DNA from: Methanolobus tindarius DSM 2278
Lineage (GTDB): Archaea; Halobacteriota; Methanosarcinia; Methanosarcinales; Methanosarcinaceae
Direction of reading: 5' to 3'
Length of the DNA: 64,000 bases
NCBI RefSeq assembly: GCF_000504205.1
Contig: NZ_AZAJ01000001.1
Coordinates: 656,879 to 720,878 of the forward strand
The position numbers were made by a program, and so were the translations under genes. The notes under the pieces were generated by a model, which was given only the letters and a program-made list of their open reading frames with translations, had not been told where the DNA came from and did no database searches. Shown one piece after another: positions 1 through 64,000 of this stretch (position 1 is the stretch's first letter; every line of letters starts with the position of its first letter).

Positions 1-388
1 TTTTCTGTGAAACCGCTGATGTGCTTGCAATTGACACTGTCAGTTTTTTATCATCTACAAAAAGATCATCACCTTGCCGGACAATATCGCTGCGATATTC
101 GGAAAGAATCTCTTTAACCATTGCAGTGAACAGGCGCTGTCTTGCATAGATAAGTTTCAGGTCGGTTGAATCAAAATGCTCGATGATAAAATGAACCATG
201 TCAGTAGAGAATATCATGTCTCCCTGTTTCTTGTCCTCAAGATCAATCATGTGCTCTATCTTAACATCACAGCCACCTCTGAAAGCTATGATGGAATCTT
301 CCTGGATGTCTGCAAGATTGTAAGCCCATAGGGATGAAATCTGGCTTCCGTCATAATCTGTTTTCTTATCGAGAATTAAGCATTCCAT
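1..388 (-). CDS. DUF366 family protein (partial, C-terminal part beyond window edge)
   Basis: An open frame runs from an ATG at 388 off the left edge of the window, giving about 129 residues of N-terminal sequence (MECLILDKKTDYDGSQISS...). The early motif DYDGSQISSLWA and the run AFRGGCDVK resemble the DUF366 family, which in methanogens is often encoded beside the preQ0 synthase gene queC, as here. The molecular function is unknown to me. I chose the ATG at 388 because a GGTG sequence lies 4-5 bases upstream; another in-frame ATG at 400 would add four residues but has no ribosome site. It is in the same direction as queC, 34 bases downstream, so co-transcription is likely. Family call is moderate. 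Confidence 0.6.
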   Translation of the reverse strand, partial: MECLILDKKTDYDGSQISSLWAYNLADIQEDSIIAFRGGCDVKIEHMIDLEDKKQGDMIFSTDMVHFIIEHFDSTDLKLIYARQRLFTAMVKEILSEYRSDIVRQGDDLFVDDKKLTVSIASTSAVSQK

Positions 389-422
389 AAATAACACCAT
401 ATTACTCAAAGAACTGCAAATT

Positions 423-1121
423 TTATTCCTTGCCAAGCCTTACAAGCAGAGGGTCTTTGACACCTGCAGCTTCAAAAGCTCTTCTTCTACGGGTACAACT
501 TTCACACTCTCCACAGGGAACATCAGCACCATGATAGCAGCTCCAGCTATACTCCAGAGGAGCTTTTAGCTCAATGGCCCTGGCAACTATCTCTTTTTTG
601 TTCATTCCAATAAGTGGTGCAAGCACTTTAACATCATTCTGAGTGGAATATGAAAGTGAATCATCAATTGCAGAGATAAATTCCGGGGAATTATCAGGGA
701 ATGTGACAGCTTCCTCTTTATTAAAGCCTACAACAACATGCTCACAGTCCATGCTTTCAGCATATGCTGCTGCTATGTTTATGAGAATACCGTTTCTGTT
801 TGGAACCCAGACAGCTTTGGCAGATTCAACTGTTATGGAAGGGTCAGCTTCATCGGATATTTCTTCCATACTGAGTTTTGGAACATCAGTATTTGTGTTC
901 ACAAGTGAAGTGTTGGTAATCTCCTGCATCCAGGTAATATCGAGAACACGATAATCCAGTCCAAAATGTTCACATACTTTAATGGAATTCTGTATCTCAC
1001 GATCAACAGCACGCTGCCCGTAATTGAAAATAAGAGCCATTTTTATATCGGTCTTTTCAAGGACTGCCGCAACGGAAGTCACTGAATCAAGACCGCTACT
1101 TAACAAAGCAATTGCAGTAAT
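423..1121 (-). CDS. queC: 7-cyano-7-deazaguanine (preQ0) synthase QueC
   Basis: ATP-dependent ligase that turns 7-carboxy-7-deazaguanine and ammonia into preQ0, the base later inserted into tRNA and converted to archaeosine. The PP-loop signature LLSSGLDS sits at the N-terminus, and four zinc-ligand cysteines lie near the C-terminus ([18 protein letters not shown]). Length is about 232 residues, normal for the family. Start: no ATG or GTG fits. An in-frame stop lies just upstream of the ribosome site, and the first usual start codon (TTG at 1106) would cut into the P-loop strand and lies 22 bases from it. A strong AAGGAGG (1129-1135) is 7 bases upstream of an ATT at 1121, giving (M)[12 protein letters not shown], which matches the family N-terminus. 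I therefore infer an ATT start. Confidence 0.9.
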
Positions 1122-1197
1122 AGGGATTCCTCCTTAAGAGTTATTTGATAATGAATAATACTAGAGTAATACTGAAGGATTGCTTAAAGAATACGAA

Positions 1198-1207
1198 TAT
1201 ATAAATA
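1198..1207 (-). promoter_or_regulatory. Putative TATA box for queC
   Basis: On the minus strand this reads TATTTATATA, an archaeal TATA-box match in an AT-rich spacer. Transcription would begin about 25 bases downstream, leaving a leader of roughly 50 bases that contains the AAGGAGG site of queC. Assigned from sequence pattern only. Confidence 0.35.
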
Positions 1208-1392
1208 ACCATCGCTATAAGAAAGACAAATTAATAAGCAGATACAAAAATAGGAGAAAAACTACACCAGAAGAAGTACTGGCAAAAAGAAAACAATAAA
1301 CAAAACAGTAATACCAGGAAAACAACAGTAATAAAAAATAAAATTAAAAAAATGTAGTTAAAAACGTAATTATACGGTTTTAATCAGTTAGT

Positions 1393-2100
1393 TTACTGCC
1401 TTCTGCTGAAGATGAAAGCCATTCCAATGATTGCTGCCATTGGGATCGCAATTGTCGGGAATTCCGGAACTTCCTGTGTTACAGGGTTGTTGCCTTTCTC
1501 TTCTTCTTCTTCGCCTGAACCTTCTTCACTAGTTTTCGAAGTCAGGTCGATATCCATTTCTCTTGAAGCATTCACTTCATCTTCATTAGATGCAGTCAAA
1601 GTAACTGTATAGATATTAGCGCTTTCATATTCATGCACAAAAGAACTATTATCTTTTGTTGTCAGATTGGTATTGTCCCCAAAGTCCCAGAACCATGAAG
1701 AAGCATTCTCTGACTTGTCAGTGAAAGTCACATTAAGACCATCAATTTCGTAGTCAAAATCTGCTACTACAATATCATCCTCTTCAACTACTTTAGTTGG
1801 GCTTTCACTTTCTTCTGTGCTGGAAGCTTTTGGTGAACTGACTCCTCCGCCACCGCCAAAGAACATGGTAGCTGAAGGTTCAGGAGCTTCTTCTTTTGTA
1901 GTGTTAGAACTTACTTCTACAGGCTCCTTTACACTTGCTTTCGGACTGTCCTGAACGACAGTTTCCTTGTCCCCAATCACCGGAGCAGGTGTTTCTTCAG
2001 GAGCTTCCTGTGCTGAACCCGCCTGATAATTAATTAGTCCCCCAAGCAATAGAACTGAAAGGAACATAATAACAACGGGCAAAAATAATCGTCTGTCCAT
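1393..2100 (-). CDS. PKD-domain surface protein with PEF-CTERM sorting signal
   Basis: Secreted or surface-anchored protein of 235 residues. It has an N-terminal signal segment (MDRRLFLPVVIMFLSVLLLGG), an acidic low-complexity stretch with a glycine run, and one PKD domain (from FDYEIDGLNVTF, through the core WFWDFGDNT, to YTVTLTASNEDEV). After an acidic linker rich in Glu, the C-terminus reads PEFP, a hydrophobic helix, then SRRQ. That tripartite tail is the archaeal PEF-CTERM signal, processed in other methanogens by an archaeosortase. The start at 2100 is preferred over one 7 codons upstream because GGTGGT lies about 7 bases before it. It stands alone; binding partner or role is unknown. 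Confidence 0.8.
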   Translation of the reverse strand: MDRRLFLPVVIMFLSVLLLGGLINYQAGSAQEAPEETPAPVIGDKETVVQDSPKASVKEPVEVSSNTTKEEAPEPSATMFFGGGGGVSSPKASSTEESESPTKVVEEDDIVVADFDYEIDGLNVTFTDKSENASSWFWDFGDNTNLTTKDNSSFVHEYESANIYTVTLTASNEDEVNASREMDIDLTSKTSEEGSGEEEEEKGNNPVTQEVPEFPTIAIPMAAIIGMAFIFSRRQ

Positions 2101-2355
2101 AATCGTACCACCTTTTTTCATAATCTAAATTAATCGTTACTAATTAATCCATAAGTTAGAGTTCTATATAAATATTTGTGTACAGCCAAAAGTGATGCTC
2201 ATAATGATATGTGGTTTTTATAAAGTAGAAATATGAATCATGCGAATTAATAGTAAAAATGAAAACAAAAGGAATGGATTTCAATACTGAATCAATTTTG
2301 TTAACCCTATAGGTACATATTATAGAATAAACAAATAACTACAGGGAGTAATAGA

Positions 2356-4479
2356 GTGAATAATAGCAACATGCATCAGGATGATAGACATAACAGACTC
2401 AAAAATGAAAAAAGTCCATATTTATTGCAACATTCCAGGAACCCTGTAGACTGGTTTCCATGGGGAGATGAAGCATTTAATAAGGCAAAAAAAGAAGGAA
2501 AACCAATATTTCTGTCAATTGGTTACTCTACATGTCACTGGTGTCATGTAATGGAAAAAGAATCCTTTGAAAACGATTCTGTTGCAGAACTTTTAAACAA
2601 GTCGTTCATTTCCATAAAGGTGGATCGTGAGGAACGACCTGATATAGATAACATATACATGGCAGTCTGTCAGGCAATTACCGGCAGAGGAGGATGGCCA
2701 CTTACAATACTCATGACTCCGGACAAAAAGCCATTCTACGCTGCCACTTATATTCCAAGAGAAAGCAGATATGGCGTACCTGGAATGCTTGAGTTATTAC
2801 CCGCAATATCCAGACTCTGGAAAAGCAGAAAGCATGAGCTTCTTGACAGTTCAGATGCTATAATAAATGCAGTTTCTGAGAATAACAGAGAAAGAAATGA
2901 AAATATTATTAATGTCAATAAGGAACTGCTCAGAAAAACATTCGATCAGCTTTACAGCATTTTTGATGAAGAATATGCAGGTTTTGGCAGGGCTCCTAAG
3001 TTTCCAACGTTGCACAATCTGACATTTCTGCTGCGTTATTGGAGACGAACAGGCAATGCAGTTGCATTGGAAATGGTTGAAAGGACACTGGAAGCAATGC
3101 GTATGGGTGGCATTTATGACCATATAGGCTATGGAATCCACAGGTATTCAACAGACAGGCACTGGCTACTGCCTCATTTTGAGAAGATGTTATATGACCA
3201 GGCCATGATGGTAATCACTCTTGCTGAAGCATATCAGGCAACTGCAAACCCGGAATATAAAAACACTGCAAAGGAGACACTGAGTTATCTGGAGAGGGAT
3301 ATGAGATCTTCAGAAGGAGCATTTTATTCTGCTGAAGACGCAGATAGTGAAGGTGTAGAAGGAAAATTCTATGTTTGGACAGCATCAGAAATAGAAGAAA
3401 TACTGGGGAAAGAGCATGCTGAAATATTCATGAAAATCTTTAATGTCAAAAATGAAGGTAATTTTGCAGAAGAACATAGCAATAACCTGACAGGAAAGAA
3501 TATTCTCCACACAACTGAAAGCATGCAGAACATTCGGATATGGAACGGAGAACACGGAGAATACATTTTAAAATCCATTGATAATTCAAAGAAGAAACTG
3601 TTCGCAGAACGTGAAAAAAGAATACATCCTTTAAAAGATGACAAAATTCTCACAGACTGGAACGGACTGAGCATTGCTGCATTCTGTAAAGCTGCGCAGG
3701 CATTTGATAATGAGGAATATTTAAAAACAGCCATAAAAGCTGCAAACTTCTTCATTGAAAAGATGACAGATACTGATGGAAAGATGAAGCACAGGTTCCG
3801 TGACGCTGAAGTTTCAATTGACGCATTCCTTGAAGATTATGCATTCTTTACATGGGGACTTATCGAACTTTACCAGACTAATTTTGATATAAAGTACCTT
3901 GAACATGCCCTTAAACTTACCGATTACCTGATTGCACATTTCCATGACACTGAAAAAGGTGGATTCTTCCATACATCTGATGAAGCTGAAGAAATGATAT
4001 TCAGAAGTAAGGAAGTTTATGATGGGGCGATACCATCCGGAAACTCAGTAACTGCCATGAACTTGCTAAGACTTGCAAAAATAACAGGTAATCCTGAACT
4101 TGAGGAACTGGCAGACAAAACTCTCAGGGTTTTTGCGGAAAAAGTCAGTTCCGCGCCAGCCGGCCATACACAATTCATGTCAGCTGTGGATCTTGCACTT
4201 AATGGCTCAGTGGAAATTGTGATTGCCGGAGAAAAGGATGAAACCAATACCACAGAAATGCTGCGTTTCATTAATGAGAGATTTATTCCTGAAAAAGTGA
4301 TGCTGGTTAAAGATGAGAGCGATTCTGAAAAAATAAGCAAGATTGCAGCATTTACCAGAGACATGGTAATGTCAGAAAACAAAACAACTGTGCACCTATG
4401 CCAGGATCAGAACTGCAAACTCCCTTCCAATGATATCGAAAAGATAAAAGAGCTGATAGAAGCACTGTCACATATCTAA
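2356..4479 (+). CDS. Thioredoxin-domain protein, YyaL/SSP411 family (DUF255)
   Basis: Cytosolic protein of 707 residues. The N-terminal thioredoxin-like DUF255 domain carries a CxxC pair at Cys60 and Cys63 ([14 protein letters not shown]) and the family motifs [13 protein letters not shown] and [11 protein letters not shown]. The rest resembles an (alpha/alpha)6 glycosidase-like fold ([30 protein letters not shown]). This family is widespread but its substrate is not established. GTG start at 2356 with GGGAG 7 bases upstream; an internal ATG at 2371 is the alternative. Length is normal. The PaaK-like gene begins 12 bases after the stop, so the two probably form an operon. Confidence 0.88.
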
Positions 4480-4491
4480 GGAGTAATACAC

Positions 4492-5847
4492 ATGACAACA
4501 GGAAAGTTCTACAATCCGGAAATTGAAACCATGGAGAGACCAGAACTGGATTCTTTAATCGATGAGAGAATCAGATACACTGTAAATTATGCTGCTGAAA
4601 ACTCATTGTTCTACAAAAAATGGTTCAGGGAGCATAAAATAAAGCCATCAGATATCAGGTCACATGAAGATCTGCTGGAACTTCCCATTATATCAGGAAA
4701 AACCATTCGTGAAAATCAGCCGCCTGTAACCGATGATTTTGGATTTAAAACTGTGGACTGGAAAGATGTGTTCACGATACATGAAACAAGCGGAACCAGT
4801 GGAACACCAAAATCATTCTTCCTGACATGGGATGACTGGGAAAGATATGCTGAAAAATATGCCAGGTGCTTTGTTTCCCAGGGATTCAGAGAACATGATC
4901 GTGTTATTGTTTGTGCTTCGTATGGGATGAATGTCGGTGCAAATACCATGACACTGGCAGCCAGGAATCTTGGCATGACAATGATCCCTGAAGGTAAATG
5001 CACATTTCCAGTCAGGGTTATGGAATCATACAAACCGACTTCCATTGTTGCCAGCACATTCAAGCTTTTACGTCTTGCAAAAAGGATGAAAGAAAACGGA
5101 ATGAAACCTGATGAATCCAGCATTGAAAGACTCATCATTGGCGGGGAAAGCTTTGCGGAAGAAACCAGAAAATATGTTGCTGAAATCTGGAACTGCGATG
5201 TTTACAACAACTACGGAAGCACAGAAGGAACAATGTGTGGAGAATGCAGCGAAGTCAGCGGCTTACACGTCCCTGAAGACCTTGTGCATGTGGATGTTTA
5301 CGACCCCGGAATGGATAAATTCGTAAAGGATGGAGAATGTGGCCGGCTTGTACTCACCACATTACTTCCCGTAGGAGCAAAGAGTGGGAACATCCTTCTC
5401 AATTATGATACCGAAGATACAACTGTCGTCCTTGACAGAGGTGAATGTGCATGTGGCAGAACACACATGAAAATAATGACTCCTGAAAGAGAAGCTGAAA
5501 CTTTCTGGACAGCAGGAACACCATTTAATCGCGTGGACATCGAAAAAGGAGTATTCCAGAGAGAAAATATGGAATATCTTACGGGAGAGTTTGAAGCATT
5601 CCTTTACGGTGGAGATGACGAAGGAGAGACAACAATCAGAGTGAGCATGGAATGTAATGACCCACAAAGATGTAACAAGGAACTCATCAAGGAAAACTTC
5701 CTCAAATCATTCTTTGCCTATAAAAGGAATCTTGAAAATGCTTACATTGACGGCAGTCTGAACATTCTTTTCAACTATGAAAAACCAGGTGAGCTGGAAT
5801 TCTACCGTATTAAAGGCAGACCAAAGCGTATTGTTGACAGAAGGTGA
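4492..5847 (+). CDS. Phenylacetate-CoA ligase / coenzyme F390 synthetase-like adenylating enzyme
   Basis: ANL-superfamily adenylate-forming enzyme of 451 residues. The phosphate-binding loop TSGTSGTPKS lies near residues 97-107 and the adenine-site motif YGSTEGT near 239-245. PaaK-type proteins make aryl-CoA thioesters; in methanogens close homologues are annotated as F390 synthetase (adenylating F420) without proof in most cases. A Cys-rich patch (ECACGRTH) lies in the C-terminal half, where many PaaK-like proteins bind metal. ATG preceded by GGAG at suitable spacing, 12 bases after the upstream gene. Substrate remains open. Confidence 0.8.
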   Translation: MTTGKFYNPEIETMERPELDSLIDERIRYTVNYAAENSLFYKKWFREHKIKPSDIRSHEDLLELPIISGKTIRENQPPVTDDFGFKTVDWKDVFTIHETSGTSGTPKSFFLTWDDWERYAEKYARCFVSQGFREHDRVIVCASYGMNVGANTMTLAARNLGMTMIPEGKCTFPVRVMESYKPTSIVASTFKLLRLAKRMKENGMKPDESSIERLIIGGESFAEETRKYVAEIWNCDVYNNYGSTEGTMCGECSEVSGLHVPEDLVHVDVYDPGMDKFVKDGECGRLVLTTLLPVGAKSGNILLNYDTEDTTVVLDRGECACGRTHMKIMTPEREAETFWTAGTPFNRVDIEKGVFQRENMEYLTGEFEAFLYGGDDEGETTIRVSMECNDPQRCNKELIKENFLKSFFAYKRNLENAYIDGSLNILFNYEKPGELEFYRIKGRPKRIVDRR

Positions 5848-5855
5848 ACAATCTC

Positions 5856-5883
5856 AATCATTATAAATCAGATAATAATGATT
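5856..5883. terminator. Inverted repeat between convergent genes
   Basis: A 9-base perfect inverted repeat, AATCATTAT (5856-5864) and ATAATGATT (5875-5883), lies just after the adenylating-enzyme stop and overlaps the last codons of the convergent membrane-protein gene. It is AT-rich and could serve both directions. Weak evidence. Confidence 0.3.
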
Positions 5884-6302
5884 CCTTCCCACAGGATCAG
5901 GTAAAGAATAAATCCACCAAGCAAGGTCAATACCCAGAGTATCAGGGTTGGCTTCATTAGTTTCAGTGGTGAGACAGGCGATGGTATCTTTCCACTGAAT
6001 GCCAGTTTGATGTATATTGAAAGGACAATAACAATTAAACCCAGTATATGATGAAGATACATCAGGGACGTAAAGAAGCCTGACATCATTATGCCAGACA
6101 AAGAGTACATGGAAGGCGCCATGAATACAATTACTGATATTACCTGTATTGCAATAGCAATAGTCATGAACTTACAGTGTTTATCATAAGGATCCCTGTA
6201 TGCTTTTTTAACTGCAAAAAAGAGCAATATAATTATTGTTAACTGCAAAAGTAAATCCAGATAAATCATATTAAAATCTGTAAACATTTCCCATAGCCCC
6301 AT
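5868..6302 (-). CDS. Small four-helix integral membrane protein of unknown function
   Basis: 144 residues with about four predicted membrane helices (roughly 13-31, 45-65, 70-105 as one or two helices, 118-142). Histidines at the ends of helices (DKHCKF, LHHILG) are reminiscent of small haem-associated or DUF420-like membrane proteins, but I cannot assign a family. Convergent with the PaaK-like gene, single-gene transcription unit. Hydrophobic pattern and a clean frame support it as real. Confidence 0.6.
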   Translation of the reverse strand: MGLWEMFTDFNMIYLDLLLQLTIIILLFFAVKKAYRDPYDKHCKFMTIAIAIQVISVIVFMAPSMYSLSGIMMSGFFTSLMYLHHILGLIVIVLSIYIKLAFSGKIPSPVSPLKLMKPTLILWVLTLLGGFILYLILWEGIIII

Positions 6303-6460
6303 TAGATAGTAAGATTAGTTTTAGCCTTAAAATATAAATATTTAGCTTAAAGCCGGATGAAGAGAGTCGGCACGAATATAATATTCAAATTGAGTTTTTA
6401 ATTAAAAGATTCAATTAAAGAAGGATAAAATTAAGGATTGAATTGAAAAGACCAGGTAAA

Positions 6461-7159
6461 TTAGAAATTACCTTTATAGACTTTCAATCCATTTTCTGAT
6501 ACAGCAAGAATCCATGGTTCCATACTGTGTGCTGTTGCACGCATTTTTCTCACTCTCATGTACCTGTTGGCAACATTGCCTTTAAGGTGCAGACCCAGTT
6601 CTATAATGCCATCTGCAAGATAGCCTTCCATACCTGTGGAAGGGTCAGACATATCTGACTTATTTTCTTCTTCCAGTATAAGAAAAGTTGTAAGTTTCTC
6701 ACGCCTCAGGGTTTCAAGGAACTTGTACATCTTTTTCCTAAGATCATGTGCATCATTATCAAGAAGCGAGTAAAGTGCTCCAAGAGAATCAATAGCAATA
6801 CAGGTACATTTATCGCCAATATGCTCCTTGAACTGGATAATATTTTCCTCGAGAATGTTCATTAAATCATCTGAAAATTCATCATACATTACCCGATAGT
6901 CGCTGAAATCAGATATATGCAGTTTATTTGATAATTTCATCCCCATACTTTCCATATTCAGAAGATGATTTTCTTTGCTTTGTTCGAAAGTTATATACAG
7001 ACCATACTCATCCTGTTCTTCCAGATAATTAGATAACAACTGGAAAGTAAAACCTGATTTTAGTGTACCTGCCGAACCGGTAACCAGCACTACACTGTTT
7101 TTGGGTATATCTGTCTCAAAGACATCATTCAAACCATCTATGGTATCCACAAATCTCAT
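6461..7159 (-). CDS. KaiC/RAD55-like RecA-superfamily ATPase
   Basis: Single-domain ATPase of 232 residues. Walker A GSAGTLKS is at residues 28-35, and a Walker B-like strand CIAIDSLGAL lies near residue 125. A typical KaiC-style run (YITFEQSKENHLLNMESMGM) lies between them. Archaeal one-domain KaiC-like proteins are signalling or regulatory ATPases whose partners are mostly unknown. Lies just downstream of a receiver-PAS-PAS-DUF835 gene in the same direction but separated by about 200 bases, so it has its own promoter region. I infer a shared signalling role from adjacency only. Confidence 0.75.
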   Translation of the reverse strand: MRFVDTIDGLNDVFETDIPKNSVVLVTGSAGTLKSGFTFQLLSNYLEEQDEYGLYITFEQSKENHLLNMESMGMKLSNKLHISDFSDYRVMYDEFSDDLMNILEENIIQFKEHIGDKCTCIAIDSLGALYSLLDNDAHDLRKKMYKFLETLRREKLTTFLILEEENKSDMSDPSTGMEGYLADGIIELGLHLKGNVANRYMRVRKMRATAHSMEPWILAVSENGLKVYKGNF

Positions 7160-7365
7160 ACTACCCTCATTACTTCTATTTTTAATAAGAAGTAAATGAT
7201 AATAGAGTAAAAATAATATATATCTTTAATGATAGTGACAAAAATAGAAGTAAGAAATCTAAATATAATATGTTTTTGACCCTTTTTTAATATGATAGAG
7301 GGATAACTTAATATAGATATTTGTCACTTAGCCGAAAAATATTAACAGTGCGGTCAAGATTTATG

Positions 7366-9021
7366 CTAACTTTTGTCCAGAGATGACGCATCTCCGGCTA
7401 CTGGCCGCATCCATCTTTTAAGAAGATGGAATTCTTTCTTTTCAAGAATATCCGGATCTAGCTGAAGTACCATTCTTGAACTTGATGCCATGATAGTATC
7501 ATTGGTCTGTTCCAGCAGTTTGACTACAGAAAGGAAATCATTGTCAAGTATAAGGTATTCCAGACCATCCATAAGAACTACACCATCTTCAACCTTATTT
7601 ACAAAATCAGCTATAGTAGGATGAATCCTGAAAAGTTCAGTGGAATCTATTGACTGCTGGCCTGCTATTTTGTTCTTTGTCAGCCATACAATAGGAGTTT
7701 TTGCGATTCCGTACATGCTCCTTATCTTATCCGGGTTCATTCTGGTAATGCAAAGTCCGGGTTTTCCACTCTTAACAAGTTCGGAAAATGCGTTGTAACT
7801 CTGCCCCGGATTCTCTGATCCTGATAAGTAGATATAGCCGCTTTCAAGTTCAATATCTGCCTTATCAGAATCTTCTTCAATATCCTCGGTAAGTGGAGTA
7901 ATAAAAAGTCCTCTAAGCCTTGAACGATCCTGAAGTGTTATTACAAGACCCTCTTTTCCACCGTCATCCGGAAGCAAAGAAGTTGAAACATTCATACGGA
8001 CTTTTTCTTCATGTTTGGTATAGAACACCATTTCAAAATCATTTTTATCTGTGAATTCCAGCAAGTCTGAGTCATCTACAAATTCCCTGATTGGCCTGGC
8101 AATTATCTCACTTACCTCATAACCTAACAGATCTGCTGCATTTCGATTAGCGGTAACGACTCTTTTCTTACTGTCAAGTGCTAATATGGCAATTGGAGAG
8201 GCCTTTAAAAGATTATCCAGATATTCATTAGCCCTTTTTATTTTGGATTCTGCTTCTATTCTTTCAGTAATATCCTCACCGGAAACTAGCAGGCTGTTTA
8301 TGCCCCCTTCAGAATCATGAAGTACTATATTAGTCCAGCTCATTATCCTTTTTTGCTTATTGCTGTTGAGGAAAGGAACCTCAAAATAACCTGTGCTTTC
8401 TGTTTGAGTCGAAAGTAGTTTCTCAAATCCTTTTCTTGCATTTTCCCTGAATAGTTCAGGAACATAATTCTCAAACCAGTCATTCCCAAGAATTTCATCT
8501 TCCCGGTAACCCAGTATTTCGCATCCTTTCCTGTTAATGACTTTAACAATACCATTCTCATCGAGAACAAAGAGCATTACTCCTGCAAGATCCAGATAGT
8601 TCTGTGCCTGATCCCGCTCGGATATCAGCTCATCATGCAGTTTTTTAATCCTGAGAAGTGAACCGACCCTGGTCTTAATCTCAAGACGATCCAGAGGTTT
8701 TGTAAGGAAATCATCTGCACCGGCATCAATACCCTTTATGCGGTCTTCCAGGCTTGATAGTGCAGTAACCATGATAATAGGAATGAAACGGGTCTTTTCA
8801 GAACCTTTGAGAATTTTACAGACCTCATAACCAGTAATATCCGGCATCATAAGATCAAGAAGGATAATATCAGGGTTATGAGCTTCTACCTTTTCAAGTG
8901 CCTCTATACCACCATATGCTGATATTATCTCATATTCATGCATGAGATAAGCATCCAATAGCTTGACGTTCATTGATTCATCGTCAACTATCAGCACTTT
9001 TCCCTTTTTATGCTCATCCAT
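7366..9021 (-). CDS. Response regulator with two PAS domains and C-terminal DUF835
   Basis: Cytosolic signalling protein of about 551 residues without a histidine kinase domain. Order: receiver domain (about 1-120; VLIVDDE start, phospho-acceptor Asp in IILLDLMMPD, KPLD loop), a coiled stretch, PAS 1 (about 135-250), PAS 2 (about 265-370), and a C-terminal DUF835 domain (about 395-545, from YIYLSGSENPGQSY to FHLLKRWMRP). DUF835 is an archaeal output domain of unknown function. I chose the ATG at 9021 (MDEHKKGKVLIVDDE), with GTGA 5 bases upstream, over a GTG at 9030. A KaiC-like ATPase gene follows downstream. No cognate kinase is nearby. Confidence 0.85.
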   Translation of the reverse strand: MDEHKKGKVLIVDDESMNVKLLDAYLMHEYEIISAYGGIEALEKVEAHNPDIILLDLMMPDITGYEVCKILKGSEKTRFIPIIMVTALSSLEDRIKGIDAGADDFLTKPLDRLEIKTRVGSLLRIKKLHDELISERDQAQNYLDLAGVMLFVLDENGIVKVINRKGCEILGYREDEILGNDWFENYVPELFRENARKGFEKLLSTQTESTGYFEVPFLNSNKQKRIMSWTNIVLHDSEGGINSLLVSGEDITERIEAESKIKRANEYLDNLLKASPIAILALDSKKRVVTANRNAADLLGYEVSEIIARPIREFVDDSDLLEFTDKNDFEMVFYTKHEEKVRMNVSTSLLPDDGGKEGLVITLQDRSRLRGLFITPLTEDIEEDSDKADIELESGYIYLSGSENPGQSYNAFSELVKSGKPGLCITRMNPDKIRSMYGIAKTPIVWLTKNKIAGQQSIDSTELFRIHPTIADFVNKVEDGVVLMDGLEYLILDNDFLSVVKLLEQTNDTIMASSSRMVLQLDPDILEKKEFHLLKRWMRPVAGDASSLDKS

Positions 9022-9441
9022 CCCGGTCACTCACAAAGCCAATTAACAATTATATTTTGAGTAAGAGAAATATATCCCAAAGTCACAACATAGTATAATA
9101 TTTAAACTATTTAAATAAAACCCGGAACCCGTATAATTAAAGAATCATTATTCCTTGAAAATCCATATCATGAAAAATCAGTGTATTATAATTATGAAAA
9201 AACAGCTCATTATTTTACCAGATATTATCACTACTGAATAGTAAAAAATGAATATTCTTTTTTTGGTTGTTTTAAGGTCTCTTGACTTTTAGTTTTAAAT
9301 TTTAGTTTTGAGTACAGATATAGTATTACTAAACAATAAATTATTAATACAAAAAAATCAAAACAGGCAGCAAATTAACTATAAAATTAGAATAAAACAT
9401 GCCTTTTCACTACTAGCTACAGAAAATCTTGAGAGATATAG
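9022..9441. other. AT-rich intergenic region with divergent promoters
   Basis: About 420 bases between the divergent DUF835 regulator and methyltransferase genes. I see no convincing gene. It holds several TATA-like stretches (for example around 9098-9115 for the minus gene) and a direct duplication of TTTTAGTTTT near 9289-9315. A 77-residue open frame starting at 9308 overlaps the methyltransferase out of frame and looks spurious. Confidence 0.5.
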
Positions 9442-10185
9442 ATGGAAACAAAAGAGATTATTCAGAATTACTGGGATTATCGAAGTGAAACCTACAACAC
9501 CAGTGTCGTTGAGCAGTCAGAAGAAGAAAAGATGTTGTTAACCAACATTCTCTCCAGTACAATGAGCAACAGAAACGGTCTTAAAGTACTGGACGTTGGA
9601 ACCGGGCCTGGTGTTCTCGCTCTTATTGCAGCTGAATTGGGCAATAATGTTACAGCCGTAGACCTGTCAGAGAAAATGATCGAGAAAGCGAGAGAGAATG
9701 CACTTATGAGAACACTTGACATTGATTTTATGCAGGGTGACGCTGAGAAGCTGGACTTCCCTGATGCTCATTTTGATGTTGTTATGAATAAATATCTGCT
9801 CTGGACATTACCCGAACCTACTAAAGCACTAATGGAATGGAAAAGAGTGCTCAAAGATGGAGGAACTATAATTGCCATTGACGGCGACTGGCACAATGAA
9901 GGACTTCTAAGCAGAACAATAAGATGCATTAATAATGCTATCAAGATGCTGAAAAAAACAAAGTACACACGTGTGTACAACAAGCATTATGACCCACTAA
10001 AAAGTGATCTGCCACTGTTCAGCCTCAAACCCGAGCGTGTAATCCAGCATTTTAAAGAAGCTGGATTTGAAAACGTATCGGTTGAGAGAATGGACAAACT
10101 GTTCAGTTCCTCAAGAAAAAGCAGAAAACTGCTGGATGTACTAAATTGTTCCAGCCCTGTATATGTCATCAAAGCTCTGAAATGA
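9442..10185 (+). CDS. Class I SAM-dependent methyltransferase
   Basis: 247 residues with a Rossmann-fold methyltransferase core. Motif I is VLDVGTGPG (about residues 50-58), followed by the acidic strand AVDLSEKMIEKA and the post-motif FPDAHFDVVMNKYLLWTLP, giving a UbiE/Methyltransf_11-type protein. The substrate is unknown. It lies 143 bases before a five-gene peptide/nickel-type ABC importer and may be part of that unit; in bacterial metallophore loci a small-molecule enzyme, an ABC importer and an MFS exporter are grouped in a similar way. That link is an inference. ATG start with GAGAG about 7 bases upstream. Confidence 0.85.
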   Translation: METKEIIQNYWDYRSETYNTSVVEQSEEEKMLLTNILSSTMSNRNGLKVLDVGTGPGVLALIAAELGNNVTAVDLSEKMIEKARENALMRTLDIDFMQGDAEKLDFPDAHFDVVMNKYLLWTLPEPTKALMEWKRVLKDGGTIIAIDGDWHNEGLLSRTIRCINNAIKMLKKTKYTRVYNKHYDPLKSDLPLFSLKPERVIQHFKEAGFENVSVERMDKLFSSSRKSRKLLDVLNCSSPVYVIKALK

Positions 10186-10328
10186 GAAAAATAACAGTAA
10201 GAGACACATAAACAATAAGAATTAATTGCATTATTTCTATGACAAATAAAGGTTACTTTGAAATGATTTTTGATTTTATTTAGTATCATATAAAATCGCC
10301 ATAAACTACGAAGGAGTGTTATTTACAA

Positions 10329-11255
10329 TTGCTCAATGTCTCAAATCTGCATGTGAAATTTCCTACTGATGCAGGAACAGTAAAGGCTGTTAGTGGAGTA
10401 GATTTGTCCATCAGCCCGGATGAGGTGATGGGGCTGATAGGAGAATCAGGCTGTGGAAAATCTGTTCTTGGACTGGCAATAACCCGATTACTCCAGGAAG
10501 ATGCCATTGTAGATGGAAGTATACTCTATCAGGGTGATGAGATCCACTCTCTTGATAAAGAGAGTATGAGGAAACTCAGGGGTAAAAAAATAGGAATGAT
10601 TCTTCAGAACCCCGGAACTTCTCTTAACCCGGTCATCCCGATTGGACAACAGATAGCAGAACCGCTCATGATGCACATGAGAATGAAACGTGCAGATGCA
10701 ATGGATAAAGCAGTTTCACTTCTTGAAAGGGTAAAGATTAAAGAGCCATCGAAAAGAGCAAAAGAATATCCTCACCAATTCAGCGGTGGAATGAAAGAAA
10801 GAGCCTTAATAGCAATGGGACTGGCGCCTGAACCTGAGTTTATAATTGCCGATGAACCCACTAAAGGACTTGATGTTACTGTAAAAAAGAACATCGTAAA
10901 ACTCCTGAAAGAAATCTCTGATAAAAAAACAATGCTAATTATCACCCATGACCTTGAAGTTGCAGAAGATGTATGTGATAGCGTAGGAGTCATGTATGCA
11001 GGAGAAATAATAGAAATTGCGCCTTCTAACAGGATGTTCGGTGAACAATTACATCCGTATACCAGAGGCTTTTTTGAATCCCTTCCTGCAAGAGGACTTA
11101 AACCAATAAAAGGAAGCAGCCCATCACTCATTGATCTTCCGCAAGGATGCAGGTTCCATTTAAGGTGTGAACACTGCATGGACAGGTGTAGAAAAGAACA
11201 TCCTCCAATGATAGATAAAGAGGGAAGACAGGTAAGGTGTTTCCTCTATGCTTGA
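10329..11255 (+). CDS. Peptide/nickel-type ABC transporter ATPase (OppD/NikD-like)
   Basis: First of two ATPases of an importer, 308 residues. Walker A GESGCGKS lies near residue 40, the signature QFSGGMKERALIAMG near 150, and Walker B FIIADEPTKGLDV follows. The C-terminal oligopeptide-transporter extension is present with clustered cysteines (CRFHLRCEHCMDRCRKEHPP), typical of OppD/DppD. The frame begins with TTG; no ATG or GTG fits the conserved N-terminus, and GGAG is 12 bases upstream, a little far. The signature has Met at the usual Gln position (GGMKER). Overlaps the next ATPase by 8 bases, so they are co-translated. Confidence 0.88.
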   Translation: MLNVSNLHVKFPTDAGTVKAVSGVDLSISPDEVMGLIGESGCGKSVLGLAITRLLQEDAIVDGSILYQGDEIHSLDKESMRKLRGKKIGMILQNPGTSLNPVIPIGQQIAEPLMMHMRMKRADAMDKAVSLLERVKIKEPSKRAKEYPHQFSGGMKERALIAMGLAPEPEFIIADEPTKGLDVTVKKNIVKLLKEISDKKTMLIITHDLEVAEDVCDSVGVMYAGEIIEIAPSNRMFGEQLHPYTRGFFESLPARGLKPIKGSSPSLIDLPQGCRFHLRCEHCMDRCRKEHPPMIDKEGRQVRCFLYA

Positions 11256-12180
11256 GGTTTGCGGACTTAAAAAAACTTACACTGCAGGAACATTTCGCAA
11301 ATCCCATATCAAAGCTATTGATGATGTTACATTCCATATTAATAAAGGAGAAACATTTGGAATCGTCGGCGAGAGCGGGTGTGGAAAATCCACGCTTGGA
11401 CGCTGTATTCTCAGGTTAACAGAACCAACTAGTGGCAAAATAGTCTTTAATGACACTGAAATTAGTTCGCTTAGCAAAGAAAGTCTGAGAACTATCAGAC
11501 CGAAAATGCAGATGATATTTCAGGACCCTGATTCATCCCTGAACCCAAGAAAGACCATTGGTAAAATAATTGCTGAACCACTGGTAATAATGGGGATGGA
11601 TAAGGAACTTATTGAGAACAAGGTAAAGGAACTTATCAGGCATGTCGGACTTCTCCCTGAGCATATTGACCGTTTTCCCCACCAGCTAAGCGGAGGACAG
11701 AACCAGAGAGCTGTACTTGCCAGAGCACTGGCACTTGAGCCTGTATTCATAGTTGCAGATGAGCCTACGGCTTCACTTGATGTTTCAGTACAGGCCCAGA
11801 TACTGAACCTGCTAAAAAAGCTAAAAGAAGAATACGGCCTGACGATGCTTTTCATCTCACATGACCTGGAACTTGTGAAACATATGTGTGACCGTATAGC
11901 TGTGATGTATATGGGAAATATCATTGAGACTGCCAGCATTGTCGATATCTTCAGGGAACCAACACATCCGTTCACCTGTTTATTGCTGGACGGAGATAAC
12001 AATGATCTTGAGCAGAATATAGACACCACTGTAAACAAAGACGGTTGTCACTATTACACCAACTGTCCTGTTAAAACTGAAAAATGTCTTCATGAAAAAC
12101 CAGAACTAAAACTTTTCAAAGATGGTCATTCAGTAGCCTGCCATAATACTAGAGCATTGCCAATAATGAAAAACACCTGA
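11248..12180 (+). CDS. Peptide/nickel-type ABC transporter ATPase (OppF/NikE-like)
   Basis: Second ATPase of the importer, 310 residues. Walker A GESGCGKS is near residue 44, the signature QLSGGQNQRAVLARAL and Walker B FIVADEPTASLDV follow, then the H-loop LFISHD. The C-terminal extension again has a Cys motif (CHYYTNCPVKTEKCLHEKP). Pairs with the preceding gene to form the ATPase heterodimer. The ATG overlaps the upstream gene's end by 8 bases. Confidence 0.88.
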   Translation: MLEVCGLKKTYTAGTFRKSHIKAIDDVTFHINKGETFGIVGESGCGKSTLGRCILRLTEPTSGKIVFNDTEISSLSKESLRTIRPKMQMIFQDPDSSLNPRKTIGKIIAEPLVIMGMDKELIENKVKELIRHVGLLPEHIDRFPHQLSGGQNQRAVLARALALEPVFIVADEPTASLDVSVQAQILNLLKKLKEEYGLTMLFISHDLELVKHMCDRIAVMYMGNIIETASIVDIFREPTHPFTCLLLDGDNNDLEQNIDTTVNKDGCHYYTNCPVKTEKCLHEKPELKLFKDGHSVACHNTRALPIMKNT

Positions 12181-12224
12181 TTTCATTTCTTAATTTTATT
12201 ATGTCAAACAAAGCAGAGGAAAAT

Positions 12225-13799
12225 ATGAATTTTAACAGAGTAAAAGTACTGTTTCTGGTACTAATTATGATAACAGCTGCAGTAGCAGGTTCACTTTGTA
12301 TGGATAAAAGTGAAGAAGCGATAAGTACAGTCAGCACTGATAGCCATTTAAATTGCGTACTTGCTCAGGGACCTTCTGATTCACTGGACCCTGCTAACAA
12401 ATGGGTCGGATGGTATGTACGTGAATTCGGAATATATGAAACACTTTTCAGCTATGATGAAAACATGAATCTTCAGCCGGAGTTAGCTACAGGGTATGAA
12501 AAAATATCTGACACCGAATGGAAAATAACGCTCAGAAATGGAGTTACATTCCACGATGGTACAACTATGGATGCCGATGCGGTTATATATTCACTCGAAA
12601 GAGTGCTCAATTCAGATAACTCCAGAAAAAGCGAATATGATTTCATTGATTCAATAACAAGCGATTCTGACGACACAATCATTATTACCACAAAATACCC
12701 ATACGCACCAACCATTGCAAGTCTGACCGACCCTATCATGTCAATAGTCAGTTTGGAAGCACAGGATCTTCAGAACACGCCTGTTGGAACCGGACCATTC
12801 AAATTCAAGAGCTATGAACGTGAAGTAAGTATCAGCCTTGAAAAATTTGAGGACTACTGGAACGGTGCTTCTGAAATTGAAACCGTGGATATGTATATAG
12901 TAGCTGATGGTATGACCCGTCTTTTCATGCTTGAGAGCGGGGATGCTGATGTTTCAAGGTACATCCCGCAATCCGAGGTTGCAAACATTGAAAGCAATGA
13001 GGATTTTGAGATCGTATCAAAAGAAACACTCAGGTCATACTTCCTTTATATCAATATGAATAAAGAACCATTCAGCGATGTCAACTTCAGGCAGGCAATG
13101 AACTATGCAATTGACCGTCAGGAAATTGTTGATGTTGCACTGGAAGGAATCGGTGGCACACCTGCAGAAAGTGTATTCCCATCTGTATCTGAATGGTCTA
13201 TTAATGATGAACTGGAAGTAATAGAAAGAAATGAAACAAAGGTAAAGGAATTACTTGCAAAAGCAGGTCTTGAAGATATTGATGGTGACGGTTATCTTGA
13301 ATACAACGGAGAGAACTTTGAGATCAGCATTCTTACATACACAAGCCGTCCACAGCTTAAACCATCGGCAGAAGTAATCATAACCCAGTTCGAATCCGTT
13401 GGACTTAAAACAAGTCTCACCACAATGGAAGGTAGTGCTATCACGGCAAAAATGGATGAAGGCGACTATGACCTTGCTCTTTATGCATGGGGAGTAGCTC
13501 CAACAGGTGACCCGGACTATTTCTTCAGCAAGCATTTCTATTCCAACGGAACTGAGGCACTAAGAACTGGATATTCCAACGGGCAGGTCGATCAGTGGAT
13601 AGAAGATGCAAAGAAAACATCTGATGAAGAACTCAGGAAAGAGTGCTACGACAATGTACAGAGACAGGTACTTGAAGACTGTCCTGAGATCTATGTGTTC
13701 TACCAGAATGCAATCACCGGATACGATGTCAAGGTTGGCGGATACAAAGAATACCCTAACGAGATAACAATCCTTACTAAGGATATATATCTCAATTGA
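12225..13799 (+). CDS. ABC transporter substrate-binding lipoprotein, family 5 (peptide/nickel)
   Basis: Extracellular solute receptor of the importer, about 524 residues. The N-terminus is a hydrophobic signal (FLVLIMITAAVAGSLC) with a Cys suited to lipid attachment. Family-5 landmarks include LNCVLAQGPSDSLDPA, LRNGVTFHDGTTMDADAVIYSLERV, TPVGTGPFKF and FRQAMNYAIDRQEIV. Ligand (peptide, nickel or nickel chelate) cannot be told from sequence. I chose the ATG at 12225 because GAGG lies 6 bases upstream; an ATG at 12201 has no ribosome site. A terminator-like hairpin follows directly. Confidence 0.88.
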   Translation: MNFNRVKVLFLVLIMITAAVAGSLCMDKSEEAISTVSTDSHLNCVLAQGPSDSLDPANKWVGWYVREFGIYETLFSYDENMNLQPELATGYEKISDTEWKITLRNGVTFHDGTTMDADAVIYSLERVLNSDNSRKSEYDFIDSITSDSDDTIIITTKYPYAPTIASLTDPIMSIVSLEAQDLQNTPVGTGPFKFKSYEREVSISLEKFEDYWNGASEIETVDMYIVADGMTRLFMLESGDADVSRYIPQSEVANIESNEDFEIVSKETLRSYFLYINMNKEPFSDVNFRQAMNYAIDRQEIVDVALEGIGGTPAESVFPSVSEWSINDELEVIERNETKVKELLAKAGLEDIDGDGYLEYNGENFEISILTYTSRPQLKPSAEVIITQFESVGLKTSLTTMEGSAITAKMDEGDYDLALYAWGVAPTGDPDYFFSKHFYSNGTEALRTGYSNGQVDQWIEDAKKTSDEELRKECYDNVQRQVLEDCPEIYVFYQNAITGYDVKVGGYKEYPNEITILTKDIYLN

Positions 13800-13803
13800 A
13801 AAT

Positions 13804-13830
13804 GTTCCGGGTATCCCGGAACTCTTTTTT
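13804..13830 (+). terminator. Hairpin with T-run between binding protein and permease
   Basis: Perfect 8-base stem GTTCCGGG / CCCGGAAC (13804-13811 and 13815-13822) with a three-base loop, followed by a run of T at 13825-13830. It sits 4 bases after the substrate-binding protein stop and upstream of the permease genes of the same importer. It likely causes partial termination or stabilises the upstream mRNA, favouring more binding protein than permease. Confidence 0.65.
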
Positions 13831-13890
13831 ACAATTCTGAAGAGAAACAAAACTACAGATAAACTGAAAAATGGATGGAGAATCAGGAAT

Positions 13891-14835
13891 TTGATAGAGT
13901 TTATTGCCAGGAGAATATTACTAACGATACCAGTCCTTATCCTGATATCTGCAGTAAGTTTTGGAATAATATACATTACTCCGGGTGATGTTGCGGAAAA
14001 TGCCCTTATGAGTCCTTCAGGCGGTGCTGATCAAAAAGCAGTTGAGGAATTCAGACTCAAACAGGGGCTTGATCAGCCCATCTATATACAATACATGAAA
14101 TGGATGGGTAATGTCCTTCGTGGTGATCTTGGATATTCATATATGACCAATGAAGGTGTGTCTGATGCAATACTGAGAACTTTCGGAGCAACAATGAAAC
14201 TTGCAATAGCAAGCATGATGATATCACTTGTAATTGCAATTCCAGCCGGGATAATCTCCGCTTTAAAACATGGCACTATTATTGACGACTTATTCAGGTT
14301 CACAGCTCTTTTTGGAGTTTCAATGCCAAATTTCTGGCAGGCATATATAATGATAATATTCTTTGCACTGTTCCTGAAAGTATTGCCTTCTTCAGGATTT
14401 GGCGGAGGTGAACTCTCACATTTAGTGTTGCCTGCAATCACACTTGGAACCGGATACGCAGCAGTGACAATGCGACTTATGAGAGCCAGCATGCTGGATG
14501 TACTCAGACAGGATTACATAAGAGCTGCAAGAGCAAAAGGACTTCCTGAATACCTTGTAATTTCAAGGCACGCACTAAAGAATTCACTAATTCCTGTGGT
14601 TACCGTAGCAGGACTTAATTTTGGATATCTTCTAAATGGTTCAGTGATCGTAGAAACTATATTTGCATGGCCCGGTCTTGGAAAACTCATAGTTTCATCA
14701 ATTCTTACCAAGGATTACCCCATGATACAGGGATGTATACTGTTCATAGCTGTCATTTTTGTGCTGATTAATTTCGCTGTGGATTTATCTTACGCATATC
14801 TTAACCCGAGGATACGATATGAAACCGGCAATTAA
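13891..14835 (+). CDS. ABC transporter permease (DppB/NikB-like)
   Basis: Membrane subunit of 314 residues with about six helices. The N-terminal helix motif FIARRILLTIPVLILISAVSF and the loop RAARAKGLPEYLVISRHALKNSLIP (the EAA-type ATPase contact) are classic for the family-5 importer B subunit. TTG start at 13891; the ATG at 13872 is out of frame and stops after seven codons. Ends overlapping the C subunit by 17 bases. Confidence 0.88.
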   Translation: MIEFIARRILLTIPVLILISAVSFGIIYITPGDVAENALMSPSGGADQKAVEEFRLKQGLDQPIYIQYMKWMGNVLRGDLGYSYMTNEGVSDAILRTFGATMKLAIASMMISLVIAIPAGIISALKHGTIIDDLFRFTALFGVSMPNFWQAYIMIIFFALFLKVLPSSGFGGGELSHLVLPAITLGTGYAAVTMRLMRASMLDVLRQDYIRAARAKGLPEYLVISRHALKNSLIPVVTVAGLNFGYLLNGSVIVETIFAWPGLGKLIVSSILTKDYPMIQGCILFIAVIFVLINFAVDLSYAYLNPRIRYETGN

Positions 14836-15655
14836 AAGACACAGTGCAGGGATTATACTCAGCGTTGCGATTCTTGCGGTATTTCTTATCATGGCATTGT
14901 TTGCCGGATACATCGCACCACATGACCCTGAAGAAGCGAATCTTTCAAACAGACTTCAGGAACCCTCGGCAGAATATCCTTTTGGAACAGATCACCTTGG
15001 ACGCTGCATTTTAAGCCGTATCATATTCGGGACAAGGATATCACTTTCCGTAGGACTGCTTGTGGTATCATCATCTCTTTTGTTCGGAATGACTGTTGGT
15101 ACAATTTCAGGCTACTACGGAGGACTGCTGGATGAAATAATCATGCGAATTGTAGATACGTTCCTTGCATTCCCCGGACTGCTGCTGGCACTGGGAATTT
15201 CAGGACTTTTCGGTGCAGGATTCACAAACATGGTCATTACGTTGATAATCGTAGAGTGGACAGGTTATGCACGACTTGCCAGAAGTTCTGTTATTGATGT
15301 GAAAGAACATGATTACGTCACAGCTTCAAGAGGTCTAGGAGCAAAGGACTCACACATAATAATACACCACATAATCCCCAACATAATCTCACCGCTCATA
15401 GTCATGGCAACTATCGGAATGGGATATGCTATACTTGCATCGGCAGGACTGAGTTTCCTTGGTTTTGGTGTACAGTCTCCCACGCCGGAGTGGGGTTCAA
15501 TGCTGACAGACGGGAGAGATTTTATCCGTACCGCCCCTTATATCATGATCTTTCCGGGAATCGCAATTATGACAGCAGTGCTTGCATTCAATTATCTTGG
15601 GGACAGTCTGAGGGACATACTTGACCCTAAAAAGATCAGAAGCTCGGAATTATAA
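14819..15655 (+). CDS. ABC transporter permease (DppC/NikC-like)
   Basis: Second membrane subunit, 278 residues. Has the family N-terminal pattern (APHDPEEANLSNRLQEPS, FGTDHLGRCILSRIIFGTRISL) and the EAA contact loop (YVTASRGLGAKDSHIIIHHIIPN), with about six helices. Translation is coupled to the B subunit by a 17-base overlap. Completes a full five-component importer with genes from 10.3 to 15.7 kb. Confidence 0.88.
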   Translation: MKPAIKRHSAGIILSVAILAVFLIMALFAGYIAPHDPEEANLSNRLQEPSAEYPFGTDHLGRCILSRIIFGTRISLSVGLLVVSSSLLFGMTVGTISGYYGGLLDEIIMRIVDTFLAFPGLLLALGISGLFGAGFTNMVITLIIVEWTGYARLARSSVIDVKEHDYVTASRGLGAKDSHIIIHHIIPNIISPLIVMATIGMGYAILASAGLSFLGFGVQSPTPEWGSMLTDGRDFIRTAPYIMIFPGIAIMTAVLAFNYLGDSLRDILDPKKIRSSEL

Positions 15656-15697
15656 TTTTTAAAACAAACAACTCAAAAACATCAAAGCAGGAATAGA

Positions 15698-16951
15698 ATG
15701 GTCATAAAGAAGGCTAAACAGTCTACAGGCAATTATTTCTCACGGATTAAAGAATTCACCCCTAACGCAAGGATGTTCCTTACATATGTCTTCCTGATAT
15801 CTCTCAACCTTGGAGTTTACAAGGTAATATTCAATCTCTATATCCTGAGACTTGGATATTCAGAGGATTTTCTCGGAATGATACTGTCACTAACTTCTAT
15901 AGCTACAGGTGTGTTCTCAATTCCTGCAGCTATGATCTGTGACCGCATAGGAAGGAAAAGAACACTTCTGCTCTCATGTTTACTACTTACTATTTCCCTT
16001 GTATTCCTTTACAATACTACAGTGAAAGAACTGCTGATGTTTTTCAGCATACTTTACGGGGCATCATCTGCCTTAAACATTGTAACAGGTTCCACATTCA
16101 TGCTGGAGAATTCAAAACCATATGAAAGGATGCATCTTTTCTCGATGTACCAGTTATTCTACACAGCCGCCACTATGGCTGGAAATCTCGTAGGAGGAGC
16201 TTTCCCTGCCATGCTTGCAAAAGTAACTGAGATGGATGCCAGCGGTTCTCTTGCATATCGCATCACACTTATGCTGTCACTAGTGACAATAATGGTTTCT
16301 TTTTTACCACTTTTGAAAATTAAGGAAGAAAAAGCTGTTGTTCACCAGAAAAGACGCTCATACATTTTCAGCAGTCTCCTGAGATCTGAAAATGTATTGA
16401 AAATGATAATCGTTTATACATTCTTCGGACTTGGCTGGGGACTTGCACTCCCCTATTTTAATGTATATCTTGATGTGATACTCAATGCAGGTTCTGATGA
16501 AATCGGGATAGTATTTTCCCTTGCAGAAATTCTTATGATGATAGCTCTTTTGTTCCTGCCGGCATTTACTGAATGTTTTGGAAAGATAAGAGTTGCATCC
16601 ATGGTCCAGATACTCTCCATTCCTTTCCTGATGCTGTTCATATCGACTCCAATATTACCTCTGGTAGGATTTGCCTATGTTATGAGGTCAACTCTGATGA
16701 ATCTGGCAAATCCCATACTTAACAATTTCAAACTGGAGATTGTCAGTGAGGAAGAAAGAGCAACAATGAACAGTATTGCATGGATGACATGTTATGTTTT
16801 TGTTGGTGTTGGAACATATGCAGGAGGCTATATACTGGCCTCTGGAAACTACAGGCTTCCATTCATAATCACCTGTGGAATGTATGCGGCCGCTGCCATA
16901 CTGAACTATGTGTTCTTTGATAAATTTGAAAGGAATATGGCATCAACCTGA
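15698..16951 (+). CDS. Major facilitator superfamily transporter
   Basis: 417 residues with about twelve membrane helices. The MFS loop 2-3 motif appears as DRIGRKRTLLL near residue 84. Substrate is unknown. Begins 42 bases after the ABC permease in the same direction, with AGGA before the ATG, so it probably shares the importer transcript. An exporter beside an importer and a methyltransferase would fit small-molecule (for example metallophore) release and uptake, but it could equally be an unrelated efflux pump. Confidence 0.82.
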   Translation: MVIKKAKQSTGNYFSRIKEFTPNARMFLTYVFLISLNLGVYKVIFNLYILRLGYSEDFLGMILSLTSIATGVFSIPAAMICDRIGRKRTLLLSCLLLTISLVFLYNTTVKELLMFFSILYGASSALNIVTGSTFMLENSKPYERMHLFSMYQLFYTAATMAGNLVGGAFPAMLAKVTEMDASGSLAYRITLMLSLVTIMVSFLPLLKIKEEKAVVHQKRRSYIFSSLLRSENVLKMIIVYTFFGLGWGLALPYFNVYLDVILNAGSDEIGIVFSLAEILMMIALLFLPAFTECFGKIRVASMVQILSIPFLMLFISTPILPLVGFAYVMRSTLMNLANPILNNFKLEIVSEEERATMNSIAWMTCYVFVGVGTYAGGYILASGNYRLPFIITCGMYAAAAILNYVFFDKFERNMAST

Positions 16952-17028
16952 AAATACCTGATTTGCTGGCAACACATATAATCCTTAAACTGAAAAATAA
17001 ATCATTGGAATTATTATAAGGAGAAGGA

Positions 17029-17730
17029 GTGGCATTAAAAATAATGTCAGAGAACAAGCACTTAATTGAGGATAAAAATAGCAGAATAAAAAATGGCAAA
17101 CAGGCCGCTGACGATATACGCTACCTGCTGGAAAAAGGATACAAAAGGGACAGTGCTATCCGTTTTGTAGCTGACCATTACAAACTGGACAAAAATGAAA
17201 GATACATACTTGCACGTACAGTATTTTCCGGTGCTACCGCCAGCTCACGTAAGCAAAAGAAACTTGATATTGGTAACCTGAAAAAAAGGAAATTACTTGT
17301 CGACGGTTACAACGTGCTTATAACACTTGAAAGCCTGCTAGGCGGAGAATATATCTGGATTGGGGATGACTCATTCCTTCGTGATATAAAAGGTGTGTTC
17401 AAAAATCATTCAAATAAAGATATTACTTTTCAGGCTGTTGAGAAAATGCTGAATTTTATTAAAATATCAGATGTTGAATACGCTGAAATATTACTGGACA
17501 CTCAAATGAAAAACAGCGGAGAACTTGCAGCCTTCATAAGGAAACGCATGGAGGAGCTATCAATCCCAGGTGATGCGACAACATCAAAACATGTAGATTT
17601 TGACCTGAAGAACTGTTCATCAGATTATGTTGTGGCTACTGCTGACGGTGTAATTATTGATGCTCTAAAAAATGTAGTGGACATCCCCGGATGTATTGCA
17701 GCGCATTTAGAAAAACTGGAACAGAATTGA
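17029..17730 (+). CDS. DUF434 protein with a NYN/PIN-like C-terminal half
   Basis: Protein of 233 residues. Residues about 20-75 match the DUF434 helical pattern (AADDIRYLLEKGYKRDSAIRFVADHYKL, ERYILARTVFS). The second part starts with LLVDGYNVLITLESLLGG and later has DYVVATADGVIIDAL; these look like the acidic strands of a NYN/PIN nuclease fold. That reading is mine and untested. GTG start with GGAG 6 bases upstream. Its own leader of 77 bases separates it from the MFS gene. Role unknown. Confidence 0.65.
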   Translation: MALKIMSENKHLIEDKNSRIKNGKQAADDIRYLLEKGYKRDSAIRFVADHYKLDKNERYILARTVFSGATASSRKQKKLDIGNLKKRKLLVDGYNVLITLESLLGGEYIWIGDDSFLRDIKGVFKNHSNKDITFQAVEKMLNFIKISDVEYAEILLDTQMKNSGELAAFIRKRMEELSIPGDATTSKHVDFDLKNCSSDYVVATADGVIIDALKNVVDIPGCIAAHLEKLEQN

Positions 17731-17803
17731 TAGGTTAACTGGTAGGTTAAATGACAGGCAACAGTTCTAATAGTTCATAGCACTTAGAAAGCAAGGAAAG
17801 AAT

Positions 17804-18727
17804 ATGAAAAAACTGGGAATCGTTGTAACTGATCCACATGACTGGACTGCTCAGGCCCTCATGCAGGAAGCGGAGAGCAAAGGCTTCGAAACATATTATC
17901 CTGACCTTGAACAAATCGAAACATCCATTGACAGTAGTGTAAGTCACAAAGCAGGAGATATATGTCTGTCAGAACTTGATGCCATCATTATCAGGGATAT
18001 GGGACCTGGAAAGAATGATGCTCATGTATTCCGCTTTGATGTTTTGAGACAACTCGAACAAAGCGGTATACTTATAGTAAATCCACCGACAGCCATACAG
18101 AATGCTGCTAACAAGTTCTATGCAAGTTGCCTGATGGCAGATGCAGGTATTCCTACACCCAGGACTTTTGTGAGTCAGGAAGCTGAAAAGGCCCTTGATA
18201 TTATTGATAAACTAGATGATGCAGTTATAAAACCTGTTTTCGGATACAAGGGAATAGGTATCAATCGTATAAAAAATGGAATTATCCTCGCACCTGATGG
18301 AACAGAAGAGAAAACAAATGCAAAAGACCTTGTAAAAGAAATAATTGATGAAAAAGGAATGCTTTATATACAGGAATTCATAGAAAACTCAGGACAGGAT
18401 ATTCGTGCATTTGTTGTTGACGGCAAAGTTACAGGTGCTATTTACAGAAAAGCACCGCAGGGCTGGTGGCTGAATAACCTTAGCCAGGGAGGGACACCCA
18501 TTGCCTGTAAACTTACAGCAGAACAGGAAAGAATGTGTATAGCTGCTGCAGAAACCATCGGAGCTATGTACGCAGGTGTTGACCTTATCGAAAGTGACAA
18601 CGGATATTTTGTACTGGAAATTAATGCTACCCCCTCAGGAGCAGGTATCTATAAATCCCTGAATATCAATGTTGCAGAACATATCATAACTGCCATAGAT
18701 AGCAGGTTAGAAAAAACGGGGCTTTAA
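17804..18727 (+). CDS. mptN: RimK-type ATP-grasp ligase, probable tetrahydromethanopterin:alpha-L-glutamate ligase
   Basis: ATP-grasp enzyme of 307 residues that, in methanogens with this family member, adds glutamate to tetrahydromethanopterin to make tetrahydrosarcinapterin, the C1 carrier of Methanosarcinales. Seen: N-terminal domain [17 protein letters not shown], lysine-containing nucleotide site [20 protein letters not shown] hinge, and metal-binding [12 protein letters not shown]. Family membership is clear. The exact substrate is inferred from the organism type and from closeness to MptN-like annotations; a role in coenzyme F420 or protein glutamylation is the alternative. Followed one base later by pth2. 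Confidence 0.72.
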
Positions 18728-18728
18728 A

Positions 18729-19076
18729 ATGACTGAGTATAAACAATGCATTGTAATCAGGGACGATCTTAAATTATCAAAAGGCAAACTTGCTGTGCAG
18801 GTTGCACATGCAGCAGTCTCTGCATCTGAGTGGGCTGACCGTTCGACCCTTGACAAATGGAAAGAAGGCGGACAGAAAAAAGTAGTCCTGAGAGTTCCGA
18901 CAATAAAAGATCTTTTTGAGCTGAAAGAAGTTGCAAGAAGACAGGGACTTCCAACAGCACTCATACAGGATGCAGGACTTACTGAAATAAAACCCGGAAC
19001 TGTTACAGTACTTGGCATCGGACCGGCAAAAGCTGATGACATTGACAAAGTAACAGGAAATCTAAAACTTGTCTGA
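18729..19076 (+). CDS. pth2: Peptidyl-tRNA hydrolase, archaeal Pth2 type
   Basis: Releases tRNA from peptidyl-tRNAs dropped by ribosomes. 115 residues, full family length. Signature [26 protein letters not shown] at the N-terminus includes the conserved Lys and Gln-Val-Ala-His segment; C-terminal [16 protein letters not shown] matches the family end. The ATG sits one base after the ATP-grasp gene stop, indicating coupled translation. Confidence 0.95.
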
Positions 19077-19108
19077 ATCTGTGGGCCGGTATTTTGTGGG
19101 GGTTTAGC

Positions 19109-20287
19109 ATGAAAAATGAGAAAAAAACGCAAATACTGAAAATAGCTTTTATAGTCCTCTTACTTTCAGGCATAATATTAAGTTCCGGATGTATTTCAGA
19201 ATCCGTAAAAAAAGTAGAGGGCATATTTGATCCCTCGTCGGTAACCCTGTTCCAGAGCGAAGATTACTACATACTGGATAGCAGTGAACTTACCATCCCC
19301 GTAGTTCCTTCCCAGAATCTGAACCTTTATGATGATAGCCCCGACAAATATACGGAAAACTTACCTGGTTTTGAGATATCCAGTTCCTATTATTATACTG
19401 AATTCTTTGAAGGCACAGAAGCTGTGATAAGTGTATATGCCAAGAATATGGGAGATACACCAGTATATATTTACCAGTTAGGCTTTAATCTGAATAAGGA
19501 AAATGAGATGGTCTTCCATGACTCTGGCGTTACTATTAAGCCTGAAGAAGAGGGACGTATTGGAATTTTATCCATCGAGGTTCCTGAAGATTCAACACAA
19601 ATGGAACTTGAACCTTTTGTTTCACTTCTTGTCCAGACAGAGTCCGGCAAATGGCACGATTATGAAATGCAGGAGTTTGAAGAAATAACAATTGAAGTAG
19701 CCGGGGAAATTGATGCACAGACTCCAAAATACTCAACAAACCCGGAGCAATTGTTTACTCTGGTAAATGAGAAAATAGACCCTTCTAACGTGCAGGTACG
19801 TACTATGGCAGCAGCTTCCGCTAAAAAATATCCGGGGCAATATAACATATACCAGATATGCCACCTTTTCGATGACACAAAAGAAAATATACAATACATA
19901 AGTGACCCGAGGGGAAAGGATCTGTGGTCAACACCGGGCGAAACAATCACAGTAGGAGCCGGCGATTGCGATGACTATGCTATTTTACTTGCATCACTCA
20001 TAGAAGCAATTGGAGGAACTTCAAGGATTTACCTCACGGATACCCATGCATTTGCAGCAGCATACATTGGAAATGACACGGAAACTATTGCAGATGCAAT
20101 CGTAGAATACTACGGACCGGTGCCAATCTATTACACAACGGATGAATATGGATGCTGGCTCATGATGGACCCTACATCAAGTATCTATGCAGGAGGACTT
20201 CCCGGAGGAACGGCACCGACTGAAAACGGATGGACTTTCCTCAATACCAGCACAGTGACTGTGATAGACATAGCTCCCCAGACTTAG
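19109..20287 (+). CDS. Transglutaminase-like lipoprotein
   Basis: Exported protein of 392 residues. The signal sequence ends in a lipobox-like SSGC (about residue 32). A central beta-rich segment is followed by a transglutaminase-like domain with candidate catalytic Cys in GAGDCDDYAILLASLIEAIGG and His in TDTHAFAAAYIG. Such archaeal proteins may act as surface proteases or crosslinkers; no substrate can be named. The ATG at 19109 has GGGGG about 7 bases upstream and is preferred to a TTG at 19094. Lies in a same-direction run with pth2 and truD. Confidence 0.78.
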   Translation: MKNEKKTQILKIAFIVLLLSGIILSSGCISESVKKVEGIFDPSSVTLFQSEDYYILDSSELTIPVVPSQNLNLYDDSPDKYTENLPGFEISSSYYYTEFFEGTEAVISVYAKNMGDTPVYIYQLGFNLNKENEMVFHDSGVTIKPEEEGRIGILSIEVPEDSTQMELEPFVSLLVQTESGKWHDYEMQEFEEITIEVAGEIDAQTPKYSTNPEQLFTLVNEKIDPSNVQVRTMAAASAKKYPGQYNIYQICHLFDDTKENIQYISDPRGKDLWSTPGETITVGAGDCDDYAILLASLIEAIGGTSRIYLTDTHAFAAAYIGNDTETIADAIVEYYGPVPIYYTTDEYGCWLMMDPTSSIYAGGLPGGTAPTENGWTFLNTSTVTVIDIAPQT

Positions 20288-20298
20288 GATGATAATAA

Positions 20299-21612
20299 AT
20301 GATACCAGAAATAGAAAAGAAAATGGGAATCGACCTTTACTGCACAGATGCCGAAGGCATTGGTGGTGTGCTCAGGCAGGAGCCGGAAGATTTTATTGTT
20401 AAAGAGATTACAAACCGCGAGGAAGGTGACAGCGGTAAGAACCTGATACTTGAACTTACTAAAACAAACTGGGACATGCATCATCTTGTCAGGGATATGT
20501 CCCGTAAACTTGGTATCAGCCAGAAAAGGATCGGCTTTGCAGGCACTAAGGATAAAAGAGCTAAGACCACCCAGAAAATCAGTATTTATGATGTCTCCGA
20601 AGAGGAGATTGAAAATTTCTATTTAAAGGATGTGGAACTGAAGGTTATTGGCAGATCAACCAGGTCAATAGGACTTGGAGACCTCTACGGGAATGAGTTT
20701 ATTATTACTATCAGGGACATTGACATGGAACCGGGGCAGCTTAACAAAACTCTTGAAGCCGCCACTAAAGAGATCGCTGAATACGGTGGTGTTCCTAACT
20801 TTTTCGGAGTACAGAGATTTGGAGCTGTAAGGCCTGTTACACATCTTGTAGGTGAACAGTTACTTCGCAGCGATGCAGAAAAAGCTGCCATGATCTATAT
20901 TGCAAAATCATTCCCTGATGAAATGGATGATATTAAGGTAGTCAGGGACTTCGTATGGGAAACACGGGATTTTGTCGAAGGACTGAAAACCTATCCTCTG
21001 CGCCTCAGGTATGAGAGAGCAATGATGCATTACCTTGTGGAAAATCCGGGAGATTATGCAGGTTCTTTCAGTGTGCTTTCCCCAAACATCAGGAAGATGT
21101 TCATACATGCCTACCAGTCATATGTATTCAATCGGATAATTTGCAAAAGAATAGAAAATGGACTTTCACTAAACATTGCCAGTCCAGGTGACATTGTTTG
21201 TTTCAGGAACAAAGAAGGACTTCCCGACACAGGCAAGATGCAGGCATCAACAGATGAAAATGTTGACGGAATGAACAATCTTCTCAAAAGAGACAGGGCA
21301 TTTTTAACCGCACCACTTGTAGGATATGAAAGCGAGTTTGCATCAGGAATTCCCGGTGAACTTGAAAAAAGCATATTCAATGAAACTGGAATCCCACAGG
21401 AAGCTTTCAGGATGAAGCAGATTCCCGATCTTGCATCCAAAGGACTTAGAAGGGAAATATTACTTCACTGCAAACCTGAATATCTTACAGCCGATGATGA
21501 ACTTAATCCTGGTAAAAGCAAGGTTACACTTACTTTCTCCCTTCCAAAAGGAAGTTACGCAACGACAGTCCTCAGGGAATACATGAAAACTGATCCTTTA
21601 AAAATGAGTTAG
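20299..21612 (+). CDS. truD: tRNA pseudouridine(13) synthase TruD
   Basis: Isomerises uridine to pseudouridine at tRNA position 13. 437 residues, the usual archaeal length including the inserted TRUD domain. The catalytic motif GFAGTKDKRAKTTQ lies near residues 78-91 with Asp in KDK as the likely nucleophile; the N-terminal EDFIVKEI and NFFGVQRFGA motifs are also present. Starts 11 bases after the transglutaminase-like gene and ends at a convergent terminator region. Confidence 0.95.
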   Translation: MIPEIEKKMGIDLYCTDAEGIGGVLRQEPEDFIVKEITNREEGDSGKNLILELTKTNWDMHHLVRDMSRKLGISQKRIGFAGTKDKRAKTTQKISIYDVSEEEIENFYLKDVELKVIGRSTRSIGLGDLYGNEFIITIRDIDMEPGQLNKTLEAATKEIAEYGGVPNFFGVQRFGAVRPVTHLVGEQLLRSDAEKAAMIYIAKSFPDEMDDIKVVRDFVWETRDFVEGLKTYPLRLRYERAMMHYLVENPGDYAGSFSVLSPNIRKMFIHAYQSYVFNRIICKRIENGLSLNIASPGDIVCFRNKEGLPDTGKMQASTDENVDGMNNLLKRDRAFLTAPLVGYESEFASGIPGELEKSIFNETGIPQEAFRMKQIPDLASKGLRREILLHCKPEYLTADDELNPGKSKVTLTFSLPKGSYATTVLREYMKTDPLKMS

Positions 21613-21656
21613 GCCCACAAATGTGGGCTTTTCTTAAGACAGATTTTAGAAAATCT
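21613..21656. terminator. Convergent terminator region between truD and pyrG
   Basis: First hairpin GCCCAC-AAAT-GTGGGC (21613-21628) followed by TTTTCTT, directly after the truD stop. A second inverted repeat, AGATTTT / AAAATCT (21641-21656), follows and is bounded by T-rich sequence on both strands, suited to ending transcription from either side. Confidence 0.6.
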
Positions 21657-21693
21657 ATTTCTTAAAATTCTTCTTTTATTTCAGTCCTGAAAA

Positions 21694-23274
21694 TCAGAGC
21701 ATAGCCTCAATAAAGGCCTTGAACGGTGGTGAAGGTCTTCCCGGCCTTGATTTGAATTCAGGATGGAACTGTGATGCAAAAAAGAACTTCTTACCGGGAA
21801 TTTCAGCAATCTCCATTCTGTTTCTGTTCTTACCAGAGAACACCATTCCACTTGCTTCTATCTTCTCTACATAGTTAGGATTGACTTCGTATCTATGCCT
21901 GTGACGTTCAACTATTTTGGACTGGCCATATATCTTTTCTGCAAGTGAACCGGATTTAAGATCTGCATCATAATCTCCAAGACGCATTGTTGCACCCATA
22001 TCAACCACATTCTCCTGTTCCGGAAGAATGTCAATCACAGGATAAGGAGTATCCTCATCAAATTCGGCACTGTTGGCACCTTCAAGACCTGCAACATTTC
22101 TTGCAAACTCAATAACAGATAACTGCATTCCAAGGCAAAGTCCAAGATATGGAAGATCATTCTCCCTTGCAAACTGAATTGCCTTTATTTTACCCTCGGT
22201 TCCCCTTTCGCCAAAACCACCTGGAACAAGGATACCATCATATTCTGAAAGTGAGTTTATTGTTTCAGGATGCTCTTCAAAGGTTTCTGCATTTATCCAG
22301 CACACATCATAGTTGACACCGCACTCTATTGCAGCGTGTTTGATGGATGCACTGATACTGAGATATGAATCTTCAAGATGAGTGTACTTTCCGACAATAC
22401 CTATCTTGACCTCACCTTTGAGATTGTGCATTTTATCAACCATGTTCTCCCAGGACTTATCCTCAGAACTTGTTGAATTAAGTTTAAGATGTTTCATGAG
22501 GAAAGAAGTAAGACCTTCCTGCTCAAGCATCAAAGGTACTTCATAAATATCATTTGCATCATGAGCACTTATCACAGCTTCTTCTGAAACATCACAGAAA
22601 AGGGATATCTTGGAAATTGTTCCTTCATTAAGTGGTTCAGGACATCTGGTTACTATAATATTAGGTTTGAGACCAAGTTCTCTCAGCTCTTTTACTGAGT
22701 GCTGAGTTGGTTTTGTTTTCTGGTCACCCTGTGGGTCCATAGGTACAAGTGTCACGTGCACAAAAGCAAGATTTTCTTTGGGCTCTTCCCTGTACATCTG
22801 TCTTACTGCCTCAAGGAAAGGCATACTCTCGATGTCACCTACAGTACCGCCAACCTCTATCATACAGACATCAGCACCACTTTTGGCAGCAACCCTTCGA
22901 ATGCGTTCTTTTATCTCATTTGTGATATGAGGAATGATCTGCACTGTCTTGCCAAGATACTCACCTCTGCGCTCCTTGGAAATCACAGATTCATAGACTT
23001 TTCCTGTTGTCAGGTTGTGCTCCCTTGTAAGCTCGGTATCAAGGAAACGTTCATAGTTTCCAAGATCAAGGTCCACTTCTCCTCCGTCTTTCAGGACAAA
23101 AACCTCTCCATGCTGGAACGGGCTCATAGTACCTGCATCAATATTGATATAGGGGTCAATCTTAATGGCTGTGACCTTGTAGCCCTTGTTCTTCAGGTTA
23201 CGTCCTATTGAAGCAGTGGTTATTCCTTTTCCAAGTCCACTCATTACACCGCCGGTAACTATGATATATTTCAT
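21694..23274 (-). CDS. pyrG: CTP synthase
   Basis: Makes CTP from UTP, ATP and glutamine. 526 residues in two domains: the N-terminal amidoligase ([27 protein letters not shown] loop; [20 protein letters not shown]) and the C-terminal class I glutaminase with nucleophile Cys in LGLCLGMQL and His/Glu in FHPEFKSRP. Start at 23274 is supported by GGTGA 5 bases upstream and the family N-terminus; a GTG three codons upstream overlaps that site. Located just downstream of the membrane-anchored protein gene in the same direction. Confidence 0.96.
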
Positions 23275-23288
23275 ATTATTCACCTTGA

Positions 23289-24020
23289 TTATCTTTTAGA
23301 TTTAGGAAGTCTCATTAATAGATAAGCCATCAAAAATGTCAGCATGATCGAATAGAACACAGAATTGTAGAAACTAAAGAACTGTTCAAGATCAAGTGAC
23401 AGTATAAATGAAACTAATAAAGCAGCAATTAACAGTAAAATAAGAACTTTCAGTATCCCGCCTGAATACGGGGAAATTGCTTTGAAAGCCGAATTGAACA
23501 TTTCAGAAGGAATTGATGGAAGCTGAAAATTCCAGTGATCTTCTCCGAACATAGAAGAAGATAACGATTTAGATGATGATTTGGATGATTTAGAAGATTT
23601 TGATGCTGATTTTGGCTTTGGTGATGATGTTGCAGGCTTATAAAGAGATTCATCAACATCAACGGAAAAACTGGCCTCATTTGGTCCAGGATGACCAAGA
23701 TTCAAGTTAAAACCCTGTCGTTTGGAACCGTAACCCACAGTAATATATACCTGTCCTTTTGTGTAGAGTCTTCCATCATATGGAATTCGTGCTATCAAAG
23801 GGATGTATTCCTCATGTTTAACATAAGGATTGTCTTCAAGAACTGTGATATTTTCTCTCAGAGTGTCACTTACGGATAAATTGACATGCGTGGGAGCGCC
23901 GTAATTTATAAGCACAACCTCAAAACTGCGTTCCTCGCCGGGAGATAATGGTAACTCAACAGTATCCGTGTCGAATTCAATAGAATTTACTCCCAGTCTG
24001 TTGATATGAACCTGCTGCAA
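23289..24020 (-). CDS. Membrane-anchored protein with N-terminal beta domain and Ser/Lys linker
   Basis: 243 residues of unknown function. The N-terminal 125 residues look like an extracellular beta-sandwich ([31 protein letters not shown]). A low-complexity Ser/Lys/Pro linker follows (about 130-155), then two C-terminal membrane helices (roughly 190-212 and 217-237) and a basic end (MRLPKSKR). It may belong to a DUF7524-type archaeal family; I am not certain. TTG start with GGTGAGG 8 bases upstream. Placed between Trm112 and pyrG genes in one direction, so probably one transcript. Confidence 0.6.
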
Positions 24021-24039
24021 TTAAATGTCCTCACCGGTC

Positions 24040-24222
24040 TTATTCCCTGAGATCAGGCGGAAGCATATTTGGAATACCTTCCTCTATGGGATAGTACTCG
24101 TTACAAACAGAACAATACAGTGTGCCTGAAATTACCTCATTGCCATCTTCCTTTTCGATGTTCAGGACAAGGTCCCCTTTGCAAATCGGGCAGGCAAGAA
24201 TATTCATAAGGTCTTTCTTCAG
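24040..24222 (-). CDS. Trm112/UPF0434-family zinc-ribbon protein
   Basis: About 60-residue protein with two CxxC pairs (LACPICKGDLVL and LYCSVCNEYYPIEEGIPNMLP), the Trm112 fold. Eukaryotic and archaeal Trm112 activates several methyltransferases that modify tRNA, rRNA or release factor. Start is unusual: a GGTGGTGA sequence lies 5 bases before an in-frame CTG at 24222, which would give (M)KKDLMNILACP, exactly where family members begin. A GTG at 24234 overlaps that ribosome site and is the conventional alternative. Ends 19 bases before the next gene. Confidence 0.85.
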   Translation of the reverse strand: MKKDLMNILACPICKGDLVLNIEKEDGNEVISGTLYCSVCNEYYPIEEGIPNMLPPDLRE

Positions 24223-24362
24223 CTTAATCACCACCTTTCAATACGTTGCAATAAATATAAGGTTTTTCTATCACCAAAACTATAAAAATAGAACAGGTTG
24301 ACCAGATTAGCAGCATGAATGAAGAGATAGTTTAATTTAGAACCTGAAATGTACAATATTCC

Positions 24363-25301
24363 ATGTTCTCGATCTTTCTGGAAGTATTGGACTTTGCCAT
24401 ACCTATTCTTATTATGATCTTTGTGGGATTGTTCGGTACCGGAATTCTGATAGAACTCGGTTTTATGCAGAAATTTTCCGGTCTTGTCAGGCCACTTTTT
24501 AAGTATACTAATCTTCCGGACACATGTGCATCATCATTTCTTGTAGCCATGGGATCAACCGTTGCTGCAAATGGTATGGTTGTAAACTTTAAAGAGAACG
24601 GATGCATTAATGAAAAGGAAACAATGTTGTGTGCTGTACTAAACAGTACTCCTGCATACGTAAGAGAAATTATCACTTACCAGATACCCATTGTTCTACC
24701 TGCACTCGGACCCATTGTTGGCGGTTTCTATGTAACTGTATTTATAATCACAGCCATTGTGAAGGTAAGTGCAGTTATAATATTAAGCAGGTTGTTCCTT
24801 GAGAAAAACAAATGTATGTACGACGATAAAGTTGCAGGTAAAAAAGTAACTTTGACTGAAGCTGTGAAAAAGTCACTTAAGCGCAACAAGAAGCTATTCA
24901 AAAAAATAGCCATCATTTACCTGTCAATGACAACACTGGTATTCTATCTAAGGGAAAACGGTGCATTTGAGATTTTCAATGTGTTACCGCTTGCAGATAT
25001 ATTTGGAATTCCACCTGAAAGTATAGTACCGCTTACCAGTTACGTTGCAAGTCCGATTCTTGGAATATCCCTTCTCGGACCAATGATAAGCAATAATGGT
25101 ATCTCATATATTCAGGCAATGATAGTACTTATGCTTGGAAGCATGTTCATGCTGCCGATTTTTAGTGTGAGGACCTTGCTGCCAAGATATGTATCCATAT
25201 TCGGACCAAAAACCGGTGTCAAAATAGTGGCATTTTCAACAGGAATAAGCGTAATAGTCAGATTCTGTTTCCTGATAATTTTGCTTACAATTGCAAATTA
25301 A
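24363..25301 (+). CDS. Nucleoside-recognition (GATE) domain membrane protein
   Basis: 312-residue membrane protein with about eight helices and two Gate-like halves (FVGLFGTGILIELGFMQKFSGLVRPLF and LLGPMISNNGISYIQAMIV). Similar to the nucleoside-recognition domain proteins found alone in methanogens and in spore proteins of bacteria; substrate is unproven. An interior GSTVAANGMVVNF motif and Pro-rich turns support a transport role. No clear ribosome site lies before the ATG; a TTTAATTTA element about 30 bases upstream would allow a leaderless transcript. Confidence 0.75.
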   Translation: MFSIFLEVLDFAIPILIMIFVGLFGTGILIELGFMQKFSGLVRPLFKYTNLPDTCASSFLVAMGSTVAANGMVVNFKENGCINEKETMLCAVLNSTPAYVREIITYQIPIVLPALGPIVGGFYVTVFIITAIVKVSAVIILSRLFLEKNKCMYDDKVAGKKVTLTEAVKKSLKRNKKLFKKIAIIYLSMTTLVFYLRENGAFEIFNVLPLADIFGIPPESIVPLTSYVASPILGISLLGPMISNNGISYIQAMIVLMLGSMFMLPIFSVRTLLPRYVSIFGPKTGVKIVAFSTGISVIVRFCFLIILLTIAN

Positions 25302-25630
25302 ATCCCGGTTTAAAATCTGTTTTCAGATAGCAATGGATAGCGCAGCTGGTCGATACAGCATATTGCAACTAATATATAATGAGAAATATTATATACTACT
25401 CTCTATATAGTTAAATTGCATAATTTGCACAGGCTTTATTTTTTAGCCTGAACCTGTATAGAATATGTAATTGTGGAAGCGACTTTAAAAAGGAAAAGTT
25501 CAAACGAACAATAAATTAATATAATATATTATCCCCTATATAATAACGTAGAAATACAATCCATATTCTACTAAATATAGTGCAAATACTGCACATATTA
25601 TGCAATACCAAACATGGGAGATATGAACAA
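25302..25630. other. Intergenic region upstream of the chemotaxis operon
   Basis: About 330 bases, very AT-rich, no gene seen. It holds a possible terminator for the upstream gene (CAGGCT / AGCCTG, 25430-25450, enclosing a T-rich loop), TGCA-rich inverted elements (25416-25430 and 25580-25605) and a TATA box (25537-25543). Confidence 0.5.
25537..25543 (+). promoter_or_regulatory. Putative TATA box of the chemotaxis operon
   Basis: TATATAA within CCCCTATATAATAACG. Transcription would start near 25568, giving a leader of about 60 bases before cheY. Assigned by pattern and distance only; the surrounding AT-richness makes false matches easy. Confidence 0.35.
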
Positions 25631-25987
25631 ATGGTAAAAGTAATGATTGTGGATGATGCTGCCTTCATGCGCATGGTCATCAAAGACATATTAACAAAAA
25701 ATGGTCATGAAGTAGTTGCCGAATGTGTTGATGGACTTGATGCTGTGAACAAATATCCAGAGGTAAAGCCTGAGCTCGTTTTCATGGATATTGTCATGCC
25801 AAACATGGAAGGAATAGACGCGCTCAAAAAGATAATGGAAATGGACCCGGCTGCAAAAGTAGTTATGTGTTCATCCATCGGACAGCAATCTGTTGTCACA
25901 GATGCGCTTAAAACCGGTGCCCTTGACTTTATAGTCAAGCCATTTGATGCAGCAAAAGTTCTCGAAGTAATTGGAAAAGTAATCTAA
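25631..25987 (+). CDS. cheY: Chemotaxis response regulator CheY
   Basis: Single receiver domain, 118 residues. It receives phosphate from CheA and signals to the motility motor (in archaea through adaptor CheF, not seen here). Acidic pocket VDDA at 8-10, phospho-acceptor Asp53 in FMDIVMP, switch Ser/Thr region MCSSIGQ and KPFD lysine near 100. The ATG at 25631 is chosen because family proteins start at VKVMIVDDA; an upstream in-frame ATG adds 17 residues with no homology. First gene of the operon, 1 base before cheB. Confidence 0.93.
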   Translation: MVKVMIVDDAAFMRMVIKDILTKNGHEVVAECVDGLDAVNKYPEVKPELVFMDIVMPNMEGIDALKKIMEMDPAAKVVMCSSIGQQSVVTDALKTGALDFIVKPFDAAKVLEVIGKVI

Positions 25988-25988
25988 T

Positions 25989-27092
25989 ATGACTATCAAT
26001 GCACTTGTGGTCGATGACTCCGCGCTCATGCGAAAGGTCATCTCGGATATCCTGAAAGAAGACCCGGAATTAAACGTAATAGCTACGGCCAGAAACGGTC
26101 TTGAAGCTGTTGAAAAGGTCGAACAGTTCAGGCCGGACGTGGTGACTTTGGATATTGAGATGCCTGTACTTGACGGATTGCACGCTCTGGGATATATCAT
26201 GAGCGAATGCCCAACTCCAGTAGTCATGTTAACGGCGGTCGACTCCAGGTCTGCGGAAAGTACACTGAATGCATTTGAATACGGAGCAGTAGACTTTATA
26301 CAAAAACCTTCAGGAAACATAAGTGTTAACATTGCGGATATAGCCGATGAGATCCGCAAAAAAGTAAAGATGGCTTCTAAAGTGGATCTGAAAAAACTCG
26401 GATTCATGGAAGAACACGTAAAAATATCTCGTGAAAATAAAGGTAAACCTTTGCCACCTAAACCAAAGAAAAGTAATTCAAAAATCGTGCACCATGCAAA
26501 CGGAAAAATAATCGCCATTGCATCTTCCACAGGCGGACCCCGTGCCCTGGAACAAGTAGTTCCTAAATTACCGGGCAACCTGAAAGTGCCTGTAGTAATT
26601 GTCCAGCACATGCCTGCAGGATTTACAGCATCCCTGGCACAAAGGCTGGATGGACAGTCTGCACTGACTGTTACCGAAGCCAAAGAAGGAGATGTTCTCC
26701 AACCGGGACATGCCTATCTTGCACCGGGAAATTACCACATGGAGATTGCATCTGTTGAGAAGGGTGGAATTCACCATGAAGTTGTTAAACTCAACCAGAA
26801 ACCCCGTGAGCAAGGAGTAAGACCCTGCGCAAATATTCTCTTCAAATCACTTGTGCCTATCTATGGATCTAATATAGTGTCGGCAGTTCTGACAGGAATG
26901 GGAGCAGATGGTGCTGATGGTGTGGAAGACATAAAAAAAGCAGGTGGTAAAGCAATCGCTGAGGATGAAAGGTCATGTGTGGTATATGGTATGCCAAAAG
27001 CAGTTGTCCAGAGAGGACTTGCTGATAGTATTGTACCTCTTGAAAGGATATCTTCGGAGATAGTACGAATGCTGAACTCATCCGGTGATTAA
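25989..27092 (+). CDS. cheB: Chemotaxis protein-glutamate methylesterase CheB
   Basis: Two-domain adaptation enzyme, 367 residues: receiver domain (acceptor Asp55 in TLDIEMP) and C-terminal methylesterase/deamidase that removes methyl groups from receptor glutamates. Catalytic triad candidates are Ser in IASSTGGPRALE (about 179), His in VQHMPAGF (about 206) and Asp in LTGMGADGADGV (about 306). Full length. Its ATG follows the cheY stop by one base. Confidence 0.95.
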   Translation: MTINALVVDDSALMRKVISDILKEDPELNVIATARNGLEAVEKVEQFRPDVVTLDIEMPVLDGLHALGYIMSECPTPVVMLTAVDSRSAESTLNAFEYGAVDFIQKPSGNISVNIADIADEIRKKVKMASKVDLKKLGFMEEHVKISRENKGKPLPPKPKKSNSKIVHHANGKIIAIASSTGGPRALEQVVPKLPGNLKVPVVIVQHMPAGFTASLAQRLDGQSALTVTEAKEGDVLQPGHAYLAPGNYHMEIASVEKGGIHHEVVKLNQKPREQGVRPCANILFKSLVPIYGSNIVSAVLTGMGADGADGVEDIKKAGGKAIAEDERSCVVYGMPKAVVQRGLADSIVPLERISSEIVRMLNSSGD

Positions 27093-27143
27093 AATGTGTA
27101 TGAAAAGTGAGAAGGTCATTATTTTCTCAGGGTTGGTGTGACC

Positions 27144-29219
27144 ATGGATATGTCAGAATACAAAGAAATATTTAGAGCAGAATCGGAAGAGCATCTGCAA
27201 CAACTTAACGATTCATTACTGGGGCTTGAACAAAACCCCAATGAACTGGAATATATCAATACCATGTTCCGATCAGCACATACCCTGAAGGGAATGTCTG
27301 CTACAATGGGTTTTAACACAATTTCAGAACTGACCCATGAAATGGAAAACCTGATGGACATGGTTAGGAAATCACAGGTAGAAGTGAGCAACGGATTAAT
27401 AGACATTCTTTTTGAATGCCTGGACACACTGGAAGCACTTGTTGAAGCTGTTGACAGTGGAGAAGAAGTAGATATTGCTCATCTTCAGGCAACCCTTGCA
27501 CAGGCAATGGAAGGAACCATGCCAGTACAGGAGATAAAGGGTTCTGTAACTGCAAGTATTGATACCATTCAAAATGAAATAGGTAAAGAAATTCCAGAGC
27601 AAAACGCAGAAAACGATACCGAAACTGAAGCAAAGGTTGAGGTTGCCCCTGTTGTTGATAATATTGAATTATCAGATAACGAAAAGCAAGCTATCGAGGA
27701 AGCTGTAAGTGAAGGCAACCGTGTGGTTTCACTGAAAGTTCTTCTTGATGAATCATGCGTCCTGAAATCTGCCAGATCAACTCTGGTACTCATCAATGTA
27801 TCCAAAATGGGAGAAATAATAAGATGTGTCCCCACAGAAGCAGAACTTGAAGATGAGAAATTTGATTTAGACTTCACAGTAATTTTCGCAACTAAATCAT
27901 CTGATGATGACATAGTTGGAACTATTAAGAAGATTTCAGAGATAAAGGATGTAGTTCCTACAACCATCGCTGAAAGTTCAAAAGTTGAAGAAAAGCAGCA
28001 GGAAAAAAAGAAAGAAGAAACAGAAGAAAAGAAAAGTGCTTCTGCTGTTAAAAGGTCTGATGCTGTCAAGAGTATACAGAGTGTAAGAGTAAATATAGAG
28101 CGTCTTGACAACCTGATGAACCTTGTTGGGGAACTGATTATCAACAAAATAAGGCTAAACCAGCTTGCATCTGATCTTAATGCAAAAGATCTGGACGAAT
28201 CTCTTGCAAATCTTGACAGGCTGACTAATGAGATCCAGACTGAAGTTATGGAATCCAGGATGGTTCCTATTGACCAGATTTTCAGCAGATTCCCAAGAAT
28301 GGTAAGAGACCTTGCCAAGTCTGAAGGAAAACAAATCAACCTGATTATTGAAGGTAAAGAAATCGAGCTGGACAGGACCGTACTGGACGAGATTGGCGAC
28401 CCATTGGTTCACCTTCTAAGAAATGCTGTGGATCATGGAATTGAATCCGAAGAAGAGCGTAAGCAACTTGGAAAACCTGTTGCGGGTCTTGTAAGACTGG
28501 CAGCTTCACGTCAGAGAAACAGTGTGCTCATTGAAGTAGAAGACGATGGTAAGGGAATGGACCCCGGACATCTGAGAGACATAGCTGTTAAAAAGGGAGT
28601 TCTGACCAGAGAAGAAGTTGACAAATTATCAGACACCGATGCGCTGAATCTCATATTTATGCCTGGTTTTAGCGGAGCAAAGGTTGTTACCGATATCTCT
28701 GGAAGAGGTGTTGGAATGGACGCTGTCAAGACAAAGATTGAAGCTCTTGGCGGAAGTGTCAAAATCAGCTCTGTTCCGGGCCAGGGTAGCATAATGAAGC
28801 TGCAGCTACCACTTACAGTTGCAATCATTCAGTCACTCATGGTTACTGTAGCCGGGGAAACATACGCCATTCCTCTTGGTAATGTTATCCGTGATGTTGG
28901 AATCAAATCCAGTGACATTAAAACCATCGAAGGAAAAGAAGTCATCATGCTCAGGGGAGAAGTACTTCCGTTACTTAGATTGCATGATGTACTCGAATGT
29001 CCCACCGAAGCAGAAGACAAGCAGAACCTAATCGTTGTGGTTGTCGAAAAGATGGGAAGCAACATCGGACTTGTCGTTGATGACCTCCTTGGACAGCAAG
29101 AAGTAATCATCAAAACTCTTGATAATAAACTTTTGAAAAATATGAAAGGATTTGCAGGCGCGACTATCCTCGGAGATGGAAGTGTTTCACTGATCCTTGA
29201 TATTGCTACATTGATCTAA
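27144..29219 (+). CDS. cheA: Chemotaxis histidine kinase CheA
   Basis: Central kinase, 691 residues. Order: P1 phosphotransfer with His46 (RSAHTLKGM), a divergent P2 region followed by an acidic/Lys linker (about 270-295), P3 dimerisation (IQSVRVNIERLDNLMNLVGELI), P4 ATPase (N box LLRNAVDHGIESEEER, G1 VEDDGKGMD, G2 GRGVGMDAVK) and P5 CheW-like domain (IIQSLMVTVAGETYAIPLGNV) at the end. I chose the ATG at 27144, with GGTG 5 bases upstream, over a GTG at 27138. CheY and CheB, encoded upstream, are its phosphate targets. Confidence 0.95.
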   Translation: MDMSEYKEIFRAESEEHLQQLNDSLLGLEQNPNELEYINTMFRSAHTLKGMSATMGFNTISELTHEMENLMDMVRKSQVEVSNGLIDILFECLDTLEALVEAVDSGEEVDIAHLQATLAQAMEGTMPVQEIKGSVTASIDTIQNEIGKEIPEQNAENDTETEAKVEVAPVVDNIELSDNEKQAIEEAVSEGNRVVSLKVLLDESCVLKSARSTLVLINVSKMGEIIRCVPTEAELEDEKFDLDFTVIFATKSSDDDIVGTIKKISEIKDVVPTTIAESSKVEEKQQEKKKEETEEKKSASAVKRSDAVKSIQSVRVNIERLDNLMNLVGELIINKIRLNQLASDLNAKDLDESLANLDRLTNEIQTEVMESRMVPIDQIFSRFPRMVRDLAKSEGKQINLIIEGKEIELDRTVLDEIGDPLVHLLRNAVDHGIESEEERKQLGKPVAGLVRLAASRQRNSVLIEVEDDGKGMDPGHLRDIAVKKGVLTREEVDKLSDTDALNLIFMPGFSGAKVVTDISGRGVGMDAVKTKIEALGGSVKISSVPGQGSIMKLQLPLTVAIIQSLMVTVAGETYAIPLGNVIRDVGIKSSDIKTIEGKEVIMLRGEVLPLLRLHDVLECPTEAEDKQNLIVVVVEKMGSNIGLVVDDLLGQQEVIIKTLDNKLLKNMKGFAGATILGDGSVSLILDIATLI

Positions 29220-29234
29220 AGATGAGGGAATAAT

Positions 29235-29852
29235 ATGGCAGAAATGGACGAAATGGCAAGAGGAGCATTTCAAGAGGCCGGAAACATTGGAATGGGACAT
29301 CTGGCCACTTCACTTTCAAAAATGGTGAACAGGGATGTGAAAATCGATATCCCTGTGGTAGAAATGCTGACTCTGGATGAAATAATCGAAAAAAGCAATG
29401 AAGAAGGCAAGAACAAGAGCGTGGTTGGAATACACCTTCACATAACAGGTGATGTCTCAGGAGGAACCCTCATACTACTCCCTAAGTTCTCAGCACTATC
29501 ATTTTCAGATCTGTTGATGAAAAAGTCAATTGGAACTACAAATAAAATTGAAGAGCAACAGGTTAAGAAACTTCGTGAAATGGGAGTGAACCTCTGCAGT
29601 GCTTATATGCGTGTTGTCAATGAATTCCTGGGAATACACCTTAACATTGGAGACCCCAGCATGGAAGTCAACATGGAAGGTGTTGGAGATTTCATCAAAC
29701 AGGAAATCGGACAGGTTGCAGACCAGTTCATTGTTGTGAAAGGTGAATGTCTGATACCTTCTACAAACTCCAGGAATGAATTCAATATGCTTTTTGAACC
29801 CGGTGCCACGGACATAATAATGGCAGCTATAATGAAGAAAATGATGGGATAA
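29235..29852 (+). CDS. cheC: CheC-family protein 1 (second phosphatase motif degenerate)
   Basis: 205 residues with the CheC/CheX/FliY fold; CheC dephosphorylates CheY-P and partners with CheD. The first ExxN motif is intact (Glu14, Asn17 in QEAGNIGMGHLATSLSKM). The second site reads LREMGVNL, so Glu115 remains but the Asn position is Val118. One active centre is therefore expected at most. ATG with GAGGGA upstream; one base before the actin-like gene. Confidence 0.88.
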   Translation: MAEMDEMARGAFQEAGNIGMGHLATSLSKMVNRDVKIDIPVVEMLTLDEIIEKSNEEGKNKSVVGIHLHITGDVSGGTLILLPKFSALSFSDLLMKKSIGTTNKIEEQQVKKLREMGVNLCSAYMRVVNEFLGIHLNIGDPSMEVNMEGVGDFIKQEIGQVADQFIVVKGECLIPSTNSRNEFNMLFEPGATDIIMAAIMKKMMG

Positions 29853-29853
29853 A

Positions 29854-31974
29854 ATGAACAGTGCCCATTTTGCCCTGGATATAGGAACAAGAACTGTTGT
29901 GGGACTTGTTACAGAAGATGGGAACCTCAACATAAAAGCTGCGTGTGTTCACGAACATAACGAGCGCAGCATGCAGGATGGGCAAATTCATGATGTCGAA
30001 AAGGTTGCAAAGGTTGTTGACGAGGTCAGAGATGATCTTGAAAAAGAAACCGGATGCAAATTGTCAAAAGTTGCCGTAGCCGTTGCAGGAAGGGCACTTA
30101 AGACATCCAAAGTAAAAGTTTCAGTGGAGATGCCTTACAGGGAAATAAGTCGTGAGGATATCTCCGAACTGGAATTTGAGGCAGTTGCACGCGCCGGAAA
30201 CCAACTTGGAAACGATAAAGGATTTAATTGCGTAGGTTACTCCGTAGTTCACTATGAACTTGACGGGGAACGCATTTCCAATATTATCGGACAGAAGGGA
30301 AGTTCTGTCACAGTGGAAGTGCTTGCTACTTTTTTACCGGAAGCTGTTATCAGCAGTATGTTTGCCGTACTTGACAGGTGCGGACTTGAAGCATCAAGTG
30401 TTACTCTTGAACCCATAGCAGCCCTGAATGTTGCTATTCCTTCTGATATGCGAAAACTCAATATTGCACTTGTAGATATCGGAGCAGGAACATCCGATAT
30501 TGCAATTACAGATAATGGAACCGTAATCGGATATGGAATGGTCCCGGAAGCAGGAGATGAAATTACTGATTTTATATGCGATTACTATCTTGTGGATTTC
30601 AAGAAGGGAGAAAATATCAAAAGGTCCCTTACAAGCAAGGATAAAATCGAGCTTGAAGATATTTTTGGTGTCATCACTGAAGTTCCGGTAAGTCAGGTAA
30701 TTTCTGATATTGAGCATGAAGTAGAAAAGCTTGCAATGCACATTGCCGAAGAAATACTTACAATAAATGAGAAAGTTCCACGAGCAGTAGCCCTTGTTGG
30801 TGGTGGGTCACAGACCGCAGGCCTTAGAGAACATCTATCAAAACATCTTGATATTCCTGTGCAGAGAATTGGCTCACGTCTTCCTAAACAAATAGAAGGC
30901 CTGGCTGACAACACAGGAATTGTTACCGGTGCGGACATGATAACACCACTTGGAATAGCCCGGATGGCAATTCTTGATGAAGGAATTGAATTCATCGACC
31001 TGACTGTAAACGGTCTTGAAATCCACCTGATGGACATAAATGGACTATCTGTTATGGACGCACTTGTAGCTGCAAAAGTAAAACGCCTTTATCCACGCCC
31101 CGGGATGGGGCTTAGTCTTACTGTCAATTCTGAACTCAGAACAATTGAGGGCGATACGGGCGAACATGCCACCATATTACATAATGGAAAAAAAGCAAGT
31201 CTTGGAGACCCTGTACACAAGGGTTCTGTCATTGATTTCACAGCACCAGTGGATGGAAAAGATGCAAAGCTGAAGGTCAGAGATCTCATAAAGATGCAGG
31301 GACTGAAGGTTGCATTCAATATCAACGTCAATTATAACGAAATCGAAATCGGGCCTTTTGTTACAATTAATGGAAAAAAGGCATCCTTTGAAGAAACAAT
31401 ACCTGACAGGGCTGATATTAAAATACGTGCACCAAACCTGGAAGATGTTCTTGAAATGGAATTCGGACAGGATGAACTTGAAAAGATATCAGTTGTTATC
31501 AATAATACTGTTCAGTATTTTGACAGGATAAATTACACATTCAAGCTAAACGGGAATTCTGTTGACAGAGATAAACTTTCACAACACCCTGTCAATGATA
31601 ATGATATAATTCTAATTGATAAATCAAAGTTTGACTACAGGATCGAGAATATCCTGAGTAAACCTGAAGAAAGCAAAAAGATCAGCGTACTTCTCAATGG
31701 CAATGAGATTGTATTTGATGGCTCTATGCCGCAAATTACCCTTAATGGAAAAAGGGCTTCTCTTTCTGACAAAATAGATGATGGAGATAATATCAAACTG
31801 AAACTGGGGGATGATGCGGATCCGATACTTTCGGACCTGTTTGAATTTATGGATATTAAAAAGGAGGAACTTGTTGGCAAAAGAATGAGACTTCTTGTAA
31901 ACAACGTTCCTGCCAGATTTACAACCCCTTTGAGGGATGGAAACAATGTGACAATAGAATTTGCAGAGGTATAA
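29854..31974 (+). CDS. FtsA/PilM-like actin-fold ATPase with beta-grasp-like repeat tail
   Basis: 706-residue protein inside the chemotaxis operon. Residues 1-380 have actin/FtsA-type nucleotide motifs: phosphate-1 ALDIGTRT (7-14), phosphate-2 VDIGAGTSD (207-215) and adenosine motif LVGGGSQTAG (314-323). The region about 80-190 resembles the SHS2/1C insertion of FtsA and PilM. Residues 380-706 hold repeated units of the form NGKxAS...I.DGD.I, at 444-450, 506-512, 566-572, 615-621, 631-637 and 683-689, like ubiquitin/ThiS-type beta-grasp modules. There is no amphipathic FtsA tail. I recall long FtsA-like proteins with such tails in Firmicutes. The role here is unknown; a cytoskeletal scaffold for the signalling array or transfer from bacteria are inferences. 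Confidence 0.8.
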   Translation: MNSAHFALDIGTRTVVGLVTEDGNLNIKAACVHEHNERSMQDGQIHDVEKVAKVVDEVRDDLEKETGCKLSKVAVAVAGRALKTSKVKVSVEMPYREISREDISELEFEAVARAGNQLGNDKGFNCVGYSVVHYELDGERISNIIGQKGSSVTVEVLATFLPEAVISSMFAVLDRCGLEASSVTLEPIAALNVAIPSDMRKLNIALVDIGAGTSDIAITDNGTVIGYGMVPEAGDEITDFICDYYLVDFKKGENIKRSLTSKDKIELEDIFGVITEVPVSQVISDIEHEVEKLAMHIAEEILTINEKVPRAVALVGGGSQTAGLREHLSKHLDIPVQRIGSRLPKQIEGLADNTGIVTGADMITPLGIARMAILDEGIEFIDLTVNGLEIHLMDINGLSVMDALVAAKVKRLYPRPGMGLSLTVNSELRTIEGDTGEHATILHNGKKASLGDPVHKGSVIDFTAPVDGKDAKLKVRDLIKMQGLKVAFNINVNYNEIEIGPFVTINGKKASFEETIPDRADIKIRAPNLEDVLEMEFGQDELEKISVVINNTVQYFDRINYTFKLNGNSVDRDKLSQHPVNDNDIILIDKSKFDYRIENILSKPEESKKISVLLNGNEIVFDGSMPQITLNGKRASLSDKIDDGDNIKLKLGDDADPILSDLFEFMDIKKEELVGKRMRLLVNNVPARFTTPLRDGNNVTIEFAEV

Positions 31975-31977
31975 AAA

Positions 31978-32802
31978 ATGCTTAAAACCGTTGGGAAAAC
32001 TGAAGACGAGTATTATGAAATACTGAAAAACCTAATCCAGAAAAATCTTGGATTCAATTCAAACCAGTACAAGGATTCTCACTTCAAAAGAAGAATCGAT
32101 GTCAGGTTGCGTGCAACAAATACAAAGACTTACAAAGAATATGTAGAACTGCTGCAAAGTGACAAGAATGAATATCCTGAACTTATGGAAACTCTGACAG
32201 TAAATGTTACAAATTTCTTCAGGAACCCTGAAGTATACGATATCGTAGAAAAAGAAGTACTGCCGGCAATAATCAAATCAAAGACAGGTGGCCTTCGTTC
32301 AATCAGGATCTGGAGTGCAGGATGCTCAATCGGAGTAGAAGCATATTCCCTGGCAATGTTATTTAATCATATACTCGGAAAGGATTTTAGTAAATATAAC
32401 ATCAAAATAACTGGAACTGATATCGATAAGGAAAGTCTTCTGAAAGCCCAGAATGGAATATACTCTGCTGCAGAGATGAAGGATGTCAGACCTGCTTTTC
32501 TTAAGAAGTACTTCACCAAGGACGGAGATAAGTACATAATTTCAGATGAGCTCAAAAAGATTACTCAATTCAAAAAACAGGACCTAATATCAGGACCGAA
32601 AATGAGCGGTTTTGATGCCGTATTCTGCAGAAACGTTACAATTTATTTCCAGAAAGAGTTGCAAGAACAACTCTACATGGACTTTTACAGTGCCCTTGGA
32701 AACGGAGGGTTCTTTGTGATGGGTAAAACCGAGACACTGATAGGACCATCAAAAGACAAATTCAAATCATACAATTCTAAAGAGAGAATCTACCAGAAAT
32801 GA
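31978..32802 (+). CDS. cheR: Chemotaxis receptor methyltransferase CheR
   Basis: SAM-dependent methylation of receptor glutamates, opposing CheB. 274 residues: helical N-terminal domain (KDSHFKRRIDVRLRATNTKTYKEY) and Rossmann domain with motif IRIWSAGCSIGVEAYSLAM, the acidic ITGTDIDKESL strand and the active-site loop FCRNVTIYF (usually CRNVxIYF). Full length. ATG with GAGGT 7 bases upstream, 3 bases after the actin-like gene. Confidence 0.94.
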   Translation: MLKTVGKTEDEYYEILKNLIQKNLGFNSNQYKDSHFKRRIDVRLRATNTKTYKEYVELLQSDKNEYPELMETLTVNVTNFFRNPEVYDIVEKEVLPAIIKSKTGGLRSIRIWSAGCSIGVEAYSLAMLFNHILGKDFSKYNIKITGTDIDKESLLKAQNGIYSAAEMKDVRPAFLKKYFTKDGDKYIISDELKKITQFKKQDLISGPKMSGFDAVFCRNVTIYFQKELQEQLYMDFYSALGNGGFFVMGKTETLIGPSKDKFKSYNSKERIYQK

Positions 32803-32852
32803 AAATAAAATCATGAAGTAACATGGGTAAAACGTAATCATGGAGTCTACAA

Positions 32853-33467
32853 ATGAAGCATAAGATATCAAGCCTGAGCGAGTTGCAGGTAAGTGCCTTA
32901 AGGGAAATAGTGAACATCGGTGTTGGAAATGCTGTAACATCGCTTTCCAAAATGATAGAAACCGGAGTAAAAATAGAGGTTCCTGATTTTAAAGTAGAAC
33001 TTATCGAAGATGTTCCTGAGGTTCTGGGAGGAGCTGCTAACGTTGTATCAGGCGTGATAATGCATGTAAATGGTGATATCGAAGGGTACATCATGATGAT
33101 GCTTCCTGAAGAAGCAGCCCAGACAATTTGTGAGATAATCACTCATGAAGAAAATACAGATATTCTTACACCCCTTAACCAATCACTCCTCGAAGAGGTT
33201 GGTCATATTCTTGCAGGATCTTATGTTAGCTCCCTGTCTGATTTTCTGGGCCTGAACATCAGAATTTCTACGCCTATGCAGACTTTTGACATGCTGGGAG
33301 CCATAATAGACCAGATACTGATAGAGATGAGTCAGAAAGTAGAGCATGCGCTTCTTTTTGACACTATGTTTATAATCCAGGGAAACAGAACCGATGGTTT
33401 TTTCCTTACAATGTTTGACCCTGACTCCATGGACACAATAATAGACCGTATTGAAAAGATGATCTGA
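32853..33467 (+). CDS. cheC: CheC-family protein 2 (Asn to His in second motif)
   Basis: 204 residues, CheC fold. First site intact: Glu18 and Asn21 (REIVNIGVGNAVTSLSKM). In the second site the motif LEEVGHILAGSYVSSLSDFL keeps Glu115 but has His118 where Asn is expected. The C-terminal segment has LLFDTMFIIQGN, as in other paralogues. GGAG lies 7 bases before the ATG. Next gene follows 14 bases later. Confidence 0.87.
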   Translation: MKHKISSLSELQVSALREIVNIGVGNAVTSLSKMIETGVKIEVPDFKVELIEDVPEVLGGAANVVSGVIMHVNGDIEGYIMMMLPEEAAQTICEIITHEENTDILTPLNQSLLEEVGHILAGSYVSSLSDFLGLNIRISTPMQTFDMLGAIIDQILIEMSQKVEHALLFDTMFIIQGNRTDGFFLTMFDPDSMDTIIDRIEKMI

Positions 33468-33481
33468 CAGGAGAGAAATGA

Positions 33482-34090
33482 ATGAATATAGTACTTGATA
33501 AGTTCTATTACGATGCATTAAATGAAGTGGGAAATATTGGAATGGGAAATGCAACAACTGCACTCTCACAGCTTGTGGGCAAGTCCATTAATGTCAGTGG
33601 CTCGTCCCTAACGTTGCTTAAAGCTAAAGATATTTCAGAAAGTCTTAACTCTGAGAAGATAGGAGCCATAGTTAGAGTTATGGGAGATATGAATGGTGGA
33701 TTCATACTGATACTTAGTAAAAACCATTCAGAGGTTCTTGCTGATATGCTTCTGAAGGATAGTGCCGAAGACAGTTATATGAAAGTCTCGGCATTTATTG
33801 AAGTTGCAAATATTCTTGCAGGCAGCTATTATAACGCTCTCTCCAAATTCCTGAACCTTTCTATCATACCTTCAATCCCCACTATATCCGAGGGGACTAC
33901 CGATGAGATATTCGAAAAAGCAAAAAAGCATATGAGTGGAAAAATCGACCACATATTTGGCCTGACAACTTTGTTTGAGATTACAGGTGAAGATGAATAT
34001 CACAGCCTTAGCGGTGATATGTATATGCTTCTGGATACGGCATCTTTGCAATCGGTAATCGACAGGATAGAAGAAATGCGTACGAGATAA
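33482..34090 (+). CDS. cheC: CheC-family protein 3 (both phosphatase motifs intact)
   Basis: 202 residues. Both CheC active-site helices are complete: Glu15/Asn18 (NEVGNIGMGNATTALSQL) and Glu107/Asn110 (IEVANILAGSYYNALSKFL), with Pro after the second helix. This makes it the best candidate in the cluster for the main CheY-P phosphatase and the CheD partner; cheD follows 2 bases later. Confidence 0.9.
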   Translation: MNIVLDKFYYDALNEVGNIGMGNATTALSQLVGKSINVSGSSLTLLKAKDISESLNSEKIGAIVRVMGDMNGGFILILSKNHSEVLADMLLKDSAEDSYMKVSAFIEVANILAGSYYNALSKFLNLSIIPSIPTISEGTTDEIFEKAKKHMSGKIDHIFGLTTLFEITGEDEYHSLSGDMYMLLDTASLQSVIDRIEEMRTR

Positions 34091-34092
34091 AC

Positions 34093-34566
34093 ATGATAAT
34101 AGTGGGAATGGCTGACAGTGCTGTTGCGAAAAAACCCGCAAAACTCACCACTTTAGGGCTTGGGTCTTGCGTGGGTATTTCCCTCTATGACAAAAGCACG
34201 GGTGTTGGCGGTATGGTGCATATTATGCTTCCCAGCATAGAAAATGCAAGATCAAAAGACAATATCGACAAATTTGCAGATACAGGCATCCCTGCACTTA
34301 TTGATACAATGGTAGAAGAGGGTGCGTACAAACACCGTACTACTGCAAAAATTGCTGGTGGTGCAAGCATGTTCTCATTTAATTCAAAGACCCAGCTCAA
34401 TATAGGAGAAAGAAACGTGGCGGCTACGAAAGATGCATTAAAGCTACTCAAAATACCCATTGTTGCTGAGGATACTGGAAAGAACTACGGACGTACCATT
34501 GTGCTTGACACTGAAAACGGAGAACTTACTGTCAAAAGCGCACTGAAAGGTATAAAAGTATATTAA
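34093..34566 (+). CDS. cheD: Chemoreceptor glutamine deamidase CheD
   Basis: 157 residues. Deamidates receptor glutamines and modulates CheC. Catalytic Cys26 (LGLGSCVGISLYD), His43 (GGMVHIMLP) and the GGASMF segment are present. Follows an intact CheC, the usual partner. No strong ribosome site, consistent with coupling to the gene 2 bases upstream. Confidence 0.94.
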   Translation: MIIVGMADSAVAKKPAKLTTLGLGSCVGISLYDKSTGVGGMVHIMLPSIENARSKDNIDKFADTGIPALIDTMVEEGAYKHRTTAKIAGGASMFSFNSKTQLNIGERNVAATKDALKLLKIPIVAEDTGKNYGRTIVLDTENGELTVKSALKGIKVY

Positions 34567-34570
34567 TATA

Positions 34571-34582
34571 TATTACGTAATA
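34571..34582. repeat. Palindrome TATTACGTAATA between cheD and the DUF835 gene
   Basis: A perfect 12-base palindrome in a 51-base gap that is otherwise AT-rich. It may be a protein-binding site or part of an internal promoter for the downstream DUF835 gene. No known factor can be named. Confidence 0.35.
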
Positions 34583-34617
34583 ATATATCACACGGACAAA
34601 TAATAGGTGACAGCAGG

Positions 34618-35649
34618 ATGTTAACTCCGGAAATTACTATAACACACATATTTTTCATATCCATATCGTTAGCGTGTGGATTAGCAGCGATCTACTTCTG
34701 GGTAAAAGTATATTTTGAGACAAAAAAAGGATCTATTGCCTGGTTACTTCTCGCACTTACAGCTATATTCCTTATCACATCCTCCATATTCCCATCCATT
34801 GCTATTAGTGTTCAGGATGAAGATATTACTGAGTTGATTTTCCTGTTCCTTGGTTTCTGGAGTGCTGTTTACACCAGTGTATTTGCAGCTGCCGGATTTT
34901 TGATGCTTCAGGCATTTACTACAATCCCAAGGGAAAAGCTTGGAGATTTCCTGATAGAAGGAATGATATTCACAAAACCTGTTGAATCAGAAGATGATAT
35001 GGAAGAGCTGCCTCAGGTAGAACAGATGGCTAAACTTCTTAGCAGGTCAACACTTATTGAATATACACCAAAAACCCGATATGAGGATTCAGTAATAGAA
35101 ATATGTCTCCGTCTTTACGGGGAAATGGTGAACACAGTTCTTGTATCTACACAACCCCGTACTGAAATGTACAAAGAGAAAATAGGGGATCTAATGGATA
35201 TAGGTGCAATGAAGTTTATTGAAATATCATCCACAAGCAAGCATGTCACCAATAAGGATGGAATTGTAAAGTTACCCGCAGATGAAATAGAGAAGTTCTT
35301 TGAACTTACAAGCAAGCTTCCTGAAGGCTGTGCTGTTATATTTGAGCCTATGAGCCAGTTGATTTTCACAGATGGTGAACAGAGAACCTATGAGTTCATA
35401 TCTGAAATGGTAGAGCGTTTCTCTGCCAGTAACCTGATTCTGGTAGGTCTGATAAATAAAGATGCTCATGACACTAAAACCGTGTCAAGATTTGAGGGTC
35501 TCTTCCTGAACCTTGCAGAAGAGAAAGATGCAAAGATACGTGTTGTAAAAGGCGGAAGAGAGGAATACATCAGGTTCTATGTAGGAGAGAAATTCTTCAT
35601 GGAGCAGGATGTTGAAGTTATATTAGAGGAAAAAAAGGTTGAATTCTAA
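34618..35649 (+). CDS. Membrane-anchored DUF835 protein
   Basis: 343 residues. Three membrane helices at the N-terminus (about 7-32, 41-64, 70-100) are followed by a cytosolic DUF835 domain (from about 140, LLSRSTLIEYTPKTRYEDSVIEIC, through VKLPADEIEKFFELTSKLPEGCAVIFEPMSQLIF, to the end). The same domain ends the receiver-PAS-PAS protein at 7.4-9.0 kb. Function unknown; its place between cheD and a CheC suggests a membrane component of the signalling system. GGTGA 6 bases before the ATG. Its stop overlaps the next start (TAATG). Confidence 0.82.
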   Translation: MLTPEITITHIFFISISLACGLAAIYFWVKVYFETKKGSIAWLLLALTAIFLITSSIFPSIAISVQDEDITELIFLFLGFWSAVYTSVFAAAGFLMLQAFTTIPREKLGDFLIEGMIFTKPVESEDDMEELPQVEQMAKLLSRSTLIEYTPKTRYEDSVIEICLRLYGEMVNTVLVSTQPRTEMYKEKIGDLMDIGAMKFIEISSTSKHVTNKDGIVKLPADEIEKFFELTSKLPEGCAVIFEPMSQLIFTDGEQRTYEFISEMVERFSASNLILVGLINKDAHDTKTVSRFEGLFLNLAEEKDAKIRVVKGGREEYIRFYVGEKFFMEQDVEVILEEKKVEF

Positions 35650-36275
35650 TGAGCAGACAGCTTGACAATTTTCTGATTGATGCATTCAAAGAGATAGGTA
35701 GTATCGGCATGGGAAATGCTACTACTTCCCTGTCCAAACTTATTGAAAAAAGAGTGCAGTTAAATCTTTCAGATGCACGTTTGTTTGAGCCATCTGCAAT
35801 TGTAGACATGATACCGGACTCCATCACAATGACCAGTATCATGATGCCGGTTCACGGTGACCTCAATGGCGTTGCAATGATGTTGTTCGAGTTTGGCAAT
35901 GCGGTTTATCTTAGTAATTTACTGTTACAGAGTATTGAACACGATGATGACCCGAGTATCTATGAGTCTGCACTTCTTGAAACTGGAAATATTATTGCAG
36001 GCTCATACCTGAATTCACTTGCATCTTTCCTTGATCTTAAAATAATGCATTCAGTGCCGGACATCAGTATCGGTACAATTGATGAAATCCTGGAAAGAGG
36101 ACTTGCCAAAATGCAAAAAGAACCAGAAGGAATTCTGAACATTGAAACTATGTTTATGGTCTATTCTTCTGAGAAGGATGTAGGTGCAGGTACCATTTAT
36201 GGTGATATGTTCCTTCTTCTTGACAGTGAATCTTTAGACAGAATGCAAAATTCAATTCAGGAAATGCTGAAGTGA
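35649..36275 (+). CDS. cheC: CheC-family protein 4 (Asn to Ser in first motif)
   Basis: 208 residues, CheC fold. The first site reads KEIGSIGMGNATTSLSKL, with Glu15 but Ser18 in place of Asn. The second site is intact: Glu111/Asn114 (LETGNIIAGSYLNSLASFL). This is the reverse of paralogues 1 and 2. The start overlaps the DUF835 gene stop, so these two are translationally coupled. Confidence 0.88.
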   Translation: MSRQLDNFLIDAFKEIGSIGMGNATTSLSKLIEKRVQLNLSDARLFEPSAIVDMIPDSITMTSIMMPVHGDLNGVAMMLFEFGNAVYLSNLLLQSIEHDDDPSIYESALLETGNIIAGSYLNSLASFLDLKIMHSVPDISIGTIDEILERGLAKMQKEPEGILNIETMFMVYSSEKDVGAGTIYGDMFLLLDSESLDRMQNSIQEMLK

Positions 36276-36312
36276 CTTTCCAATTATTAATCAGGTTTTA
36301 CGGTTGAACTAT

Positions 36313-36756
36313 ATGAAAAATATCTGGACACAGCACCTGGAACGATCAAATAACAATGATCGTGATCAGGAAAACACGTTTTCACATATGCTACACTCTC
36401 TTGTAAGAACTGAGAATGAGGATTACCTGCAGACATCCGGCGCAGAAACTCGGGATAGCAGAGATGAAACTAAGGAACCTGCTTTTAGTCCAGCTGATAC
36501 TGAGATCTGCACCTGGATGGCTGAGAGCCATAAAGGTTACGAACTTGGAATGGATTCCCTAGAAAAAGATAGTGTAAGGCTCATCATGGCAGAAGATGGA
36601 AGACTTTTCCTGAGATATGATGTTGCCGGTGAAATTCCTTTTGAAATGGCTGTGAAATCTGAAGATGAAGCTATGGATATTATCGAAGAGGACAACTCTA
36701 CAACTGAACAACTTTACCCGGATAAACCTGAATTGAAATGGATTAAAATTTCTTGA
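36313..36756 (+). CDS. Unrecognised acidic protein at the end of the chemotaxis operon
   Basis: 147 residues, no family recognised. The first half is polar and probably disordered (SNNNDRDQENTF, SRDETKEPAFSPADTE); the second half looks folded (SVRLIMAEDGRLFLRYDVAGEIPFEMAVKSEDEAMDII). Same direction and 37 bases after CheC 4. I chose the ATG at 36313 (GGTTGA 5 bases upstream); a TTG at 36304 is an alternative. Possibly a small adaptor, but this is only from position. Confidence 0.5.
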   Translation: MKNIWTQHLERSNNNDRDQENTFSHMLHSLVRTENEDYLQTSGAETRDSRDETKEPAFSPADTEICTWMAESHKGYELGMDSLEKDSVRLIMAEDGRLFLRYDVAGEIPFEMAVKSEDEAMDIIEEDNSTTEQLYPDKPELKWIKIS

Positions 36757-36813
36757 CTTTAATATATATCTATAAATTCAATGGCAAAGAATAAAAACCA
36801 TAAAAACAATTAA

Positions 36814-36822
36814 TATATAAAT
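36814..36822 (+). promoter_or_regulatory. Putative TATA box before the tandem Cys/His genes
   Basis: TATATAAAT about 57 bases before the start of the next gene, in a 114-base AT-rich gap. Predicts a leader of about 25-30 bases that carries a strong AAAGGAGACC ribosome site. Suggests the tandem pair is expressed independently of the che operon. Confidence 0.4.
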
Positions 36823-36870
36823 ATTGTATAATAACTAAACGGACCCGAGAGATAAAGGAGACCTATAATT

Positions 36871-37497
36871 ATGATGGACATTGCAATTTACTCGCTTGTT
36901 GATGATATGGTCAGCAAAGCAGGAACAGAAGGTGTCGTAGAATACTGGCTTCGTGTAGGTGAGAGCTATGCAGAAAGGATGGGCAAGGAAGCATACGTAG
37001 GATGGCCTGCCTTTAATGTGGCAATGAAAGATGGAAGGACATCTCTCACTGTAGAAGGTGATGTTAATGTCCAGACAGATCTTGCTATCACAGATAAGGA
37101 CGGAGATGTTATCGGCTATGTCTATGCTTTAAAGACATGCCCGATAGCACCTACTATGGCCAGATTCATTTCAAGAATCGGCCCGATACCAGATTCAGAT
37201 ACCGATGTGGCTGACAGCTACAATAACCGTGTAAGAGACTCAGCTGTTTCTAATTACTGCATTACCCACCAGAAGTTCAGGGAGGTTGCGGCTAACAATA
37301 TTACTGTTGCTAAACAGGCTCTTGAATGTCTGCACCTTGCAAACAAAGGAATGACCGGTGAAGTTAAAATGGTACAGGAAAACCTTTCCAGGATAAATGT
37401 TGACGAGAGGCACATAAAGAGTATTCTCCGCAGCGCATCCTGTGTTTTCGCTCTTATTGTAAAAGGAAAGAGTGCAGGCGAGGAGATTATAGATTAA
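36871..37497 (+). CDS. Unrecognised Cys/His protein, tandem paralogue A
   Basis: 208 residues, soluble, no family recognised with confidence. Shares with its downstream neighbour a conserved core: Cys-Pro (Cys90), the run FISRIG, then Cys130 with His133 (YCITHQKFRE) and a late SC pair (RSASCVFALIV). Regularly spaced Cys and His suggest a metal or cofactor site. It could be distantly related to V4R or aminothiazoline-carboxylate hydrolase-like folds; I cannot confirm either. Strong ribosome site AAAGGAGACC. Confidence 0.6.
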   Translation: MMDIAIYSLVDDMVSKAGTEGVVEYWLRVGESYAERMGKEAYVGWPAFNVAMKDGRTSLTVEGDVNVQTDLAITDKDGDVIGYVYALKTCPIAPTMARFISRIGPIPDSDTDVADSYNNRVRDSAVSNYCITHQKFREVAANNITVAKQALECLHLANKGMTGEVKMVQENLSRINVDERHIKSILRSASCVFALIVKGKSAGEEIID

Positions 37498-37507
37498 AGG
37501 TGATAGT

Positions 37508-38113
37508 ATGGCTGAAAATATAGAATCAAACCCTTTTGTTGATGTTTCAGTATTCCTGTTCTTTGAGGATATTTCCGATAAACAGGGTGTTGAAGGTTTT
37601 ACCAATTACATGGTCGGTCAGGCAGAATCACTGGCAAAATCAGTTCCTGAGGAAGAATATCGTACATGGGATGACTTTGCAAATGCGGTCATTAACGGAG
37701 AATCCGTGCTTTCATCATTTGAACACATCGGACAGATAAGCAAATTCGGTTTTGTCACAAAGGTATGCCCGTTCTCCAAGGCTATCAGGGAATACATTAA
37801 GAGAATTGGTAATTTCAACCCTGTTCATATGGAAGCAACTGATCATTTTAATCACACCATACAGCCTTCAGCTGCACACAGTGCATGTATGATGCACCAG
37901 ACTTACCGCAAGGAAGTTGCAAAGAGAATCAAGATTGACGGCAAACCACTTCAGTATGCCCAGATAGCAGCAAAGGCATATACAGGAAAGATTGCTCTTC
38001 CTCCGGAATCATGGAAAAAAGTCCTGCTGGAAAAAGCAGGAATTACTGAAACCCAGGGATTCATGGAAATGAGGGAGAACAGTTGTCTGTATCTTCTTTA
38101 TGTTGAAGAATAA
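37508..38113 (+). CDS. Unrecognised Cys/His protein, tandem paralogue B
   Basis: 201 residues. Aligns with paralogue A over most of its length: Cys87-Pro, YIKRIG, Cys127 and His130 (ACMMHQTYRKE) and terminal NSCLYLLYV. Begins 10 bases after A, so the two are co-transcribed and may form a heterodimer. Function unknown. A terminator hairpin follows 25 bases after the stop. Confidence 0.6.
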   Translation: MAENIESNPFVDVSVFLFFEDISDKQGVEGFTNYMVGQAESLAKSVPEEEYRTWDDFANAVINGESVLSSFEHIGQISKFGFVTKVCPFSKAIREYIKRIGNFNPVHMEATDHFNHTIQPSAAHSACMMHQTYRKEVAKRIKIDGKPLQYAQIAAKAYTGKIALPPESWKKVLLEKAGITETQGFMEMRENSCLYLLYVEE

Positions 38114-38138
38114 GAGAGAAACTTAGTTTTTATTTTGA

Positions 38139-38170
38139 AGCCAGTTGATGATAACTGGCTTTTATTTTAG
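38139..38170 (+). terminator. Hairpin terminator after the tandem Cys/His genes
   Basis: Perfect 8-base stem AGCCAGTT / AACTGGCT (38139-38146 and 38153-38160) with a six-base loop, followed by TTTATTTTAG. Ends the 25.6-38.1 kb transcription block. Confidence 0.65.
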
Positions 38171-38545
38171 TATCGATATCCTACAACAGATTAGATGATG
38201 ACAATTATTTTTTTGATTTCTGTTTTGAGTGGGCAAGAGTAGTAATACTTAAACCAGCCCAAAGGGCACGGCGAAGCCGGCGCTTTATCATCAGAAAAAG
38301 CAAAATCTGCATATAATACATACAATCCTTTGCTTACAGGCTTTCGTAGAATTGTCTGTGTGAATTTAGTAATCTAATGGATTATCTTCTATATGGCATC
38401 ATTGGAACGTACCGCCTGCGGCGGATGGTTGTGTTGTTTTTAGATTGCCAATTTTTTGTGGAAATGAAATAAGGCAAAGGCTGTATTGTAGAGCTATCAG
38501 AAACAGGAGTTAACTATATACAACCTTAAAACTGATTTTCTAGTA
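38161..38545. other. Non-coding spacer with GC-rich hairpin patches
   Basis: About 385 bases without a gene. Unlike the AT-rich surroundings it has short GC-rich hairpins: GCCC-AAA-GGGC (38257-38267), CGGC-GAA-GCCG (38269-38279) and CCGCC-TGC-GGCGG (38412-38424). It may be a structured RNA, a degraded mobile-element end or a dispersed repeat. A TATA-like CTATATAC about 30 bases before the next ATG fits a leaderless start for the permease. Confidence 0.4.
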
Positions 38546-39826
38546 ATGAATTCTATTGTCATTTTTCTTTTGTCTTTACTTTTAATTCTCTTCCTCACAG
38601 CAAAACTCAGATTGCATCCTTTTATCGGGCTTATTCTCACATCTGTCATCACCGGAATGCTTGCAGGTGAAGCATCCACAACAATTGAAACTATTACAAC
38701 CGGAATGGGGAAAGTTTTCTCACATTTTGCTATAATTATCGCATCAGGAAGTATCATAGGTCTTATTCTGCACAGAACCGGTGGAGCAAAACTAATTGCA
38801 TCTGACATCATAAAGATATCTAGAAAACCTCTTTTCGGACTGAATATACTTGGATTTATCTTCGCAGTTCCTCTTATGTGCTGTATCCTTGCCTATGTGA
38901 TATTCATCCCGGTTGCAAAGGAGATAAGGATTAGAGAAGGATTACCAAAAGTCCTTACGGCATCAGTACTTGTTTTTGGAACACTTGCATCATACAATCT
39001 AGTTTATCCGTCCCCGGTTGTTTATTCTGCAGTTTATGAATTGGGAATAAAAACTAGTGATATTCTGTTCCCGGGAGTTGTTATTGCATTTATTGTTTCG
39101 ATTGCAGGTTACTTTTATGCTATGAAATTCTGTAAAACAGGAAATTTTAGCGATTTCATAGTAGACAATGAAACGGAAAATGAGAATATGATTACTTCTG
39201 GCAGGATTGCTGCCTATTCACCAATAGCTATTCCTGTTGTGTTAATCCTTACAGATGTATTCACAAACATTCCGCTATTTGATATTCTTGGTGAACCTGA
39301 CATGGCACTGCTAATTGGAGTTGTCATGGCTATATTCTTTGCATACAGGCAGTACAACTTTAATTCTGCAAGAGAATGGGTTGAAAAAGCAATCAAAAGA
39401 AGTGGAGTTGTAATTCTTGACATGTGTGGAGGCGGTGCGCTTGGTGCCACCCTTGCAATGACAGGTGTTGGTCAGGAGATGGGAACCCTTCTTGCCGGAT
39501 TACCTTTACCTGCAATACTTGTTCCTTTTCTAATTTCGGTCGCCATACAGAGTGTTCAGGGTTCCCGTGTTGTTACGATGCTGGTCACACCTTCAATAGT
39601 TATACCTCTTGTACCGGTTCTTGGTCTGCCACCTGAGATAGTGCTTTTTTCAATGGCATCAGGAACATTTCTTATATCACACTTCAATGACCCGTTCTTC
39701 TGGATATATAAGGATCTGGCGGAACTGGAAACTAAGGAGGTTCTGAAAAGCTATACTCTAGGTGGGGTTGTGATGGGAATGTGCAGTTTAATGCTTACAG
39801 GTGTAGCGTATCTGCTATTATATTAA
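38546..39826 (+). CDS. GntP-family permease (gluconate/organic acid:H+ symporter type)
   Basis: 426 residues, about twelve membrane helices. GntP-like features: LRLHPFIGLILTSVITGMLAG at the N-terminus, GSIIGLILHRTGGAKLIA, and late GGGALGATLAMTGVGQ plus SHFNDPFFWIYKDL. The family imports gluconate, glycerate or related acids in bacteria; the substrate in a methanogen is not known. Monocistronic, bounded by terminators, with little sign of a ribosome site. Confidence 0.85.
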   Translation: MNSIVIFLLSLLLILFLTAKLRLHPFIGLILTSVITGMLAGEASTTIETITTGMGKVFSHFAIIIASGSIIGLILHRTGGAKLIASDIIKISRKPLFGLNILGFIFAVPLMCCILAYVIFIPVAKEIRIREGLPKVLTASVLVFGTLASYNLVYPSPVVYSAVYELGIKTSDILFPGVVIAFIVSIAGYFYAMKFCKTGNFSDFIVDNETENENMITSGRIAAYSPIAIPVVLILTDVFTNIPLFDILGEPDMALLIGVVMAIFFAYRQYNFNSAREWVEKAIKRSGVVILDMCGGGALGATLAMTGVGQEMGTLLAGLPLPAILVPFLISVAIQSVQGSRVVTMLVTPSIVIPLVPVLGLPPEIVLFSMASGTFLISHFNDPFFWIYKDLAELETKEVLKSYTLGGVVMGMCSLMLTGVAYLLLY

Positions 39827-39883
39827 AACTACAAATATCAAAGTAAATTTCAAACTAATTGATTCAAAAAAGAAAAGAGCTGA

Positions 39884-39909
39884 CCGGTCAGACCGGCCTT
39901 CTATTTTAA
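39884..39909. terminator. Convergent terminator between GntP gene and fpoO
   Basis: Stem CCGGT / ACCGG (39884-39888, 39892-39896) with loop CAG, followed on the plus strand by a TTCTATTTTA stretch. Short stem; modest support. Confidence 0.4.
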
Positions 39910-39912
39910 TGT

Positions 39913-40275
39913 TTAATGATGTGCGTGTTCGTCTTCAGCCTTTTGCTTTTCCCATGCCTCGTATGCTTCGTTGATAGAAGCAAGGCATTTCTTGCACAGA
40001 CCTATTGTGTCTTCCTCAGCACCCTTTGAGAATGAAGGTCTGCTGATTGTTACATCGTGAAGCTGTGCAATTGCACCGCAGAAGTCACATACACCTGCTG
40101 TTCCGCAGCTTGAAGATTCTTCCAGTGCATCATGGGCTTTTTTGCCTGCATTGAGACATCCTTCGCAAAGTCCCTGCCACATACCATGAGGATATGACTG
40201 CTCGTACTTTGGTTTGAATACCCTTACAGGAACGACTGTTGGAATTCCAACTCCACAAAGATCACAATCTGTCAT
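39913..40275 (-). CDS. fpoO: F420H2 dehydrogenase subunit FpoO
   Basis: Last gene of the fpo operon, 120 residues. FpoO is found only in the Fpo type of complex I and its role is unsettled. The sequence shows two similar halves, each with two CxxC pairs: CDLCG with CEGCL, then CDFCG with CKKCL. Each half may bind zinc or an iron-sulfur cluster. The C-terminus is His-rich (EDEHAHH). The start at 40275 has GGAGG 8 bases upstream; longer readings of the frame run into fpoN. One base separates it from the fpoN stop. Confidence 0.9.
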   Translation of the reverse strand: MTDCDLCGVGIPTVVPVRVFKPKYEQSYPHGMWQGLCEGCLNAGKKAHDALEESSSCGTAGVCDFCGAIAQLHDVTISRPSFSKGAEEDTIGLCKKCLASINEAYEAWEKQKAEDEHAHH

Positions 40276-40276
40276 T

Positions 40277-41728
40277 TTACATACCTCCTGTGAGCAGTAC
40301 TGATGCTGCTTCCATTGCCCAGTGGACAAATGGTTGTGACCAGAAACCAATTGCAAGTACACCGATTGCCGCAATTATAAGTGCAATGGTGTATGGGAAT
40401 GGTTCTGAGATCTTCTCACCGTCTGTTGGCAGGAAGTACATGTACTTGACAATCTTTGCATAGTAGCCCAGTGAAATTGCACTGTTGAGAATGGCAATTA
40501 CTGCGAGCCACACAAAGCCTGCTTCGATGGTTGATGAGAACAGTACGAACTTGCTCATGAAACCTGCTGTAAGCGGGATACCTGCAAGAGCAAATACGAA
40601 TATTGTCATACAGAGAGCAGTTATTGGCATTCTCTTTCCAAGACCTCTGAAGTTCTCAATGTGATCTGGGTCAGCAGAGTCCTTGTTCTCTGAAAGTACC
40701 ATGTAGGTCACGGCTGCTGTTGCAATGAAAGCTCCTGCCTTCATGAAACCGTGTGACAGTGCATAAAATATTCCACCGCCAAGTGCCAATGGTGTGAGTA
40801 CCACAAATGCCATTGTGATGTAACCTGCCTGTGCAAGTGAAGAGTATGCAAGCATTCTCTTGACACTTGTCTGCCTGAGAGCTACAACGTTACCGTATGT
40901 CATTGTGATGACTGCAAGTATTGCAAAGGCTATCTGCCAGTCTGCCTTAAGAGCGATGAGTGCAACCACAAATACCTTGAGAGCTGCGACGATACCCATC
41001 TTCTTTGAGCCTGCTGCAAGCAATGCTGATACAACTGATGGTGAACCCTGGTATGTGTCAGGTGCCCACATGTGGAATGGTACAAGAGCTATCTTGAAAC
41101 CGAATCCTGCAAGCAGAAGAACTACTGAAACAAGTCCTATTGGACTTGATACAAGTACAGCTGAGTTTGCTGCTATTTCAGGGATGCTGGTTGTACCTGT
41201 TGCCCCGTAGACATACGAGATACCAAGAAGCATAAGTGCTGCTGAAAGTGAACCGATGATGAAGTACTTCATGGCTGCTTCCAGTGACTTGATATTCTTC
41301 TTCTCAAAACCTGCAAGTGCATATGTTGCAAGACTTGCAAGTTCGAATGCTACGAAGAGTACCATAAGGTCGTTTGCTGATGCAACGAACATCATACCGA
41401 TTGTTCCGAACAGTCCAAGGGTGAAGAATTCCTCAGTGTGACTGTGACCTTCAGTGTACTTGATACCTGCAATACTGAAAAGTAATGCAACCACAAGGAA
41501 GACTATTTTAAAGAACTGGGACAGGGCATCGATTGATACCGTATTGTAGAACAACAATGCTTCTGTTCCAAGACTTGAAATTGTCAGTCCAAGTGCTACA
41601 AGGACACCAAGAGATGCAAGGTAACCAAGGATCTTCTTTGAGTCTGTCGGAAGGAATAATCCGATTAGCAATACTGCCAGTCCTGTAACTGCCATGGTAA
41701 TTTCAGGTGCTAATAACATCATATCCAT
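40277..41728 (-). CDS. fpoN: F420H2 dehydrogenase subunit FpoN
   Basis: Antiporter-like proton-pumping membrane subunit, homologue of NuoN. 483 residues with about fourteen helices. Seen: conserved Glu in the middle of a helix (LFVAFELASLATYAL), Lys-containing helix (SLEAAMKYFIIGSLSAALMLLG) and the broken-helix segment VPFHMWAPDTYQGSPS. Follows fpoM by 3 bases. Part of the arm that couples F420H2 oxidation to proton export. Confidence 0.96.
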   Translation of the reverse strand: MDMMLLAPEITMAVTGLAVLLIGLFLPTDSKKILGYLASLGVLVALGLTISSLGTEALLFYNTVSIDALSQFFKIVFLVVALLFSIAGIKYTEGHSHTEEFFTLGLFGTIGMMFVASANDLMVLFVAFELASLATYALAGFEKKNIKSLEAAMKYFIIGSLSAALMLLGISYVYGATGTTSIPEIAANSAVLVSSPIGLVSVVLLLAGFGFKIALVPFHMWAPDTYQGSPSVVSALLAAGSKKMGIVAALKVFVVALIALKADWQIAFAILAVITMTYGNVVALRQTSVKRMLAYSSLAQAGYITMAFVVLTPLALGGGIFYALSHGFMKAGAFIATAAVTYMVLSENKDSADPDHIENFRGLGKRMPITALCMTIFVFALAGIPLTAGFMSKFVLFSSTIEAGFVWLAVIAILNSAISLGYYAKIVKYMYFLPTDGEKISEPFPYTIALIIAAIGVLAIGFWSQPFVHWAMEAASVLLTGGM

Positions 41729-41731
41729 TAT

Positions 41732-43219
41732 TTACACCCCCATTGCAGCCATAAGGCTGACTATGTTATCAGAGTTCGTCAACATCATATCAAGCACCGG
41801 GCTTGGGTTAAGTCCGAAGTACAGTACGAGTATTGCAATAACTCCCATTGAAACTGTCTGGAAGGTATCGATATCTACAACCGTACCGAGTTTCTCATTA
41901 TAGACACCAAACATTGCCCTTTGGAGAGCCCACAGGTGATATGCTGCAGTGATCACGATAGCTGATACTGCAATCAACACATATGATGGCAGGTTCCCAA
42001 AGCTTCCTGCGAGTACGGATACTTCAGCAATGAAACCACTGAGACCTGGAAGTCCAAGGGATGCCATGAAGGTCATTACCATAATGACTGCCAGTTTTGG
42101 CATCTTCTGTGCAAGTCCACCAAGGTCGTTGATGATTCTTGTGCCTGTTGTGTTCTTGATAATACCACATGACATGAACATTACACTCATGATAAGTCCG
42201 TGTGAGAACTGCTGGAACATTGCTCCTGAAACGGAGAGTGAGACCAGACCGGCTGCACCGAGTGTTACGTAGCCCATGTGGCTTACACTGGAGTATGCAA
42301 CCATTCTCTTGAGGTCTTTCTGTGAGAGTGCAAGGAATGCACCGTAAAGTACACTTACTGAACCAAGAGCTGCCATGATGGTAATCATCAGGTTTGGTGA
42401 TGCTGTAAATGGTAACATTGGAAGCATGACCTTAAAGAGACCGTATCCACCAATCTTAAGCATGACAAAGAGCACACTGCCAGCAGTTGGTGCCTCAGTA
42501 TATGCATCTGGTTGCCATGAGTGGAATGGGAAACTTGGGATCTTTACTATGAAACCGAAGAGCAATGCAAGGAATATCATATCCTTTGCTGCACCGGATT
42601 CAATGAACTGGAACTGACTGATAAGCGTTGGTATGTCCAGTGTTGGAGTTCCTGTCATGTCCCATGCTGCAAAATAAAGTCCGAATATACCCAGAAGCAT
42701 CACAAGGGACGCCACGTGAGTGTAGATAAAGAACTTAATTGCTGCTTTATGTTTGTTGGGTCCTCCCCATATGCTCACCATGAAGAAGAGCGGCACGAGT
42801 GTAAGTTCCCAGAATATGTAGAACAGGAAGAAGTCCAGTGCGGTGAATACACCGATTACTGCACCCTCTGTTGCGAGTATGCATGCGTAGAACTTGTTTG
42901 GTGATTTCCTGTCATCGTTCCATGTGAAGAGGACAAGGAAAGGAAGTACAATTGCATTGAGAAGAATCAATGGCATTGCGATTCCGTCAACACCGAGGTG
43001 GTAGGTAATTCCAAGGGATGGTACCCACTGTGCAAGTTCCTCGAATTGGTTATCTGCTATAGTGCTGTCGAAGTTAAAGTACATGTATACTGTAAGTAAC
43101 AGTACGATAACAGTACCGGCAAGTGCTATTACTCTTGCCTGTTCCTTTGTTTTTGTGAATAATGCAAGTGCTGCGAATATCAGAGGTATCAGCACGATCA
43201 TTGAAAGTATCGGCATCAT
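41732..43219 (-). CDS. fpoM: F420H2 dehydrogenase subunit FpoM
   Basis: Antiporter-like proton-pumping subunit, homologue of NuoM; 495 residues, about fourteen helices. Diagnostic segments: FYIFWELTLVPLFFM (proton-path Glu), KAAIKFFIYTHVASL and FPFHSWQPDAYTEAPTAGSVLF, followed by MVAYSSVSHMGYV. Its ATG overlaps the fpoL stop (TAATG), giving translational coupling. Confidence 0.96.
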   Translation of the reverse strand: MMPILSMIVLIPLIFAALALFTKTKEQARVIALAGTVIVLLLTVYMYFNFDSTIADNQFEELAQWVPSLGITYHLGVDGIAMPLILLNAIVLPFLVLFTWNDDRKSPNKFYACILATEGAVIGVFTALDFFLFYIFWELTLVPLFFMVSIWGGPNKHKAAIKFFIYTHVASLVMLLGIFGLYFAAWDMTGTPTLDIPTLISQFQFIESGAAKDMIFLALLFGFIVKIPSFPFHSWQPDAYTEAPTAGSVLFVMLKIGGYGLFKVMLPMLPFTASPNLMITIMAALGSVSVLYGAFLALSQKDLKRMVAYSSVSHMGYVTLGAAGLVSLSVSGAMFQQFSHGLIMSVMFMSCGIIKNTTGTRIINDLGGLAQKMPKLAVIMVMTFMASLGLPGLSGFIAEVSVLAGSFGNLPSYVLIAVSAIVITAAYHLWALQRAMFGVYNEKLGTVVDIDTFQTVSMGVIAILVLYFGLNPSPVLDMMLTNSDNIVSLMAAMGV

Positions 43220-45231
43220 TAGAGTACCTCCATTACCACTTTAACAAGAATAATCAGAAGACTTACTCCGGTTATTACTGCTGTGGCATAATTCTGTACT
43301 GCTCCTGTCTGGAACTGACGCAGGGACTCACCGGATTCAATTGCAAGGTCGCTGAACCATTTAACTGTCCAGTCAAATCCTCTGTCAACTGCACGTCCTG
43401 CAAAAGCAAATCCTTCATAGATTACCTTTACTGAGACAAAGTTGGTGAATATGGCATTCTGATAGTACCTGTTGTACAGGAGTTTGTAAATTGGGTTGTT
43501 TCTTGAAACAAGGCTGTCCATATTGACAATCCTGAGTCCATAAATCAGGAATGTAATTACAAGACCTGCAATTGCTACTATTAGTGGCATCCAGAGGACG
43601 AGCAATGGCTCATGTCCTGCATGTTCTGCAATGTGGTAACCACCAAGTGTTGCCAGGCTTGAAATATCCATGTTTACAAAGTTGTTTACAAATGTCTCAC
43701 TCACAAATGTGTTGAACTTCGTTGCGGTAAGACCACCGAAGAACAATGCAAAGATTGCAAGGATTGAGAGTGGGATTGTCATTGATGCAGGTGACTCGTG
43801 ACCACCGTAATCTGTACGTGGCTTACCATAGAATGTCATGAAGATAAGCCTGAAGATATAGATAGAAGTCAACAGAGCTGCTGCAATTGAAAGTATGTAT
43901 GGTATCCATGAACCGGTTGCTTCTCCCATGAGGTATGCACTCTCGATGATTGCATCCTTACTGAAGAAACCACTTGTACCGATAGATGTACCTGGTATAC
44001 CCATTCCGGTAAGTGCCAGTGAAGCTACAATCATTGTTACCGCTGTAATTGGCATTACCTTTGCAACTCCTCCAAGCTGCCTCATGTCGTGTGTACCGAC
44101 TGCGTGAATTACACTACCTGCACACAGGAAGAGAAGAGCCTTGAAGAATGCGTGGTTGATCAGGTGGAATACTGAGATTCCGACTGCCTCAGCACCTACT
44201 GCTGCACCAACACCAAGTCCGAGCATCATGTAACCGAGCTGACTTACGGTAGAGTATGCAAGTACACGCTTAAGGTCGTTCATAACGATACCCATTGTTC
44301 CTGCAAAGATTGCAGTGAAAGCACCGACGTATGCTACAACCATGAGTGAATCAGGAGCTGCGATGAACATTGGGAATGTTCTTGCAACCAGATAGACACC
44401 AGCTGTAACCATTGTTGCTGCGTGTATGAGAGCTGAAACAGTTGTTGGACCTTCCATTGCATCAGGGAGCCACACATGGAGTGGGAACTGACCTGACTTA
44501 CCTACAGCACCACCGAAGAACAGGAGTGTTATCAGGGTGATGTGGCTGACTTCCATTCCGAGGATGTTTGCATTCATTGCTGCAAGGTCTGGAATGTGTG
44601 CGAAGATCTCGTCGAACCTGAGTATATAGACACCGTCAGGAATGTTGCCATTGAATATCTTGAAAAGGTCTGAGAACAGGACAATGATACCTGTAAGGAA
44701 CATTACATCACCAATTCTGGTTGTGAGGAAAGCCTTCTTTGCTGCTGTTGCAGCGGATGGTTTCTCGAACCAGAATCCGATAAGTAAGTATGAACAAACA
44801 CCCACAAGTTCCCAGCAAATGAAGAGCTGGAGGATGTTGTCTGAAAGAATCAGACCAAGCATTGAAGCTGTAAACAGTGCAGTCTCAGCAAAGTACCTGG
44901 AAGGTGCTTTGTCATGTGACATGTAACCTGTTGAATAGATGTGAATAAGTAAACTTACGAATGTGACCATTGTAAGCATAACTGCTGCCAGAGGGTCAAC
45001 GAGGACACCTATGTTAAGCATGGCAAACCAGCTATATGAATAACTCACAACTTCTTCAGGATTTGCAAGTAGGTTCAATGTAATTAATAAAGATATTATG
45101 AATGATGTAGCAATAGCTGCTATTGGAATTATTGCACCGCCTGTTGGCAGTTTCTTCCCGAAGAAGAAAGTCAGCACAAAAGCAAGTGCAGGCAGGACCG
45201 GAATTAAAAATGCTAAATCTCCTACTGCCAT
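43219..45231 (-). CDS. fpoL: F420H2 dehydrogenase subunit FpoL
   Basis: Largest pumping subunit, homologue of NuoL, 670 residues with about sixteen helices and a C-terminal extension (the lateral helix region, SRNNPIYKLLYNRYYQNAIF and on). Motifs: FICWELVGVCSYLLIGFW, FPLHVWLPDAMEGPTTVSALIHAATM and LAYSTVSQLGYMMLGLG. The ATG at 45231 is favoured over the GTG at 45240 because GAGGTGG lies just upstream. Overlaps nothing but follows fpoK within 3 bases. Confidence 0.96.
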   Translation of the reverse strand: MAVGDLAFLIPVLPALAFVLTFFFGKKLPTGGAIIPIAAIATSFIISLLITLNLLANPEEVVSYSYSWFAMLNIGVLVDPLAAVMLTMVTFVSLLIHIYSTGYMSHDKAPSRYFAETALFTASMLGLILSDNILQLFICWELVGVCSYLLIGFWFEKPSAATAAKKAFLTTRIGDVMFLTGIIVLFSDLFKIFNGNIPDGVYILRFDEIFAHIPDLAAMNANILGMEVSHITLITLLFFGGAVGKSGQFPLHVWLPDAMEGPTTVSALIHAATMVTAGVYLVARTFPMFIAAPDSLMVVAYVGAFTAIFAGTMGIVMNDLKRVLAYSTVSQLGYMMLGLGVGAAVGAEAVGISVFHLINHAFFKALLFLCAGSVIHAVGTHDMRQLGGVAKVMPITAVTMIVASLALTGMGIPGTSIGTSGFFSKDAIIESAYLMGEATGSWIPYILSIAAALLTSIYIFRLIFMTFYGKPRTDYGGHESPASMTIPLSILAIFALFFGGLTATKFNTFVSETFVNNFVNMDISSLATLGGYHIAEHAGHEPLLVLWMPLIVAIAGLVITFLIYGLRIVNMDSLVSRNNPIYKLLYNRYYQNAIFTNFVSVKVIYEGFAFAGRAVDRGFDWTVKWFSDLAIESGESLRQFQTGAVQNYATAVITGVSLLIILVKVVMEVL

Positions 45232-45233
45232 TT

Positions 45234-45536
45234 TTACCACCTCAGTACGTTAATATTGTCAAGGCTGATCGTATCCTTCATTCTGTAAAGGGCCATCAGT
45301 ATAGCAAAGCCGATTGCTGCTTCACAAGCTGCCAATGCGATAGAGAACAATGCAAATACCTGTCCAGTAAGGTCATCATGGTAGCTTGAAAATGCCACAA
45401 GATTAAGGTTAGCAGCATTGAGCATGAGTTCCACGCACATAAGAATACGAATACCACTGCGCTGTGTCATCAGTCCATAGAGACCTATGGAGAAGATGAT
45501 TGCTGCAACAGCAAGATAAAGTACGACTGGAATCAT
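45234..45536 (-). CDS. fpoK: F420H2 dehydrogenase subunit FpoK
   Basis: Small three-helix membrane subunit, homologue of NuoK, 100 residues. Family pattern [20 protein letters not shown] with the essential helix Glu, then [18 protein letters not shown] with the second Glu. Overlaps the fpoJ2 stop by 4 bases. Confidence 0.95.
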
Positions 45537-45841
45537 TTGTTATCATCTCCTTTTGCCATGTAAATGGCACCCATCAATGAGGACAACAATACGATAGACA
45601 TTATTTCAAACGGAATAACGAAATCCTGGAAAATCATAAGTCCGATAGCCTCAATGTTACTCTGATCCTCGATATTCTGAGGGAGTTGGTCTACTGTAGG
45701 CCAGCTTGTGAAGAAAACTGTCACTATTATGATTGTCATGAACAGAGCGGCAATTATCATTCCAAATATGCGTGGCTTAAAGTAGTCATACACAGATGTA
45801 GCAACATCCATTGCTGTAAATGATATTTCTTTATTCAGCAT
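45533..45841 (-). CDS. fpoJ: F420H2 dehydrogenase FpoJ, second (C-terminal) half
   Basis: 102 residues, two membrane helices ([44 protein letters not shown]). Corresponds to the C-terminal part of NuoJ; Fpo operons carry two fpoJ genes, so the split is normal rather than a frameshift. The ATG at 45841 is used; it overlaps the end of the first fpoJ by 11 bases. Confidence 0.9.
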
Positions 45842-46109
45842 CTGTACCAAACTCCTTCTTTGTAAGCATTACAGCGAACAGTATCAATACACCTACTGCA
45901 CCGATGTACACCAGTACCTGAGCAACACCAAGGAATTGTGCGTTGAGCATGATGTAGAAAGCTGCAACGATAAACATTGTCACTACAAGTGCAATAGCCG
46001 CCCTTACTACATCCTTAGCTGTTACTACGAATACTGCAAACACGATCGACACAAGTGCCAGAATCACAAAAATGATTAATTCAATTATTGAGCCTATTGT
46101 GGGGTCCAT
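45831..46109 (-). CDS. fpoJ: F420H2 dehydrogenase FpoJ, first (N-terminal) half
   Basis: 92 residues, three helices. Contains the NuoJ landmark FLGVAQVLVYIGAVGVLILFAVMLT, a pi-bulge-type helix near the quinone/phenazine side. Overlaps fpoI by 16 bases and has GAGGTGAGCAG before its ATG. Confidence 0.93.
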   Translation of the reverse strand: MDPTIGSIIELIIFVILALVSIVFAVFVVTAKDVVRAAIALVVTMFIVAAFYIMLNAQFLGVAQVLVYIGAVGVLILFAVMLTKKEFGTDAE

Positions 46110-46537
46110 CTGCTCACCTCCTCACCGGCTTCTTCTTCAGCATTAATGTCAACTTCCCTTGCCAGCATGTCTGGTGTAAAGAGAAGATCCTCATGGTTCC
46201 AGCGAATTACACCCGTCAGGTATACCTTTGAACTATCCAGAGCATCCTTTGGACACTGACTGATACAAAGACCACAGAACAGACAATGACCTATGTCTAT
46301 TGAAGGGAACCATCTCTGCTTGTCATTTTCCGGGCTGACACGTGCCCTGACGATCTTGATACAATTGTTGGGGCATGTATTAGCGCATATTCCACAACCG
46401 ATACATTTCGATTTATCCAGTTTTTGTAAACCCCTGAACCTGTCTGAAAGTTTTGTTGGTTCTTCTGGACACATTCTTGTAACTGGAGGGCCGAAATAAA
46501 TGTTCTTTACTGCTGTTATGATATTTTTAATAACCAT
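46094..46537 (-). CDS. fpoI: F420H2 dehydrogenase FpoI, 2[4Fe-4S] subunit
   Basis: Electron-transfer subunit of the peripheral arm, homologue of NuoI, 147 residues. Two ferredoxin motifs: CIGCGICANTCPN and CLFCGLCISQCPKDA, eight cysteines for two [4Fe-4S] clusters that pass electrons to FpoB. Start at MVIKNII (46537), with GGGGGT upstream; a longer frame reads back into fpoH. Confidence 0.95.
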   Translation of the reverse strand: MVIKNIITAVKNIYFGPPVTRMCPEEPTKLSDRFRGLQKLDKSKCIGCGICANTCPNNCIKIVRARVSPENDKQRWFPSIDIGHCLFCGLCISQCPKDALDSSKVYLTGVIRWNHEDLLFTPDMLAREVDINAEEEAGEEVSRWTPQ

Positions 46538-46538
46538 T

Positions 46539-47573
46539 TTAGTATACCCCCAGCAGACCAAGTCCGATTACCCATCCGAGATTGAGAAGGGACAATGGCA
46601 GAAGTTTTTTCCAGCTCAGGTCTACTACCTGATCGATTCTATACCTTGGAACAGCCCATCTGATCATGATGATAAAGAGAATCACCAGAGCTACCTTCAA
46701 CAGGAAAAATGCTGTTGGAAGGATTATACCAAGGATTGTTATATCGGTCAGGAATGCAGGCAGATTCCATCCACCAAGGAACAACAGTACTACAAGCATT
46801 GAACCGAGGATAAGGTGAATATATTCTGCAAAGAAACAGTAACCGAATCTCATACTTGTGTACTCGGTCATCCAACCTGCAATGAGTTCTTCCTCGGACT
46901 CGTTCTGGTCAAAAGGAAGACGACCCATATCAGCCATAAGGGCGATAAAGAACACAATAGCTCCCAGAGGCTGCATTATTATAAACCACAGAGGACTCTG
47001 GGCCTCAGCGATCTCTACTATGTTCAGTGAACCTGCCATGATAGCAACACTTACAATACAGATACCAAGAGGGACTTCATATCCAATCATACGTGCAAAG
47101 TTCCTGAAAGCTCCAAGAACAGAGAACTTATTGTTCGCACTGTATGCAACCATGAAAATACCGATTATTGAGATTGCTGACATTGCTTCAATGTACAGGA
47201 TACTTATATCCATCTCTGTTGCAGCGATCACATAACTCTGGCCATCTACGATTATAGCACCAAAAGGCATTGCTACAAGCATCAGGAAAACGGATCCCAT
47301 AAGGAGGATCGGTGCTGAGACAAATAACAATTTATCAGCATTTTTTGGTATAATATCTTCTTTTGTAAACAACTTGATAGCATCTGCAACAAGCTGAAGT
47401 AATCCATGGGGACCAACCCTCATAGGACCATATCTCTGCTGAACATCTGCTGAGAGTTTACGCTCAAACCAGACAGCTACACAGGCACCGCCAAAAACAG
47501 CTCCCATGATGCACAATCCGAGGATACCTCTTAAAAGAGGGTTGTAGATTATTGCTTCTATATCCATCGACAT
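46539..47573 (-). CDS. fpoH: F420H2 dehydrogenase FpoH
   Basis: Membrane subunit at the junction with the peripheral arm, homologue of NuoH, about 344 residues and eight helices. Seen: AVWFERKLSADVQQRYGPMRVGPHGLLQLVADAIKLFTKE and the ADMGRLPFDQNESEEELIAG loop that lines the methanophenazine channel. Several close ATG codons exist (47576, 47573, 47567); 47573 sits 5 bases from GGTGA. Overlaps the end of fpoD's ribosome region. Confidence 0.95.
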   Translation of the reverse strand: MSMDIEAIIYNPLLRGILGLCIMGAVFGGACVAVWFERKLSADVQQRYGPMRVGPHGLLQLVADAIKLFTKEDIIPKNADKLLFVSAPILLMGSVFLMLVAMPFGAIIVDGQSYVIAATEMDISILYIEAMSAISIIGIFMVAYSANNKFSVLGAFRNFARMIGYEVPLGICIVSVAIMAGSLNIVEIAEAQSPLWFIIMQPLGAIVFFIALMADMGRLPFDQNESEEELIAGWMTEYTSMRFGYCFFAEYIHLILGSMLVVLLFLGGWNLPAFLTDITILGIILPTAFFLLKVALVILFIIMIRWAVPRYRIDQVVDLSWKKLLPLSLLNLGWVIGLGLLGVY

Positions 47574-47578
47574 CATGA

Positions 47579-48703
47579 TCACCTGTCAACCTCACTGGTA
47601 CATGTGTCCATACTGCCGGCAATTGCAACAATATCTGCAACTGGCACACCTTTAAGCAGTGGTGGCAGGGTCTGAAGTGTTGGATACACAGGTCCTCTTA
47701 TCTTTACACGGTATGGCTTGTCTGAACCATCAGATACCATATAGAATCCCATTTCTCCTCTTGGGTCTTCAACACGGTGGAAAACCTCTCCGGCTGGAAC
47801 TCTCATTATAGGGGATCTCTTACCATACGGAGTATTCTCCGGGAAGATTGGCCCTGAAGGAATCTGGTCAAGACACTGCTCAATGATATGCATACTTTCG
47901 CGCATCTCATCCAGACGTACCTGAATTCTTGCGAAAACATCACCATCTGTCTCTGTACATACCTTAAAATCAAGGTCCTTGTAGACAAGGTAAGGTTCAT
48001 CCTTTCGAATATCAAAAGCAACACCTGTTGCCCTGAGTGGTGGTCCTGATACACCAAGATCCTTTGCAACATCTGCAGTAAGAACTCCTATACCCTTTGT
48101 TCTTGCCTTGTAGATAGCATCGGTCCTGTACAGTTCTTCGTAATTATCAATAGCCTTACTCAGGTTTCCAAAGACATATTTTACATCGTCCTTGAACCCG
48201 TCAGGAAGGTCATCCTTTACACCACCATAACGCAGGAAACTGTGTGTGACACGTGCTCCGGTTACGGAGTCAATAAGAGACATTACATCTTCTCTGTCCC
48301 TGATGGTGTACATAAACATACTTACAAAACCAACAAAAGAAGCATATTCTCCCATACCGAGCAGATGACTCTGTAATCTGGAAAGTTCTTCCATAATCAC
48401 ACGGATATACTGTGCTCTCTCAGGCACTTCAATACCTGCAAGCTTTTCAACACAACCAACATAAGCTTCCTCGTTGGTCATTGCAGCAAGATAGCATATC
48501 CTGTCAACAATGGTAATGCCCTGAAGATATGTTTTGTTTTCAAGGATCTTTTCAATTCCTTTATGGATCCAGCCCATCTCTACTTCAGAATCCACAACTG
48601 TCTCGCCCCTAAGTTTAGCGTTCAGTCTGAATGGTCCTGGCATCATAGGGTGCTGTGGTCCAAGGTGTACTATCATTTCAGAAGGTCCAACTGTTTCATC
48701 CAT
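47579..48703 (-). CDS. fpoD: F420H2 dehydrogenase FpoD, 49-kDa-type subunit
   Basis: Catalytic subunit next to the methanophenazine site, homologue of NuoD and of hydrogenase large subunits, 374 residues. Motifs: HLGPQHPMMPGPFRL, EMGWIHKGIEKI, SRLQSHLLGMGEYA and PPLLKGVPVADIVAIAGSMD at the end. The hydrogenase Ni-ligand cysteines are absent, as expected for a complex I subunit. Confidence 0.96.
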   Translation of the reverse strand: MDETVGPSEMIVHLGPQHPMMPGPFRLNAKLRGETVVDSEVEMGWIHKGIEKILENKTYLQGITIVDRICYLAAMTNEEAYVGCVEKLAGIEVPERAQYIRVIMEELSRLQSHLLGMGEYASFVGFVSMFMYTIRDREDVMSLIDSVTGARVTHSFLRYGGVKDDLPDGFKDDVKYVFGNLSKAIDNYEELYRTDAIYKARTKGIGVLTADVAKDLGVSGPPLRATGVAFDIRKDEPYLVYKDLDFKVCTETDGDVFARIQVRLDEMRESMHIIEQCLDQIPSGPIFPENTPYGKRSPIMRVPAGEVFHRVEDPRGEMGFYMVSDGSDKPYRVKIRGPVYPTLQTLPPLLKGVPVADIVAIAGSMDTCTSEVDR

Positions 48704-48712
48704 ATTTAACCC

Positions 48713-49189
48713 TCACACCAAATTCCTGGCTGACTTGTTTGGGAAGCCTGCATAATCCTTACGCAGTGGCCACTCACCGAGCATCTCTTTTGGAAGTACA
48801 AGAGGTTTAAGGTCGGGGTGGTTAAGATAATTCACACCAAACAATTCGTACGTTTCTCTTTCGTACCAGTTAGCATTCCAGTAAACAGGCACCACAGATT
48901 CAACCTCTGGGTTGTCCCTTGAAAGAAGAGCTTTCATTGTAAGGACAACAGGGTGTTCATAGGAACCTATTACGTATATTACTTCGATCTCATTCCTGTC
49001 CGGATAGTCAACTCCGAATTCACAACAGAGGTGTCCGAAAGACAGGTCTTCTTTGAGGTAGCGGCAAACTTCCACTACGTTTTCCGGTTTCACTTTGACA
49101 ACTACCCTTATGCCAGACTCAATATCTGAATCATAGATATCTTCAGGGAATTTGCCTGTAAGTGAAGAGATAATAGAATTAGCGTCCAT
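48713..49189 (-). CDS. fpoC: F420H2 dehydrogenase FpoC, 30-kDa-type subunit
   Basis: Structural subunit of the peripheral arm, homologue of NuoC, 158 residues. Motif CRYLKEDLSFGHLCCEFGVDYPD and the signature YERETYELFGVNYLNHPDLKPLVLP are visible. ATG at 49189, with AGGTGA four bases upstream; a TTG one codon earlier is less likely. Confidence 0.95.
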   Translation of the reverse strand: MDANSIISSLTGKFPEDIYDSDIESGIRVVVKVKPENVVEVCRYLKEDLSFGHLCCEFGVDYPDRNEIEVIYVIGSYEHPVVLTMKALLSRDNPEVESVVPVYWNANWYERETYELFGVNYLNHPDLKPLVLPKEMLGEWPLRKDYAGFPNKSARNLV

Positions 49190-49198
49190 CAATTCACC

Positions 49199-49759
49199 TC
49201 AATACTCCGTACCTTTGTCCTTCTTTGCTTCGATTTTCTTCTGGAGTTCCACGAATCCCTGGATAAGAGCCTCACACCTTGGTGGACATCCGGGTACGAA
49301 TACATCTACAGGGAAGATATCGTCAACATTCTGATGAGTACTGTATGATTCGTAGAAAGGACCACCACTTATCGCGCAGTCTCCAAAGCATATGACCCAC
49401 TTTGGTGCTGGCATCTGATCCCATACCCTCTTCAGAGCTGGCAGGTACTTCTTTGTTACGTAACCACTGATAATCAGTACATCTGCGTGTCTGGGGGAGT
49501 TACGTGGAATGATACCGAAACGGTCTGTGTCGTAGTGAGCCATACCTGTAGCAAGCAGCTCCACACCACAGCAACCCATTGCATTTACCATAAACCACAG
49601 AGAGTTTTTACGTCCCCAGTTAAGAACATCCTGAATCTTTGTTTTCTTGAGGAAGTCTGCTATAGCATTTGAGTCTGTAAGCATTGTCCCCGGGACATCG
49701 GTATACCCTACATCCAAAACAGCATCTTGTTCGACATTTGTCTGCTCTACTTCATCCAT
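49199..49759 (-). CDS. fpoB: F420H2 dehydrogenase FpoB, N2 cluster subunit
   Basis: Homologue of NuoB, 186 residues. Carries the N2 [4Fe-4S] ligands: paired cysteines in NAMGCCGVELLA, Cys in CFGDCAISGGPF and Cys in PGCPPRCEALI. Passes electrons from FpoI to methanophenazine at the FpoD interface. AAGGAGG precedes its start, which overlaps the end of fpoA by 13 bases. Confidence 0.96.
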   Translation of the reverse strand: MDEVEQTNVEQDAVLDVGYTDVPGTMLTDSNAIADFLKKTKIQDVLNWGRKNSLWFMVNAMGCCGVELLATGMAHYDTDRFGIIPRNSPRHADVLIISGYVTKKYLPALKRVWDQMPAPKWVICFGDCAISGGPFYESYSTHQNVDDIFPVDVFVPGCPPRCEALIQGFVELQKKIEAKKDKGTEY

Positions 49760-50139
49760 TTAAGAGCCTCCTTCTTGATCAGATACACGTAGCCAAACAA
49801 TACAACAAAAATAAAGATTAACATTTCAACGGTTGCTACTCCAGTAATATCATGTCCCTTGAAAATCGTAGTCCAGGGATAAAGGAAAAGGACTTCAATA
49901 TCAAAAAGAACAAAAGCAATGGCATATAGATAGTATTCGACATTGAATTGTATTCTGGCATTTCCTATTGGTAAGGAACCTGCTTCATATGTCGTGTACT
50001 TTGCTGATGATTTACTCCTAGGACTTAACAATTTAATGATAAGCATTGTCATAGGAGGCATCACTAGCGCCACTATAAGAATAATTGCAACCGGTATGTA
50101 ACTATTGGCTATGTTACTAATATCGATTATTCCTGACAT
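49747..50139 (-). CDS. fpoA: F420H2 dehydrogenase FpoA
   Basis: First gene of the operon; membrane subunit with three helices, homologue of NuoA, 130 residues. Signature TTYEAGSLPIGNARIQFNVEYYLYAIAFVLFDIEVLFLYPW is clear (the family usually has a Cys or Gly-rich loop here). GGAG lies about 9 bases before the ATG. Confidence 0.95.
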   Translation of the reverse strand: MSGIIDISNIANSYIPVAIILIVALVMPPMTMLIIKLLSPRSKSSAKYTTYEAGSLPIGNARIQFNVEYYLYAIAFVLFDIEVLFLYPWTTIFKGHDITGVATVEMLIFIFVVLFGYVYLIKKEALKWMK

Positions 50140-50509
50140 AAACTATTCTCCTGAAAGTTATAAAGATACATAGACTATTTGTATAAAACACCTTCGTGCG
50201 AGGTATTGCACAAATAACCATTAAACCTGTACGGATAGACAAACAATATCTGTCGACATATTTTTCAATAGATAGAGTTCTAATAATTGATAATAATTCA
50301 TCATATTTAAATTGTCTCAATTAGAATACCGCAGGCTGAAACACAGCCAAAAACTATAATAGGAAAGAGATACGGAATGTGCGAGGTCTGCGCAGATACA
50401 AAATAAATTATGCGTGGAAGTGAATAAGCTTGTAAAACCTTACAGATACTGTACTTCAAGCTTTATCGAATCTTATATCCACCGCAATATGCTTTTAAGA
50501 ATGAAATTT
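50140..50509. promoter_or_regulatory. Leader and promoter region of the fpo operon
   Basis: 370 bases without a convincing gene. On the minus strand a TATA-box match TTTAAATA lies at 50304-50311; transcription would start near 50280 and give a leader of about 140 bases. Another AT-rich TATA-like stretch (around 50183) could allow a shorter leader. A short leader ORF cannot be excluded. Confidence 0.45.
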
Positions 50510-51016
50510 TCATACACTTTTGAGTGAAAAATATTTCTTGATTACCGCGTCACATTCGGAACATGAAATTACCATCCAGTCACCAACATCTCTTCGCGTG
50601 TATTTATCAAATATAGAAGCACCGCATTCCGGGCAAACATAGTAGTCCTTGAAATAATAATGATAAAAATGCGGAGTTGCCTCCAGCCAGTCAAGTACTT
50701 TTTGCATATGCCCAAAATAACGCTTTTTGGATGGATGCCCACCTCCATTTTCCAGAGCATCATGGACTCTTGCGCTGACATCTTTTGTATGTTGATCAGA
50801 CTTTTGTGCCAGTTTCTTGTAATCTGAAATATACTTTGTAGTGTTGTTCAGATAATTCAGATAAGCAGCATGGGCCTTAGGTTCACGCTTCCATATTGTA
50901 CGAAGGAAATACTCACCCATAACATCTTCCATAATATCTGCACAGGTAGTGCAGATGTTGTAACCTTCAAAATGCTTGAAGTCCTGTAGTTCACCACATA
51001 TCTCACAAGTATCCAT
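50510..51016 (-). CDS. Double zinc-ribbon protein of unknown function
   Basis: 168 residues. One Cys4 group at each end: CEICGELQDFKHFEGYNICTTCADIM (residues 4-28) and CPECGASIFDKYTRRDVG with SCSECDAVI near the C-terminus. A helical, aromatic-rich middle (TPHFYHYYFKDYYV) separates them. May bind nucleic acid or protein; no family named. AAGGTGG before the ATG. Lies between the possible DUF22 gene and fpoA, in the same direction. Confidence 0.65.
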   Translation of the reverse strand: MDTCEICGELQDFKHFEGYNICTTCADIMEDVMGEYFLRTIWKREPKAHAAYLNYLNNTTKYISDYKKLAQKSDQHTKDVSARVHDALENGGGHPSKKRYFGHMQKVLDWLEATPHFYHYYFKDYYVCPECGASIFDKYTRRDVGDWMVISCSECDAVIKKYFSLKSV

Positions 51017-51025
51017 AAAACCACC

Positions 51026-51442
51026 TTAGAGAGTGCGTGGCGTCATAGCTTCACGAGTGAACATGATAGGGAAGATATTGAGAACTGCAAGAAGATCCCC
51101 TTCTCTAATCCTGCCACTTTCCTGTCCGATAACATAAGCCGAATTGATGATACGCTCACTGTCCACAGGTTTTGCACCACCTTTTGACCCGACCTTAATG
51201 AGAGAAACAACGGCATGATGTGAAAAAGTACATGGAAGCGCCACCATATCGGGATCCAGACATATCTCTTTCACGTTGACCTTCTTGAATTCCCCTGCAC
51301 GGATTTCCATATCCTCATCAGATATCACCATCTCCCATTTTGCACGAGTTGCAATTGTAAATTCATATGGTGCAGCCTTAACTTTCCTGGATGTCAATTC
51401 CCCGTTATCCCTAGATACTACCTGGATCACTTCTTTCTTCAT
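51026..51442 (-). CDS. Conserved methanogen protein, possibly DUF22 family
   Basis: 138 residues, cytosolic. The motif CTFSHHAVVSLIKVGSKGGAKPVDSERIINSAYVIG with paired His, plus GDLLAVLNIFPIMFTRE, resembles the DUF22 family of methanogens; I am not sure of the name. Start at 51442 is set by AGGTGA 6 bases upstream, not by the much longer open frame. Ends 9 bases before the zinc-ribbon gene, so the two are likely co-transcribed. Confidence 0.6.
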   Translation of the reverse strand: MKKEVIQVVSRDNGELTSRKVKAAPYEFTIATRAKWEMVISDEDMEIRAGEFKKVNVKEICLDPDMVALPCTFSHHAVVSLIKVGSKGGAKPVDSERIINSAYVIGQESGRIREGDLLAVLNIFPIMFTREAMTPRTL

Positions 51443-51591
51443 AAGTTCACCTAAAAATAAACTGACATGATGATATATAAAAGTTCTTGAAAATGTAATG
51501 AATAATCGTGATATTAATATACGAATGAGTCTCACGCGGATTATCGGAAAAACATAAATAAATGTGTCCACACCGGCATGATTTGAAAGTT

Positions 51592-52041
51592 TTACTTTTT
51601 GAGTATCACACAACTCTTTTCTTTATGGCATTTTGTTGTCAGTATACTCTGGGAATCTTTTATCCCATCCATATTTCCAAGTACCTGTAAAACATTTTCT
51701 TTCAGGGAATGGATATCAAAAGTCCGCACTTTCAGAAGCAAGTCATAAGGCTCAAGCAATTCATAGACTTCCAGTACATCATCGATTGTCTTCAAGCGGT
51801 TGATTATATTAATCCTCTTGCTCTGCTCGATATTGACACCAATAAAAGTTGTGACATTTAGTCCAACTTCGTTAGTATCAACCTTAACAGTAAATTCCTT
51901 GATTATCCCCGTTTCACGCATCTTCTCTATTCTCTTGTGAACAGTGGATGTCGCAAGGTCGAGAGCTGTTGCAATCTCAGTGCTGTGCATTCGGGAATCT
52001 TTACAAAGATGTTCCAATATAGCCAGATCAACTTCATCCAT
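51592..52041 (-). CDS. Lrp/AsnC-family transcription regulator
   Basis: 149 residues. N-terminal helix-turn-helix (ILEHLCKDSRMHSTEIATALDLATSTVHKRIEKMRETGIIK) and C-terminal RAM domain for small-molecule binding (LNVTTFIGVNIEQSKR onwards). These regulators sense amino acids or other metabolites and form dimers and octamers. The start at 52041 is chosen from the family N-terminus; no ribosome site precedes it. An inverted repeat at 52051-52069 overlaps the likely promoter and suggests autoregulation. Its targets are unknown, but the downstream genes and fpo lie in the same direction. Confidence 0.88.
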   Translation of the reverse strand: MDEVDLAILEHLCKDSRMHSTEIATALDLATSTVHKRIEKMRETGIIKEFTVKVDTNEVGLNVTTFIGVNIEQSKRINIINRLKTIDDVLEVYELLEPYDLLLKVRTFDIHSLKENVLQVLGNMDGIKDSQSILTTKCHKEKSCVILKK

Positions 52042-52050
52042 GATAATATA

Positions 52051-52069
52051 ATTATTACTTGATAATAAT
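52051..52069. promoter_or_regulatory. Inverted repeat before the Lrp gene, possible operator
   Basis: ATTATTA-CTTGA-TAATAAT: two 7-base arms around a five-base spacer, 10-28 bases upstream of the Lrp/AsnC start codon and next to AT-rich TATA-like sequence (52066-52076). Lrp-family proteins often bind such dyads in their own promoter; that role is inferred. Confidence 0.45.
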
Positions 52070-52225
52070 AAATATTTCCGTTTGAAACCCCGGATGACAA
52101 AAATGTGGAAGACACTGCAAATATTATCACCCAACGTAACTCATCATGCACTATAGAACAAAACAAAGAACAATAAGACTTTTTATTCTTGAAAACCTTA
52201 TACAATGAAATCCGGTGAATGTAAT

Positions 52226-52381
52226 ATGAAAGTAAACAAAAACTGTGTAGGATGTGGCCAATGTGCTGCTTTTTGTAAATTCGGAGCCATTGAGATCAGA
52301 GGAAAAGCGAGTTTTACTTCTGCATGCATCGAGTGCAGGGCATGTGCCGCATACTGTCCGGTTAAAGCAATAGAGGCATAG
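52226..52381 (+). CDS. Small 2[4Fe-4S] ferredoxin
   Basis: 51-residue ferredoxin that short-ORF scans can miss. Two cluster motifs: Cys7, 10, 13, 17 (CVGCGQCAAFCK) and Cys34, 37, 40, 44 (CIECRACAAYCP). GGTGA lies 7 bases before the ATG. Its stop TAG is one base from the start of the next gene, a phytoene desaturase-like flavoprotein, so it is probably the electron donor or acceptor of that enzyme. In the first motif a Lys replaces the usual Pro after the fourth Cys. Confidence 0.88.
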   Translation: MKVNKNCVGCGQCAAFCKFGAIEIRGKASFTSACIECRACAAYCPVKAIEA

Positions 52382-52382
52382 G

Positions 52383-53666
52383 ATGAAAGCAATTATTATC
52401 GGTTCGGGACTGGGAGGACTTTTGAGCGCAGCGAAGCTTTCAAAAGAAGGATATGAAGTAGAAATATTTGAACGCCTTCCAATTATAGGAGGAAGATTCA
52501 CCAATATCCCATACCAGGGTTTCCAGCTGAGCACCGGCGCATTGCATATGATACCTCATGGACCTGCTGGTCCTTTATCACAATTATTGAAAGACGTAGG
52601 CGCAGATGTCGAAATAGTCCGCAAAAAACCGGTTTCCGTCATCAGGGTTCCACGAACCAGAAAAGATACAGACTACAAATACGGACACAAGGATATTCTT
52701 TTTGAAGATTTTAAAGTTCCTTTTTCACTTTTAAATCGACTTAAACTCATATATTACGTCATAAGTACCAGAAAAAATCCCCCAACAAGTCAATCTTTTG
52801 AAGAGTGGTGTCGAAAACATATCCCACAGGACTGGACATACCGGATTTCAGATTCCTTTTTCGGGTGGGCACTCAGCCTGAAGGGTGCAGATGTGCCTGT
52901 GGAAGAAGCCTTTGCAATTATAGAAAACCTTTACCACTTCGGAGGACCAGGAGTTCCAATGGGAGGATGTAAAGGAGTAACCGATGCTCTTGTAGAAATA
53001 ATTACCACCAATGGCGGAACCATACACACATCCTCAGAAGTTTCAGGGTTTAAATTAGACAATGACAAAGTAACAACAGTTATTGTAGATGGAGAAGAAC
53101 ATGCAGCTGATCTTGTTATTAGTGATATCGGACATCCTTCCACTGCAAAAATGATAGGAACTGAAACAAACATTAGTGGAATGGATGAATACTCACGCAA
53201 ATCAAAAGACCTTAAACCATCTGCAGGAATTAAGATCTGCCTCTCATCAGATAAACCACTGATAGGGCATGGAGGCGTACTTCTTACACCTTATGCAAAA
53301 AGGGTGAACGGCATAAACGAAGTGACAAATGTTGACCCTTCCCTTGCGCCAGCGGGAAAACATCTTACAATGGCCCATCAATGTGTTCACTGGAATGATC
53401 TCAATGAACTTGACAAAGAGATAGAATTGGGTCTTGAAGATCTCAAAGATATTTTTGCAGGAAAAGAATATGAAGTACTTCTTATACAATCATATTCAAA
53501 CGACTGGCCTGTAAACAGATCTCCTTCAGGAGCAGACCTTAAAAACAAAACACCAGTATCAAACCTTTATGTAGTGGGAGATGGAGCAAAAGGAAAAGGT
53601 GGTATTGAAGTTGAAGGAATTGCCCTGGGTGTTAAAAACTGTATGCAGGATATTTTGATTACCTGA
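52383..53666 (+). CDS. FAD-dependent phytoene desaturase-like oxidoreductase
   Basis: 427 residues. N-terminal dinucleotide-binding fold IIIGSGLGGLLSAAKLSKEGYEVEIFERLPIIGGRF and C-terminal FAD contact NLYVVGDGAKGKGGIEVEGIALG. This superfamily desaturates, isomerises or reduces isoprenoid and carotenoid chains. With a ferredoxin gene fused into its operon, a reductive or redox-neutral action on an isoprenoid (lipid or methanophenazine side chain) is possible, but no substrate can be named. The ATG follows the ferredoxin stop by one base. Confidence 0.8.
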   Translation: MKAIIIGSGLGGLLSAAKLSKEGYEVEIFERLPIIGGRFTNIPYQGFQLSTGALHMIPHGPAGPLSQLLKDVGADVEIVRKKPVSVIRVPRTRKDTDYKYGHKDILFEDFKVPFSLLNRLKLIYYVISTRKNPPTSQSFEEWCRKHIPQDWTYRISDSFFGWALSLKGADVPVEEAFAIIENLYHFGGPGVPMGGCKGVTDALVEIITTNGGTIHTSSEVSGFKLDNDKVTTVIVDGEEHAADLVISDIGHPSTAKMIGTETNISGMDEYSRKSKDLKPSAGIKICLSSDKPLIGHGGVLLTPYAKRVNGINEVTNVDPSLAPAGKHLTMAHQCVHWNDLNELDKEIELGLEDLKDIFAGKEYEVLLIQSYSNDWPVNRSPSGADLKNKTPVSNLYVVGDGAKGKGGIEVEGIALGVKNCMQDILIT

Positions 53667-53668
53667 CC

Positions 53669-53676
53669 TATATAAA
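53669..53676 (+). promoter_or_regulatory. Putative TATA box for cofG
   Basis: TATATAAA immediately downstream of the flavoprotein stop and about 54 bases before the cofG ATG; a start near 53700 would give a short leader. Pattern-based only. Confidence 0.35.
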
Positions 53677-53729
53677 AATCATAACCAGTAAAACTTATGT
53701 AATGGTTGCTTTAAAAATAGGAACTAACA

Positions 53730-54716
53730 ATGGATGAATTTGTAACATTCTGCCGCAACGTCTTCGTACCGGTCACAAATATTTGCAGGAATAACTGCAG
53801 GTATTGTACTTTCAGATGCGATCCGGATGACCCTGATGCAAAACTGATGAAGATAGAAGAAATTCTGCCAATATTAGAAGAGGGTAAAAAAGCAGGATGT
53901 ACAGAAGTTCTGTTTACATTTGGAGAATATGCAGAAGAAGTTCCGAAGTATAAAGAATGGCTGGAAGATTTAGGATACAACAAAACTGTTGACTATATAT
54001 GCGAATTATGCAGGATAGCCATCAATACAGGTCTTTTGCCCCATACCAATGCAGGCATACTGAACTATACCGAACTTGAAAAGCTCAAACCTCTTAATGC
54101 CAGTATGGGACTAATGTTAGAGACAACTGCAGATCTGGCAGCGCATGAAGGTTCTCCGGGAAAAATACCTTCCAAAAGAATCAAAACCATACGCTATGCC
54201 GGTGAATTGAATATACCATTTACAACTGGTTTGCTTATAGGCATAGGCGAAACACTTGATGACAGAATCAACTCCATACTGACCATTGCAGAACTGCATG
54301 AAGAATACGGCCATATACAGGAAGTTATAATACAGAACTTCACCCCAAAACCTGATACCCCAATGGCTGATATGCCATCGCCTACCGAAGAGGAGATGAT
54401 GCAGGCGATATTAATAGCCAGGGAAATTCTTCCTGATGACGTAGCTATACAGGTTGCGCCAAACCTGATAGATCCTTATACATTGATCCAGTGTGGCGCC
54501 GGTGACCTTGGAGGAATCTCACCTACTACAATTGACTGGATTAACCCTGAGGCAGAATGGCCAGATGTATCAGAACTAAAGAAAATGATACACGAAGTTG
54601 AACTAAAAGAGAGACTTCCAATTTATCCGCAGTACATTAAAAAAGGGTGGTACAGCGATAACCTGAAAGGCCTGATTCACAGTCTTTCGGATGAGGACGG
54701 ATACCGGAAAATATGA
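53730..54716 (+). CDS. cofG: FO synthase subunit 1 (CofG), radical SAM
   Basis: With CofH makes FO, the deazaflavin chromophore of F420, from diaminouracil and tyrosine-derived intermediates. 328 residues. Radical SAM cluster ligands Cys19, Cys23, Cys26 (NICRNNCRYCTF), with further family motifs EVLFTFGEYAEEVPKY and TTGLLIGIGETLDDR. Full length. The cofactor it makes is the electron donor of the Fpo complex encoded upstream in this window. Confidence 0.94.
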   Translation: MDEFVTFCRNVFVPVTNICRNNCRYCTFRCDPDDPDAKLMKIEEILPILEEGKKAGCTEVLFTFGEYAEEVPKYKEWLEDLGYNKTVDYICELCRIAINTGLLPHTNAGILNYTELEKLKPLNASMGLMLETTADLAAHEGSPGKIPSKRIKTIRYAGELNIPFTTGLLIGIGETLDDRINSILTIAELHEEYGHIQEVIIQNFTPKPDTPMADMPSPTEEEMMQAILIAREILPDDVAIQVAPNLIDPYTLIQCGAGDLGGISPTTIDWINPEAEWPDVSELKKMIHEVELKERLPIYPQYIKKGWYSDNLKGLIHSLSDEDGYRKI

Positions 54717-54769
54717 TTCCTGGTTGGGGCACACATTTTAAATACAAAAGAAAGGTATCAGTGAGAACT

Positions 54770-55885
54770 ATGAACCCTATTATCCCGGAAGATGTTGTTG
54801 AACGTGCCAACCAGGGCAGAACCACAAAGGAAGACGCACTTTTTCTTTTAGAAGTGCCGCCGTTCAAGCTTTTTGAACTGGCAGACAGGTTGCGTCAGGA
54901 GACAGTAGGGGATACTGTAACCTATGTGGTAAACCGCAACATTAACTTCACTAACCGCTGTGTCGGAAACTGTGGGTTCTGTGCATTCTGCGATAATACC
55001 GGATATATCCTGGACATTCAGGAAATACTTGAGAAAGTAAAAGATGCCGAGAGCCAGGGAGCAACTGAAGTATGCATTCAGGGAGGACTCCTTCCAAATG
55101 TTGATATAAATTTCTATACGGATATAATAAGGGCTGTCAAGGCAGAATTCCCCCATATTCACACACATGCATTTTCCCCTATGGAAGTATACCATGCGGC
55201 AAAGAAAAGCAACATAAGTGTGGAAGAAGCACTTATGCGCCTGAAGGAAGCGGGACTTGACACAATGCCCGGAACTGCAGCAGAAATACTTTCTGACAGA
55301 GTGAGGAACATAATTTGCTCCAGTAAGCTCAAGACCGATGAATGGGTGAATGTTGTCACAAAAGCACACCAGACAGGAATAAACACAACTGCAACCATAA
55401 TGTACGGGCATGTTGAAACAATAGAGGAACGTATAGACCATATAATGCTCATCCGGGATATACAAAAGAAAACAGGTGGTTTTACAGAATTTGTCCCATT
55501 GACATTCATGCCATATAACAATAAGATTGGCAATGAAATGATTAAAGAGGGCAAATATGCAACCCCCGGAATACAGGATCTGCAATTATATGCACTTGCG
55601 CGCATTATTCTTAACACCCATATCGATAATATCCAGGCAAGCTGGGTTAAGCTTGGAAAAAAGCTAGCACAGGTAGCTCTGTTCTGCGGTGTAAACGACC
55701 TTGGCGGAACCCTCATGGAAGAGAAGATATCAGCTTCAGCAGGATCTACAACCGGACAATTCATGTCAGCGCAGGAACTTGAATGGTTCATCACATCTTC
55801 AGGAAGGCAACCATTGCAGAGAAATACAATATACAAACCAATTCTTAGCAATGAATCTGAAAAGATAGATCTTAAAGTAGCTTGA
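54770..55885 (+). CDS. cofH: FO synthase subunit 2 (CofH), radical SAM
   Basis: Couples a tyrosine-derived radical to ribitylaminouracil, the first of the two FO synthase steps. About 371 residues. Radical SAM Cys64, Cys68, Cys71 (RCVGNCGFC) and the segment ATEVCIQGGLLPN. I place the start at 54770 because the upstream part of the frame (from an ATG at 54713 overlapping the cofG stop) is not family-like and contains a TTTTAAATA sequence that looks like a TATA box about 30 bases upstream. The longer version cannot be excluded. Confidence 0.9.
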   Translation: MNPIIPEDVVERANQGRTTKEDALFLLEVPPFKLFELADRLRQETVGDTVTYVVNRNINFTNRCVGNCGFCAFCDNTGYILDIQEILEKVKDAESQGATEVCIQGGLLPNVDINFYTDIIRAVKAEFPHIHTHAFSPMEVYHAAKKSNISVEEALMRLKEAGLDTMPGTAAEILSDRVRNIICSSKLKTDEWVNVVTKAHQTGINTTATIMYGHVETIEERIDHIMLIRDIQKKTGGFTEFVPLTFMPYNNKIGNEMIKEGKYATPGIQDLQLYALARIILNTHIDNIQASWVKLGKKLAQVALFCGVNDLGGTLMEEKISASAGSTTGQFMSAQELEWFITSSGRQPLQRNTIYKPILSNESEKIDLKVA

Positions 55886-55945
55886 TTCTTAAAATGGATA
55901 ATTAATATGGCAGACCGCCGGAATAAGCATTTTATGAGGAAATAA

Positions 55946-56581
55946 ATGAAAGCATTGATACCTTATAAAAAGAAAAACGCCAAATCAAGGCTTTCACCTG
56001 CACTTACTTTAGAAGAACGTGAGGAATTCGTAGAACTCATGTTAAGGGACGTTGTTTCAAGTCTGAAAGAAGCAAGTATCAAAGAGATAGATGTACTTAC
56101 AACACCCGATAACGGCGTACCTAAAGACCTGGACGTTAATGTTGTTCTGAGTGAACACGACCTGAATGAAGCTATAAATGAATATCTGGAACAGGAAAAT
56201 AAGCCAATATTTATTATAATGGCAGATCTACCTATGGTAAGAGCATGCCATGTAAACGACATAGTTTCAAGAACAGAGGACGTTGTGATAGTACCCGGCA
56301 AAGGTGGGGGCACGAATGTCATTTTCATAAAAGACCCTTCAAATTACCATGTTAAATACTATGGATCCAGTTTCCTTAACCATTGCAATATAGCAAAAGC
56401 CAGAGGATGTTCAGTCTTTATATACGACTCATTCATGTTGAGCACTGACATTGACGAACCACATGATCTGGTAGAGATAATGCTTCATGGGCATGGAAAC
56501 TCACAAAAATATGTGAATGAAAGGTTTGATATGAAAACAGGCAAGGCCAGAGCAAAGATAAATGCTGCAGGCGATGCATAA
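55946..56581 (+). CDS. cofC: 2-phospho-L-lactate guanylyltransferase CofC
   Basis: Activates 2-phospholactate with GTP for transfer to FO in F420 synthesis. 211 residues with the nucleotidyltransferase pattern ALIPYKKKNAKSRLSPAL at the N-terminus, the acidic motif FIIMADLPMVRACHVNDI, and PGKGGGTNVIFI. Follows cofH by 60 bases in the same direction with GAGGAAATAA before its ATG. cofD and cofE are not in this window. Confidence 0.92.
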   Translation: MKALIPYKKKNAKSRLSPALTLEEREEFVELMLRDVVSSLKEASIKEIDVLTTPDNGVPKDLDVNVVLSEHDLNEAINEYLEQENKPIFIIMADLPMVRACHVNDIVSRTEDVVIVPGKGGGTNVIFIKDPSNYHVKYYGSSFLNHCNIAKARGCSVFIYDSFMLSTDIDEPHDLVEIMLHGHGNSQKYVNERFDMKTGKARAKINAAGDA

Positions 56582-56700
56582 ACCACATATATTCCTTTTA
56601 CTATATTGGATTCCCTGATTACTGGTTCGAATACGAGAATTAGAAAGATATATTTCCTTTTAAACTATTAGTGATAAATTATACAAATTTATAGGTGATA

Positions 56701-56877
56701 ATGGTGACCATCAACGTAAATAAATTCAAATGCGGTTACTGTGGGGCATGTGTAAGTGTATGTCCGGCTGGAGCACTTGAATTGGTTGAAACCTGGATAG
56801 AAGTAAATGAATTGTGTACTTCTTGCGGCATCTGTGCTAAAATATGCCCTGTTGGAGCTATTGAGGTGAAAAAGTGA
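56701..56877 (+). CDS. Ferredoxin 2[4Fe-4S], partner of the geranylgeranyl reductase
   Basis: 58-residue ferredoxin. Cluster ligands Cys11, 14, 17, 21 ([12 protein letters not shown]) and Cys39, 42, 45, 49 ([12 protein letters not shown]). Its last codons overlap the start of the reductase gene, so the two are made together. In Methanosarcina acetivorans a ferredoxin encoded next to the geranylgeranyl reductase is reported to supply its electrons. ATG at 56701 is adjacent to GGTGATA; a GTG just downstream is an alternative. Confidence 0.9.
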
Positions 56878-58091
56878 AAAATGAATATGATGTTGTGGTC
56901 ATAGGTGCCGGTCCGGCAGGATCAATAGCTGCAAAAACAGCTGCATTAAAAGGCCTCAGTGTCTTATTGATTGAGAAAAGGCAGGAAATAGGCGATCCTG
57001 TAAGATGTGCTGAAGGAGTAAGTAAAGTCTGGCTCAGAAAGCACATAGAACCTGATCATCGCTGGATATGCGCAGACGTAAAAGGCTCACGTATCTACAC
57101 TCCTGACGGAACAATGATAGAAATGGCAGAAGAGATTGCAGGAGGGGAAGTCGGATACGTTCTTGAACGTAAGATATTTGACAGGGCCCTGGCCTACGAA
57201 GCCTCAAAAGCCGGCGCAGAAGTAAGAGTGAAGACAAGAGCTACTGACCTTATTATTGAAGATGATTTTGTGAAAGGTGTCAAAGTATCACATCTTGGAC
57301 AGTCATACGATATTAAAGCAAAAATAATTATTGGTGCAGACGGAGTCGAATCAAAAGTAGGAAGATGGGCAGGGATTGACACATCCCTTAAGCCAGTAGA
57401 TATTGAGACATGCGCACAGTACCTTATGAGCGGTACAAATATCGATCAGGATTATTGCTACTTCTATCTTGGAAATGAGATTGCACCTGCAGGCTATGTA
57501 TGGATTTTCCCTAAAGGAAATGGTATGGCCAACGTTGGCATAGGTATTCTTGGTAATAAATCCGGCAACGGAAAACATGCCATTGATTACCTGAATGATT
57601 TTGTGAATGACAAATACCCGGACGCAAAAATACTGGAGATTGATGTGGGCGGAGTACCTGTAAGTGGCAGCATTGAAAAGACAATTGTTAACGGATTAAT
57701 GCTTGTAGGTGATGCAGCAAGACAATCTGATCCAATTACAGGCGGCGGAATTATTAATGCAATGGAAGCAGGGAAAATTGCAGGCGAAGTTGCATATAAT
57801 GCCATATCAAAAGGTGATGTTTCAACTGACGCACTTAATGAGTATGAAGTCAGATGGAGAGAAACTATAGGTCGTGAGATAGACAACAGCCTGATAGTTA
57901 AGGATACATTTACAAAATTCAGTGACAAGGAACTTAACTCACTGGGACACTCCCTAAGAGGTGTCAATTTCTCAAGCATGAGTTTGCTTGATTTGCTTTA
58001 TGCTCTTTTCAAGGCAAACAAGAAACTTCTATGGGAGTTGAGAGTTCTTTTCAAAACTGTTGTCAAGTACGAACTTGACTTTGAAAAATAA
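56874..58091 (+). CDS. Geranylgeranyl reductase family flavoprotein (archaeal lipid saturation)
   Basis: Saturates the isoprenoid chains of archaeal lipids using FADH2 reduced through ferredoxin. 405 residues. FAD-binding [17 protein letters not shown] at the N-terminus, conserved CAEGVSKVW, and the second FAD site [25 protein letters not shown] start with GAGGTGAAAAA upstream, overlapping the ferredoxin stop by 4 bases. The other nearby ferredoxin-flavoprotein pair at 52.2 kb may act on a different isoprenoid. Confidence 0.92.
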
Positions 58092-58117
58092 TAAAGTGAT
58101 ATTACAATCACTTTATT
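58090..58117. terminator. Bidirectional terminator between reductase and trkH
   Basis: Perfect 11-base stem AATAAAGTGAT / ATCACTTTATT (58090-58100 and 58107-58117) with loop ATTACA, starting within the reductase stop codon and followed by T-rich sequence on the plus strand. Suited to both converging genes. Confidence 0.6.
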
Positions 58118-58162
58118 CATTTATTTAATAATTATTTCAATACTATACCTATCTGTTTTATT

Positions 58163-59596
58163 TTACCTTCTCCAGAACTCAGGAGTAAGCATCACTATCA
58201 CAGTGAAAACCTCAAGTCTTCCAACCCACATATTGCCAATGAGCAATATTTTTCCAATGAATGGAACGACATCAAAATTGGCCATCGGACCTACAAGATT
58301 GAATCCCGGACCTATATTACCCAGTGTTGCAATTGATGCAGTGATAGAACTGACAATATCCATCCCCATTAGAGAAAGAAGACCGGTAGATACTGCAAAT
58401 ATCATAAAATAAATAACTACAAAAGAGACAATTGCCTGCATTACATCATCAGGAACTGTTTTGTTGTTAAATTTTATAGGCTGGACAGCTCTGGGATGAA
58501 TTGATTTGAAAAGAGCACGCTGTGCGTATTTAAGTAGAAGAAGGAACCTTACAACTTTAATACCGCCTGATGTCGAGCCTGCACAACCACCTATGAACAT
58601 TACCGCAAGCAATACAATCTTTGCAGAATCAGTCCATAAATTGAAATCCACAGTTGCAAACCCTGTTGTAGTCATGATGGAAACCACCTGAAAAACCGCA
58701 TACCTGAATGATGTAAACACAGTTTCACCCATATCTTTCCAGAGACTGAAAGTGAGGATTGCAGTTGCAATGAGAGTAACTGCAGCATAGAACTTGAACT
58801 CATCATCTTTTACAAGGCTCTTCCTGTCAGTGTATAATGTGCGGTAGTGAAGCGCAAAGTTAGCTCCGGAAATAAACATAAAAAGCGTGATGATACCTTC
58901 TATAAGAGGACTGTTAAATGCAGCGATACTCAGACCATATGGAGAAAAGCCGCCACATGCCATTGTTGTAAAAGTATGAGTTAATGCGTCATAAAAAGAC
59001 ATTCCTGCAAGCAACAGAGCAATAACTTCCAGCAAAGAGATAGAACAATAAACAAGCCAGAGGATTTTTGCAGTCTCCCTGATTCTTGGTTTGATCTTGT
59101 CCTCTGTAGGACCAGGAGCCTCAGCCCTGAACAACTGCCTTCCGGCAACACCAAGTTTTGGAAGAATGGCAATGAAAAGCATGATAATACCCATACCACC
59201 AAGCCACTGTGTCAGGCTACGCCAGAAAAGTATGCTTCGGGAATGAGCTTCAATATCAAGAAGAACTGTTGCCCCGGTTGTTGTAAAACCGGACATTGAT
59301 TCAAAAATTGCGTTAATAGGACTTATACCATCAAGCATGAAAGGAATAGAACCGAATATGGCGGCTGCAAGCCAGCCAAGCGCAACAATGGCAAAACCTT
59401 CCCTGGTTTTCCATTCTTCCGAGGATTTATAACGTGCAGAAAGTAAAATACCAGTAAAACCGGTAATTACTACTGCAACCAGAAATGGATAGGGGGAATC
59501 ACCATAGTAGATTGCCACCAGTAAAGGAAGGATCATTATGGCGCCCAGAAACCTGAGAAGGCCGCCTAAAACATTCAATATGACTTCGTACTTCAA
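58163..59596 (-). CDS. trkH: Trk potassium uptake channel subunit TrkH
   Basis: Membrane K+ channel subunit, 477 residues, with about ten to twelve helices and four pore repeats; selectivity-filter-like segments are TTTGATVL, FTTMACGGFSPYG, STSGGIKVV and TLGNIGPGFNLVGP. Partner of TrkA, whose gene is upstream. TTG start with GGGGTG about 6 bases before. Probably shares a transcript with trkA (19 bases apart). Confidence 0.93.
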   Translation of the reverse strand: MKYEVILNVLGGLLRFLGAIMILPLLVAIYYGDSPYPFLVAVVITGFTGILLSARYKSSEEWKTREGFAIVALGWLAAAIFGSIPFMLDGISPINAIFESMSGFTTTGATVLLDIEAHSRSILFWRSLTQWLGGMGIIMLFIAILPKLGVAGRQLFRAEAPGPTEDKIKPRIRETAKILWLVYCSISLLEVIALLLAGMSFYDALTHTFTTMACGGFSPYGLSIAAFNSPLIEGIITLFMFISGANFALHYRTLYTDRKSLVKDDEFKFYAAVTLIATAILTFSLWKDMGETVFTSFRYAVFQVVSIMTTTGFATVDFNLWTDSAKIVLLAVMFIGGCAGSTSGGIKVVRFLLLLKYAQRALFKSIHPRAVQPIKFNNKTVPDDVMQAIVSFVVIYFMIFAVSTGLLSLMGMDIVSSITASIATLGNIGPGFNLVGPMANFDVVPFIGKILLIGNMWVGRLEVFTVIVMLTPEFWRR

Positions 59597-59615
59597 GAAT
59601 ACACCCCTTCATGAA

Positions 59616-60950
59616 CTACTTAAAAAGTTTTTCAACTTCAGCATTTGCAGACTGGAGACTGAAGACTACTACACGATCTCCTTCCTCAATGACATATTCA
59701 CCACGAGGAACAACTGTATTTCCATTGTGGACTACCATGCTGATAATTGCACCCGAGGGGAATTTTACATTTTTAAGAGGTTTGCCTACTATCTTTGACT
59801 TCTTTGAAGTGGTATACTCTACAATTTCGGCCTTTTCACCTTCAATTGTAGTTATTGACTCAATTCCCTGACCAAAAGTCAGCTTCAGAACTTCATTAAC
59901 AGTTGCCTGCCTTGGACTTACCGCACTGTCAACACCCACCATTTCAAATAGAGAAACATAATCTGAGCGGTCAGATCTGGCAATAACTTTTTTCACGCCT
60001 AGCTGTTTAGCAAGCAACGAGCACAAGAGGTTCTTTTCATCACTATTTGTCACAGATATGACAACATCCATTTCGGAAACATCTTCTTCCTTCAAGAGGT
60101 TGATATCTGTTCCGTCACCATTAAGGACAAGTACATCAGGCAGCTCCTCTGCAATAGCAAGAGATCGCTCTTTATTAGATTCAATGATTTTCAAGTCGAA
60201 TTCATTATTTGCTACCATTTTTGCAAGATAGAAACCAACTATACCGCCGCCAATAATCAGTACTTTACTTCGTTTACCTGTTTTTTCACCGAAAAGGTCA
60301 CGTACCTCTTTCATAGCAGCAGGTTTACCGATAACAACTATGTGATCGTTATTTTCTATTATGTCCTCACCATGAGGAATAATAACTTCAGTATCCCTGA
60401 AAAGAGCACTTACTATGCAACAATTTGCAAGATGGAGATCCTGCATCTGTTTACCAACAATTTTATGATCATGTGGAACCACAAATTCCATCATTTCAAC
60501 CTTACCATCAGCAAAAAGTTCTGCATCAATCGCAGAAGGAATAGCAAGTATCTCTGCAACTTCTGATGCAAGAGCTAATTCGGGACAAACCATAATGTCA
60601 ATTCCAATCTTAGGTCTTTTAGCCACAGGTTTGTCAATATAATCAGGATTACTTACCCTTGCAACTGTTTTTAATTTTGTATTATCGTTAACAGTAAGCT
60701 TAGAAGCCATGCATGCAACAATGTTTACCTCATCAGAACCTGTTACGGCAACCAGAAGGCCTGCATTTTCAAGGGCATCATGGAGAATAGAAACGTTAGC
60801 ACCATTTCCATGGATAACATGAACATCAAGTTCATCTGCACGGGCACATGCTTCCTCATTCTGGTCAACTACCACAACATCGTTTGTCTGGTAGAGAGCC
60901 TTAGCAATGTGATAACCGACTTCACCAGCACCAATAATTACGATCTTCAT
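59616..60950 (-). CDS. trkA: Trk potassium uptake regulator TrkA
   Basis: Cytosolic NAD(H)-binding gate of the Trk channel, 444 residues in two tandem RCK halves. Dinucleotide-binding starts are IVIIGAGEVGYHIAKAL and VLIIGGGIVGFYLAKMV, each followed by a RCK_C domain (FVVPHDHKIVGKQMQDL and EYTTSKKSKIVGKPLKN). Full length. ATG with GAAGGT upstream. Confidence 0.95.
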   Translation of the reverse strand: MKIVIIGAGEVGYHIAKALYQTNDVVVVDQNEEACARADELDVHVIHGNGANVSILHDALENAGLLVAVTGSDEVNIVACMASKLTVNDNTKLKTVARVSNPDYIDKPVAKRPKIGIDIMVCPELALASEVAEILAIPSAIDAELFADGKVEMMEFVVPHDHKIVGKQMQDLHLANCCIVSALFRDTEVIIPHGEDIIENNDHIVVIGKPAAMKEVRDLFGEKTGKRSKVLIIGGGIVGFYLAKMVANNEFDLKIIESNKERSLAIAEELPDVLVLNGDGTDINLLKEEDVSEMDVVISVTNSDEKNLLCSLLAKQLGVKKVIARSDRSDYVSLFEMVGVDSAVSPRQATVNEVLKLTFGQGIESITTIEGEKAEIVEYTTSKKSKIVGKPLKNVKFPSGAIISMVVHNGNTVVPRGEYVIEEGDRVVVFSLQSANAEVEKLFK

Positions 60951-61024
60951 AATAATACCTTCAAAAGGTCATAAATACGATATTCGTTGATACGAAAAAC
61001 AAAACCGCATAATATGGTTATTGC

Positions 61025-61034
61025 TTTTTATATC
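61025..61034 (-). promoter_or_regulatory. Putative TATA box for trkA-trkH
   Basis: On the minus strand GATATAAAAA, about 75 bases before the trkA ATG. A short inverted repeat TTCGT-TGAT-ACGAA lies between it and the gene (around 60982-60998) and might be an operator. Pattern-based. Confidence 0.35.
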
Positions 61035-61119
61035 TTACCACACAACTGGCGAGACAATATAAATAGATGTCCTAAAAAAAGATTTATAAAAATAAAATAT
61101 GAAAGAAAATGAGAAGGGA

Positions 61120-62298
61120 CTATGCCCCTGCTTCAAAAGCACCCTTTACTTTTTCAAAGATACCTTTGCCACCTTTAGTAGCCTTTACGTCAGGGCCACC
61201 GTCAAGCTCCTGAAGCTTTTTGAAGAGCTCCTTCTGCTCGTTTGAAAGCTTGGTAGGCGTCTTAACGATGATCTTTACAAGCTGGTCACCATGTGAGTGT
61301 CCATGAAGATGAGGCATACCTTTTCCCTTCAGACGAAGTATGGAATGGGTCTGTGTCCCTGGCTTGATGTTCATTTTCACTTTACCATGAAGGGTAGGAA
61401 CCATTACATCCCCACCAAGTGCCGCAGTTGCAAAGGATATTGCCTGTTCATAGACAATATCATCACCCATACGCTGGAACTTGTCATGAGGCTCCACATG
61501 AATGACAACGTAGAGGTCACCTGATGGTGCACCAGGACTGCCTTCCTCTCCTTCGCCCCTTACTTTCAGGCGAAGTCCATTATCAGCACCCTTTGGAACT
61601 TTTACAGATATCTTGCGGACCTTCTTCATCTTACCTGTGCCCTTACAGGCAGGGCAAGGATCATCAATTATTTCCCCTCGTCCATGACATGCATTACAGG
61701 TACTTGTTGACATGAATGTACCAAAAGGCGTCTTACGTGCCTGAGTCATCTGGCCGGAACCATGACATGTCGGACAGGTCTTTGGACTTGTGCCTGCCTT
61801 GGCACCAGTTCCATTACAGGATTCACAGTTTTCTGCGCGGGGAACATTAATGGTAGTGTCAACACCTTCAGCAGCCTGTTCTAAAGTGATTCCCAGATCG
61901 TAACGAAGGTCAGAACCTCGTGTTGGTCCCTGTCTTCTCTGACCACCACCAAAGCCGCTGAAACCACCAAAGCCACCAAAGCCGCCGCCGAATATACCTC
62001 CAAGTATATCGCCAAGATCTGCAAAGTCTCCGAAGTCTGCATTTCTGAAAATATCTTCCTGACTATAGCGGCCATCAATACCTGCATGACCAAACCTGTC
62101 ATACTGTTCCCTCTTCTCTGCATCGGAAAGTACAGCATAGGCTTCAGATATCTCCTTGAATGTCTCTTCGGCACCTTCTTCCTTATTCTTGTCCGGATGA
62201 TATTTCATTGCAAGCTTTCTGTAAGCTTTCTTAATCTCGGACTCAGTGGCATCCTTGGATATACCTAATATTTCGTAATAATCGCGTTGGGTGGACAT
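61120..62298 (-). CDS. dnaJ: Chaperone DnaJ (type I)
   Basis: Cochaperone that stimulates DnaK ATPase. 392 residues. Order: J domain with HPD (KYHPDKN), Gly/Phe-rich region ([19 protein letters not shown]), four CxxCxGxG zinc motifs ([32 protein letters not shown]), and C-terminal substrate domains. AGGAATCATCC precedes the ATG. Follows dnaK in the same direction, separated by 112 bases with a strong hairpin. Confidence 0.95.
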
Positions 62299-62359
62299 GG
62301 ATGATTCCTGTTATATATGTAATATTATAATGATATGATTTATTTTAAAATTAAAGGTA

Positions 62360-62389
62360 GTAAGATACTTTCAGATTAAAGTATCTTAC
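62360..62389. terminator. Long hairpin between dnaK and dnaJ
   Basis: Perfect 12-base stem GTAAGATACTTT / AAAGTATCTTAC (62360-62371 and 62378-62389) with loop CAGATT. On the minus strand it is followed by a T-rich stretch. It could be a terminator for dnaK, a partial attenuator within the operon, or an RNA processing site. Confidence 0.6.
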
Positions 62390-62410
62390 CCGACTTAATC
62401 CATGTTTTGA

Positions 62411-64000
62411 TTACTTGTCATCATCGACTACTTCGTAGTCTGCATCCATAATGGTATCGTCACCAGAGTCCGAAGATCCTTCTGTATCTTCTGCGGCGGA
62501 TGCTGCAGCTGAAGCTTCCTCCTGTGCCTTCTGGTACATTGCAGCAGATACATCATATACAGCAGTCTGAAGTTCCTCCGTTTTTGCCTTGATGTCCTCA
62601 ATGTCATCAGCTTCAAGAGCAGTCTTAAGAGCAGCAATTGCAGCTTCTATCTTTGACTTCTGATCATCGGTTGCGACATCTCCTGCTTCCTCAAGGGTCT
62701 TTTCGGCAGCGTTTACAAGGGATTCTGCTGTGTTCTTGACCTCAACTTCTTCCTTGCGCTTCTTGTCCTCTTCAGCATGCATTTCCGCATCCTTGACCAT
62801 CTGGTCGATCTCCTCATCTGTAAGACCGCCTGGCTTCTGGATGGAAATGGACTGTTCCTTACCGGTTCCCTTATCCTTTGCATTTACGTGGAGAATACCG
62901 TTTGCATCTATGTCAAATGTAACCTCGATCTGTGGGATTCCCCTTGGTGCTGGAGGTATACCGTCAAGTGTGAACCTGCCCAGGGACTTGTTACCTGAAG
63001 CAACACCTCTCTCACCCTGAAGTACGTGGATCTCTACAGATGGCTGATTGTCAGCTGCTGTTGAGAAGACCTGGCTCTTCTTGGTCGGGATGGTTGTGTT
63101 CCTGTCAATCAGAGGGGTTGAAACTCCTCCTAGTGTCTCGATACCAAGTGTCAGTGGTGTGACATCAAGCAGAAGTACATCGTGGACTTCACCACCAAGT
63201 ACACCAGCCTGTATTGCTGCACCGACTGCTACAGCCTCATCAGGATTGATGTTCTTGTATGGGTCCTTTCCTGCTGCCTTCTTTACAAGCTCAGTTACCG
63301 CAGGCATCCTTGTAGAACCTCCTACAAGAAGTACCCTGTCAATATCAGATGAAGATACCTTTGCATCCTTCATTGCCTGATTTACAGCCACAAGAGTCTT
63401 GTCAAGCAGGTCAGCAGTCATCTTCTCAAACTGTGCCCTTGTAAGGTCAATGTCAATGTGCTTTGGCTGACCATTTGCATCTGCAGTAATGAACGGGAGG
63501 TTGATGTTAGTGGATGTTACACCGGAAAGCTCAATCTTTGCCTTCTCTGCTGCATCCTTCAAACGCTGGAGTGCTGCCTTATCCTTGGAAAGGTCAATAC
63601 CTTCTGCCTTCTTGAATTCCTCTACAAGGTAGTCAACAATCCTCTGATCGAAGTCATCGCCACCAAGGTGTGTGTCTCCTGCGGTTGAGAGAACTTCAAA
63701 TACTCCGCCACCGAGCTCAAGAATGGATACATCAAAAGTACCTCCTCCAAGGTCATAGATGAGGATCTTGTGGTCTTCCTCGTCCTTGTCAAGACCATAT
63801 GCAAGTGACGCTGCGGTTGGCTCGTTGATAATTCTCATTACCTCGAGACCTGCAATTGTACCGGCATCCTTTGTTGCCTGTCTCTGAGAGTCGTTGAAGT
63901 ATGCAGGCACTGTGATTACTGCCTGTGTGATTGTCTCACCAAGATAAGATTCCGCATCTTCCTTCAGCTTGCGCAGGATCATTGCAGAAACTTCCTGAGG
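62411..64000 (-). CDS. dnaK: Chaperone DnaK/Hsp70 (partial, N-terminal end beyond window)
   Basis: Open at the right edge; 530 codons visible, about 85% of the protein. Visible landmarks: [33 protein letters not shown]-type segment (here [19 protein letters not shown]), the [17 protein letters not shown] phosphate motif, [27 protein letters not shown] in the linker, and a C-terminal lid that ends in the acidic EVVDDDK typical of DnaK. The missing part is the first ATPase lobe. Confidence 0.95.

Follow-up and report, generated by a model that had tools for sequence, protein, structure and literature searches.

We describe here FtsAL, an FtsA-like actin-fold protein with a beta-grasp tail, which is encoded in the chemotaxis operon of the archaeon Methanolobus tindarius and whose genetic linkage, conserved beyond chance, argues strongly that it is tied to the chemosensory pathway. 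Since the same gene occupies the same spot in the che operons of an unrelated bacterial group, the Omnitrophota, the protein probably belongs to a signalling system as a component not yet described. We put at roughly one in two the probability that FtsAL serves the pathway as a dedicated accessory component, namely an ATP-switched scaffold or adaptor. To our knowledge, no chemosensory system with an FtsA-type actin has been described; a literature search for an FtsA-like protein in chemotaxis found nothing relevant in the library searched, which is an absence there and not proof.

The FtsAL gene and its operon

Within the window, that is, the whole stretch of 64,000 nucleotides that was analysed, FtsAL is a single open reading frame with an ATG start (Table 1), and the M. 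tindarius genome holds one copy of it. With its neighbours typed by Pfam, the operon reads cheY-cheB-cheA-cheC-FtsAL-cheR-cheC-cheC-cheD-orf343-cheC. The sequence-only reading had placed the gene between cheC and cheR, 1-3 bases from each, and took it to be expressed with the signalling proteins; spacers of 1 and 3 bases bear out both the place and the co-transcribed position. The four cheC genes in one operon represent an unusual redundancy of putative CheY-P phosphatases. The product of orf343 has N-terminal hydrophobic segments followed by a conserved soluble part, and its gene is retained in the che operon of related genomes. Directly past the operon, at 36871-38113 of the window, lie two adjoining open reading frames, each about 200 aa long, which show 86-93% conservation in Methanolobus and in a genome of a second genus (G003) and have no match in Pfam.

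Table 1. Coordinates of FtsAL, its parts and the surrounding operon (nucleotide positions in the window; residue numbers in FtsAL)
Feature	Position	Strand	Basis or remark
cheY	25580..25987	+	Pfam
cheB	25989..27092	+	Pfam
cheA	27138..29219	+	Pfam: Hpt, P2, HATPase, CheW
cheC1	29235..29852	+	Pfam; 1 base upstream of FtsAL
FtsAL, FtsA-like actin-fold protein with beta-grasp tail	29854..31974	+	706 aa
Actin-fold ATPase part, residues 1-375, including FtsA-type 1C (SHS2-like) subdomain	29854..30978	+	TIGR01174 aligned 7-353
Phosphate-1 motif, residues 7-14 (ALDIGTRT)	29872..29895	+	D9, G11, T12, R13 invariant, 77 sequences
Phosphate-2 motif, residues 207-216 (VDIGAGTSDI)	30472..30501	+	77-sequence alignment
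Adenosine motif, residues 312-322 (VALVGGGSQTA)	30787..30819	+	77-sequence alignment
Tail, residues 376-706, five chained beta-grasp units	30979..31971	+	Predicted structure, HHalign, fold search
Tail hairpins	residues 380-393, 420-431, 488-499, 544-557, 610-621		
Tail helices	residues 400-406, 475-481, 529-537, 597-600, 659-665		
Tail NG-strands	residues 440-463, 502-525, 559-592, 627-650, 676-705		
cheR	31978..32802	+	Pfam; 3 bases downstream of FtsAL
cheC2	32853..33467	+	Pfam
cheC3	33482..34090	+	Pfam
cheD	34093..34566	+	Pfam
orf343, conserved che-operon protein	34618..35649	+	No significant Pfam family
cheC4	35649..36275	+	Pfam

An FtsA-type ATPase part joined to a beta-grasp tail

The actin fold that had been proposed for the N-terminal part is confirmed. 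The Pfam families PilM_2, FtsA and MreB_Mbl all score above cut-off there; since FtsA and MreB_Mbl pass as well, the PilM_2 match (44.8 against a gathering score of 27) is to be read at the level of the superfamily only. AlphaFold2 predicts the whole protein, from a 77-sequence alignment, with a mean pLDDT of 90.7 and a pTM of 0.70, and the best solved relative of this model is FtsA (7q6f, E 5.5e-29, TM by target 0.74), followed by PilM (2ych, TM 0.77), EutJ and MreB. The nucleotide motifs first noticed at residues 7-14, 207-215 and 314-323 are in place, and D9, G11, T12, R13, D208, G210, A211, G212, T213, D215, G316 and G317 show no variation across the 77 sequences; on this alignment, the ATP site has all its nucleotide motifs intact.

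The tail, modelled alone by AlphaFold at a pLDDT of 94.1, matches no solved structure by sequence and was placed by fold search only. Its repeats had been described as at least five copies of an NGKxAS...DGD pattern resembling beta-grasp modules. Five NGKxAS...GD-like units are indeed present, but their motifs vary (NGK, NGN and NNV; DGD, DRA, DND and DGN), so that the pattern as written is a loose consensus. Units that do not overlap match each other at HHalign probabilities of at least 98% (98.3-98.9% among U2-U5), whereas pairs that overlap carry no weight here. The beta-grasp assignment held: VIA-align ranks ThiS (1zud) best, aligning 65 residues within tail positions 114-220 at a Z of 9.6. 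Further matches are to SAMP1 and to TGS domains, at about 5-92, and, at 232-328, to a multi-ubiquitin protein from a bacterium. The Pfam ThiS model scores 19.4 at residues 659-701, below its cut-off of 22.5. The C-terminal Gly-Gly that marks ThiS and SAMP as sulfur carriers or modifiers is absent, FtsAL ending in ...VTIEFAEV. Along the tail, the elements run hairpin 1, helix 1, hairpin 2, NG-strands 1, helix 2, hairpin 3, NG-strands 2 and so on, and the ThiS-like matches span more residues than they align, by about the length of the hairpin or strands of a neighbouring unit. From this secondary structure and these aligned ranges, we read the tail as five interlocked beta-grasp domains, in which the hairpin of each unit n+1 is predicted to lie between the helix and the NG-strands of unit n.

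Distribution and descent

FtsAL occurs in 25 Methanolobus genomes and in G003, and in all 26 (L001-L020, L024-L029) it is flanked by cheC1 and cheR, at a distance of 1-5 bases from the former, upstream, and of -14 to 3 from the latter, with identities of 54-100%. As anticipated, the gene is foreign to most archaea: a draw of 393 Halobacteriota genomes gave matches in 1 of 136 genera, and a loose cut-off gave them in 3 of 14 genera of Methanosarcinaceae, one of these being a weak match to another protein. A Methanolobus genome (G049) and four genomes of group g11 have cheA-cheC1-cheR with no gene separating cheC1 and cheR, in operons that are otherwise the same. G049 most likely lost FtsAL, because it is nested within Methanolobus in the CheA tree; G055 has neither CheA nor FtsAL. 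As sister archaeal genera run the same operon without it, FtsAL is not essential to the pathway. Where present, it is under purifying selection as judged by a dN/dS of about 0.06-0.11 against four relatives, the actin part being lower than the tail. The copy of G052 (L029:6768-7418) is shortened to 216 aa, with residues ~2-104 joined in frame to 599-706 between intact cheC and cheR, and reflects either a genuine deletion within the gene or an artefact of assembly.

In a scan of named genomes, full-length homologues of 35-43% identity were mostly from Bacillota, together with two from Omnitrophota and one from Thermotogae. Among 384 Omnitrophota genomes, FtsAL is present in 21, and all 20 readable copies (L035 and L041 included) lie directly 3' of cheA or cheC. 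It accompanies CheA in 21 of 85 CheA-positive genomes versus none of 299 CheA-negative ones (Fisher p 2e-15, uncorrected for kinship). One Omnitrophota layout places a ComFB-family gene and then cheR after FtsAL (L035, L133, L143, L146, L148 and others). The chemotaxis context, which had been thought a new use in this archaeon, is thus a property of the clade, as the Omnitrophota gene already resides in che operons.

The Bacillota relatives are found in other surroundings. These long, FtsA-like orphan proteins resemble FtsAL over their full length of about 700 aa (35-40% identity) and have the same tail, but differ from it in having no che operon. Copies in Bacillaceae are divergent from DAHP synthase and ccpA, those of syntrophomonads precede ctsR and a clpC-like gene, and those of Peptococcaceae are close to pfkA, with no che genes beside any of these. 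Among Firmicutes, only one class and Heliobacterium have a cheR close by. In that class (that of L044), FtsAL is present in 8 of 20 genomes, all CheA-positive, and all 7 loci that could be read on that side have a solitary cheR immediately upstream. At L215, L217, L219 and L220, which show this arrangement, no cheA lies within the stretch read, and in several loci the cheR closes a cluster with radical-SAM-like and hemL-like genes. Homologues without any che gene, which the sequence-only reading had named as grounds for refutation, therefore do make up most of the Firmicutes set but not the clade of archaea and Omnitrophota. Since most Firmicutes homologues are such orphans, the basic activity of the family need not be chemotaxis. 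Full-length homologues also occur on three human-gut contigs deposited as 'Bacteriophage sp.' (L021, L022 and L023; MT835753, MT835546 and MT835512), which are probably mislabelled chromosomal DNA.

In the FtsAL tree, the copies of archaea and those of Omnitrophota group together as a single clade (ultrafast bootstrap 100, SH-aLRT 99.7), which also appears in a quick 69-row tree with a support of 97; the che-linked subfamily is thus a single lineage across two domains of life. By these trees, the closest relatives of the archaeal copies are those of Omnitrophota and not of Firmicutes. The suggestion of a transfer from Firmicutes was right about full-length homologues there but not about the nearest relatives, and direct transfer from that group is weakly rejected (p-AU 0.039 for a clade of archaea and Firmicutes). 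The CheA tree is discordant with that of FtsAL, grouping the CheA of the window with those of FtsAL-free archaeal operons. Transfer of the whole che operon from Omnitrophota is unsupported, because CheA and CheC1 are as in FtsAL-free sister archaea (62-66% and about 71% identity) and CheA is nearer to that of Heliobacterium (50%) than to those of Omnitrophota (39%). The simplest account is a single-gene transfer into the equivalent place of an existing archaeal che operon, and the much wider bacterial spread of the gene suggests a direction from bacteria to archaea.

Possible roles in the chemosensory pathway

Chance placement is rejected, as 26 archaeal genomes and 20 loci of Omnitrophota keep the synteny. 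We envision FtsAL as a cytoplasmic protein whose actin part, as a monomer or short filament, would respond to ATP, with the beta-grasp chain as an arm that may dock Che proteins. CheC and CheR are the likeliest partners and first candidates, as theirs are the most frequent flanking genes. Docking could then position the signalling complex, or couple it to the machine that it controls; in Methanolobus this would be the archaellum, in Omnitrophota a type IV pilus. The pilus genes beside three Omnitrophota che operons and the complete archaellum of the host, both described below, count for this reading too. A bolder version, which we hold only tentatively, is that Omnitrophota and Methanolobus have in common an undescribed class of chemosensory system with its own actin-like, possibly filament-forming ATPase, which positions the array or couples it to type IV filament motors through the interlocked beta-grasp arm.

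The foremost alternative is that FtsAL, like PilM, is an actin-fold adaptor of a type IV filament machine, regulated by the chemosensory core but standing outside it. FtsAL and PilM (TIGR01175/PF11104) are of the same fold class, with PilM_2 above its cut-off and PilM folds among the top matches of the fold search; three Omnitrophota che operons adjoin pilin, pilM, pilN, pilO or MshEN/PilZ genes, and the host has a complete archaellum. However, the NCBIfam PilM model reaches only 58.4 bits against a cut-off of 133, FtsAL comes without pilN/O/P partners (no pilN or pilO adjoins it in archaea), most Firmicutes copies have no recognised pilus genes alongside, and the Omnitrophota locus L146 encodes a separate PilM with no significant BLASTP similarity to FtsAL. 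We consider this alternative unlikely, though the strongest of those weighed here.

The archaellum motor of the host comprises an ArlC/D/E fusion, two archaellin-fold proteins, ArlH, ArlI and ArlJ. In the archaellum operon, ArlC and ArlD/E are fused into one 452-aa protein (L221:11576-12931), and the archaellins are encoded at 140-146 kb. Other archaea depend on CheF (PF04283), the archaeal adaptor from CheY to the archaellum, for the connection of CheY-P with the motor (PMC9126983, PMC6509185). Whole CheF was not found in Methanolobus, where only matches to its N-terminal domain were seen, among them a weak one in a 195-aa open reading frame by the archaellins. The archaellin cluster (L191, at 126-146 kb of G000) adjoins this protein, a KaiC-like ATPase and a V4R protein, and possibly constitutes a divergent switch module. 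FtsAL may be a counterpart of CheF in role, as a link from Che signalling to the motor, but CheF is a PH-domain protein of unrelated fold. A stand-in for CheF was dropped as an explanation: FtsAL-free sister genera that carry the operon likewise gave no CheF match above cut-off, and partial CheF-N-like proteins exist, so we make no claim that FtsAL replaces CheF.

FtsA is the closest relative by fold and sequence family, with the actin fold, 1C subdomain, all nucleotide motifs and best PDB matches in common, which would suit a division or polarity protein of the FtsA line, one binding FtsZ and linking chemotaxis or motility with the cell cycle. Yet FtsAL scores 124.1 bits (E 6.7e-36) with the FtsA model TIGR01174 against an equivalog cut-off of 175.85, and where FtsA has an amphipathic membrane-targeting helix, FtsAL has its 331-residue tail, ending in a beta-strand (E698-705); by these two features it is not FtsA proper. 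The EPR..E helix, which we take to be part of the FtsZ site of FtsA, is not conserved in the alignment, and the gene is tied in position to che and not to division genes. Such a role is improbable. We think equally little of an ATP-driven assembly factor akin to Hsp70 or EutJ, whose beta tail would bind a client such as the Che array: the EutJ model does match at 1e-15, DnaK is among the weaker fold matches and the syntrophomonad copies neighbour ctsR and a clpC-like gene, but DnaK comes far behind FtsA and PilM, and the tail is a chain of beta-grasp units, not an Hsp70 substrate domain. A housekeeping actin-like protein of bacterial origin, whose place in the che operon serves convenient expression alone, would agree with the orphan Firmicutes contexts and the FtsAL-free sister operons, but has little to commend it against che linkage within one clade in two domains of life and strict co-occurrence with CheA in Omnitrophota.

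Among archaeal actin homologues, FtsAL may be compared with the haloarchaeal volactin, which forms dynamic filaments (PMC10869688), and salactin, which is dynamically unstable (PMC10746226); motility is reported to be unchanged in both mutants, and we know of no beta-grasp tail or che operon described for either protein. The placement and connection of archaeal chemosensory arrays and archaella is an open question, and a study in Haloferax concluded that an independent positioning machinery, left unidentified there, is likely needed (PMC6509185). An actin-fold ATPase in che operons of two domains is a concrete, testable candidate for such positioning. FtsAL would also open a first functional approach to its FtsA-like family, a large and uncharacterised one found widely across Bacillota.
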